Position numbers and translations under genes: made by a program
Origin: Butyrivibrio sp.
GTDB taxonomy: Bacteria; Bacillota; Clostridia; Lachnospirales; Lachnospiraceae
Direction: 5' to 3'
DNA: 39,063 nucleotides
NCBI GenBank assembly: GCA_014799955.1
Contig: JAAVHB010000124.1
Location: 1-39,063, forward strand
Notes under the pieces: generated by a model
The model's database searches: none
What the model was told of the DNA's origin: nothing
Seen by the model: the letters and a program-made list of their open reading frames with translations, nothing else
Shown: positions 1 through 39,063 of the stretch, piece by piece
Layout of the letters: every line of letters begins with the position of its first letter
Position numbering within the stretch: position 1 is the stretch's first letter

Positions 1-515
1 AGTACCCGCACCCAGAAACAGTCCATGCCAAGCCTTTCGGACTCAAGCCTTACAAGCTTTCCGGCGCAGAATTTGGCGACTCCGTAAGCGTCCGTCGGAT
101 TCGCCGCGGTATCGGGGGACATTTTTTCCGAAGCGGTATCGCCGTACTCCGCCTGCGAGCCCGCTCCTACAAACTTATTGCAGCCTAACTTTTTGGCTGC
201 CGAAAGCGCGTCCAGCGCATAGCCTATATTGTCAGACTGACCGTGAATATCGGTGTTGCGCTGACTTCCGGTCAGCTTCCAGGCAAAATGGTAGAACACA
301 TCGGCATTCTGCCGTATTTTATCAGGTAAGCTTTTATAATCCTCAATTCCGCACCGCACAAGCTCAATCCTGCCGTCATTCGGCAGTCTGTCGGTTTTCT
401 GCGTATCCTCACGGACGACGGCGTAAATTTTCCTGATTCCGCAATCCCTCAGCGCCGCCTTAATCAAGGCGGTTCCGAGCATACTCGTGGCTCCGGTTAC
501 AATTATTGATTCCAT
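1..515 (-). CDS. NAD-dependent epimerase/dehydratase family protein (partial, C-terminus outside window)
   Basis: The reading frame starts at an ATG at 515 and runs off the left edge, so only about 171 residues are visible. The N-terminus reads MESIIVTGATSMLG, a Rossmann dinucleotide-binding loop of the extended short-chain dehydrogenase family, with Ser at the second conserved Gly position. Further on, WKLTGSQRN and a GAGSQAEYG stretch match the NAD-dependent sugar epimerase/reductase fold; the catalytic YxxxK appears as YGVAK. It begins four bases after the stop of the upstream ThDP enzyme, so the two are very likely co-translated. In this operon the likely job is reduction or epimerisation of the CDP-keto-sugar made upstream, comparable in place to YerF or abequose synthase. 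The exact substrate is inference. Confidence 0.8.
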   Translation of the reverse strand, partial: MESIIVTGATSMLGTALIKAALRDCGIRKIYAVVREDTQKTDRLPNDGRIELVRCGIEDYKSLPDKIRQNADVFYHFAWKLTGSQRNTDIHGQSDNIGYALDALSAAKKLGCNKFVGAGSQAEYGDTASEKMSPDTAANPTDAYGVAKFCAGKLVRLESERLGMDCFWVRV

Positions 516-519
516 TGCG

Positions 520-2319
520 CTATTCCTCTACCGGCTTGACAATCATATTTTCAAGAAATTCCTCCCTGGGCAAAAACGGGAACATATCCTCTATCGGCGC
601 GGATACAAGCCTTCCGTCCTCGAGCTGCTTTGAGCTTACCGACGGCATTACAGCCTGGTCGCGGACTGACATTACCTCACAGATAACAGGCTCGTCATCA
701 GCCATAATTTCTTTAAACTGCTCCTGCATTCTGTCGATTTTGTCCATTCTGTAATAGCGTATTCCGTAAGCCGCTGCTATTTTTTCCAAATCGGGAAACG
801 ACACTCCCGACGTCGAATCCGTACCTATAAATCTGCCGTCGAAGAATTTTCTCTGTGTCGCGCGAATCGACAGATAGCCATCGTTATTCCACACAAAAAG
901 CTTAACGGGCAGACGGTAATGCGCCAATGTCTGAAGCTCCTGAATATTCATCTGCAGGCTTCCGTCTCCGGTAATTCCCAAGGTCTGCCCGACGTTTCTA
1001 GCCATGCACACTCCGACGGCGGCGGGCAGCGTGAAGCCCATTTCCGCCTGCGCTCCGCTGGTAATATAGCGCTGCCCCTCGCTGCGGGTCTTAATTCCCT
1101 GCGCGGGAACATATACCGCCGAACCTGCGTCTGTAACCAGAACCGAATCGTCCTTCATTGCCTTGGAAAGCTCCTCGACAAATACGTACATATTGATTCC
1201 GTTCGTGTCGTCGTAATATTCCTCCAGACATACCGGATATTTATTTTTCCATTCAAGGCACCGCTTCGCCCAATGCTTATAATCGCACGCCTTAAGCGCG
1301 TCCTCGCCGCTCAGCCTTTCGATTACGCGCTTAGCGTCGGCAACAATTACCTGGTCCACATGAACCGTGTTTTTCATATGCTCATACCGGTCGATATCGA
1401 CGGCTATAACCTTTGCCTCTCTCGCAAAATATTCATACTGCTGTCCGGTGCTGCTCACACTCAAGCGACTTCCTATCGCTATTATCAGATCGGCGTTCTG
1501 AACCGCAAAATTTCCCGCGCGCGTTCCTTTATTGCCAATCCTTCCGATATTAAGTTCATGCATGGTCGGCAGCACGTCCGTTCCCATTCTGGAGCAGACC
1601 ACGGGTATGCCCAAGCTTTCCGCCAGCTTGCCGAATTCCTTTACCGCTCCCGCCAGACGAATGCCGTGTCCTGCCACAATGACGGGCCTTTTTGCCCTTG
1701 TAAGCTCACCGACTAAGTCCGCGATTTCCCAGTCAGAAGGCTCCGTCTTTGCCTGTGTCTGCTCAAGCGGGGAATAATGCTTCAGCGTGTCGGGCTCAAC
1801 CTCCGCAGACTGCACATCCATCGGGACGTCAATCCATACGGGACCAGGTCTTCCGCTCCTTGCCAGATAGAACGCCTTTTCCAGATGATAAAGCACGTCC
1901 TCCGGTCTTTCAACCATTACGGAATATTTTGTGATGGAAGAAACCAAGGTCACAATATCCGCCTCCTGCACTCCCACCTGACGGATGGGCAGCCCGATAT
2001 AGCCCAGGGTTTCCTTTTTTTTGCACTGTCCCGATACAAAAATACAGGGAACATTGTCCTGCCACGCGTTTAAAAGTCCGGTCATCGCGTTGGTTCCGCC
2101 ACAGCCCGTAGTAACGAACGCGCAGCCCATTCCCGAATATTTCGCGTATCCGACAGCCGCCATTGCCGCCGCCTGCTCATGATGGCAGCATATTTTACGC
2201 AAATTCGTATTACACGCCAGTCCGTCCGTCAGATACATCAGACCTCCGCCGGACACCATGAACACGTCATTTATTCCTTCTTCATATATCTTTTTTGCTA
2301 TTAAATCACATACTCTCAT
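520..2319 (-). CDS. Thiamine-diphosphate enzyme, acetolactate synthase-like (possible YerE-type sugar acyl ligase)
   Basis: 599 residues with the three-domain layout of the acetolactate synthase family: N-terminal pyrimidine-binding domain with the activating Glu48 in HHEQAAAMAA, a central domain (about 195-340), and a C-terminal pyrophosphate-binding domain with GDGS at 451-454 closing at NND 478-480. These enzymes decarboxylate a 2-keto acid and transfer the two-carbon unit; many bind FAD. No small regulatory ALS subunit and no branched-chain amino-acid genes are adjacent. Instead it sits after rfbF, rfbG and rfbH, the context of YerE, which adds an acetyl group from pyruvate to C4 of CDP-4-keto-3,6-dideoxyglucose. 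That role is inferred from context. The gene lies 12 bases after the aminotransferase and 4 before the reductase. A biosynthetic ALS is the alternative. Confidence 0.85.
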   Translation of the reverse strand: MRVCDLIAKKIYEEGINDVFMVSGGGLMYLTDGLACNTNLRKICCHHEQAAAMAAVGYAKYSGMGCAFVTTGCGGTNAMTGLLNAWQDNVPCIFVSGQCKKKETLGYIGLPIRQVGVQEADIVTLVSSITKYSVMVERPEDVLYHLEKAFYLARSGRPGPVWIDVPMDVQSAEVEPDTLKHYSPLEQTQAKTEPSDWEIADLVGELTRAKRPVIVAGHGIRLAGAVKEFGKLAESLGIPVVCSRMGTDVLPTMHELNIGRIGNKGTRAGNFAVQNADLIIAIGSRLSVSSTGQQYEYFAREAKVIAVDIDRYEHMKNTVHVDQVIVADAKRVIERLSGEDALKACDYKHWAKRCLEWKNKYPVCLEEYYDDTNGINMYVFVEELSKAMKDDSVLVTDAGSAVYVPAQGIKTRSEGQRYITSGAQAEMGFTLPAAVGVCMARNVGQTLGITGDGSLQMNIQELQTLAHYRLPVKLFVWNNDGYLSIRATQRKFFDGRFIGTDSTSGVSFPDLEKIAAAYGIRYYRMDKIDRMQEQFKEIMADDEPVICEVMSVRDQAVMPSVSSKQLEDGRLVSAPIEDMFPFLPREEFLENMIVKPVEE

Positions 2320-2331
2320 AAAGCTCTCCTT

Positions 2332-3504
2332 CTATAACTGCTCCACAAAGACTTTTATTCGCTTAATGCCCTCAATGATTTCCGATTCCGATACGGCATA
2401 GCAAAGACGGATATAGCCCTCTCCGCAGCTTCCGAAATCGCTGCCCGAGCATACTCCGACCTTTCCCTGCTCAAGAAGCCTGTAAGCGAATTCTCTGCTT
2501 GACAGACCTGTTTTCTTTATATTCGGGAATACATAAAACGCACCGCCCGGATTAAGACATTCTATTTTGTCGATTCCGTTCAATCCCGCAACAAGCAAAT
2601 CCCTTCTTTTCTTGTAGGTGTTCATCATTTCCTTTACCGGATTCTGGTCTCCGAGTATTGCCTCAATACCGGCCTTCTGTATAAAGCTGGGCACACACGA
2701 GGAGGTTGTCTGTAAAAGCAGTCCCATTTTCTCCATAACATGCTTAGGCCCTATGCCCACACCCAGACGCCAGCCCGTCATTGCAAACGCCTTTGAAAAA
2801 CCGTTCGCAAGAATCAGATAATCCTTGCACTTATCAATGATTGAGGGACTGTAAAACGGGGTTTCACCGTAATTCATTCTCGAATATATTTCGTCAAGAT
2901 ACAGATATATTCTGTGCTTTATCGCAATCTGCGCAACCGCGTCAAGCTCTTCCTTACGCATAACCGCCCCTGTGGGATTATGAGGACTGTTGACAATAAT
3001 AAGTCTTGTCTTATCGGTGATGCACGCCTCCAAATCCTTGGGGTCAAGTCTGAATTCGTTTTCCTCCTTAAGCGGAACCGCCACGGGCTTCACGCCGCAG
3101 AAGCTGAATACCGACAGATATGTGGGAAAACACGGATTCTGTACTATTACCTCATCTCCCGGATTCACAAGACAGCGCACAGCATAATATATCATAATAT
3201 TTGCACCCGGCGTTACGAGCACCTGTTCAATATCAGGCTCGAATCCGCGGGAATTCATATTGTTTTTCGCAATCAGCCTCCTGAACTCATAATCGCCCAT
3301 GGAATCGGAATAATGGGTGCTTCCGCCCTCCAACGCGCGCATTCCCGCCTGAATGATATTGTTCGGCGTTGAAAAATCCGGGTCACCTATTTCAAAATGT
3401 ACTATATGCTCTCCAGCCCGTTCCATTTCCTTGATTCTTGACAGTATTTTGAACATAGGCTGACCTTGGAGCAGATTTGCCGCATCCGATAAAGAATAAT
3501 ACAT
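2332..3504 (-). CDS. Class I/II PLP-dependent aminotransferase
   Basis: 390 residues of fold type I. Visible landmarks are NSPHNPTG (172-179), the PLP-ring Asp204 in YLDEIYS, Lys238 in NGFSKAFAMTGWRLG as Schiff-base lysine, and an Arg in GYIRLCYA near 368 that normally binds the substrate carboxylate. This is the aspartate/alanine aminotransferase branch, which uses amino acids, and not the DegT/ArnB branch that aminates sugars. An AAGGAG ribosome site lies 8 bases before the ATG. It is inserted between rfbH and the ThDP enzyme. A plausible role is to supply a 2-keto acid (pyruvate from alanine, or another) as acyl donor for that enzyme; this is inference. A housekeeping aspartate aminotransferase is possible but does not explain the position. 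Confidence 0.85.
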   Translation of the reverse strand: MYYSLSDAANLLQGQPMFKILSRIKEMERAGEHIVHFEIGDPDFSTPNNIIQAGMRALEGGSTHYSDSMGDYEFRRLIAKNNMNSRGFEPDIEQVLVTPGANIMIYYAVRCLVNPGDEVIVQNPCFPTYLSVFSFCGVKPVAVPLKEENEFRLDPKDLEACITDKTRLIIVNSPHNPTGAVMRKEELDAVAQIAIKHRIYLYLDEIYSRMNYGETPFYSPSIIDKCKDYLILANGFSKAFAMTGWRLGVGIGPKHVMEKMGLLLQTTSSCVPSFIQKAGIEAILGDQNPVKEMMNTYKKRRDLLVAGLNGIDKIECLNPGGAFYVFPNIKKTGLSSREFAYRLLEQGKVGVCSGSDFGSCGEGYIRLCYAVSESEIIEGIKRIKVFVEQL

Positions 3505-3583
3505 AATACCAGCTCCTTTTTATTTATTGCAAATCCGTGTGCATCTGCCGAAAGCTCTGAGACAGCGGTGATTTAATCTTCGC

Positions 3584-4927
3584 TTAATCAGAAACGGCTT
3601 CGGTTATCACCTTTGCCATATAATCAATCATACCGTCCGTCATTCCCGGGTACACACCCACCCAGAACGTGTTGTTCATAATGTACTCCGTCGTTTCAAG
3701 ACCTCCTGCTATACGGTAGCCTCCCGTGCCCCTCATCTCGTCAAAGCAGGGCTGCTTCACGAGGTTTCCTGAAAAAAGAAGCCTTGTCTGTACGTTATGC
3801 TCCTCTATATACTTCGTTACGTCGTTTCTTTTAAGCCCGCTTTCCGGTCTTACACTGATTAAAAAGCCGAACCACGACGGAACGCTGTTTTTTTCGGGCT
3901 CGGGCAAAATAAGTCTGTCCGAAAGCGGCTCCAGCGCACTGTGAAGCCTCTCCCAATTATGCCTGCGCTTCTCGATAAACGAAGGGAACTTTTTAAGCTG
4001 CGCGCACCCGATTGCCGCCTGCATATCCGTCACCTTAAGGTTATATCCGAAATGGCTGTAAACATATTTGTGGTCGTAGCCCTGCGGCAGCTCACCGTAT
4101 TTTCCGTCGTAGCGGTGTCCGCAGAAATTGTCATGTCCGGAAGGGCAGACGCAGTCTCGCCCCCAGTCACGGAAGGAAAGAATCAGTCTGTGCAGCATCG
4201 GATTATCAGTATATACGCACCCGCCCTCGCCCATCGTCATATGATGCGGCGGATAAAAGCTGCTGGTGCCTATATCGCCCCATGTTCCGGTGTATTTCGT
4301 AACGCCGTCAATCGTGTATTTCGTTCCGAGAGCGTCGCAGTTATCCTCGATAAGCCAAAGCCCGTACTTGTCACAGAAAGCTTTAACCGCTTCTATGTCA
4401 AAAGGATTGCCGAGCGTATGGGCTAGCATTACCGCCTTCGTCTTATCGCTTAGTGCCTCCTCAAGCACGGATACATCAATATTGTACTGCGGTATAGAAA
4501 CGTCAACAAATACCGGAACGGCGCCGTACTGAATAATCGGCGTTACGGTTGTAGGGAATCCGCAGGCAACCGTAATAACCTCGTCGCCTCTTTTAATCTG
4601 CCTCTCTCCAAGCTCCGGCGCGGTCAGCACCGTAAACGCAATCAGATTCGCGGAAGAACCGCTGTTTACAAGATGCGCGTATTTAACGCCGAGCCACTCC
4701 GCAAACTCCTTTTCAAACCTGTCCGAAAATCTTCCCGTCGTCAGCCAGAAATCAAGGGCGGCGTCCGTCAGCGCGCACATTTCCTCTTCGTCAAAAACAC
4801 GCCCCGCATAGCTGATACGCTCCCCCTCGTGATACGGCTCCTTCTTTTCCTTAAAGTCATGATAGTACTGTGCTACCAACTCCTTAATCTGATTTCTCGC
4901 CTCTTCCTCATTTTTCCAAACAGCCAT
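3584..4927 (-). CDS. rfbH: CDP-4-keto-6-deoxyglucose-3-dehydratase (E1, RfbH/DdhC)
   Basis: 447 residues of the DegT/ArnB/EryC1 fold, but with the lysine replaced: FYPPHHMTMGEGG places His228 where aminotransferases carry the PLP lysine, the hallmark of the PMP-dependent E1 dehydratase. It removes the C3 hydroxyl of CDP-4-keto-6-deoxyglucose together with a reductase (E3). A [2Fe-2S] ligand set is visible: Cys197, Cys259, Cys261 and Cys269, giving C-X61-C-X1-C-X7-C. The described family pattern is C-X57-C-X1-C-X7-C, so there is a four-residue insertion in the first gap. No E3 gene (RfbI-like ferredoxin reductase) is seen in the window. It follows rfbG by 70 bases that hold a hairpin, and precedes the aminotransferase by 79 bases. 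Confidence 0.95.
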   Translation of the reverse strand: MAVWKNEEEARNQIKELVAQYYHDFKEKKEPYHEGERISYAGRVFDEEEMCALTDAALDFWLTTGRFSDRFEKEFAEWLGVKYAHLVNSGSSANLIAFTVLTAPELGERQIKRGDEVITVACGFPTTVTPIIQYGAVPVFVDVSIPQYNIDVSVLEEALSDKTKAVMLAHTLGNPFDIEAVKAFCDKYGLWLIEDNCDALGTKYTIDGVTKYTGTWGDIGTSSFYPPHHMTMGEGGCVYTDNPMLHRLILSFRDWGRDCVCPSGHDNFCGHRYDGKYGELPQGYDHKYVYSHFGYNLKVTDMQAAIGCAQLKKFPSFIEKRRHNWERLHSALEPLSDRLILPEPEKNSVPSWFGFLISVRPESGLKRNDVTKYIEEHNVQTRLLFSGNLVKQPCFDEMRGTGGYRIAGGLETTEYIMNNTFWVGVYPGMTDGMIDYMAKVITEAVSD

Positions 4928-4947
4928 AATCCGCTTCTCCTTAACAT

Positions 4948-4976
4948 TCCCGCGAGGCGTTTTGCGCCGAACGGGA
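4948..4976 (-). other. Intercistronic hairpin between rfbG and rfbH
   Basis: In the 70-base gap the transcript reads TCCCG, TTC, GGCG, a CAAAA loop, CGCC, TCG, CGGGA: an outer 5-bp and an inner 4-bp stem separated by a symmetric internal loop. No U-run follows, and the rfbH ribosome site (AAGGAG) comes next. It may affect mRNA stability or processing; it does not look like a terminator. Confidence 0.4.
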
Positions 4977-4997
4977 CTTTCCGCTAACTCCTGTCAA

Positions 4998-6050
4998 TTA
5001 TCTGTCCATGAACTCGGCAATCTGCCTGTCCATACATGCCCTTATATCTTCATTCGCAATCCAGCATTTGCTCCACTCCACGACCTTCTCCATAGCGGTT
5101 TCAAGCCCCCAGCGCGGTCTCCAGCCAAATGTAGTTTTGAGCCTTGAGCAGTCCAGCTTCAGAAAATTCGCCTCGTGGGGACCGCCGTCATAACGGTTAA
5201 TCCACTTTAAATTTTCGCCCCATTTGCCGACAAACAAATCCACAAGCGCGCCCGTCTGAAAACAGTCCGAATCGTCGGGCCCGACATTATAATAACCGGC
5301 GTAATTGCCGTCCTCGTACTGCTTCGCGGCAATCATCAGATACGCGTACACGGGCTCAAGCACATGCTGGTACGGTCTTGTTGAAAAAGGATTTCTTACA
5401 ACAATTGCCTCGCCCTTAACCGCCTGACGCACACAGTCGGGCACAATCCTGTCCGCCGCAAAATCTCCGCCTCCGATTACGTTTCCCGCTCTCGCGGTAG
5501 ATACCGCAACCGTTCCGTCCGCGAAAAAGCTGTTCCTATAGGAATGAGTTACAAGCTCGGAGCAGGATTTGGAATTGGAGTACGGGTCAAAGCCGTCCAG
5601 CTCCTCGTTCTCCCTGTACCCCCATTCCCATTCTTTATTCAAATAAACCTTGTCCGTAGTTACGTTCAGAAAGGATTTCGCACAGTCGGAATTGCGTACG
5701 CACTCAAGAATATTGACCGTTCCCATCACATTGGTTTCGTATGTATACGCCGGGTTTTTGTAGCTTTCCCGAACAATCGGCTGTGCCGCCAGATGCAGTA
5801 CAATCTCCGGTTTTGCCACGTCAAAAGCTTTTTTAAGCGCTTCGTAATCCCGTATATCCCCGATAACGGAGTTAATATCGCCCGCGATATCCGCAAGCTC
5901 AAAAAGCGACGGAGATGTCGGCGGCTCAAGCGCATATCCGGTCACATGCGCGCCCGCGTTTGCCAGAAGCTTGCAAAGCCACGAGCCTTTAAATCCGGTA
6001 TGACCCGTTACGAATACTTTTTTACCCGAATAAAACGAGATGTCAAACAT
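4998..6050 (-). CDS. rfbG: CDP-glucose 4,6-dehydratase
   Basis: About 350 residues of the extended SDR family. It converts CDP-glucose to CDP-4-keto-6-deoxyglucose with bound NAD. Visible are the nucleotide loop VTGHTGFKG, LHLAAQPIV, the catalytic Thr-Asp in NVTTDKVY, the YxxxK pair in DPYSNSK, and RAGNVIGGGDF, all typical of RfbG. The frame could open further upstream at an ATG at 6068, but a GGGAGGA ribosome site lies about nine bases before the ATG at 6050, which is therefore preferred; this start is five bases downstream of the rfbF stop. It acts in the cytoplasm between rfbF and rfbH in the operon. Confidence 0.95.
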   Translation of the reverse strand: MFDISFYSGKKVFVTGHTGFKGSWLCKLLANAGAHVTGYALEPPTSPSLFELADIAGDINSVIGDIRDYEALKKAFDVAKPEIVLHLAAQPIVRESYKNPAYTYETNVMGTVNILECVRNSDCAKSFLNVTTDKVYLNKEWEWGYRENEELDGFDPYSNSKSCSELVTHSYRNSFFADGTVAVSTARAGNVIGGGDFAADRIVPDCVRQAVKGEAIVVRNPFSTRPYQHVLEPVYAYLMIAAKQYEDGNYAGYYNVGPDDSDCFQTGALVDLFVGKWGENLKWINRYDGGPHEANFLKLDCSRLKTTFGWRPRWGLETAMEKVVEWSKCWIANEDIRACMDRQIAEFMDR

Positions 6051-6055
6051 TTCCG

Positions 6056-6835
6056 TTAATCCTCCCATTTCTTCCAGGGCGCGTTACCCGCAGTCCAGTA
6101 TTTTTCAAGCATGTCCATCTCCCGCTTTGTATCCATGCACTGCCAGAAGCCTATGTGCTTGTACGACATCAGCTCGCCCTCATTCGCAAGCCTTTGAAGC
6201 GGCTCCTGCTCAAAAATGCAGCCGTCGCCGTCCAGATAATCGAAAACCTCCGGCTCAAGAACCATGAAGCCCGCGTTAATCAACGCCGAATCCCTGGACT
6301 GCTTTTCACGGAACGAGCGCACTGCGTTATCCGCGCCGATATCCAGCACACCCTTCTGCTGTTGCTGCTGCACTGCGGTAATCGTCGCCTTCTTGCCGCA
6401 TGCCCTGTGATATTTGGCAAGCTCCGATATATTAACGTCGCATACGCCGTCGCCGTAGGTCAGCATGAACGGCTCATCACCCACATATCTCTGTACGCGC
6501 TTGATACGTCCGCCCGTCATCGTATTCAGACCCGTATCCACAAGCGTGACCCTCCAGGGCTCCGACACGTTGTTGAACACTGTCATTTCATTATGATTTG
6601 CAAAATCAAACATTACGTCGCTGTTGTACAGATAATAATTCGCAAACCACTCCTTAATCATATGCTGCTTATAGCCGCAGCATATAATGAAATCGTTATA
6701 GCCGTAATAGGAATAGCCCTTCATAATATGCCACAGTATGGGCTTTCCGCCTATTTCAAGCATAGGCTTAGGCTTTATGCTGCTCTCCTCGCTTATTCTT
6801 GTTCCGTATCCGCCCGCTAACAATACTACTTTCAT
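6056..6835 (-). CDS. rfbF: Glucose-1-phosphate cytidylyltransferase
   Basis: 259 residues of the nucleotidyltransferase fold. It makes CDP-glucose from glucose-1-phosphate and CTP, the entry step of CDP-deoxysugar synthesis. The N-terminus has LLAGGYGTRISEES and the KPKPM lysine; WHIMKGYSYYG, FIICCGYKQ, VDTGLNTMTGGR and LTYGDGVCDV match RfbF closely, and the C-terminus ends PWKKWED as usual. One oddity: where I recall PPGRFGALDI in the family, this protein has five glutamines and KGVLDI, from a CAG/CAA run, with no net length change. It starts 18 bases after the glycosyltransferase stop and overlaps no other gene if rfbG starts at 6050. Confidence 0.95.
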   Translation of the reverse strand: MKVVLLAGGYGTRISEESSIKPKPMLEIGGKPILWHIMKGYSYYGYNDFIICCGYKQHMIKEWFANYYLYNSDVMFDFANHNEMTVFNNVSEPWRVTLVDTGLNTMTGGRIKRVQRYVGDEPFMLTYGDGVCDVNISELAKYHRACGKKATITAVQQQQQKGVLDIGADNAVRSFREKQSRDSALINAGFMVLEPEVFDYLDGDGCIFEQEPLQRLANEGELMSYKHIGFWQCMDTKREMDMLEKYWTAGNAPWKKWED

Positions 6836-6853
6836 ATCTTCATCACCCTGTAC

Positions 6854-8638
6854 CTAAATTTTTTCCGCGAATTCACGCCATTTTCTCTCCAGCTCGGGAT
6901 AGTCTATCTCAGAAATCGGCTTTCCGTGATTAAACAAATACATTGCAATATTTTCAACCATCTCATAATCCTCCAATTCACGCTGTGAAAGCACGGTTTT
7001 CAGAGGATTATCTGTTACATATTTAAAAAAGATACCATCTATAAACTGTTTAAAATTTACTCTTTCATTTTCGTAACGCTCCAAAAGCTTCATATTGTTT
7101 CTGTGAAGCAGGGTGCACAGCGCCCTCCAGTCTATCAGTTTTCGGTATGCCTCCATCCTGGTCATATATGCTAATTTGCACAGAATATAAGTTTTGCCGA
7201 TTCGTTCCATTATCAGGGATAGCAATTCGTCTGAATTCAGGTTCATAGCATTTTCAACGAATTCAATTGCGGAATTCTGCTGTTCAATCCGGCTGTTGTA
7301 ATGCATATAGGATAAAATTTCCTGACTGCTCTCCTCTACATTATCCTGTTCTGTCACGGATACCCACAACACAATATCGCTGAAGCTCGCACTTGTCCGC
7401 TCCGCCGTCAAAAGCGCCAGTGCTATATGTACATAAATGCTGACGAACTTATTTTCCCGATTTTGTGCGACTCTTTGCAGCACATTATTATTACGCACCC
7501 AAAAGCTGTTCAATGTGACACCGGTAAGATAATTATTATTTATCATATATTTTAAAGTATCTATACCGCTTTTTAAATGCATTTCTTCCGTTTTTCTGAA
7601 ATTCGGTCCGATTCCCGCAGCTTGTATAACCCCGTCGGTTTTATTATTTATAAGATAATTCATATAGCTGTGAAGATTTTCAACCTTCATAAAATCCTCG
7701 TCGCTGGTAAATACGATAAACTGCCCCTTTGCCAGCTCGAGCGCCTTGCACACATTGGCTCCATATCCCTGATTTTCATCAAACTCATGATATGTAACTC
7801 TTGAATCCCGCAGATTTTTTATTGCCTCGTAGCCTTCGGTATCCTCCGTTGAGCCGTTGTTTGACACAACGATTTCTATCTCGGCATCGTATTCGACCTG
7901 AAGAATATTCTGCACATTCTCAAGGCATATACTGCCGCGTCCGTAGCTCGGTATACAGACGGACAGCAGGATATTTTTCCTTTCCAACTGTGTATCCTCC
8001 AGACGAATCCTGTGCAGCTCGTATAATATTTCCCGGTACTCCGCAGGATGTCCGGATATAATCTGCTTCGGAATATAATGTTCGGGATATTTGATAAAAA
8101 ACTGCTTCATTATTTCAACGTCGGTAAATACCATGGAATTACGCAGATATTTACGTTGTATATCCGGAAGCTTTAAAAAGGACAAAAACTCATTCCTGTT
8201 TTCTCCCAACAAAATATAGCAGGTGTTCCACCCGCGCATTCCGATATACGGAATCATTTCCCTCAAATCCCATATATCCGCAATCAATACGCTGTGTATC
8301 TCCGCCTCCTTCGGCTCCTCAACCTCTCCCGAAATATCAATGCTCCCGAAAAACTGCCTGAGCGCCTTATGGAATATATAATACTTTGTATCCGATACGG
8401 GAATAAAATCCAGAAGCAGACTATTATAATCGTTATCGCACAGATTCTCGCAGTTATTTTGATAATTCTTAACGAATTCAGCCTCATTCGGCGTCACAAA
8501 GCAGTCATACAGAATCTGAAGAATTGCTTCTTTTTCGTAGCCCGCCTCATATAAATGTATGAAAAGCTCTACCGCACCTTCATAATCCTCCCGCTCAAAC
8601 AACTCAAGCGCCTGTTGATACTTAATCTCATTTTCCAT
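6854..8638 (-). CDS. Large family 2 glycosyltransferase with extra N- and C-terminal regions
   Basis: 594 residues. Residues 1-60 are helical with a TPR-like pattern (ALELFEREDYEGAVELF). Residues about 100-215 look like a second unknown domain. A GT-A glycosyltransferase core starts near 223 (LLSVCIPSYGRG), with the nucleotide-binding SNNGS at 259-263, GYGANVCKAL, and a metal-binding SDED at 312-315. The roughly 200 residues after the GT core are helical and unrecognised. No signal peptide or membrane span is seen, so it should act at the cytoplasmic face. It is the first gene of the CDP-sugar operon and probably transfers a sugar to a surface polysaccharide or glycoprotein; donor and acceptor are unknown. 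Confidence 0.85.
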   Translation of the reverse strand: MENEIKYQQALELFEREDYEGAVELFIHLYEAGYEKEAILQILYDCFVTPNEAEFVKNYQNNCENLCDNDYNSLLLDFIPVSDTKYYIFHKALRQFFGSIDISGEVEEPKEAEIHSVLIADIWDLREMIPYIGMRGWNTCYILLGENRNEFLSFLKLPDIQRKYLRNSMVFTDVEIMKQFFIKYPEHYIPKQIISGHPAEYREILYELHRIRLEDTQLERKNILLSVCIPSYGRGSICLENVQNILQVEYDAEIEIVVSNNGSTEDTEGYEAIKNLRDSRVTYHEFDENQGYGANVCKALELAKGQFIVFTSDEDFMKVENLHSYMNYLINNKTDGVIQAAGIGPNFRKTEEMHLKSGIDTLKYMINNNYLTGVTLNSFWVRNNNVLQRVAQNRENKFVSIYVHIALALLTAERTSASFSDIVLWVSVTEQDNVEESSQEILSYMHYNSRIEQQNSAIEFVENAMNLNSDELLSLIMERIGKTYILCKLAYMTRMEAYRKLIDWRALCTLLHRNNMKLLERYENERVNFKQFIDGIFFKYVTDNPLKTVLSQRELEDYEMVENIAMYLFNHGKPISEIDYPELERKWREFAEKI

Positions 8639-8688
8639 ACGAGTATACCTTCCAATGCATTAATATTAATAACTGTAAACTTGCTAAA

Positions 8689-8717
8689 ATTATATCACAA
8701 GCGTCAGTCTACCACAA
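8689..8717 (-). promoter_or_regulatory. Candidate promoter P2 of the CDP-sugar operon
   Basis: On the minus strand, -35 TTGTGG (8712-8717), a 17-base spacer and a perfect -10 TATAAT (8689-8694). Transcription would start near 8682, about 45 bases before the glycosyltransferase ATG, which has a GGAAGG ribosome site. Confidence 0.65.
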
Positions 8718-8733
8718 TAAAAATGTTCCCCAT
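8704..8733 (-). CDS. Nine-codon ORF with ideal ribosome site (leader peptide or gene scar)
   Basis: ATG at 8733 reads MGNIFIVVD and stops at TGA. An AAGGAGG sequence lies a few bases upstream, much stronger than most start sites around it. Its own candidate promoter (8756-8783) sits at the right distance. The second promoter's -35 lies inside it. There is no terminator between it and the glycosyltransferase. It could be a translated leader or the surviving 5' end of a deleted gene. Confidence 0.3.
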   Translation of the reverse strand: MGNIFIVVD

Positions 8734-8755
8734 TTTCCTCCTTAGGCTCCCCGAA

Positions 8756-8783
8756 AATATACCATAACGAGACGGCACGGCAA
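8756..8783 (-). promoter_or_regulatory. Candidate promoter P1, upstream of the nine-codon ORF
   Basis: Minus strand: -35 TTGCCG (8778-8783), 16-base spacer, -10 TATATT (8756-8761) preceded by TGG, an extended -10. It would give a very short 5' leader before the AAGGAGG of the mini-ORF. Confidence 0.45.
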
Positions 8784-8796
8784 AAGGCTTCCGGAC

Positions 8797-8852
8797 AAAT
8801 AAAAAGAGGGTGTCCCTCAAGTCTTTTCATGACCTTTTGGACACCCTCTTTT
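8797..8852 (-). terminator. Intrinsic terminator after the esterase gene
   Basis: A perfect 14-bp inverted repeat (AAAAGAGGGTGTCC at 8802-8815 and its complement at 8839-8852). In the minus-strand transcript it is followed by TTTTTATTT. It separates the esterase gene from the CDP-sugar operon. Confidence 0.9.
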
Positions 8853-8908
8853 CATATAAGAATTTTATCAAGGCTTGCCGAATGCAATTCGGCAGTCCGC
8901 CCTTCACC

Positions 8909-10591
8909 TTAACCGTGATTCTCGCGAACCTTGCTAAGCCATTGCAGAGCGATCGGGAATTTTTTTGCCCAGTCGCTTTCGATGTGATACGCATCTTGAT
9001 CGACCAGCGTACCGATATTTCCCTCGGGATAATTTCTATCCGTAAGATAATTTTTGATGATCTCAACGTATTTCGTTATGCAGGCTTCGTCGTAGGGAGT
9101 TCCGGGCTCCGAGCCGCCCGTTTCTGCTCCTGCAAACAGATAGAGTTTGGGCAAATCCTGCATGGAAGCAAAATCATATTTGCCGAAGAATTTCTCTAAC
9201 ACGTCGTCTTGATAAACATGCATTGCCGGCGAGAAAATAATGCCGTAGTCAAATACGTCAGCGTATTCCATAGCCATATACAAAGACATGATGCCGCCCA
9301 TTGAACTGCCGCCGATGCCCGTGTACTCGCGCTGAGGATTCGTATTGAAATGCTCGTCTATATAGGGCTTAACGGTGTTTACGATAAAGTCCGCATATTT
9401 TTCTCCCGCAGGATTGGAAATGTACCCCTTGCCCAACGTGCTCAATTCCCATCCGGGAGAAAGCTCGTTGAATCTTTCCAGCTCTCCGTTGTCGATACCG
9501 ACCACGATTGTGGACTCATACCCCTCTTTCATCAGCTTTGTAAGCGATTCGTCAACTTCCCATTCGCCCAAAAACGAAGTAGCTGCGTCAAATAAATTCT
9601 GTCCGTCGTGCATATACAAAACAGAATATTTCTTCTCGCTGTCTTCCGCGTCGTACCCCTCGGGCAGCCAAACGCGTATCGTACGCTTGCGCCCATCGGA
9701 GAACTGCGGCATGCTCATTTCGATTGTTTCAAGCTTTCCGTAGGTCAATGTACTCTTGATTTCTTCGGGTTTGCTCGGGAACGAAACCGTATCGTCTATC
9801 ACATTATCCGTCTCCTTTATCTTATATTTTCTGTTCCCGTATAAGCCGGAGCCCGCGGCATTCTCGCTGAATTCCCAGCCGTTTCCATCGCTATCCGGAT
9901 ATTGAAGCGTCCATTTATACTCTATTTCCTGCCCGATATACTCCCTGTCCAACGATACGGAAATACTGAAATGCGTCTCATCGAGCTGAACTGCAAACCA
10001 TTCGGAGTCCTTAGGATTCCAGGTATTCAGACTTGAACCGATAGAAACGTTCGTCCCCTGCGGAATCCCGTCTTCCACGGTCGCATTGAACGTAAGCGTC
10101 AGCGTATCTTCAGCCGTTTCTTCCGGCTTGTTTTGGAACGACACGGTATCGTTTATCACGTTATCCGTCTCTTTTACCGTATATTTTCTGTTTTCGGAGA
10201 GCTCCGCACCTTTGACGTCCTCGCTGTACTCCCAGCCGTCTCCCGCACTGTCCGAATATTGGATTGCCCATTTATACTCTATTTCGTGTCCGATATATTC
10301 ACTATCAACCGATACGGTAAGACTGAAGTGCGTTTCGTCAATCCGAGCCGCACGCCATTCGGCATCGTTCGGATTCCACGCATTCAGACTCGAACCGATA
10401 GAAACGTTCGCCCCTTGCGGAATCCCATCTTTTGCGGTCGCATTGAACGTAAGCGTTACCTTATTATTATCGCCGGTGCTTTCGTTGAAGTCTAAGGAAG
10501 ATTCCTTTGTATTTGTTCCGGCGCAGCCGCAAAGCGCTGTCAGTACCGCTAAAAACAGCGCCGCGAATTTTAATGTTTTTTTCATCCTCAT
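8909..10591 (-). CDS. Lipoprotein esterase with two CBM20-like domains
   Basis: 560 residues. The N-terminus is a lipoprotein signal with LCGC and lipidated Cys23. Two similar domains of about 108 residues (44-152 and 162-271) show the CBM20-like pattern NVSIGSSLN.WNP, EYKW, GWE and NRKY. The C-terminal half is an esterase of the enterochelin esterase/esterase D group (alpha/beta hydrolase): YMHDGQNLFD, the nucleophile elbow GSSMG with Ser430, and a late His536 in AYHIESDW. It is likely anchored outside the membrane and removes ester groups from a glucan or decorated polysaccharide; the substrate is inferred. The first ATG is chosen because AAGGAG lies 10 bases upstream. It has its own promoter and terminator. 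Confidence 0.85.
   Translation of the reverse strand: MRMKKTLKFAALFLAVLTALCGCAGTNTKESSLDFNESTGDNNKVTLTFNATAKDGIPQGANVSIGSSLNAWNPNDAEWRAARIDETHFSLTVSVDSEYIGHEIEYKWAIQYSDSAGDGWEYSEDVKGAELSENRKYTVKETDNVINDTVSFQNKPEETAEDTLTLTFNATVEDGIPQGTNVSIGSSLNTWNPKDSEWFAVQLDETHFSISVSLDREYIGQEIEYKWTLQYPDSDGNGWEFSENAAGSGLYGNRKYKIKETDNVIDDTVSFPSKPEEIKSTLTYGKLETIEMSMPQFSDGRKRTIRVWLPEGYDAEDSEKKYSVLYMHDGQNLFDAATSFLGEWEVDESLTKLMKEGYESTIVVGIDNGELERFNELSPGWELSTLGKGYISNPAGEKYADFIVNTVKPYIDEHFNTNPQREYTGIGGSSMGGIMSLYMAMEYADVFDYGIIFSPAMHVYQDDVLEKFFGKYDFASMQDLPKLYLFAGAETGGSEPGTPYDEACITKYVEIIKNYLTDRNYPEGNIGTLVDQDAYHIESDWAKKFPIALQWLSKVRENHG
9779..10462 (-). repeat. Tandem duplication of the CBM20-like domain
   Basis: The two halves (10136-10462 and 9779-10108) code for near-copies offset by 119 residues (357 bases). 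Shared strings include DGIPQG, NVSIGSSLN, IEYKW, NRKY and ETDNVI.DTVSF, and the DNA itself is recognisably repeated, so the duplication appears fairly recent. Confidence 0.85.
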
Positions 10592-10624
10592 ATACGTTAT
10601 GCTCCTTAATTCTAATAATAAAAA

Positions 10625-10653
10625 ATCATAGCATATTGTGAGCCATTATGCAA
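10625..10653 (-). promoter_or_regulatory. Promoter of the esterase gene
   Basis: Minus strand: -35 TTGCAT (10648-10653), 17-base spacer, -10 TATGAT (10625-10630) preceded by TGC (extended -10). It lies in the 155-base gap after the last ABC gene, so the esterase can be transcribed on its own. Confidence 0.65.
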
Positions 10654-10746
10654 TACAAACTTTGCTTGAGATTTTTTATGGGAACTACAGTAATGCCGCT
10701 CTTTTTCGCCATAAGATCCTTGGGAAAAACGCCCGGAAGGATAACA

Positions 10747-12579
10747 TTACGCGTAAATTTCCGCACAGTATTTCTCTGCCTGTACATTCCACATCTCAGC
10801 ATATTTTCCGCAGCCTGCGATAAGTTCGGAGTGGGTGCCGCTTTCGGCAATACTTCCGTTTTCAAGAAGAATAATCCTGTCTGCGTCCTTTGTGGTGGAA
10901 AGACGGTGAGAAATCAGAATTACAGCTTGATTTTCTGCGTTTTCAAGCATACTTTTGTTAAGGCGGTACTCGGCAATCGGGTCAAGAGCGGACGAAGGTT
11001 CGTCAAGGATTGCAACAGGCATATCGCGGACGAACATTCTCGCAATCGCCACCTTCTGCGACTCGCCGCCCGAAAGCATTGTTCCGCTGTCGGAAAATTC
11101 CTTTGTAAGCTCCGTGTCAATGCTGTCGGAAAGCTTTTCCAGCTTATTTCCGAAATCGGCTCTTTTCAGAACCGTAAGTACTTTTTCTCTTTCGCCGCCG
11201 TCGCCTTCGTTTACAAAATCCATTTTGACATTCTCCGCAAGGGTCGCGCCGTAAATCTGGAAATCCTGAAATACCGCGCCGATTTTTTCACGGTATGCCC
11301 GTATATTCAGCTTTCGTATATCTACGCCGCCGAACGTAATGCTGCCTTCCGTAACGTCGTACAAACGCATGATAAGCTTGATAAGCGTGGTTTTTCCCGC
11401 ACCGTTTTCACCCACAAGCGCAAGCTTTTCTCCCTTTCGTATGGTCATGCTGACATCTTTAAGGACGTACTTTTCGCTGTCCTTATACTTAAAGCTGACG
11501 TTTTTCAGTTCAAGTGTGCAGTCGTTTTCCGGAATGGGTTCAATTCCCTCACAGCCCTCGATATTCACTTCGTATTCCATAAAACGGCGGAATTTTTCCG
11601 CGTATTGACCGACTTGCTGAAAATCCACAAGCGCATAATTCATTCCGTCAAGACGGCTTTTGATGTCATTGGTAGCGTTTTTTAACGAGGCAACGTCCCC
11701 GAGCCGAATTGATTTTTTTTCTATCGCAAGATACGCGAGGCTCACCGGAACCGCGAAAAACTGGCATAACGTAAAAGTGCATATCCAGTTTATAAGCGTT
11801 GGCGGGATAATTTTCAGCGAATATTTCAGCGCCATTTTACGCTCCTCTGCGATTGCCTCGTCATACTGCTCCATAAGTGCCTCTTCAATACCCGTCAGCT
11901 TTATCTCCTTGGCATATTCGGGTTGATAGAATACACGCTTTGAGTAGTCAGCCTTTCTGCCTATACGCTGTTTTTCAAGATTGTATTGATATTCCAGCTT
12001 TGTAATAATAAAACGCGTGACAATGTTAATGATGAAGCCTATTACGGGGAAAATCATTATAACGGGATTTACGGTAATTATCATTGTTCCCGCAATAAGC
12101 ATGGCAGTTATGTTTGAAACAATATTCGCAACGCACATAACAGCCTTTTTAGCCATTTCCTCCGATTGGGAGGCAGCAATGATGAAGTCGTCAAAATACT
12201 CGGGAATGTCGTAATACTTCAAATCCATCATCTGCGCCTTATACATAAGCTCACGCTGAATTGCTCCCGAAAATCCCACCATTCTTGTCCAGAAAAAATG
12301 TTCGCAAAATCTGAAAATCGCGAAACGGACTATCTCCATAGCAAACATAACGGCAAGAACTTTAATAACACTTTCAAAGTCTGCCGTAGTTGTAAAAATG
12401 TCGATGATCTGTTTTATGAGGAACGTATTCATAAAAGCGCCCGCGCCAAAGAAAATACATCTTCCTGCAATGTAGGACAGCGCCATTGTTCTGTCGTGAC
12501 GCAAAGCAAATTCCATAATGTAAAGCACATTGGAAACAAGCCGTTTGATACCGATTTTTTCTTTCTTTTTTTCACTCAC
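10747..12579 (-). CDS. ABC exporter half-transporter, pair 2 second subunit
   Basis: About 610 residues: an exporter-type membrane domain with hydrophobic segments, then an ABC ATPase domain. Visible are the Walker A loop VGENGAGKTT, signature LSGGE, Walker B AILDEPSSALD with a normal catalytic Glu, and the switch His in ISHRLS. The frame is open to an ATG at 12624, but a GTG at 12579 overlapping the previous stop as GTGA, with a GGAGGGGG ribosome site just upstream, is the likely start. It should pair with the preceding half-transporter. Both carry canonical ATP sites and DPIAEY after the D-loop, a style I associate with peptide or lantibiotic exporters; substrate unknown. Confidence 0.88.
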   Translation of the reverse strand: MSEKKKEKIGIKRLVSNVLYIMEFALRHDRTMALSYIAGRCIFFGAGAFMNTFLIKQIIDIFTTTADFESVIKVLAVMFAMEIVRFAIFRFCEHFFWTRMVGFSGAIQRELMYKAQMMDLKYYDIPEYFDDFIIAASQSEEMAKKAVMCVANIVSNITAMLIAGTMIITVNPVIMIFPVIGFIINIVTRFIITKLEYQYNLEKQRIGRKADYSKRVFYQPEYAKEIKLTGIEEALMEQYDEAIAEERKMALKYSLKIIPPTLINWICTFTLCQFFAVPVSLAYLAIEKKSIRLGDVASLKNATNDIKSRLDGMNYALVDFQQVGQYAEKFRRFMEYEVNIEGCEGIEPIPENDCTLELKNVSFKYKDSEKYVLKDVSMTIRKGEKLALVGENGAGKTTLIKLIMRLYDVTEGSITFGGVDIRKLNIRAYREKIGAVFQDFQIYGATLAENVKMDFVNEGDGGEREKVLTVLKRADFGNKLEKLSDSIDTELTKEFSDSGTMLSGGESQKVAIARMFVRDMPVAILDEPSSALDPIAEYRLNKSMLENAENQAVILISHRLSTTKDADRIILLENGSIAESGTHSELIAGCGKYAEMWNVQAEKYCAEIYA

Positions 12580-14378
12580 GGCTTTACCCCCTCCGCTAAA
12601 TAGTTCTGCGCCTGCAATTTCCACATCCGGGTGTATTTCCCGTTCAGCTTCAAAAGCTCTTCGTGGCTGCCCTGTTCGATGACCGTACCGTTTTCAAACA
12701 AATAGATTCTGTCGGCGTCGCGCGTTGCAGAAAGTCTGTGACTGATAAAAATCACCGTTTCGTTTTCGGTGGCATCAAGCATATTTTTATACATATTGTA
12801 CTCGGCAATCGGGTCAAGCGCCGAGGACGGCTCGTCAAGAATAACTATATCGGGCTTGCGTGCAAAAACTCTTGCAATGGCTATTTTCTGCGCCTCGCCG
12901 CCGGAAAGACCCATGCCGTTTTCGTCAAATTCCTTTGTGACCATCGTATCGATACCGTTTTCAAGGGAATCCAGTTTATCGCCGAACTGCGCCTTACGGA
13001 GAGAAGCTTCAACAAGCTTTCTTTCCTCTTCGTTTGCGGGCTTTCTCATAAGCACATTATGTGAAAGGGGAAGCGCGAAAACCTGCAAATCCTGAAACAC
13101 CGTACCGAAACAGCGGTGAAGCGATTTCGGCTCGTAGTCGTTTATATTCACTCCGTTTACAGTGATTTCTCCCTCGGTCACATTATACAGACCCATAAGA
13201 AGTTTTACGAAGGTTGTTTTTCCCGCGCCGTTATGACCGACAATCGCAATTTTTTCGCCCTTGCGGACATTTATATTTACATCATGAAGAGTAGGCTTTT
13301 CGGCTCCCTCATAAGTGAAGCTCATATTTTTTATCTCAATATCTGAAAGTTCCTGCGCTTTGATAAGCCCGGAACTGTCGGCTTTTGGCTCGTAGGAAAG
13401 AAAATCCCGCAGATTTGCAACAAATGCGCTTTCCTTTGCAAGCGAAACAATAAGCTCAACAGCGTCTGAGGTGCGCCACGAAAGCGTACTCAGCGCGGGT
13501 ATCATTGCCACGTAAGCGGCAGTCTGAGGTGCGCTTGTACTCAACACAAAAGTTATGTAAAGATACGGCAGTATCGTTGACAGAAGGTTGTAGATGATCC
13601 ATTTGGCAGGTTCGATAACACTGAGCTTTCTGCGTATTTTACGGTTTCTTTCCTGCATTTCATCATATGCTTTTTTGTGACGGGACAAAAGCAGCTTTCC
13701 GATACCGAAAAGACGTAACTCTCCGGCGTATTTCTTTTCGTAGAACACGCGCTTGGCATAGCTGCCGATACGTCCGTCGCGTGTGTTGGAGAAATCGAGA
13801 GCGTAGTATAAATCTCCCTCTTTCTTGCCGAAATACAATGAAACCGCAACCATAGGAACAATAAACACCAGCAGCACGGGGTCAACATCCGCAACAATCA
13901 CAGTTGCCGCAATTACCGAGGCAATGGCAGCAACAAGATGCGCGGAATAGTAAAGAATATTGTTTCCCCGCCACTGACACTCGTTCAGCGCGCGGGTATA
14001 CTTGTCGTAAAAATCGGGCTGCTCAAAGCGGGTATATTCCATTGAAATTGATTTGCGGATGACCCGTTTGTAAAAATCCTGATACATTTTCGGAAGGAAC
14101 TGTTTTTCGCATAGCTGGTGAAGCGCCGCGCTGATATGAATACAGATGTGCCCGATACACATCGCTCCGACAAATGAAACCAGCGCCGCAAACGGCGTTT
14201 CGTTTTCTATAGCTTTGTATATCCACTCTGTCAGGTACACCGAAAAAAATGTCCAGAATACATTTTCCGTAAATTCCTTTATAAATGTATAGATAACATA
14301 TCCGCGGCTTCCGTGCCACAAGATTTTGAGCATATACATTACATTTGACATTGAGGAGCTTTTATCTTTTTTCTTCAT
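12576..14378 (-). CDS. ABC exporter half-transporter, pair 2 first subunit
   Basis: 600 residues: helical membrane domain (about 25-310) and ATPase domain with Walker A GHNGAGKTT (381-389), signature LSGGE (491-495), Walker B VILDEPSSALD with Glu516, and ISHRLS. Both catalytic features are intact, unlike pair 1. Starts at an ATG with an AGAGG ribosome site 23 bases after the previous gene and shares a GTGA overlap with the next one. It probably forms a heterodimer with the next gene product. It differs from pair 1 in sequence, so it is not a simple recent duplication. Substrate unknown. Confidence 0.88.
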   Translation of the reverse strand: MKKKDKSSSMSNVMYMLKILWHGSRGYVIYTFIKEFTENVFWTFFSVYLTEWIYKAIENETPFAALVSFVGAMCIGHICIHISAALHQLCEKQFLPKMYQDFYKRVIRKSISMEYTRFEQPDFYDKYTRALNECQWRGNNILYYSAHLVAAIASVIAATVIVADVDPVLLVFIVPMVAVSLYFGKKEGDLYYALDFSNTRDGRIGSYAKRVFYEKKYAGELRLFGIGKLLLSRHKKAYDEMQERNRKIRRKLSVIEPAKWIIYNLLSTILPYLYITFVLSTSAPQTAAYVAMIPALSTLSWRTSDAVELIVSLAKESAFVANLRDFLSYEPKADSSGLIKAQELSDIEIKNMSFTYEGAEKPTLHDVNINVRKGEKIAIVGHNGAGKTTFVKLLMGLYNVTEGEITVNGVNINDYEPKSLHRCFGTVFQDLQVFALPLSHNVLMRKPANEEERKLVEASLRKAQFGDKLDSLENGIDTMVTKEFDENGMGLSGGEAQKIAIARVFARKPDIVILDEPSSALDPIAEYNMYKNMLDATENETVIFISHRLSATRDADRIYLFENGTVIEQGSHEELLKLNGKYTRMWKLQAQNYLAEGVKP

Positions 14379-14401
14379 TATAACCTCTTATTAATGCCTT
14401 A

Positions 14402-16186
14402 TCAGCGTATGTTCTTAAACTGAGCCTGATACAGCTCGTAATAGCTTCCCTTTTCCGCCATAAGTTCCTCGTGGTTTCCCGCCTCCTGTATTCCGCCGTC
14501 ATCAATTACAAAAATCCTGTCGGCGTTCTTTATCGTAGAAAGACGGTGGGCGATTACGAAGGAAGTACGGTTTTTGAGAAGCGACTCTATGCCTTGCTGA
14601 ACAAGAATCTCCGTATGCGTATCAATGCTTGAGGTCGCCTCGTCAAGCACAAGTATCGCCGGATTTGACACCATCGTTCTTGCGAAGGCGAGAAGCTGCC
14701 GCTGCCCGATTGAGAGGCTTGAACCGCGCTCGCTTATCTCGGTATCGTATCCCTTTTCAAGCTTCATAATAAACTCGTGCGCGTGCACCGCCTTCGCTGC
14801 CTGAATCATCTCCTCGTCGGAGGCGTCAAGCCTTCCGTACTTGATATTTTCACGGATTGTTCCCGAGAAAAGATAATTCTCCTGCGTCATAACTCCCATC
14901 TGACGGCGCAGACTGTTAATCGTCACGCTCATAAGGTTGTGACCGTCCACAAGAACCTGCCCTTCTGTAGAATTGTAAAAACGGCTTATCAGGCTGACTA
15001 TCGTTGTTTTGCCTGCGCCGGTAGGTCCGACGAGCGCCACGGTTTCGCCGGGATTTACCGTGAAGCTCACATTGTGCAGGACATATTTTTCCGGCTCGTC
15101 GGGATACGCGAAGGAAACGTTCTCAAACTCCACTTTGCCGGATATATCGGGCAGTTCATACGCATCCGGAGTGTCGGCAACCTCGGCGGGCGTGTCGAGT
15201 ATGTCAAACACACGCTCCGCAGCCGAAATGTTGGTGACAAGCTTGTTGTAATAGGAAGCCAGATTACGGATGGGTCCCCAGAACATCGACAGGTAAATCG
15301 CAAACGCCGTATAAGTACCGACGCCTACCGCATCCAGTCCGAGCTTGCGTATTCCTATATAATACAGTAAAAAGGTTCCGATTCCCCATGAAATCTCAAT
15401 CGTGGGGCTGAAAGCGTCAGCCACGACAACGGCGTCGCGGAACGCCTTGCGGTGCTCGTCAACCAGCTCCGAAAATTCCTCCCTTGATTCCTTCTCGGCG
15501 TTAAAGCTCTGAACGATTCCGATTCCGGAAAAATCCTCATGCACGAAAGCGGAAATATTGGAGGATTTTTTGCGCAGCACCTGCCAGCGCTTATGCGCCA
15601 GAATCTCCGCAACATACATACCGGCGATTATTATCGGCAATGCCGCAACCGCCGAGAGCGTAAGCCACGGGCTTCGCGCAAGCATCATAACGAATACTAC
15701 GATTACCGTCAGCAAATCCGGCAAAAGCTGTGTTACCGTACTCTGTATAACGTCCTTAAGCGAATTTACGTCGCCTATAACCCTCGCAAGTATCTTGCCG
15801 GTGGGACGGCTGTCAAAAAAGCTGAAGCTTAACGTCTGTATATGCGAATACAGATTGTCCCTTATGGTCAGCAGTACATTGTTTGAAACCTTTGCCATTG
15901 TTTTCATCCAATATTTGGCAACCAGCATATATATAACGCTGATGGCAAGCGATATTGCCACCACAATCACAAGTCCGTTCCAGTCGCCGCCCTTTATTTC
16001 CACGTCAATCGCGCGCTCCAGAAGCAGCGGGTTGATTACGGAAATTCCGAGCGACAGGAACATGCACGCAAGCACAAGAATAATCTGTTTCTTGTACGCA
16101 AGCATATATTTGAAAAGACGGAGGATTACCTTTATTTTGACGGAATCCTTCTGCTCTTCGTCTTCTCTCACGGAATTTATTGACAT
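14402..16186 (-). CDS. ABC exporter half-transporter, pair 1 subunit with degenerate signature (BmrD/LmrD-like)
   Basis: 594 residues: membrane domain (about 30-320) and ATPase domain with Walker A GPTGAGKTT (387-395), Walker B LVLDEATSSID with catalytic Glu516, and IAHRLS. The signature is LSIGQ (491-495) in place of LSGGQ. In heterodimeric multidrug exporters such as BmrCD, LmrCD and TM287/288 one subunit carries a weakened signature and the partner a non-Glu Walker B, which together form one non-catalytic ATP site; this gene and the one before it fit exactly. It overlaps the previous gene by 10 bases with GGAGG eight bases before its ATG. Confidence 0.92.
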   Translation of the reverse strand: MSINSVREDEEQKDSVKIKVILRLFKYMLAYKKQIILVLACMFLSLGISVINPLLLERAIDVEIKGGDWNGLVIVVAISLAISVIYMLVAKYWMKTMAKVSNNVLLTIRDNLYSHIQTLSFSFFDSRPTGKILARVIGDVNSLKDVIQSTVTQLLPDLLTVIVVFVMMLARSPWLTLSAVAALPIIIAGMYVAEILAHKRWQVLRKKSSNISAFVHEDFSGIGIVQSFNAEKESREEFSELVDEHRKAFRDAVVVADAFSPTIEISWGIGTFLLYYIGIRKLGLDAVGVGTYTAFAIYLSMFWGPIRNLASYYNKLVTNISAAERVFDILDTPAEVADTPDAYELPDISGKVEFENVSFAYPDEPEKYVLHNVSFTVNPGETVALVGPTGAGKTTIVSLISRFYNSTEGQVLVDGHNLMSVTINSLRRQMGVMTQENYLFSGTIRENIKYGRLDASDEEMIQAAKAVHAHEFIMKLEKGYDTEISERGSSLSIGQRQLLAFARTMVSNPAILVLDEATSSIDTHTEILVQQGIESLLKNRTSFVIAHRLSTIKNADRIFVIDDGGIQEAGNHEELMAEKGSYYELYQAQFKNIR

Positions 16187-17961
16187 ATAAGTTCCTCCTC
16201 TCCGATAATTTCCAGCGCCTTACGGTAATCACCGTACTGCGCCTCGTAGGTCGAATAGTATAATCCCTTCGCCTCCATAAGCTCCTCATGCGTTCCGCGC
16301 TCAGCGATATGCCCGTGTTCGAGAATAATAATCTCGTCGGCATGACGCACCGAGGAAATTCTGTGCGCAATGATTATTTTGCTTGTATCCTTCATCTGCG
16401 ACAGATTCTGCTGTATTTCATACTCGGTTTCCATATCAAGCGCCGAGGTCGAATCGTCCAGTATAAGAATCTGCGCATTCTTGGCAAGCGCGCGGGCAAT
16501 GCTCAGTCGCTGCTTCTGTCCGCCCGACAGACCTACGCCCCTCTCGCCGATTACCGTGTCGTAGCCCTCTGTGAGCTTATCGACAAACTCCGCGGCGTGC
16601 GCGGCGGATACCGCGCTCTTTACTCTCTCGTCCGACATCGTGCTTCTGCTGCCGAGCTTTATGTTCTGCCTTATCGTATCGGAAAAAAGAAATACATCCT
16701 GCGTTACAACAGAGGTGCAGCCCCTTACAGTTTCAAGGGAAAGCTCCCTTATATCCGTGCCGTCTATCGTTATTTTTCCCTCGCTTACATCGTAAAAACG
16801 GTTTATAAGATTGACAATCGTGCTCTTGCCCGCGCCCGTAACTCCCATTATTCCGAGAGTTTTGCCCTTCGGAAGTTCAAAGCTTATGCCGTCAAGAATT
16901 CTGCTGTCATTCATTGAGAAGGACACATCTTCAAAGCAAAGGATTCCTTCCACCTTGTCGGGTGTCACCGCGTCGGGTGCATTGTAAATCTCAGGCTTTT
17001 CCGCCAGTATCTTGTTAATCTTTTTGTTGGAGGCAAACGCAGCCGCAAGCGCGTTGGTAAGCCAGCCCATATTCTCCATGGGCCATACGATATTGTTGGC
17101 ATACTGTATAAACGCAGTAAGCACGCCCAACGACACGTTCCTGTATATAACGGCGTAACCTCCGATCAGAAGCACGGCAAGCTGCATAACCTTCGGCACA
17201 AAGCCCATGTTAGGGTCAAATTTTGCCATGATTGTCGCCTGCTTGACGTTAAGCTCGGAATATTTTTCGTTGTTCTTCCTGAACTTCTCAAGCTCGTAAT
17301 CTTCTCTGGCAAAGGACTTGACCGTCCTCACGCCGGAAAGATTTTCCTGTACCACGGTGTTGAGCACCGCATTCTGCTCGCTTATGTCGTCGTAAACCTT
17401 ATCGAGCCTTCGCTCAAGTCTTATCGCCATAAATCCCATAACCGGCATTGCGGCAATCGGAATAAGGCTGAGCTGCCAGTTAAGCCTGAGCATACATATT
17501 ACCACTCCCACAAGGTACAGAACCGCTTCTATGATAAGCATTCCGACAAAACCGAAAACATCCCATATCCTGTCAACGTCATCCTTTACCCTCGCCATAA
17601 GCTCTCCGGTATTATTCTTGTTAAAATATGACCGTGACAGCGTCTGTATATGGTTAAAGAGGTTTTTTCTGCTCATGCTCGCGACACGGCTTCCGCATAT
17701 ATCGCATGTAAATTCCTTGACATACTGAGCTACCGCCCTGCCGCCGCCTATAATAAGAATAAAAACCAAATCCTTTTTCAGAATCTCCATATTACCGCCC
17801 ACAAGCACATCGTCAACGATTGACTTTGTGACAAGCGGAAACCACACGTCAAGCGCCACGGAAACCAAAAGCGCCGCCAGGGCAATCAGGTATCTCCACC
17901 AGTTGCGCCCGACATATTTTCCGATTGGATTTTTGTTCACCTTTTCTTTACTCCTGCTCAT
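16177..17961 (-). CDS. ABC exporter half-transporter, pair 1 subunit with Asp at catalytic Walker B position (BmrC-like)
   Basis: 594 residues: membrane domain (about 20-320) and ATPase domain with Walker A GVTGAGKST (373-381), signature LSGGQ (478-482) and His533 in IAHRIS. Walker B reads LILDDSTSALD, with Asp503 where a catalytic Glu is normal. This is the degenerate-site subunit of a heterodimeric exporter; the partner is the overlapping next gene. A multidrug or toxic-compound export role is the usual one for this class. It is the first ABC gene after the leader and terminator structures, with AAGGAGG eight bases before the ATG and the terminator U-run directly upstream of it. Confidence 0.92.
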   Translation of the reverse strand: MSRSKEKVNKNPIGKYVGRNWWRYLIALAALLVSVALDVWFPLVTKSIVDDVLVGGNMEILKKDLVFILIIGGGRAVAQYVKEFTCDICGSRVASMSRKNLFNHIQTLSRSYFNKNNTGELMARVKDDVDRIWDVFGFVGMLIIEAVLYLVGVVICMLRLNWQLSLIPIAAMPVMGFMAIRLERRLDKVYDDISEQNAVLNTVVQENLSGVRTVKSFAREDYELEKFRKNNEKYSELNVKQATIMAKFDPNMGFVPKVMQLAVLLIGGYAVIYRNVSLGVLTAFIQYANNIVWPMENMGWLTNALAAAFASNKKINKILAEKPEIYNAPDAVTPDKVEGILCFEDVSFSMNDSRILDGISFELPKGKTLGIMGVTGAGKSTIVNLINRFYDVSEGKITIDGTDIRELSLETVRGCTSVVTQDVFLFSDTIRQNIKLGSRSTMSDERVKSAVSAAHAAEFVDKLTEGYDTVIGERGVGLSGGQKQRLSIARALAKNAQILILDDSTSALDMETEYEIQQNLSQMKDTSKIIIAHRISSVRHADEIIILEHGHIAERGTHEELMEAKGLYYSTYEAQYGDYRKALEIIGEEELICQ

Positions 17962-17970
17962 ATTTCCTCC

Positions 17971-18073
17971 TTTTTATATAAAAACAGCCCACCGGTAACC
18001 CGCGTTTCGCGCATACAAACGCAAAACAAAAGCCGCCGTCCTGTTACAGACTGCGGCGTATTACCGATGGGCT
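17971..18073 (-). terminator. Attenuator terminator directly before the first ABC gene
   Basis: In the minus-strand transcript AGCCCATCGGTAA (18061-18073) pairs along 13 positions (one T-G wobble) with TTACCGGTGGGCT (17986-17998), followed by GTTTTTATAT and at once by the AAGGAGG of the ABC gene. The 62-base loop holds other hairpins. A terminator between a promoter with a small ORF and the first gene is the layout of an attenuator. Confidence 0.75.
18022..18057 (-). terminator. Second hairpin with U-rich tail inside the leader
   Basis: GCCGC (18053-18057) pairs with GCGGC (18032-18036), extended past one mismatch by four more pairs around a GTAACA-type loop, and is followed by TTTTGTTTTG. 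It lies within the loop of the larger terminator. It may be a terminator itself or support the larger fold. Confidence 0.5.
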
Positions 18074-18096
18074 TATATATTCAGAAACTATCCGAC

Positions 18097-18208
18097 AATA
18101 AGCTTAACAGCGTATTACGAGGCAGGCTGCAACAATGCTATAAGAATTATTAAAATCGACTATATATTTAACGGTTTTAAACATAAATCCTACCTCCTTA
18201 AGCTTATT
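18097..18208 (-). repeat. 11-bp inverted repeat bracketing the leader ORF
   Basis: AATAAGCTTAA just before the leader ribosome site (18198-18208) and its exact complement TTAAGCTTATT overlapping the leader stop codon (18097-18107) can pair around the whole ORF. A ribosome on the leader would prevent this pairing. A 9-base direct repeat, GTAATACGC, also occurs at the leader's end (18110-18118) and in the terminator region (18056-18064). Confidence 0.6.
18104..18184 (-). CDS. 26-residue leader peptide upstream of the ABC operon
   Basis: ATG at 18184 to TAA at 18104. The peptide begins MFKTVKYIVDFNNSY and ends VAACLVIRC. TAAGGAGG lies eight bases before the ATG, and a strong promoter lies 57 bases upstream of the start, so translation is well supported despite the size. 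The middle is hydrophobic and the whole resembles the first segment of a half-transporter N-terminus. Placement before terminator hairpins and an asymmetric multidrug exporter pair matches bmrB upstream of bmrCD in Bacillus, a leader whose stalled translation under ribosome-targeting drugs prevents termination. That function here is inference. A peptide substrate of the transporters, or a remnant of a lost ABC gene, are alternatives. Confidence 0.65.
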   Translation of the reverse strand: MFKTVKYIVDFNNSYSIVAACLVIRC

Positions 18209-18240
18209 TGATGCTGCCAAACCAAACAGCGCCTTTAATA

Positions 18241-18269
18241 AAGCTAACACTGCCGGATAAATTTGTCAA
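18241..18269 (-). promoter_or_regulatory. Promoter of the leader-ABC operon
   Basis: Minus strand: consensus -35 TTGACA (18264-18269), 17-base spacer, -10 TAGCTT (18241-18246) preceded by TGT (extended -10). Start of transcription falls near 18234, about 50 bases before the leader ATG. Confidence 0.75.
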
Positions 18270-18295
18270 CTGTTTTTTAACATAAATTATACTTT

Positions 18296-19090
18296 TTAAA
18301 ATTCCAGATTATCGGGCATCACATACCATTTGCCGCCTGATTTGTACAGCACAAGCGGCGCAGAACTTTCCTGCCATTCTTCATAATAGGAGTTCCATAC
18401 TTCATATGTCACTTCCGCCTCACACATATCGCTGATTTTTACGCTTGATCCCATCTGTCTGTTAATTTTTCTGACAAAATCACTGACTTCGGATTTATCG
18501 TACTTTTCGCTGTCCGTAATCCTGATGCGCCTGTATTTGTAGTTTGTGCTTGACGCCGTAATTGAAGCTCTCATAAGACGGACTATACGCTCCTTGTCAA
18601 AACCCGAATCCTCCTCTATCGCCTTGAGAAGACTGTCGGATACCATAGCGTCAAGCAGCGCCTCTCCGTCCTTTGAGTAAAGCGCGTTATAATACGCCTT
18701 TACGGCTCCGTTTTTCGTGAGGCTTCCGCTTCCGGTTACATACCTGAAAAAGAACACAAGGAAGAGAATTATAAGCACTGCAGCGGCTCCGAATAAAGGG
18801 ATAAGCCTGCGCCTTGATTTCTGCTTTTTTTTCTTAACCCTTCCGACCTTGCCGTCCGCAGAAGGATTTTGTGAATACATATTCTGAAGCTGCTGTTCTG
18901 CACTCAAAGAGTCATATGTGTACATAGGGCGCGAGCCGTCCGACGTGTCATATGTATAGGACGGTCCGGCAAAGCTGTCCGTATACTCCGGAGCCTGCTG
19001 CGATAATCCGTTTGTCTGCGGGGTTCCGCAGCCCGGGCAGAAATTATCCCCGTCGTTCATCTGTTTACCGCATTTAGCACAATACTTCAT
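18296..19090 (-). CDS. Zinc-ribbon single-pass membrane protein
   Basis: 264 residues from the ATG at 19090, which has GGAGG eight bases upstream; the frame is open to 19159 but without a ribosome site. A zinc ribbon CxxC...CxxC uses Cys4, Cys7, Cys18 and Cys21. A Gln/Ser/Tyr-rich linker with two copies of YTYD follows, then a basic patch (84-95), one membrane span (about 96-117), and an outside domain of roughly 145 residues that resembles the NTF2-like/DUF4878 group seen in such proteins. The topology puts the ribbon inside and the domain outside. Function unknown; a sensory or envelope-assembly role is possible. It has its own promoter. Confidence 0.8.
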   Translation of the reverse strand: MKYCAKCGKQMNDGDNFCPGCGTPQTNGLSQQAPEYTDSFAGPSYTYDTSDGSRPMYTYDSLSAEQQLQNMYSQNPSADGKVGRVKKKKQKSRRRLIPLFGAAAVLIILFLVFFFRYVTGSGSLTKNGAVKAYYNALYSKDGEALLDAMVSDSLLKAIEEDSGFDKERIVRLMRASITASSTNYKYRRIRITDSEKYDKSEVSDFVRKINRQMGSSVKISDMCEAEVTYEVWNSYYEEWQESSAPLVLYKSGGKWYVMPDNLEF

Positions 19091-19130
19091 TATAAAATCC
19101 TCCGTGATACATCTTATCCCTGTCCATAGA

Positions 19131-19159
19131 ATTATACTATAAGGCATTTTCGGAGGCAA
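19131..19159 (-). promoter_or_regulatory. Promoter of the zinc-ribbon gene
   Basis: Minus strand: -35 TTGCCT (19154-19159), 17-base spacer, -10 TATAAT (19131-19136), about 40 bases before the ATG at 19090. Confidence 0.7.
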
Positions 19160-19195
19160 GGGAAATTTAACGGCATTTACGCGGTTTGTCCGCCT

Positions 19196-20614
19196 CTATC
19201 TGTATACGATGTCACGCTCGGGAAGCGACGAGCCCGCAAGAGTGTTCTTGTCGGTATTGCTCCCGTCGGTATAGCCGTAATACGCAATCGCCTCCGATGT
19301 AAAAATATATCTGTCAACCAACAAATCCTTTTTATTGAAGAGCACGTCGCCGCCCAACATAAAATACGCATAGCAGCTGTTGAAATCCCCGTTCGTCACA
19401 TCCACAAAATACCATTCCCCATTGTACATTACCACGTTCCACGCATGAGTGGAATTGATAACTATGTAATTTGGAATTCCCATTTTATCCAGAAGAAGCT
19501 TATACGCCTTCGCGTAACCCTCGCAGACTGCCTTGCCGGATACCAGAGCCCCGTATGCCGAATGAGCCTCATAGGAATCGCTCTGATTATTGTAATCCGC
19601 TCTTCCGCACAGATAATCGTATGCCGAAAGGATTTTCTCGTAATCGCTTCCCGTAAAGCCCTCCGTGGCGCGGCTCACGATGCCGTCAACCTGCTCCGCC
19701 TGATCTGAATCCTCATATGAATAATAGTAAATGGCATAAATCGAGTGCTTTTTGCTCCCCACGTCTCCCATTTTTTTGATTTTGAAAATAGCAAGCCCGC
19801 GGCTGTAATAGGTCTGGTAATCAAGACCTAGCTGTTCGTAAAGATACGCATCCCTCGCGTATACGTCGGCTATGCTTTTGTCCGACGCCGCCTTTTCGTC
19901 CAACCGCGCAAGTCCCGCGGTCATATCGTCAAACAGACCCAAAGGAGTGATTATGTAATTGACAGATTTCTTTCCGTGCGCCAGGGTAAGCAGGTTCTTA
20001 CTACAGTATTCGGCAAGCTTTTCAGTGCTGTCAACCGGTACAAAACCGTCGTTCAGATACAAATCATAATAGCTTTTGCCGGTATACCCCGGAACCTTAA
20101 AGAAAAAATCCACGGAATGGTCTATCGGCTGAATTGGGTTCTGCACCTGAAACGCCTCTGAGCTTTGAGCCTCGGTACTGCCCGTACCGTCGGATGTGGT
20201 CACAGGCTCGGGGGCGGTTGTCGTCTTATCCTCCGCAGGCGCGGACGTATTGTCTGCGCTTGTCTTCTGGTCTTCTGGCACACCTAAAGAAGTCCCGTCA
20301 GTAGGCGCGATTTGATTATCACTCGTAAATTCTTCCGTTACATTGGGAGTTGTGCCGTCGGAACTAACCGTTTCCGTCTGACTATTGCTGTCTGTCAAAG
20401 GAACGGTCCCATCCGTCACCGCATTATCCGTTATGGGAACCGTTTCGGTACTTTCATCCGTATCCCCATAAGAATAATCAAGAACGTGATATGACTCCGA
20501 TTCACTCATATCACTGTAAGAATTGCCGTTACCGCAGGCAGATAAAGCCGCAGAAACAAAGCAACTGAATAATACTGCCGTTGCAGCAGCAGTAAACAAT
20601 TTTCTATTTAACAT
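19196..20614 (-). CDS. Transglutaminase-like domain lipoprotein
   Basis: 472 residues from the ATG at 20614 (AGAGG nine bases upstream; the upstream extension to 20662 lacks a site and would spoil the signal peptide). The signal ends in LSAC with lipidated Cys27. About 130 residues of Ser/Thr/Asp-rich low-complexity spacer follow. The C-terminal part holds a transglutaminase/protease-like core with the Cys-His-Asp triad visible as AVCEGYAKA (Cys364), THAWNVV (His390) and VDVTNGD (Asp405). Anchored on the outer face of the membrane, it may cross-link or cleave wall proteins or peptides; substrate unknown. The layout is common in Clostridia. Confidence 0.85.
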   Translation of the reverse strand: MLNRKLFTAAATAVLFSCFVSAALSACGNGNSYSDMSESESYHVLDYSYGDTDESTETVPITDNAVTDGTVPLTDSNSQTETVSSDGTTPNVTEEFTSDNQIAPTDGTSLGVPEDQKTSADNTSAPAEDKTTTAPEPVTTSDGTGSTEAQSSEAFQVQNPIQPIDHSVDFFFKVPGYTGKSYYDLYLNDGFVPVDSTEKLAEYCSKNLLTLAHGKKSVNYIITPLGLFDDMTAGLARLDEKAASDKSIADVYARDAYLYEQLGLDYQTYYSRGLAIFKIKKMGDVGSKKHSIYAIYYYSYEDSDQAEQVDGIVSRATEGFTGSDYEKILSAYDYLCGRADYNNQSDSYEAHSAYGALVSGKAVCEGYAKAYKLLLDKMGIPNYIVINSTHAWNVVMYNGEWYFVDVTNGDFNSCYAYFMLGGDVLFNKKDLLVDRYIFTSEAIAYYGYTDGSNTDKNTLAGSSLPERDIVYR

Positions 20615-20649
20615 ATATACAAACCTCTGGCCGATATCAACCGACCCGG

Positions 20650-20678
20650 ACAATAAACACAATCAAAAAGTTACACAA
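20650..20678 (-). promoter_or_regulatory. Possible promoter of the transglutaminase gene
   Basis: Minus strand: -35 TTGTGT (20673-20678), 17-base spacer, -10 TATTGT (20650-20655), about 35 bases before the ATG at 20614. Both boxes are imperfect. Confidence 0.4.
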
Positions 20679-20723
20679 ATCAAACATACAGCCTGCAAAC
20701 GAGCTAAGGATTAAAAACATGTC

Positions 20724-20752
20724 TTGAAAAAAACACAGGCTGCTTCTATAAT
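20724..20752 (+). promoter_or_regulatory. Promoter of the PHP-domain gene
   Basis: Plus strand: -35 TTGAAA (20724-20729), 17-base spacer, -10 TATAAT (20747-20752). It leaves a leader of about 130 bases before the ATG at 20892. In this leader I see only AT-rich sequence and a weak GCAAA/TTTGC hairpin near 20850-20875; no known riboswitch. Confidence 0.65.
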
Positions 20753-20891
20753 TCTAGTATAAATATTAACTTTGCGTATAGGGCCGCGAATAATCTGCCT
20801 TCCGCAACCTTCTTACATATTATAGCATACCGATTATTTTTATTCCATAGCAAATTTCGACAATTTTTGCGCTTTTTTAAGGAGATTTTAT

Positions 20892-21749
20892 ATGAATATA
20901 GTTGATTTGCATGTACACTCGAACGCTTCGGACGGCACCTTGAGCCCCTCCGCCCTCGTAAAGGAGGCGGCAAAGGCGGGACTGTCCGCATTTGCCCTGA
21001 CGGACCACGACACCGTATCGGGTGTTGAGGAGGCTGTAAACGCCGCCGCTTCCTGCGGCATAGAGGTAATTCCGGGAATCGAGATAAGCACCTGCTATAA
21101 GGATAAGGAAATCCATATTGTCGGTCTTTTTCTCGACTATACGGACAAAGGCTTTACGGATGCCCTCGGAAGTGAAACAAAGCGGCGCGAACGGCGCAAC
21201 CTTGAGCTTATCCGACGTTTTAACGAATACGGCTTCGCCGTAAGCGCCGAGGAAATCTGCAGTATGTTTCCCGACAGTATAATTACAAGAGCGCATTTTG
21301 CTTCATACATGGTTAAAAAGGGTTATGTAAAGGATAACAATGAGGCTTTTTCAAAATATCTCGGTCAGGGAATGCCTCTTTACGTTCCGAAGGAGCTCAA
21401 AAAACCCGACGAATCCATAGGGCTTATCAGCTCTGCGGGCGGTGTCGCCGTTTTAGCGCACCCCCTTCTCTACAGACTGACATCCGGCGAGCTGCGCTCA
21501 CTGTGCGCGGAGCTTAAAAGCCTCGGACTTGTCGGGATAGAGACAATGTACTCCACCTACCGCGGGTTCGACGAGCTGAATGTCCGTAAGCTCGCTCACG
21601 AATTCGGACTTCTTGAATCCGGCGGCTCCGATTTTCACGGCGCCAACAAGCCCCATATAAGCCTCGGCAGCGGATGCGGGAATCTGCGCATAAGCGCGTC
21701 ATATATGGAAGCGCTCAGGGCAAAAAGCCGCGGCTTTTCGGAATGTTAA
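20892..21749 (+). CDS. PHP-domain phosphoesterase (RNase AM/YciV-like)
   Basis: 285 residues of the PHP family. Metal-binding residues are visible in order: DLHVHSNASDG (His7, His9, Asp14), LTDHD (His39, Asp40), GIEIS (Glu64), EIHIVGL (His75), VLAHPLL (His190) and GGSDFHG (Asp247, His249). The length and the order match the YciV group, for which 5'-3' exoribonuclease and 3',5'-bisphosphate nucleotidase activities are known. The start has AAGGAG eight bases upstream. It is transcribed away from the transglutaminase gene. The exact substrate cannot be told from sequence. Confidence 0.88.
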   Translation: MNIVDLHVHSNASDGTLSPSALVKEAAKAGLSAFALTDHDTVSGVEEAVNAAASCGIEVIPGIEISTCYKDKEIHIVGLFLDYTDKGFTDALGSETKRRERRNLELIRRFNEYGFAVSAEEICSMFPDSIITRAHFASYMVKKGYVKDNNEAFSKYLGQGMPLYVPKELKKPDESIGLISSAGGVAVLAHPLLYRLTSGELRSLCAELKSLGLVGIETMYSTYRGFDELNVRKLAHEFGLLESGGSDFHGANKPHISLGSGCGNLRISASYMEALRAKSRGFSEC

Positions 21750-21841
21750 AAAGCTTTGCGCCTTATTCAAAAGCCGTTTGGTAGAATTCCGACCGTCAGA
21801 AGGCTATAATATTTTCAAACAATACAAAAGGAGATTGCAAA

Positions 21842-22315
21842 ATGAGACTGGGCGAAAATATTTACACATTGAGAAAAAAGCAAAAGCTCTCACAGGAGCA
21901 GCTTGCAGAGAAGATAAACGTGACGAGACAGACCATTTCCAATTGGGAGCTTGGCGAAACCTCTCCCAACCCCGAGCAGCTTATAAAATTATCGGGAGTA
22001 TTCGGAATCAGCATTGACGAGCTCGTTGGAAACAACACATATTATACGGGAATAAATTCCGCAGCGGATACAGAAGCTGCCCAAACAGCCTCAAACGAAA
22101 AATCCGGCGCGCCCAAGGGCACAGAATCCGGGATAAATCACAGGATTCCTTTTGTCATTTCTTTAGTTTCAGCAGCATTGTGGGCAGTAATCGCAATAAT
22201 TTTTTTCGCCGGCGGAAACGAAATTCTCGGAACCTTTGATGTAATTATATGCTTTATATGGGTGACTGTCGCCATTATACAGTACAAAAGATTTATAAAG
22301 AAGAATTCAGATTGA
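21842..22315 (+). CDS. XRE-family regulator with two membrane segments
   Basis: 157 residues. Residues 4-60 form a Cro/C1-type helix-turn-helix (LSQEQLAEKINVTRQTIS, WELGETSPN). A Ser/Ala/Gly-rich linker (64-100) follows, then two hydrophobic spans (about 102-123 and 128-147) and a basic tail. This membrane-tethered XRE design is common in Clostridia; the signal and targets are unknown. An AAAGGAG site lies seven bases before the ATG. It follows the PHP gene by 92 bases, with a TATAAT-like box near 21805 but no good -35, so it may be co-transcribed or separately started. Confidence 0.88.
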   Translation: MRLGENIYTLRKKQKLSQEQLAEKINVTRQTISNWELGETSPNPEQLIKLSGVFGISIDELVGNNTYYTGINSAADTEAAQTASNEKSGAPKGTESGINHRIPFVISLVSAALWAVIAIIFFAGGNEILGTFDVIICFIWVTVAIIQYKRFIKKNSD

Positions 22316-22321
22316 CATTAA

Positions 22322-22365
22322 TGCCGCGCCGCTCTCTTGCCGAGAACGGTGCGGCATAGATTTTT
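22322..22365 (+). terminator. Intrinsic terminator after the XRE gene
   Basis: TGCCGCGCCG (22322-22331) pairs with CGGTGCGGCA (22347-22356, one G-T), extended by TCTC/GAGA around a TTGCC loop, followed by TAGATTTTT on the plus strand. It lies between this gene and the convergent ppk. Confidence 0.85.
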
Positions 22366-22373
22366 CTGAATAT

Positions 22374-24497
22374 TTACTTTTCAAGCGGGATAAAAACTCT
22401 CGAGTTTTCCTCCGCATTCTTGTCGCTCTTTACAAGGGCGTCCGCCTCCGCGCAGAATACCTTCTGCGAGGTTATTTTCTGCGCTCCGGTACGGGGCTGC
22501 TTTTCGTAGCCCCCGTCCTTGTTGAGGAAACGGCTTTTTACGTTGTCGGAAAGCTGAACCTCAAGGATATGGCGCACTCTTTCCTTAAGCGCCTTGTTTT
22601 CAACCGGGAAAAGAATCTCCACGCGGCGGTCGAGATTTCTCGGCATCCAGTCGCAGCTTCCCATATATATTTCCTCCTGGCCGTTGTTTCCGAAACAGAA
22701 AATACGGCTGTGCTCCAGAAAGGTTCCGACGATTGAGCGGACCTCAATATTCTCGCTTACTCCCTCGATTCCGGGAACAAGACAGCATATTCCCCTGACG
22801 ATAAGCCGTATCTTTACTCCCGCTTTGGAGGCATCGTAAAGGGCGGTGATGATTTTTTTGTCGCAGAGGGAATTCATTTTGGCGGTTATATAAGCATCCC
22901 TTCCCTCAAGGGCATGCTCTTTTTCACGGTTAATCAGGTAAAGGAAGCGGTCACGCAGCCACAACGGCGCAAGCGAAAGCCTGTTCCAGCCGAGCGGCTC
23001 GGAATATCCCGAAAGCATATTGAAAACCGCCGTCGCGTCCTCGCCTATGGGTTGACTGCAGGTAAACATACCGAGATCGGTGTAAAGCTTCGCGGTGGAA
23101 TCGTTGTAATTTCCCGTTCCGAGATGCACATAACGCCTGATTCCGTCCTCCTCTCGGCGCACCACCAGAGTTATTTTGCAGTGTGTCTTAAGACCGACAA
23201 GTCCGTATATTACATGACATCCCGCCTGCTCAAGCTTGCGCGCCCAGATTATATTGTTTTCCTCGTCAAAGCGTGCCTTAAGCTCCACAAGCACCGACAC
23301 CTGCTTACCGTTTTCCGCGGCTCTTGCGAGCGAAGCGATAATCGGCGAATTACCGCTCACACGGTAGAGCGTCTGCTTGATTGCCAGCACCTTCGGGTCG
23401 TTTGCCGCCTGACGCACGAAATCCACCACGGGCTCAAAGCTCTGGTAGGGGTGATGCATCAGAATGTCGCCCCGCCTTATCGCGTCAAAAATATTCTCGC
23501 CCGAGCCGATTTCCGGAACAGACTGAGGCTTATGCGGCTTTTCCTTCAGCGAATCGAAGCCCTCAAGTCCGTAAAGCTTCATAAGAAAAGTCAGATCAAG
23601 CGGACCGTTTATCTCGTAAATCGCGTTGTCCTCAATCTTAAGCTCCTTCTTGAGTATTTTAAGAAGCCTTTTATCCATTTTATCCTGAATTTCAAGCCTG
23701 ATTGCCTCGCCCCACTGACGCTTCTTTATCTGACGCTCGATTTCCTTTAAAAGGTCGGCCGCCTCGTCCTCCTCTATGTCCAAATCCGCGTTACGCATTA
23801 TCCTGTAAGGAGAATAGGTAACGATGTCGTAATTGAGGAAAAGCTTATCAACATACCTCTCTATGATGTTTTCGAGCAGAATAACACAACGCATTCCGTC
23901 GTTTTCGGGAAGCTCAACGAAGCGCGGAAGTCCCTGGGGCACCTGAACCGTGGCAAACTCAAGCTCATCGTCGCCCTTCTTTTTCTTAAGAAGCGCAGCA
24001 ATATTGAGGGACTTATTGCGTATCAGCGGAAACGGCCTTGAGGAATCCACCGCCATGGGCGTGAGTACGGGATAAACCTCCTCCGTAAAATATCTGTCGC
24101 AGAATACTTTCTGCTCCTCGGTCATATCCTCAAAGCCGCCGAGTATTGTAAGACCGTTGCTCTTAAGCTGCGGCAGCAGCGAGCGGTTATAGGTCGAGTA
24201 CTGCGTGTTCACAAAATCATGCACCCTTGACAAAATCGCGTCAAGCTGCTTCTGCGGCTTCATTCCGGATAAATCCTTTTTGTCGTAGCCGGCGTTCACC
24301 ATATCCTTAAGCGACGCCACTCTTATCATGAAGAACTCGTCAAAATTAGAGGCGGTAATGCTTAAGAATTTCAGACGCTCAAAAAGCGGGTTGGACTTAT
24401 CCCTTGCCTCCGCCAGAACCCTCGCATTAAATTCTATCCATGACAGTTCCCTGTTAAAAAAATATTCCGGACCGTAGTCTTTCTGATTCTCTGCCAT
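22374..24497 (-). CDS. ppk1: Polyphosphate kinase 1
   Basis: 707 residues, normal for PPK1. It reversibly builds polyphosphate from ATP through a phosphohistidine. The N-terminal domain opens with YFFNRELSWIEFNARV; the catalytic His439 is in GLKTHCKI; a second conserved His596 is in LEHSRIF; the YxxSGNSP-like stretch RVSGNSPI and DRRVEILFPV are typical. The last 45 residues are extra and variable. It follows ppx by 11 bases and is the last gene of the pheA-DUF815-ppx-ppk run. Confidence 0.97.
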   Translation of the reverse strand: MAENQKDYGPEYFFNRELSWIEFNARVLAEARDKSNPLFERLKFLSITASNFDEFFMIRVASLKDMVNAGYDKKDLSGMKPQKQLDAILSRVHDFVNTQYSTYNRSLLPQLKSNGLTILGGFEDMTEEQKVFCDRYFTEEVYPVLTPMAVDSSRPFPLIRNKSLNIAALLKKKKGDDELEFATVQVPQGLPRFVELPENDGMRCVILLENIIERYVDKLFLNYDIVTYSPYRIMRNADLDIEEDEAADLLKEIERQIKKRQWGEAIRLEIQDKMDKRLLKILKKELKIEDNAIYEINGPLDLTFLMKLYGLEGFDSLKEKPHKPQSVPEIGSGENIFDAIRRGDILMHHPYQSFEPVVDFVRQAANDPKVLAIKQTLYRVSGNSPIIASLARAAENGKQVSVLVELKARFDEENNIIWARKLEQAGCHVIYGLVGLKTHCKITLVVRREEDGIRRYVHLGTGNYNDSTAKLYTDLGMFTCSQPIGEDATAVFNMLSGYSEPLGWNRLSLAPLWLRDRFLYLINREKEHALEGRDAYITAKMNSLCDKKIITALYDASKAGVKIRLIVRGICCLVPGIEGVSENIEVRSIVGTFLEHSRIFCFGNNGQEEIYMGSCDWMPRNLDRRVEILFPVENKALKERVRHILEVQLSDNVKSRFLNKDGGYEKQPRTGAQKITSQKVFCAEADALVKSDKNAEENSRVFIPLEK

Positions 24498-24508
24498 TAT
24501 CCTTCCCC

Positions 24509-26035
24509 CTATCTTCTTTTCTGTATGATAACCGGTTTAAGACCGTATACCTGTTCAAACAAAGTTATGCCGCCGCAAAGCAGCCCCTTCTCAATCGTGA
24601 TGTCCTCAAAGGTGCGCGCCGTAATCTGAAGCTCCCTGCCCTTTACATCGTACACGGTGTTTTTGAATTTCTGTCTGTGTCCCCGGTCAAGCATGTTGCA
24701 GAGCTTTATTATCGCGGTCAGCTTTGATACCGTAAGATAGGCTTCGCTGTCCATTGAAGCCGCCAGTTCATGATTACTGTCAAAATCTATCGTGGTGTAT
24801 TTTACTATATTGGCTACAATCTCGCGCTCAAGATGCGACAGTCCGATTATCTCCGTAGACATAACGATATTGTACGAGCATTCCGCAGGATAAAGCATAC
24901 TGATATACTGTCCGCAGTCGTGCAGTATGCACGCAATCTGCAAAAGCAGGCGCTCTCTTTTGCCTAAGCCGTGGATTTTTTTCGCGGCGTCAAAAACGGC
25001 GAGCGAGTGCTTCTCGACAAATTTTACATGCTCCTTGTTCCACGAATATCTCTTGGAAATATTGCGTGCCGCCGCCAGAATATCCGCCGTAAAATCATGG
25101 TCGAAAACCTCGGTCTTCTTTACCTTGACTGCGTACTCGGCAGCCATTCCGTCGCAAAGCCTGACGCCCGGAATCCACAGCATCTGAGCGTCGGTTGCGT
25201 CGAGAATTTTCTTGTATATCATTATGCTCGGAAGAATAACCTCCGCAAACTCCTTTGATATCCCGAGCTTTTCAGCAGAATTCCCCATCAGGTAGAAGCG
25301 GTGATATATTTCTATAAACTCGTCCCTTGTGTAATACTCCTTATCCTTGTTTTCTCCTATGCGGCTCATGAACCAATTGATTCCGTCACCCACCGCCACA
25401 AGGCACTCTATTTTGCGTTCCTTTATAAAAAGATGCTTAAGCACTTCTATATCCGTATCGATAAACTCCTCCATAATTGACAAATCGCTTGCCGAATTCT
25501 GAAGAATATCCTCAAGCTTCTCGTTTACACGCATCGCCCCGAGCCGCACGTTCTGCGTCGTGATGAGAGAGCCGTTGTCAAAAAGCGACACCTGCGAGCT
25601 GCCCGAGCCCACGTCCGCCATCGCCACGCCCTTTTCAATCAGCGAGTTAAAGCCTTCCTTTCGGGAAGCCACCGCCTCGTACATAATAAGGCGCTGCTCC
25701 GAATTACTGAGTATCTCCACCTTAAGTCCGGTGCGGACCTTAATCCTGTCAATTATATTTACCGCGTTTCCTGCCTCTCTTATCGCGCTGGTCGCAAAAA
25801 GCCTGTAATCCCGCACCCTGTACGTTCCCATTATTTTAACGAAATCATAAAGCACGTCGCAGAGCTCGTCCACAAACTTATAGCTTACCGACTTGTTTTT
25901 GTAGGTGTCGCTGCCAAGCGCGATAATATGCCGCACATGGTCAAGCTGCTTTATCCCCTTCGTGCCAATCTCATAGATTACCATCTCCACCTCATAGGAG
26001 CCGATATCTATCGCCGCAAATGTCGTAACCGCCAT
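24509..26035 (-). CDS. ppx: Exopolyphosphatase Ppx/GppA with C-terminal HD domain
   Basis: 508 residues. The actin-like fold of the Ppx/GppA family is seen: phosphate loop AAIDIGS (7-13), the SEQR glutamate near 113, and DVGSGSSQVS (141-150). A C-terminal HD-type helical region starts near 340, with KHSLAVFDAAKK and ILHDCGQY (His372-Asp373). Such enzymes remove terminal phosphate from polyphosphate, or hydrolyse pppGpp. Position beside ppk1 favours the polyphosphate role. It is 17 bases after the DUF815 gene. Confidence 0.93.
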   Translation of the reverse strand: MAVTTFAAIDIGSYEVEMVIYEIGTKGIKQLDHVRHIIALGSDTYKNKSVSYKFVDELCDVLYDFVKIMGTYRVRDYRLFATSAIREAGNAVNIIDRIKVRTGLKVEILSNSEQRLIMYEAVASRKEGFNSLIEKGVAMADVGSGSSQVSLFDNGSLITTQNVRLGAMRVNEKLEDILQNSASDLSIMEEFIDTDIEVLKHLFIKERKIECLVAVGDGINWFMSRIGENKDKEYYTRDEFIEIYHRFYLMGNSAEKLGISKEFAEVILPSIMIYKKILDATDAQMLWIPGVRLCDGMAAEYAVKVKKTEVFDHDFTADILAAARNISKRYSWNKEHVKFVEKHSLAVFDAAKKIHGLGKRERLLLQIACILHDCGQYISMLYPAECSYNIVMSTEIIGLSHLEREIVANIVKYTTIDFDSNHELAASMDSEAYLTVSKLTAIIKLCNMLDRGHRQKFKNTVYDVKGRELQITARTFEDITIEKGLLCGGITLFEQVYGLKPVIIQKRR

Positions 26036-26052
26036 ATGTCACACCTCTTAAA

Positions 26053-27330
26053 TTATACTTCATAATTGCTTCCGAGATAATTGATGAACTGCTGCGCCGT
26101 TCTTCCAGACAACCCGCCGTGGGACAGTTCCCACTTGTTTGCCTCCGAAAGAAGCGCCTCCTCGTCCATTTCAATCTTATTTCTCAGAGCTATTTTTCTT
26201 ACTATCTCATTGAACTGCTTCTTGTCGGGAGAGCCGTAATAAATCGACACTCCGAAGCGCGAGGCAAGCGAAAGCTTTTCCTGCACGGTATCGTTTGAAT
26301 GCTTGTCGTCGTCCCCTTCCTCTCTGTCCGAAAACTTCTCGCGCACCAGATGCCTTCTGTTGGAGGTCGCGTAAATCAGAACATTATCCGGCTTTTTCTC
26401 CAATCCGCCCTCAATAACCGCCTTGAGATATTTATACTCTATCTCAAATTCCTCAAAGGACAAATCATCCATAAAAATTATGAATTTGTAATTTCTGTCC
26501 TTGATTTGGTTGATAATCAACGAAAGCTGCTTAAACTGGTGCTTGTAAATCTCAATCATTCTCAGTCCCCGGTCATAATATTCGTTTAAAAGCGCCTTTA
26601 TGCTTGAGGATTTGCCCGTTCCGCTGTCGCCGAACAGCAGCGCGTTATTCGCGCTTTTTCCGGCAAGGAACGCCTCAGTATTGTCGGTGAGCTTCTTTTT
26701 CTGAATCTCATAGCCTATAAGATGAGAGAGCCTTATATGCTCGGTGCTTATAACAGGTTCCAGCGTCGCGCCGTCCTGACCGATTCTGAACGCCTTGAAC
26801 ATTCCGAAGCACCCTACTCCGATTTCCTTATAGAAAACACACACCGAGTCAAAAAACTTTTCCGTGCTCTCCGATTCCGCAAGCGCTGCCGCCAACTCGG
26901 TTATCCTGTCGCGTATTCTCTTATTAAAATACTTCTCCGCTTCATTATTATTCTCAAAATCCAGCAAAATCGACAGGCATGTGCCGTTTTGACTGTCAAA
27001 CTTGCGCAGATTCACGTCAAAAAGCTCACGCAGCACCTCAAAATCAAGCATTGCCGCCCGGTTTATCCCGCCGGGCACATAGCCTCTCCGCTCGCATGAA
27101 ATGCTGAATGCGTTCTCGTCAAAGGCAATCAGGTACGCAAGATAATCCTGCCAGAGATTCCCACGAAATCCCATTTTTTCGGAAACCTCAAGTATATGTC
27201 CGATACAGGTATTAACCGCCGCCTGCAAGTCTCCTTTTGAAGCGAAACGTCCGCCCGCCACCTCAAACATCGTGTCGATAACGTCTGTCCGCCATTCTTT
27301 TCCGTACAAAATCAAATCGTATCTGTCCAT
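26053..27330 (-). CDS. DUF815-family AAA-type ATPase
   Basis: 425 residues. The N-terminal half (1-195) is helical and unassigned. The C-terminal half is the DUF815 ATPase: LIGYEIQKKKL, Walker A GDSGTGKSS (234-242), Walker B FIIFMDD (283-289) with LSFEE after it, an ATSNRRHLVREKFSDR stretch that resembles sensor 1, and a C-terminal SGRTAQQFINYL. The biochemical role of the family is not established. It lies 44 bases after pheA and 17 before ppx, and its constant neighbourhood with these genes in Clostridia would be worth testing. Confidence 0.85.
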   Translation of the reverse strand: MDRYDLILYGKEWRTDVIDTMFEVAGGRFASKGDLQAAVNTCIGHILEVSEKMGFRGNLWQDYLAYLIAFDENAFSISCERRGYVPGGINRAAMLDFEVLRELFDVNLRKFDSQNGTCLSILLDFENNNEAEKYFNKRIRDRITELAAALAESESTEKFFDSVCVFYKEIGVGCFGMFKAFRIGQDGATLEPVISTEHIRLSHLIGYEIQKKKLTDNTEAFLAGKSANNALLFGDSGTGKSSSIKALLNEYYDRGLRMIEIYKHQFKQLSLIINQIKDRNYKFIIFMDDLSFEEFEIEYKYLKAVIEGGLEKKPDNVLIYATSNRRHLVREKFSDREEGDDDKHSNDTVQEKLSLASRFGVSIYYGSPDKKQFNEIVRKIALRNKIEMDEEALLSEANKWELSHGGLSGRTAQQFINYLGSNYEV

Positions 27331-27374
27331 ATCCGTTCTCCTTTACATTCCCTCAAAGCACTGACTTTCCTTTA

Positions 27375-28511
27375 TTAATAATTGCCCAAAAGCTTGAGCG
27401 CGTTCGACTCCTCCGCGATTCCTCTGAGCGCGTTTCTAACTCCCGCGTCCGCGAGATTTCCCTCAAAGTCAATAAAAAACCTGAACTCCCAGTTATGCTC
27501 GGGTATCGGGCGCGACTCTATTTTGGTCATGTTAAGCCCGTTGAACATTATATGCGAAAGCGCATTATAAAGGCTTCCGGCGCGGTGGTCTATCTCAAAG
27601 CATATGCTCACCTTGGAAGCGTTACGGACAAACGCCCTTTTTGAGCTGACAATTACGAATCTCGTCGTATTGGCGCTTGCGGAGTTTATTCCGCGCGCCG
27701 CGATTTCAAGCCCGTACTCCCTCGCGCAGTTGGGCGAGCCGATTGCAGCCTGAGTATAATCGTCCTCTTCCGCTATTTTTTTCGCGCTCATCGCGGTATT
27801 CGGATAGCTTTCACGGATCCAGCCGCCGTGTCCGTCAAGGTATTTCGCGCACTGCATAAGCGCCTGAGGATGCGAATAGACCCGCTTTATTCCGTCCGTA
27901 TCCGTACCCGGCTTAACCAGAAGACAATGCTCGATTTTGAGGAAGGTTTCAGCCACAATATAATTGCTGTACTCCTGAAGCAAATCGTAGGTATCGCTCA
28001 CCATTCCCGCCGAGGAATTGTCTATCGGAATCACTCCGTAATCAGCTTCTCCGGAAGCGACCTTCTGCATCGCCTCCCTGAAGCTTTCGACATTCACGCA
28101 GTCCACGTCCCTGCCGAAAAATTCTGTCATCGCCTCATGGCTGTACGCACCGGGAACGCCCTGATACACGACCTTTACTCCGGTTCTGGAAATTTCCTCC
28201 ATAACCTCGTAGGGTTCAAGCATGGAGCCCTCGGCGCCGCCCTCTAGCTTTTTGTACTGAAGCTTGCGGCTCATCGCCATAATCTGGGTAAAGAGCTCGG
28301 CTACACACTTCTTGTTGAAGCCGTCCTCTGTCATATCCACCAGCTTTTCGATTTTGTCATTCTCCCTGTCCTTGTCAAAAACAGGCTTTCCCGTAGCCAT
28401 TTTATAGTCCGCGACATTGGATGCCACGAACATTCTTTTCTCAAACAAATCAACAATCTGTCCGTCAATTTCGTCAATCTGATTTCTTGACTCCTGTAAA
28501 TCTACAAACAT
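27375..28511 (-). CDS. pheA: Bifunctional chorismate mutase / prephenate dehydratase
   Basis: 378 residues in the order expected for a P-protein: an AroQ chorismate mutase domain (1-90; RNQIDEIDGQIVDLFEKR, YKMATGKPVFDKDRE), a prephenate dehydratase domain (about 112-290; VVYQGVPGAYSHEA, VIPIDNSSAG, and the catalytic TRF at 283-285), and a C-terminal ACT domain (300-378) with the phenylalanine-binding ESRP (332-335). It makes phenylpyruvate from chorismate and should be feedback-inhibited by phenylalanine. GGAGG lies six bases before the ATG. Confidence 0.96.
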   Translation of the reverse strand: MFVDLQESRNQIDEIDGQIVDLFEKRMFVASNVADYKMATGKPVFDKDRENDKIEKLVDMTEDGFNKKCVAELFTQIMAMSRKLQYKKLEGGAEGSMLEPYEVMEEISRTGVKVVYQGVPGAYSHEAMTEFFGRDVDCVNVESFREAMQKVASGEADYGVIPIDNSSAGMVSDTYDLLQEYSNYIVAETFLKIEHCLLVKPGTDTDGIKRVYSHPQALMQCAKYLDGHGGWIRESYPNTAMSAKKIAEEDDYTQAAIGSPNCAREYGLEIAARGINSASANTTRFVIVSSKRAFVRNASKVSICFEIDHRAGSLYNALSHIMFNGLNMTKIESRPIPEHNWEFRFFIDFEGNLADAGVRNALRGIAEESNALKLLGNY

Positions 28512-28597
28512 TTTTTCCTCCGGATAAAATTTCTCGTTATGAAATCAGGGGTTGTCCCCGTCCTCTATAAATAATATCATATTTCCGTATATTTTGC

Positions 28598-28626
28598 TTG
28601 AAAAATATGAAAAAATATCGGATAAT
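28598..28626 (+). promoter_or_regulatory. Promoter of the DUF5050-like gene
   Basis: Plus strand: -35 TTGAAA (28598-28603), 17-base spacer, -10 GATAAT (28621-28626). Start of transcription near 28633, about 24 bases before the ATG at 28657. Confidence 0.6.
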
Positions 28627-28656
28627 AATACTATACGGATACAGGTGGCGTTGAAT

Positions 28657-29667
28657 ATGAAAAAAGGTCTGTTTTTAATAATTACCGGACTGATAGTAGG
28701 ATTACTCGCCGGGATTATGATTTATATCAATATATCCAATAAAATCCCATCCAACCCTTCCGACCTTGTCGGAAATACCGCCGGAAATCTTAACAGCGGC
28801 GGTCTGTTCTGCGAAGCGGACGGGGTGGTGTTTTTTGCCAACCCTTATGACCAGAACAAGCTTTACTCAATGACGCCCGACTGCGCCGATATACGCTGCA
28901 TATCCGATGACAGCGTATGCTACATAAACGCTGCCGGCAAATATGTATACTACATAAGGGACAACGGCTCCTTCAACGACGACTCCTCTCTTTTCAGGGG
29001 CGATATGTACGGGCTTGCGCGCTGCAAGTTTGACGGCTCGTCGCTTCACACGCTTGTAGCGGGCTACTGCACGGATCTGGCAATTTCCGGCGACACTCTT
29101 ATATATAATGCCAACCGCAATTCCAAAGCCGTAACCTGCACCATCGACATAAGGGGCGGGGAAATCAGCGTGATTAACGACTATAACATTTCCCACGCCA
29201 GCGTATTCAACGGCAGCCTGTTTTATTCGGGAGCATCCAATTCCCACTCAATATACAATATGGACATATCCGACGGTCTTTCCTCTCTATATATGACAGG
29301 AAACACATATATGGCAAATTATGTGGACAATAATCTTTACTACATTGACCTTGACAATAATTATGCGCTGACCAAGGTGGACTTGTCAACCAATCTGCGG
29401 ACTGTAATCTCAAGAGACCGCTGCATACTCTATAATGTTTACAACGGCGTCGTTTACTATCAGGCGGAAAACAACGGCAGCCACGCTCTTTACCGCATGA
29501 AAACCGACGGCTCCGACCGTACCGAGATTATTGAGGGAGATATTACTACCATAAGCTGTACCTCGCAGTACACCTTCTTTCAGATGTACGGTTCAACCAC
29601 GCTCTACCGCGTTCCCACCTTCGGCGAGCCTACCGTACAGACCTTGTACATTCAACCGCAGGAATAA
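28657..29667 (+). CDS. Membrane-anchored DUF5050/beta-propeller-like protein
   Basis: 336 residues from the ATG at 28657 (GGTGG eight bases upstream); the frame is open back to 28552, but that part overlaps the promoter. An N-terminal membrane anchor (about 5-25) is followed by an outside domain with repeated short strands such as YYIRDNGS, LYYIDLDNNYALTKVDL, VYYQAENNGSHALYRMKTDGS and TTLYRV. This is the pattern of DUF5050, predicted to be a beta-propeller, often found on the surface of Clostridia. No enzymatic motif is seen. It converges on the methyltransferase gene with only seven bases between stop codons. Confidence 0.8.
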   Translation: MKKGLFLIITGLIVGLLAGIMIYINISNKIPSNPSDLVGNTAGNLNSGGLFCEADGVVFFANPYDQNKLYSMTPDCADIRCISDDSVCYINAAGKYVYYIRDNGSFNDDSSLFRGDMYGLARCKFDGSSLHTLVAGYCTDLAISGDTLIYNANRNSKAVTCTIDIRGGEISVINDYNISHASVFNGSLFYSGASNSHSIYNMDISDGLSSLYMTGNTYMANYVDNNLYYIDLDNNYALTKVDLSTNLRTVISRDRCILYNVYNGVVYYQAENNGSHALYRMKTDGSDRTEIIEGDITTISCTSQYTFFQMYGSTTLYRVPTFGEPTVQTLYIQPQE

Positions 29668-29674
29668 GCTTTCC

Positions 29675-30871
29675 CTATCTTTCATTTACCACCTGAAAAA
29701 TATAAAACTTAAGATAATACGATTCATCCGCCGCCCACAATATCGGGTGGTCGGGCGACTGCGTTCTGAACTCCACCTGGCGCAGCCTTTTGTGCGCTCC
29801 GCGCGCCGCCTCCGCGACTGTCTTTGCGAAAAGCTCCTGCTCCATGAAATGCGAACACGAACAGGTGGCAAGATAGCCGCCGTCCCTCACGAGCTTCATT
29901 CCCTTTATATTGATTTCACGGTAGCCCTTGACGGCGTTTTTGACGGAGCTTCTTGATTTCGTAAAGGCGGGCGGATCCAGAATCACCACGTCGTAAAGCT
30001 CGCCCTTTTCCACAAGCTCCGGGAGAAGCTCAAACACGTCCCGGCATACAAAGTTCACCCTGTCCTCCACACCGTTTAACCTCGCGTTCTCGCGCGCCTG
30101 CTCGATTCCAAGCTCCGAGGCGTCAACGCCGAGCACCGAACCGGCTCCGCATACCGCGGCGTTAAGCGCAAAAGAACCCGTGTGGGTAAAGCAGTCCAAA
30201 ACCCTCGCTCCTTTGCAGAGCCTGCCGATTGCTGCCCTGTTATATTTCTGGTCAAGAAAAAATCCCGTTTTCTGTCCGTCAGCGACATTGACCATGTATC
30301 TGACGCCGTTTTCGCAAATCTCAACCTTTGTGTCAAAGGGCTCTCCGATGAAGCCCTTCACACGCTCCATTCCCTCATTCAGCCTCACCTTTGCGTCACT
30401 CCGCTCATACACTCCCCTTATATGCATTCCGCGCTCCTCAAGCTCCGTCTTAAGGCTCTCGATTATCTCATTTTTCATAAGGTCTATTCCGAGCGCGAGC
30501 GACTCGACAACCAGCACATCCGAAAATTTATCGACCACAAACCCGGGGAAGCCGTCGGCCTCTCCGAAAATAAGCCTGCACGATGAGGTGTCCACGGTAT
30601 CAACGCGGTACTGCACTGCCGCTCTCACAAGGCTGTCAATAAAGGCTCTGTCTATATCGGTATCACGCCTTCTTGTCATAATCCTCACGGTTATTTTTGA
30701 TTTTGTATTTATAAAACCTTTTCCGAGAAAATATCCGTCAAAATCCACTGCCTCGACAATGTCGCCGTTTTCAAACCCGCCCTCTATTCTGTCTATTTCA
30801 TTATCGTATATCCAAAGCCCTCCCGCCTTAAACGAGCGGCCCTCGCCTTTTTTTATCCAAACTTTTGTCAT
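29675..30871 (-). CDS. rlmI: Class I SAM-dependent rRNA methyltransferase (RlmI-like, 23S m5C)
   Basis: 398 residues from the ATG at 30871 (AAAGGA six bases upstream; a TTG at 30904 is less likely). An N-terminal PUA domain (KVWIKKGEGRSFKAGGLWIY) is followed by a Rossmann methyltransferase domain: the SAM loop RVLDCFTHTGSFALNA, GVDAS, the DPPAFTKS motif IV, and LATCSCSHFM with the likely catalytic Cys. This is the architecture of RlmI, which makes m5C1962 in E. coli 23S rRNA; the exact position modified here is inferred. It is divergent from the CmpB-type gene, with 49 bases between starts. Confidence 0.88.
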   Translation of the reverse strand: MTKVWIKKGEGRSFKAGGLWIYDNEIDRIEGGFENGDIVEAVDFDGYFLGKGFINTKSKITVRIMTRRRDTDIDRAFIDSLVRAAVQYRVDTVDTSSCRLIFGEADGFPGFVVDKFSDVLVVESLALGIDLMKNEIIESLKTELEERGMHIRGVYERSDAKVRLNEGMERVKGFIGEPFDTKVEICENGVRYMVNVADGQKTGFFLDQKYNRAAIGRLCKGARVLDCFTHTGSFALNAAVCGAGSVLGVDASELGIEQARENARLNGVEDRVNFVCRDVFELLPELVEKGELYDVVILDPPAFTKSRSSVKNAVKGYREINIKGMKLVRDGGYLATCSCSHFMEQELFAKTVAEAARGAHKRLRQVEFRTQSPDHPILWAADESYYLKFYIFQVVNER

Positions 30872-30920
30872 TGCAAATCCTTTCGCATAATTTTTGTTCA
30901 ACAAGAGAAACTATATCATT

Positions 30921-31331
30921 ATGATTAAAAAATATTTACTGTGCGGCCTCACCGGTTGGTGTATGGAGGTGTTTTGGACCGGAATGGGCTCCGCCATAAG
31001 AAAAGACAAGAAACTAACCAGCAATACCTCCATCTGGATGTTTCCCATTTACGCAACAGCGGTTATAATCGAGCCGATAAGCAAAAAAATGTGCAGCCGC
31101 AAACAAAACACCATCTGCCGCGGCTTTATCTATTCATTGATGATTTTCGCAACCGAATTCCTGAGCGGCTCGATACTTAAGAAAAACAACTGCTGTCCGT
31201 GGGATTACTCCAAGGCAAAACTGAATATAAAGGGCGTTGTAAGGCTTGATTATCTGCCTTTATGGTTTGCCGTAGGACTTATCTACGAAAAAATGCTCTG
31301 CCCGAACATTCACAAACGCGGGAACCCGTAA
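30921..31331 (+). CDS. Small ABC_trans_CmpB-type membrane protein
   Basis: 136 residues with about four hydrophobic segments. CGLTGWCMEVFWTG at the start, SIWMFPIYA in the middle, and CCPWDYSKAKLNIKGVVRLDYLPLW near the end match the family annotated as putative ABC transporter permease (ABC_trans_CmpB), common in Firmicutes and without proven function. No ATPase partner is adjacent, so a transport role is doubtful. The ATG at 30921 is used; the ribosome site is weak (AAGAGAAA). Confidence 0.8.
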   Translation: MIKKYLLCGLTGWCMEVFWTGMGSAIRKDKKLTSNTSIWMFPIYATAVIIEPISKKMCSRKQNTICRGFIYSLMIFATEFLSGSILKKNNCCPWDYSKAKLNIKGVVRLDYLPLWFAVGLIYEKMLCPNIHKRGNP

Positions 31332-31343
31332 GAGTTCCCGCGT
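31316..31343 (+). terminator. Hairpin spanning the CmpB-type gene stop codon
   Basis: ACGCGGGAAC (31316-31325) and GTTCCCGCGT (31334-31343) form a perfect 10-bp stem with the stop codon in the loop. The sequence after it is AATAATTC without a U-run, so it is a weak terminator or an mRNA end-protecting hairpin. Confidence 0.45.
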
Positions 31344-31354
31344 AATAATTCATG

Positions 31355-31389
31355 ACAGCAGAATTCCCGCAAAACAGGGATTCTGCTGT
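31355..31389. terminator. Bidirectional hairpin between the CmpB-type gene and glyA
   Basis: ACAGCAGAAT (31355-31364) pairs with ATTCTGCTGT (31380-31389), with an inner CCC/GGG across a one-base bulge and a GCAAAACA loop. It serves two convergent genes. U-runs are poor on both sides, so termination strength is uncertain. Confidence 0.6.
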
Positions 31390-31398
31390 TAATTTCGA

Positions 31399-32637
31399 TT
31401 AGTAAAGCGGATGCGCGTCCGTAAGAGCCTTCACGATTTCCATCGCCTTTGCCTTAGAAGCCTCCTCGTCCGTAACAGCCAACGAAATAGCTTCCGCAAC
31501 CTTATCCATATCGTCCGTGTTAAAGCCCCTTGTCGTAACCGCCGCCGAGCCGAGCCTTATTCCGCTCGTAGTGAAGGGCTTTTCCGGGTCATTGGGAATC
31601 GCGTTCTTGTTGCAGGTAATGTTTACCGTATCAAGAAGCTTCTCCGTAGCCTTTCCGGTAACCCCCTTGCTTCTTAAATCAACAAGCATGAGATGGTTGT
31701 CCGTTCCGCCCGATACAAGATTAAAGCCGCGAGAAAGAAGTCCCGAAGCCAAAGACTGCGCGTTGTCAACTATATTTTTGGCATATGTCTTAAACTCCGG
31801 TTCAAGCGCCTCCTTAAAGCATACCGCCTTCGCCGCAATCACATGCATAAGCGGTCCGCCCTGAATTCCGGGGAAAATAGCCTTATTGAAATTGAATTTG
31901 TCCGCGGCTTCCTGATTGCAGAGAATCAGTCCGCCTCTGGGTCCTCTCAGGGTCTTGTGCGTGGTCGTGGTAACAACGTCCGCATATGGAATGGGGCTCA
32001 TATGCTGTCCGCCCGCTACAAGTCCGGCGATATGCGCCATATCGACCATAAGAACCGCTCCGACCTCGTCCGCGATTTCACGGAACTTCTTGAAATCTAT
32101 TTTGCGCGCATATGCGCTCGCGCCCGCGAGAATCATCTTAGGTCTGCACTCCTTGGCAATCTTAAGAACCTCGTCATAATCAATAAATCCCTCATCGTTT
32201 ACCCCGTAAGGCACGCAGTTGAAATATTTACCCGACATATTCACGGGTGAGCCGTGCGAAAGATGTCCGCCGTGCGCAAGATTCATTCCCATATATGTGT
32301 CACCGGGCTCAAGAATCGCAAAAAACACCGCCATATTAGCCTGCGCTCCCGAATGAGGCTGTACGTTTGCGTAATCGCATCCGAAAAGCTTCTTGGCGCG
32401 CTCAATTGCAAGATTCTCAACTATATCGACATACTGGCAGCCGCCGTAATATCTTTTGGCGGGATAGCCCTCGGCATATTTGTTGGTAAGGGTACTGCCC
32501 ATTGCAGACATTACCGCTCTGCTCACAAAATTCTCGGATGCAATCAGCTCAATATGGTCATTCTGTCTTCCGGTCTCAAGCGTAATCGCGTCCGCAATCT
32601 CCGGGTCAAAGTTCTTAACTTCGTCAAATGAATACAT
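31399..32637 (-). CDS. glyA: Serine hydroxymethyltransferase
   Basis: 412 residues, full length. It interconverts serine and glycine with tetrahydrofolate and supplies one-carbon units. Seen are [10 protein letters not shown] near the start, [13 protein letters not shown], the PLP-ring Asp in VDMAHIAGL, and the Schiff-base Lys228 in [19 protein letters not shown] precedes the ATG. It has its own promoter and is separated from the cellulase upstream by a weak terminator. Confidence 0.98.
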
Positions 32638-32667
32638 TATTATTCCTCCATAAAAATAATTAAATTT

Positions 32668-32696
32668 ATTATATCGCAGTCGGACTGCTTTCGCAA
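32668..32696 (-). promoter_or_regulatory. glyA promoter with palindrome in the spacer
   Basis: Minus strand: -35 TTGCGA (32691-32696), 17-base spacer, -10 TATAAT (32668-32673). The spacer holds a perfect dyad GCAGTC-C-GACTGC (32676-32688), placed where a repressor would block polymerase. Confidence 0.7.
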
Positions 32697-32699
32697 GAC

Positions 32700-32721
32700 A
32701 AAAACCGGATTATCATAATCC
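32700..32721 (-). terminator. Weak terminator at the end of the cellulase gene
   Basis: GGATTA (32716-32721) and TAATCC (32707-32712) pair around the stop codon of the GH5 gene, followed by GGTTTTTG in the minus transcript. The stem is short and AT-rich. Confidence 0.45.
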
Positions 32722-34632
32722 TTCCGCCTCTGTCAGCGTAATACCGTTTTCGCCTAACGGAATCGCATGGTCAAGCCCTACGAATTTACCGCCCTCCTGC
32801 CAGAGCACCTCCTTAACGAAGGCGTATTTTTCCTCGTCCCATGTGACGAAATCGTCAAGCACCATTCCGCCCGTATCGCCCGAATTGGCGTTAAAGCACC
32901 AGAAGGTATGATTGAGATGATAGGTCTTGATAAGCTCGCGCATATAAGTCATCCATTTAAGATTCGGCTCACGCATAAAGCCGCCCCACTCGCCTATCAG
33001 AAGAGGCGCAATGTCCCCGTCATAAATATAAAGCCAGTTGTCGTACCAGCAGTCCTTTGTCAGACTTTCATAGGTGTAATCGCCTTCAAACCAAGGCTGC
33101 GCATATACGCTAGGACCGTAATCGTGCGGCGAATAGACAAGCTTGTTCTGGTATTTTCCGAGATTGACCGGAAAATCCTTAACGCCTCTTAAATTGCCTC
33201 CCCACCAGTTAAAATAATAATCGGCACTGTCGGTTGACGAATAATCGCCGTTATTTTTTATGTCCATGGGATAAATCTCCGTTCCCTCAACAAGTATAAG
33301 CACATTGGGATTGACCGCGAGAATTTTCGCGGCAGCCTGCTCGGCAGTATACTTCCAGTTGTTTTCGGACTTTGAACCGTTCCAGATTGCGGCGGCACTT
33401 CCCTCGTTGGGCTTGCCGTGCGGCTCGTTTTTGAGGTCAAACGCAATTATTGTGTCGTTGTCCTTATAACGCTCTGCCATCCACTCAAGAGCCGAATAAT
33501 AATCCTGAACGCTAACCCTGTCAGTGTACCAGAGATTGACGACATGCCCCGACGCATCGGTCTGGGCGCTGTGGATATCCGGCATAACCTTCATTCCGTT
33601 TTCTTCCGCAAGCTTAAGAAAATATTCGAAAATCTCAAGGCTGTTCATCGAGTTAAGCGTGGGATTGTAGGCGTTGTTGTAATTCGCTTTCGGGTATTCG
33701 CCCGCCGCCCACTGATTTATCAGCTCCGCCGAAATAGGCACCCTTATCAGATTAAAGCCGTGGTCCGCAATCGCCTTTACCGTTGACACAAGTTCACTGT
33801 TCCACAGACCGTCAAAGGTATTTGTTCCGGTATTGTAGCCAAACCAGTTGATACCCGTGAGCCAGACCTCCTTGCCGTCCTTGTCAAGAATTCTGCGCCC
33901 GTCCGTATAAAGCCAGTCATCACCCTGAACGGCGTTTTCGGAACGCTCAAGGAGCTCGGAAACATCGACCTGTCCGCCCTGATTGTCGCCTCCTTGGTTG
34001 TTATTCTGGTTATTGTTCTGATTGTTATTCTGATTAACGCTGCCCTCGCTCACGGCGCATATTATCCCGTTAAGCTTTGCGGATTTCACGCTGAGACTGC
34101 CCTCAACGCCGAGATTGCAGCCTATTGTTACGCTCTGTCCCGCACCTATCGCGCCGTTGTATTCCGCATTGCTTACGCTCAGCGTATTTCCCGAAACCGA
34201 ATATGAAGCGTTCCAGCCCTCGCAGCTTGCCAGCCCCTCAAACTCAAGTTCAAGCTTCCAGCCTTCAATCGCCTCTCCGGTATTGTTCTCTATTCCGAGT
34301 TCAAGACCGTACATGGTCACGCCGCTGTTTTCCCATGAATTTGAGATTGAGTATTTGACGGTCAGACCCTCTTTTGCCTCAACCGGCTCTGCCTCGGTAT
34401 CCTTCTCTGTCTGAGCATCCGTGACGGTTCCGTCCTCTTTTGTAACGTCCTCCGCCTTTGTCTGTGTCTGCGCCTCCGAGAGGGCTCCGTCTTTTGTCGG
34501 CAAAGCTGACGCCTCTTTTTGTCCGCCGCTTCTGCCTCCGACATATTTTCCAAGGAAAAAAGAACCCGCACACAAAAGAAGCACAGCCGCGCATATTCCT
34601 GCTATTATCGTTATTTTTTTACGCTTATCCAA
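32713..34632 (-). CDS. Membrane-anchored GH5 endoglucanase with CBM2-like domain
   Basis: 639 residues. An uncleaved anchor (about 8-28) without a lipobox is followed by an acidic Thr/Glu/Asp-rich spacer, a CBM2-like cellulose-binding domain (about 88-195; [32 protein letters not shown]), a linker with three QNNN units (201-212), and a GH5 catalytic domain (about 235-600). The acid/base Glu403 is in FDLKNEPHG and the nucleophile Glu548 in [23 protein letters not shown] resembles GH5 subfamily 1. It should cut beta-1,4-glucan at the cell surface. The start is a TTG one base after the aspS stop, with GAGAGG inside the end of aspS, so translation is coupled to aspS or sits on the same mRNA. Confidence 0.92.
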
Positions 34633-34633
34633 A

Positions 34634-36418
34634 TCAAACCTCTCTCAAAGCAATTCCAAGTTCCTCAAGCTGTACGTCCTCCACAATATCGGGCGCTCCG
34701 GTAAGCAGGCAGGACGCGTCCTTTATCTTGGGGAACGCAATCACGTCACGGATATTGTCCGTCTTCGCCATAAGCATAACGATACGGTCAAGACCGTAGG
34801 CAAGTCCCGCGTGCGGCGGAACTCCGTATCTGAAAGCGTTGAGAAGGAAACCGAACTGCTCCTCCGCTTTTTCGTCCGTAAAACCGAGGATATTGAACAT
34901 TTTTTTCTGAATATCGTCCTGATGTATCCTGACGCTTCCGCCGCCAAGCTCAACGCCGTTAAGAGTAATATCATAAGCCTTGGCGCGTACCTTTTCGGGA
35001 GCGGATTCGAGAAGCTCTATATCCTCCTCCATCATCATCGTAAACGGGTGGTGCATAGCAAGCAGTCTGTTCTGCTCGTCGGACCACTCAAACAGCGGAA
35101 ATTCGGTAATCCAGAGGAATTTGTACTCGTCCGGTCTGCGAAGCCCAAGCTCGTCCGCTATCTGAAGTCTTAACGCTCCTAACACGCTCAAAACTATTTT
35201 GGTGCTGTCCGCGGCAAAAAGCAGCAGGTCTCCGGGCTTTCCCTCAAGCCTTTCCACTATCGCGCTAAGCTCGTCCTCCGTCATAAACTTGGAGAACGAG
35301 GATTTGAAGCTTCCGTCCTCGTTGATTGAAAGCCACGCAAGTCCCTTTGCGCCGTAGCCCTTGACAAAATCAACGAGTGCGTCTATCTTTTTGCGGGGCA
35401 TAGCGCCCTGTCCGGCGGCGTTGATTCCGCGGACGGTTCCGCCGTTTTCCAACGCTCCGGTAAACACGCCGAAGCCGCAGCTTTTCACAATATCCGATAT
35501 ATCCTTAAGCTCCATTCCGAAGCGTATGTCGGGCTTGTCGGAGCCGAAGCGGTCCATAGCCTCCTGCCATGTCATTCTTTGAATCGGCAATTCGATTTCA
35601 ATACCGAGTATTTCCTTAAAAAGCTTATACAGAAGCCTCTCGTTCACGTCGATAACGTCGTCTATATCGACAAATGAAAGCTCCATGTCTATCTGCGTAA
35701 ATTCCGGTTGTCTGTCCGCGCGCAAATCCTCGTCGCGGAAGCATTTCGCAAGCTGAAAATATCTGTCGTAGCCCGAGCACATCAGAAGCTGCTTACAAAG
35801 CTGCGGCGACTGGGGCAGCGCGTAGAAGGAGCCCTGATGGATACGGCTGGGTACAAGATAATCCCTCGCCCCCTCCGGTGTGCTTTTCTGCAGAATCGGC
35901 GTTTCGATTTCGATAAATCCCTCTTCCGAAAGGAACTGCCTCGTAAGCGTCGCAATATTGCTCCTCATCATGATTATTTTCTGCAAATCAGGTCTTCTGA
36001 GGTCAAGGAAACGGTATTTGAGCCTTATCTCTTCCTTGGTTTTGGAATCCTCCTCTACGGGGAACGGAGGCGTCTGCGATTCGGAAAGCATGCGGAGCTC
36101 CGTGGCAACGACCTCTATCGTTCCGGTGGCAAGACTGTCGTTTACCGCGCCGGCTCTTTTACATACGGTTCCGACAACGGCGATTACGAACTCGCTCCTT
36201 AAAGCGCCCGCCTTTTCAAAGCCCTCCGCGCCGATTTTTTCCTCCTCAAAAATTATCTGAAGAATTCCCGAGCGGTCCCTTAAATCCACAAAGCATATGC
36301 CGCCCTTGTTCCTGTTTTTCTGAACCCAGCCCATAACCGTGACGGTCTGTCCGATATTTGCCTCCGAAAGCTCGGCGCATCTGCACGTTCTTTTTAGTCC
36401 CTTCATTGATTCTGCCAT
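34634..36418 (-). CDS. aspS: Aspartyl-tRNA synthetase
   Basis: 594 residues, the bacterial type with a GAD insertion. An N-terminal OB-fold anticodon-binding domain ([24 protein letters not shown]) is followed by class II motif 2 [18 protein letters not shown] and motif 3 [13 protein letters not shown]. It charges tRNA-Asp; whether it also charges tRNA-Asn cannot be told here. It starts 12 bases after hisS and ends one base before the cellulase start codon. Confidence 0.98.
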
Positions 36419-36430
36419 AGTTTTGTTCTC

Positions 36431-37693
36431 CTATTTATTGATTGGATTTAAATAAAATTCCCTTATATCGGCGTAGCCCTCGTTTTCAAGCTGTTCCTTC
36501 TGGAATTTCTTGTTTTTGTTCATTCTCACTACAAGAACGCTTCTGCCCTCGCCGCGAAGCTTCTGCGCCTCTCTGATGATTTCGCAGAGCCTGTCGGAAC
36601 GGATTCCTTTCTCGATAAGAAACGCCGTTTTATCCGCTTTCCTCGGAACCTCAAAGCCGTTATCGAGAAGAATCGTCACGATTCTCTCAAAGCCGATTGA
36701 AAATCCGCAGGCAGGTGTATCCTGTCCGACAAAGCGTCCCACCATCTTGTCATAGCGTCCGCCTCCGCCCACACTGCTGCCGAATTCGGGCACCTCAATT
36801 TCAAAAATTGTACCCGTGTAATACGACATTCCGCGCACGAGCGACGGGTCGAACACCACCTCAAAATCGTATTCCTTAGTGCCGCTCACACTGTCGATAA
36901 TCTCCTTCAGATTGTCCGATACATCCGGCTCAAGATAATCCTTTATCACGCCGCACACATACGAAAGTCCGTCGGGAGCGCTTTTTATACCCTCAAAGAG
37001 CTTTACATAGGAGTCCACGCTTTCCTCGGAATAGCCCTCCTTAAGAAGCTCCTCCCTTACGCCGTCAAGACCGATTTTATCCATTTTATCGAGAATGATA
37101 AATACGGTGTCGTACTCCTCCTCGGGAAATCCGCTGTATGCCGCCATCGCTTTAAGTATACGGCGCTCGTTTATTTTTATCTTGAAATCCTTGAAGCCGA
37201 TTCTGCCCATTGTAGTCGTCGTGGCAAGTATAAGCTCGATTTCGGCGAGATTGCCCGGCTCGCCCAGTATGTCTATATCGCACTGGTAAAACTGTCTGAA
37301 CCGCCCCTTCTGTGGTCTGTCCGCACGCCATACCGGACCTATCTGAAGCGCCTTGAAGGGTGAGGGCAGATTTGCCGAATTGTTTGAATAAAAACGCACC
37401 AACGGCACGGTCAGATCGTATCTTAAGCCGCCGTCCGTGATATCCTCCTCGCTCTGCGCATCCTCAAGATTGAGCCTCGCGCCCCTTTTGAGAATTTTGA
37501 AAATAAGCTTCTCGTTCTCTCCGCCCTGCTTACTGGAAAGATTGGCGATGTTTTCGACAGCCGGAGTTTCGATTGACGTAAAACCGAAAGCGCCGTAGGT
37601 TTCTTTTATAAGCGAAATGAGATAATCCCTTATCTCCATCTCCCTCGGTAAAATATCCTTCATTCCCGTCATGGGCTTTTTTATTAATGCCAT
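36431..37693 (-). CDS. hisS: Histidyl-tRNA synthetase
   Basis: 420 residues, normal length. Class II motifs are visible: the start KKPMTGMKDILP, motif 2 FRQFYQCDIDILGEPG, the histidine A motif RGMSYYTGTIFEIEV, and motif 3 GFSIGFERI. It charges tRNA-His. Its start overlaps the HD-GYP stop by 10 bases. The pairing hisS-aspS is conserved in many Firmicutes. Confidence 0.98.
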   Translation of the reverse strand: MALIKKPMTGMKDILPREMEIRDYLISLIKETYGAFGFTSIETPAVENIANLSSKQGGENEKLIFKILKRGARLNLEDAQSEEDITDGGLRYDLTVPLVRFYSNNSANLPSPFKALQIGPVWRADRPQKGRFRQFYQCDIDILGEPGNLAEIELILATTTTMGRIGFKDFKIKINERRILKAMAAYSGFPEEEYDTVFIILDKMDKIGLDGVREELLKEGYSEESVDSYVKLFEGIKSAPDGLSYVCGVIKDYLEPDVSDNLKEIIDSVSGTKEYDFEVVFDPSLVRGMSYYTGTIFEIEVPEFGSSVGGGGRYDKMVGRFVGQDTPACGFSIGFERIVTILLDNGFEVPRKADKTAFLIEKGIRSDRLCEIIREAQKLRGEGRSVLVVRMNKNKKFQKEQLENEGYADIREFYLNPINK

Positions 37694-38328
37694 ACCGTAT
37701 CCTCGTTTCCTATAAAATGCGTAATATCATAATTTATCAGAAGTCTGCCCTGCGCGATTACGTCAAGAGCCTCCTGCCTGTGAATCACCTTCTGAAAGGC
37801 GATGAACACTTCCATGTCGTAATTGTGAATCTCTTCAATCATTATACTCATTGCGGTGTCAATGTCAAATGCCTTGCGGTACGGGCGGTCCGAAATCAGT
37901 GCCGTAAACGTGTCGGCAACCCTCATCACTCTCGCGCCGAACGGAATATCCTCACCCTTAAGATTATCGGGATAGCCCGAGCCGTCGTAATTCTCATGGT
38001 GGTACAGAACCGCCTGCAGAATAAAGGGCGAAAAATCATAGTTTTGCAGTACGTCATAGCTGAATTTGGAGTGCATTCTCATATATTTTATATTTTCCAT
38101 CGCGAAGCTGTCATGCGCCCTGCCGTAAAGATAGCCCGAAAGCCTGAGCTTGCCTATATCGTGCACCAGTCCCGCGACCGCCAGCTCATAACAGACGGTA
38201 TCGTCAAGACCCATTTCACACGCGGTCATATACGTCAGATTACTGACGCATATCCCGTGAATCAGATTATCCTTTAAATCCGTCAGCAGCGTTTTTTCCA
38301 TCTGACGGGAATCATTAACCTCATTCAT
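37684..38328 (-). CDS. Stand-alone HD-GYP domain protein
   Basis: 214 residues from the ATG at 38328, which overlaps the hemZ stop by eight bases and has AAGG just upstream; the upstream TTG at 38364 is less likely. The whole protein is an HD-GYP domain: VHDIGKLRL (His56-Asp57), YHHENYDGSGYP (110-120), ARVMRVADTFTALISDRPYR. This family hydrolyses cyclic di-GMP or related nucleotides in other bacteria. It has no receiver, PAS or membrane segment, so its input is unknown. It is transcriptionally locked between hemZ and hisS. Confidence 0.9.
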   Translation of the reverse strand: MNEVNDSRQMEKTLLTDLKDNLIHGICVSNLTYMTACEMGLDDTVCYELAVAGLVHDIGKLRLSGYLYGRAHDSFAMENIKYMRMHSKFSYDVLQNYDFSPFILQAVLYHHENYDGSGYPDNLKGEDIPFGARVMRVADTFTALISDRPYRKAFDIDTAMSIMIEEIHNYDMEVFIAFQKVIHRQEALDVIAQGRLLINYDITHFIGNEDTVWH

Positions 38329-39063
38329 TTCCTTCTGCCTCAAGATATTTTTTCTTTCTGTCAATCATTTCGTCAACCCTGCCGATATAGTCCGACACGT
38401 CCTTTACGTTCTCTATCCTGTCCACACGCGCGGGATTTCTGCGCACTATTTTTGACTGCGCGCCCGCTCCGGCAGCCCAGATAGACTGTTGTTCCTCCAT
38501 TATGAGGATGTTGTACAGTCCCTCTCTGCCGGGCTTTGCGTAGCCGACATTTTCAAAATTGCCAGCCATGTTTTTCTGTCTGTACAAATAATAAGGCTCC
38601 AGCCCCATCACGGCGGCTGCCTCATGCGTAAGCTCCATTATCTCGTCGGTATTTTCGATGCGGTAGCCCGCGTATATGTCCTTAAAAATATTGAGTCCCG
38701 CCGCGCGCTTTATCGCGAGCGAATGAACCGTCAGGCTGTCGGGACAAAGCCGTGCCGCCTCTTCAAGAGTATGCCTGACATCATCCATACCCTCGCCGGG
38801 AAGCCCGACTATCAAATCCATATTTATATTGTCAAAGCCGCATTCCCTTGCCGTTTCAAAGGCATCAACAACCTGCTTTACGGTATGTCTTCTGCCGATT
38901 AAATCAAGCGTTTTCTGATTCATCGTCTGCGGATTTACGGATATGCGGCAAACGCCGTGCCCGCGAAGCGTTCTGAGCTTTGCGGCGTCAATGCTGTCGG
39001 GACGCCCTGCCTCCACGGTGAATTCACGGATTCCGCTCAAATCAAAATTTTCCTCTATGCAGA
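38321..39063 (-). CDS. hemZ: HemZ, coproporphyrinogen dehydrogenase-like radical SAM protein (partial)
   Basis: The frame is open to the right edge, so 247 C-terminal residues are visible, and the radical SAM CxxxCxxC lies outside. FTVEAGRPDSIDAAKLR, RISVNPQTMNQKTLDLIGRRHT, NMDLIVGLPGE and a C-terminal YLYRQKNMAGNFENVGYA match HemZ. It is annotated as oxygen-independent coproporphyrinogen dehydrogenase, although several of these homologues may have other substrates. It is the first visible gene of the HD-GYP, hisS, aspS, cellulase operon. Confidence 0.9.
   Translation of the reverse strand, partial: CIEENFDLSGIREFTVEAGRPDSIDAAKLRTLRGHGVCRISVNPQTMNQKTLDLIGRRHTVKQVVDAFETARECGFDNINMDLIVGLPGEGMDDVRHTLEEAARLCPDSLTVHSLAIKRAAGLNIFKDIYAGYRIENTDEIMELTHEAAAVMGLEPYYLYRQKNMAGNFENVGYAKPGREGLYNILIMEEQQSIWAAGAGAQSKIVRRNPARVDRIENVKDVSDYIGRVDEMIDRKKKYLEAEGNE

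Follow-up and report, generated by a model that had tools for sequence, protein, structure and literature searches.

A predicted ribosome-controlled transcription attenuator using the leader's own Shine-Dalgarno sequence upstream of ABC exporter genes in Butyrivibrio sp. and its relatives

Leader region and ABC exporter genes

The analysed DNA, referred to here as the window, was the whole stretch of 39,063 nt of the Butyrivibrio sp. contig JAAVHB010000124.1, and all leader elements described below lie on its minus strand. The leader region is flanked by the gene of a zinc-ribbon protein (18296-19159) and by ABC1, the first of four ABC exporter genes. These genes are co-directional and almost contiguous from 17961 down to 10747 on the minus strand, in agreement with an earlier note on the same DNA, which had described a four-gene ABC exporter operon. 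ABC1 (16177-17961) and ABC2 (14402-16186) were assigned as exporter halves from sequence and structure-database matches, the former with a non-canonical catalytic residue (LDDST) and the latter with the canonical one (LDEAT), and the pair has the appearance of a heterodimeric exporter in which one ATP site is degenerate. Among solved structures, P-glycoprotein-like transporters matched best; the matches also included TM_0288 and the B. subtilis YheI and YheH chains, which we take to be BmrC and BmrD. An ABC2 homolog followed ABC1 in 66 of 71 loci, and the five loci without it (L042, L047, L055, L068 and L086) all ended shortly past ABC1, with the exception of L068. ABC3 (12576-14378) and ABC4 (10747-12624) are ORFs known from the window alone, the relatives' loci ending before them; they constitute a second ABC pair (10747-14378, minus strand), located after ABC2 in the same orientation.

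The leader promoter consists of a perfect -35 element, TTGACA (18264-18269), a spacer of 17 nt and an extended -10 element, TGTTAGCTT (18241-18249). The latter combines the extended -10 TG with a weak hexamer, TAGCTT (18246-18241), correct at 3 of 6 positions, and the designation as a consensus promoter in the earlier note was therefore generous with respect to the -10. A sigma-70/terminator pattern scan of the window returned neither this promoter nor the terminator described below, because of limits in its patterns. Promoter-like sites at most 120 nt upstream of the leader ATG were present in 27 of 53 leaders of the family, compared with 9.7% of shuffles. The leader ORF (18104-18184 including the stop) has 26 codons (18184-18107), MFKTVKYIVDFNNSYSIVAACLVIRC, a TAA stop ending at 18104 and a strong Shine-Dalgarno sequence (SD), AAGGAGG. 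It is surrounded by an 11-bp inverted repeat, with the 5' arm AATAAGCTTAA at 18208-18198 and the 3' arm TTAAGCTTATT, which overlaps the leader stop codon, at 18107-18097; 10 bp of this repeat are retained in a close relative, L028. The ORF with its ribosome site and the repeat around it had both been reported correctly. Overlooked at that time were a helix situated inside the repeat, formed by the leader's own SD, and an antiterminator. In the helix, the SD GAGGTAGG (18196-18189, segment 1) base-pairs with an anti-SD, CCTGCCTC (18126-18119, segment 2), located within the 3' end of the leader ORF, and the 5' arm of the repeat extends this predicted anti-antiterminator. The 1:2 helix was the predicted fold once the RNA reached 25 nt beyond the leader stop. 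The 300 nt from 18260 to 17961 had a folding energy of -104.5 kcal/mol, compared with an average of -77.3 for shuffled sequences (z -5.9), and none of 200 shuffles folded equally well. The window's own genome carries one copy of the leader, according to a DNA search. A direct repeat, CGTAATACGC / CGGTAATACGC, lies between leader and terminator; it is not retained in L028 and was treated as chance.

The terminator between leader and ABC1 extends over 17980-18072. Its outer 13-bp stem pairs 18072-18060 with 17999-17987 and is followed by a U-run (17984-17980) stopping just ahead of the ABC1 SD (17970-17966). The inner hairpin, GCCGCAGTCT-GTAACA-GGACGGCGGC (18057-18032, segments 3 and 4), is followed by TTTTGTTTT to position 18023. 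The nested hairpin with its U-rich tail, the 13-bp stem and the position of the U-run were all as previously described, and the anatomy was completed by a second inner hairpin (18028-18003). With two predicted hairpins inside the outer stem, the terminator thus becomes a three-way junction. A comparable outer stem of different sequence was predicted in L107. Pairing probabilities of the ABC1 SD were 0.29-0.84 in the fold of 18260-17961 and 0.21-0.30 in the fold of 18237-17940, so an extra layer of control through pairing of this SD is possible, depending on the stretch folded.

An alternative pairing partner for segment 2, the 3' part of the leader ORF, is the 5' arm of the terminator together with its loop. 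When the SD was masked in snapshot folds, RNA up to the terminator loop folded as one long hairpin, the antiterminator (18041-18135), in which 18135-18091 pair with 18085-18041. When the stop region was masked, this 2:3 pairing was lost. The local duplex of the antiterminator had an energy of -23.3 kcal/mol, with 0 of 200 shuffles as good, and was the lowest among 53 loci. Three competing structures are thus predicted in the window, i.e., SD:anti-SD helix, antiterminator and terminator, and the antiterminator and the anti-antiterminator were mutually exclusive in the predicted folds. In the full RNA the terminator won even with the SD masked, and the free full-length RNA folded into the SD:anti-SD helix plus the terminator.

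Occurrence of the leader upstream of ABC1 orthologs

Direct search with leader DNA in 61 genomes gave little beyond G003 (81%) and a 30-nt stretch in G014, and search with the leader peptide in 200 genomes gave nothing below E 0.16 outside the window's genome. As these searches recovered almost only one close relative, the survey was anchored on the ABC1 protein. The ABC1 orthologs were drawn from 71 loci in genome contigs, from the 55 of 299 genomes of the family that had a match at E <= 1e-170, and from further stretches. After exclusion of exact duplicates and of regions shorter than 250 nt, 77 non-identical upstream regions remained, with an ABC1 identity of at least 49.5% and with the window included. 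A strict finder detected the SD:anti-SD helix together with a short ORF in 58 of the 77 regions, mostly from Lachnospiraceae, while the opposite strand of the same regions, used as control, gave 2 of 77 (3 hits prior to de-duplication). Isolates with the leader include Fusicatenibacter saccharivorans D41t1 (L031) and Roseburia sp. 1XD42-69 (L041). By sequence and folding, 53 of 55 leaders are separated from ABC1 by a terminator, the start of which lies at a median of 50 nt past the leader stop. Conservation in relatives had been set beforehand as a refutation test for the earlier note, and was found for ORF, SD helix and terminator alike. The core proposal of that note, taken as an attenuator with a translated leader in front of an ABC exporter pair, is strongly supported as far as comparative evidence goes, by these counts and by the open reading frame described below.

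The strict finder missed 19 of the 77 regions. A sub-threshold leader was visible in some of them, e.g., L126 and L128, and no leader was visible in the stretches viewed of L029, L111, L132 and L134. The L029 locus has a close ABC1 ortholog (71% identity), no leader and another ORF directly upstream; it is possibly a natural case of leader loss, which might show constitutive expression. At distant ABC loci the finder was positive in 5 of 36, against 2 of 36 on the opposite strand.

The pairs common to the family form a short SD helix enclosing a variable loop. Flank positions of the helix covary, although the figure is inflated by finder selection; in that set three of the 58 leaders without a GAGG core in the helix (L109, L108 and L113) were dropped, and the resulting 55 rows were reduced to 49 distinct ones. 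For the swap test and for the antiterminator rank tests below, three doubtful picks (L113, L127 and L151) were removed from the 58, leaving 55 leaders. All 55 reached a helix score of 10 with their own SD, which is a product of finder selection. When SDs were exchanged between flank classes, 24.7% of 1660 trials reached this score, and for shuffled ORFs the proportion was 4.9%.

Specificity was examined by scanning 397 whole genomes with each of two patterns drawn from already-seen leaders, ABC genes being ignored. The scans returned 15 sites, eight of which had a correctly placed ATG with a short ORF. Seven of these eight sites had an ABC1 homolog no more than a few hundred bases downstream; four of them (G000, G002, G020 and G274) had been encountered before their pattern was drawn and three (G234, G319 and G387) were new. 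No ABC1 homolog was present in the examined flanks of the eighth site (G406) or of the seven sites without a short ORF. Most of the known leaders escape these scans because the patterns match just two SD classes exactly.

Several further observations were made at these loci. Four Treponema/Spirochaetaceae loci (L049, L050, L051 and L052) have a near-identical 21-residue leader (MDNSVLLAFKCGMTLLSRKTK-like) upstream of ABC1 homologs. In these leaders, the pairing of the SD region with the end of the ORF has energies of -13.6 to -16.7 kcal/mol; strong helices were also obtained from the opposite strand in two of the loci. The four loci possibly represent the same design beyond Firmicutes, or a transferred locus. 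In L037, L048, L085 and L093, elements of the type GAAAGACCTTG...GCGTGAAAG with an inverted repeat are placed between leader terminator and ABC1, and look like a dispersed repeat. A terminator arm, CCGCAGTCTG, noted for the window (18057-18032) and for the CAG/TAG-class leaders L112, L115, L117, L122, L124 and L142, recurs across genera in this class, and many terminators of the TAA class have CCGTGGTA or CTCGTGGGTAAA.

Reading frame, peptide and antiterminator across the family

When helices were sought without the requirement of an ORF, they were present in 49 of 78 regions. The frame of the ATG was open through the anti-SD in all 49, while the other two frames were open in 4 and 4, which argues strongly for a translated leader. 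The peptide itself, which the earlier note had not recognised, changes fast even among close relatives. Ten leader pairs were compared, two of which were dropped due to unequal length. Of the 12 codons that differ between the window and L028, 11 have nonsynonymous changes, and the anti-SD is identical (0 of 8 nt changed). In the seven other pairs, which share members, nonsynonymous changes exceeded synonymous ones (from 7 versus 0 to 13 versus 8), and the anti-SD differed in one of the seven, by one base. Furthermore, with respect to the start codon, the anti-SD core is distributed over the three reading frames (35, 12 and 6 of 53), and it is therefore the RNA, not the peptide, that is kept. 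Judged from these comparisons, two properties are conserved: the ability of a ribosome to initiate and translate there, and the complementarity between its landing site and the final part of the ORF.

Leader peptides such as ermCL and MsrDL stall the ribosome at a fixed codon. A dedicated arrest peptide of this kind, which together with a particular drug or metabolite would stall the ribosome while the RNA merely reports, would explain the strictly open frame (49/49). It would also be in line with isoleucine as the second residue in 21 of 55 leaders, many of which start with MIK or MIN, and with the NFI and RFTS stretches that related TAA-class leaders have in common. The isoleucine may provide a context that favours arrest by drugs during initiation, or may be inherited from a common ancestor. 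In the pair L030/L032 changes at third codon positions (17 of 31) were more frequent than in the other pairs, a hint of some peptide constraint. However, changed codons were mostly nonsynonymous in the eight pairs (with shared members), and the recurrent C-terminal residues are the ones encoded by the anti-SD, itself found in all three frames. We consider a dedicated arrest peptide unlikely, though it carries some weight. Ribosome arrest near the start codon appears to fit better, because the peptide varies while the pairing of the ribosome-binding site is kept.

The fit between anti-SD and terminator was assessed by rank tests, in which kinship was corrected by thinning only; these controlled tests superseded an earlier look at antitermination based on a chosen set of 25 loci. 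A terminator arm was matched more closely by its own anti-SD than by those from other classes (mean rank 0.26, p 4e-6), and an anti-SD fitted its own terminator better than other terminators (mean rank 0.31, p 4e-5). The corresponding ranks were 0.41 and 0.39 within the TAA class (p 0.026 and 0.018) and 0.21 and 0.29 within the CAG/TAG class (p 0.002 and 0.027). Removal of 14 near-copies from 53 gave a thinned set of 39 with p 2e-4 and 3e-4. In some loci the terminator arm is similar to the leader's SD, e.g., TGAGGTAAAG / CTAGGTAAAG in L155, and the motif CAGnCTG was found in the terminator arm of 10 of 14 CAG/TAG leaders versus 1 of 35 TAA leaders. On the ABC1 tree, which has 41 rows since leaders whose locus lacks a long ABC1 stretch were left out, this contrast between SD class and terminator amounts to approximately one deep split, the TAA class being one change out of 5 changes in total. 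No preference of the own anti-SD for the own terminator was seen in L110, L116, L120, L125, L135, L137, L138, L143, L149 and L156, nor in L035, L037, L045 and L140. The predicted antiterminator is proposed for the family as a whole and not for each single locus.

The many loci where an own antiterminator is not evident, as well as the folding of free full-length RNA into SD:anti-SD helix plus terminator, would be expected if regulation took place at the level of translation, with the helix merely lowering leader translation and a constitutive terminator trimming exporter expression without any drug switch. Such autoregulation is at odds with the fit between own anti-SD and terminator arm, which exceeds controls also within classes, and with the very strong antiterminator of the window, and we regard it as quite improbable. 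A riboswitch, or a protein-bound RNA sensing a ligand with the ORF as an incidental feature, would agree with the strong conserved structure and the terminator and with the absence of the element from Rfam: at gathering score, Rfam 15 gave 0 matches in the window and in the loci of 14 relatives. On the other hand, a frame open in 49 of 49 cases, a strong SD and a stop shortly past the anti-SD are not what an incidental ORF would show. In a four-row alignment of the genus the SD, the anti-SD and CAGTCTGTA of the terminator were conspicuous invariant blocks, and the longer invariant blocks coincided with the pairing segments, so that ligand sensing by the RNA itself is given very little credence. 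An amino-acid attenuator of the trp type, responding to charged tRNA, would have the identical four-segment layout, but with no single-amino-acid run in the window leader, none common to the leaders listed, and an operon encoding exporters, it can practically be dismissed.

Proposed mechanism and relation to known systems

We favour the following reading, and hold it to be probably correct: four RNA segments compete in a transcription attenuator controlled by the ribosome, the leader SD serves as segment 1, and a ribosome held there turns on the exporter. The remaining segments would be the anti-SD within the 3'-terminal part of the ORF (2), the terminator 5' arm with its loop (3) and the terminator 3' arm (4). 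In a leader that is not initiated, 1:2 would form first, reinforced in the window by the 11-bp repeat, and 3:4 would terminate transcription. Under normal translation, ribosomes would cross segment 2 on their way to the stop and block 2:3 while the terminator emerges, so that 3:4 would again terminate. A ribosome arrested at the SD or on the initial codons would cover segment 1 and leave segment 2 free; 2:3 could then form and the ABC operon would be transcribed. Holding agents might be drugs that block initiation or early elongation, or other conditions. The three structures, their conservation and the maintenance of an open ORF are results of the computation. By analogy with vmlR and bmrCD, ribosome arrest would be the trigger, drugs would be its cause, and the exporter would remove such a compound.

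The folds also constrain how this attenuator would have to operate. In the snapshot without masking, the antiterminator was still the minimum, at -55.8 against -46.5 with SD:anti-SD enforced. Since 2:3 thus beats 1:2 at equilibrium, an OFF state in the absence of translation requires that 1:2 persists for kinetic reasons. Likewise, as the terminator wins in the full RNA with the SD masked, antitermination must be kinetic too. The anti-SD ends at a median of 21 nt ahead of the end of the stop codon, and a terminating ribosome may therefore cover it only partly.

A wider reading is put forward more tentatively, as a possibility that we do not hold to be established. It would see a widespread family in which the ribosome-binding site is the sensor strand and the anti-SD toggles between the leader SD and an SD-like terminator arm, so that any ribosome parked at the start, with any drug and any peptide, activates the exporter.

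Ribosome-mediated transcription attenuation of drug-export and resistance genes is an already known class. In the translation attenuators of ermC and cat-86, a leader ORF senses a ribosome drug and the SD of the downstream gene is sequestered. The leader ORF described here would likewise be a sensor of ribosome drugs; in contrast to ermC and cat-86, a terminator intervenes, and the pairing of the ABC1 SD varies with the stretch folded.

The comparison in the earlier note was with bmrB of B. subtilis, the 53-codon leader of bmrCD, whose structures are placed within nucleotides 60-162 of the ORF in the part of the report used here (PMC4191407). The same part describes a leader switch with a ribosome stall on the leader, demonstrated experimentally, and its layout is shared by the present locus, i.e., a small and probably translated ORF, a terminator and a predicted antiterminator and anti-antiterminator before a heterodimeric multidrug ABC exporter (PMC4191407). 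The cargo is similar as well, as ABC1 with LDDST and ABC2 with LDEAT have one degenerate site and the YheI and YheH chains were among their matches. The analogy therefore stands for the class of mechanism and for the exporter, but not for the wiring, since the anti-antiterminator here uses the leader's own SD. In the window, segment 1 is the leader SD, upstream of the ORF, which sets it apart from bmrB as described in that part of the report, a contrast drawn by description and not by sequence; also, the terminator follows the leader stop, at a median of 50 nt across the family, instead of lying inside the ORF (PMC4191407).

The vmlR gene of B. subtilis is preceded, according to the sections of the publication drawn upon, by a switch between anti-antiterminator, antiterminator and terminator that depends on a uORF and is induced when drugs stall ribosomes at initiation; its logic was demonstrated experimentally, the uORF encodes the tripeptide Met-Ile-Asn and the regulated gene encodes an ABC-F protein (PMC9226507). 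The second-position isoleucine of 21 of 55 leaders recalls this tripeptide. Unlike vmlR, where in the same sections the SD is single-stranded ahead of the anti-antiterminator hairpin, the SD here forms one side of that helix, and the regulated gene encodes an ABC exporter instead of an ABC-F (PMC9226507). A Lactobacillus 'ABC-leader', predicted in two lactobacilli, resembles the present element in that a premature terminator precedes an operon for multidrug ABC export in Firmicutes; the comparison is by description alone, and the portion of text describing it mentions no leader ORF or SD pairing (PMC2965389). The wiring proposed here, with the own SD as the anti-antiterminator strand, an SD-like terminator arm and little conservation of the peptide, was not found in the open-access papers that the searches returned, and neither was the family, which is broad in Lachnospiraceae and without an Rfam match.

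As the logic of the proposed switch would be independent of the peptide sequence, searches for conserved leader peptides would miss such elements, and more of them could come to light by looking for leader ORFs that are able to pair with their own ribosome-binding site. If the proposed attenuator is true, it would provide a compact test of how ribosome position is converted into a transcription decision, and would point to drugs holding ribosomes at or near start codons as those that induce the exporter. It would then be a common regulatory RNA of Lachnospiraceae that links ribosome state to a conserved, P-glycoprotein-like exporter pair.
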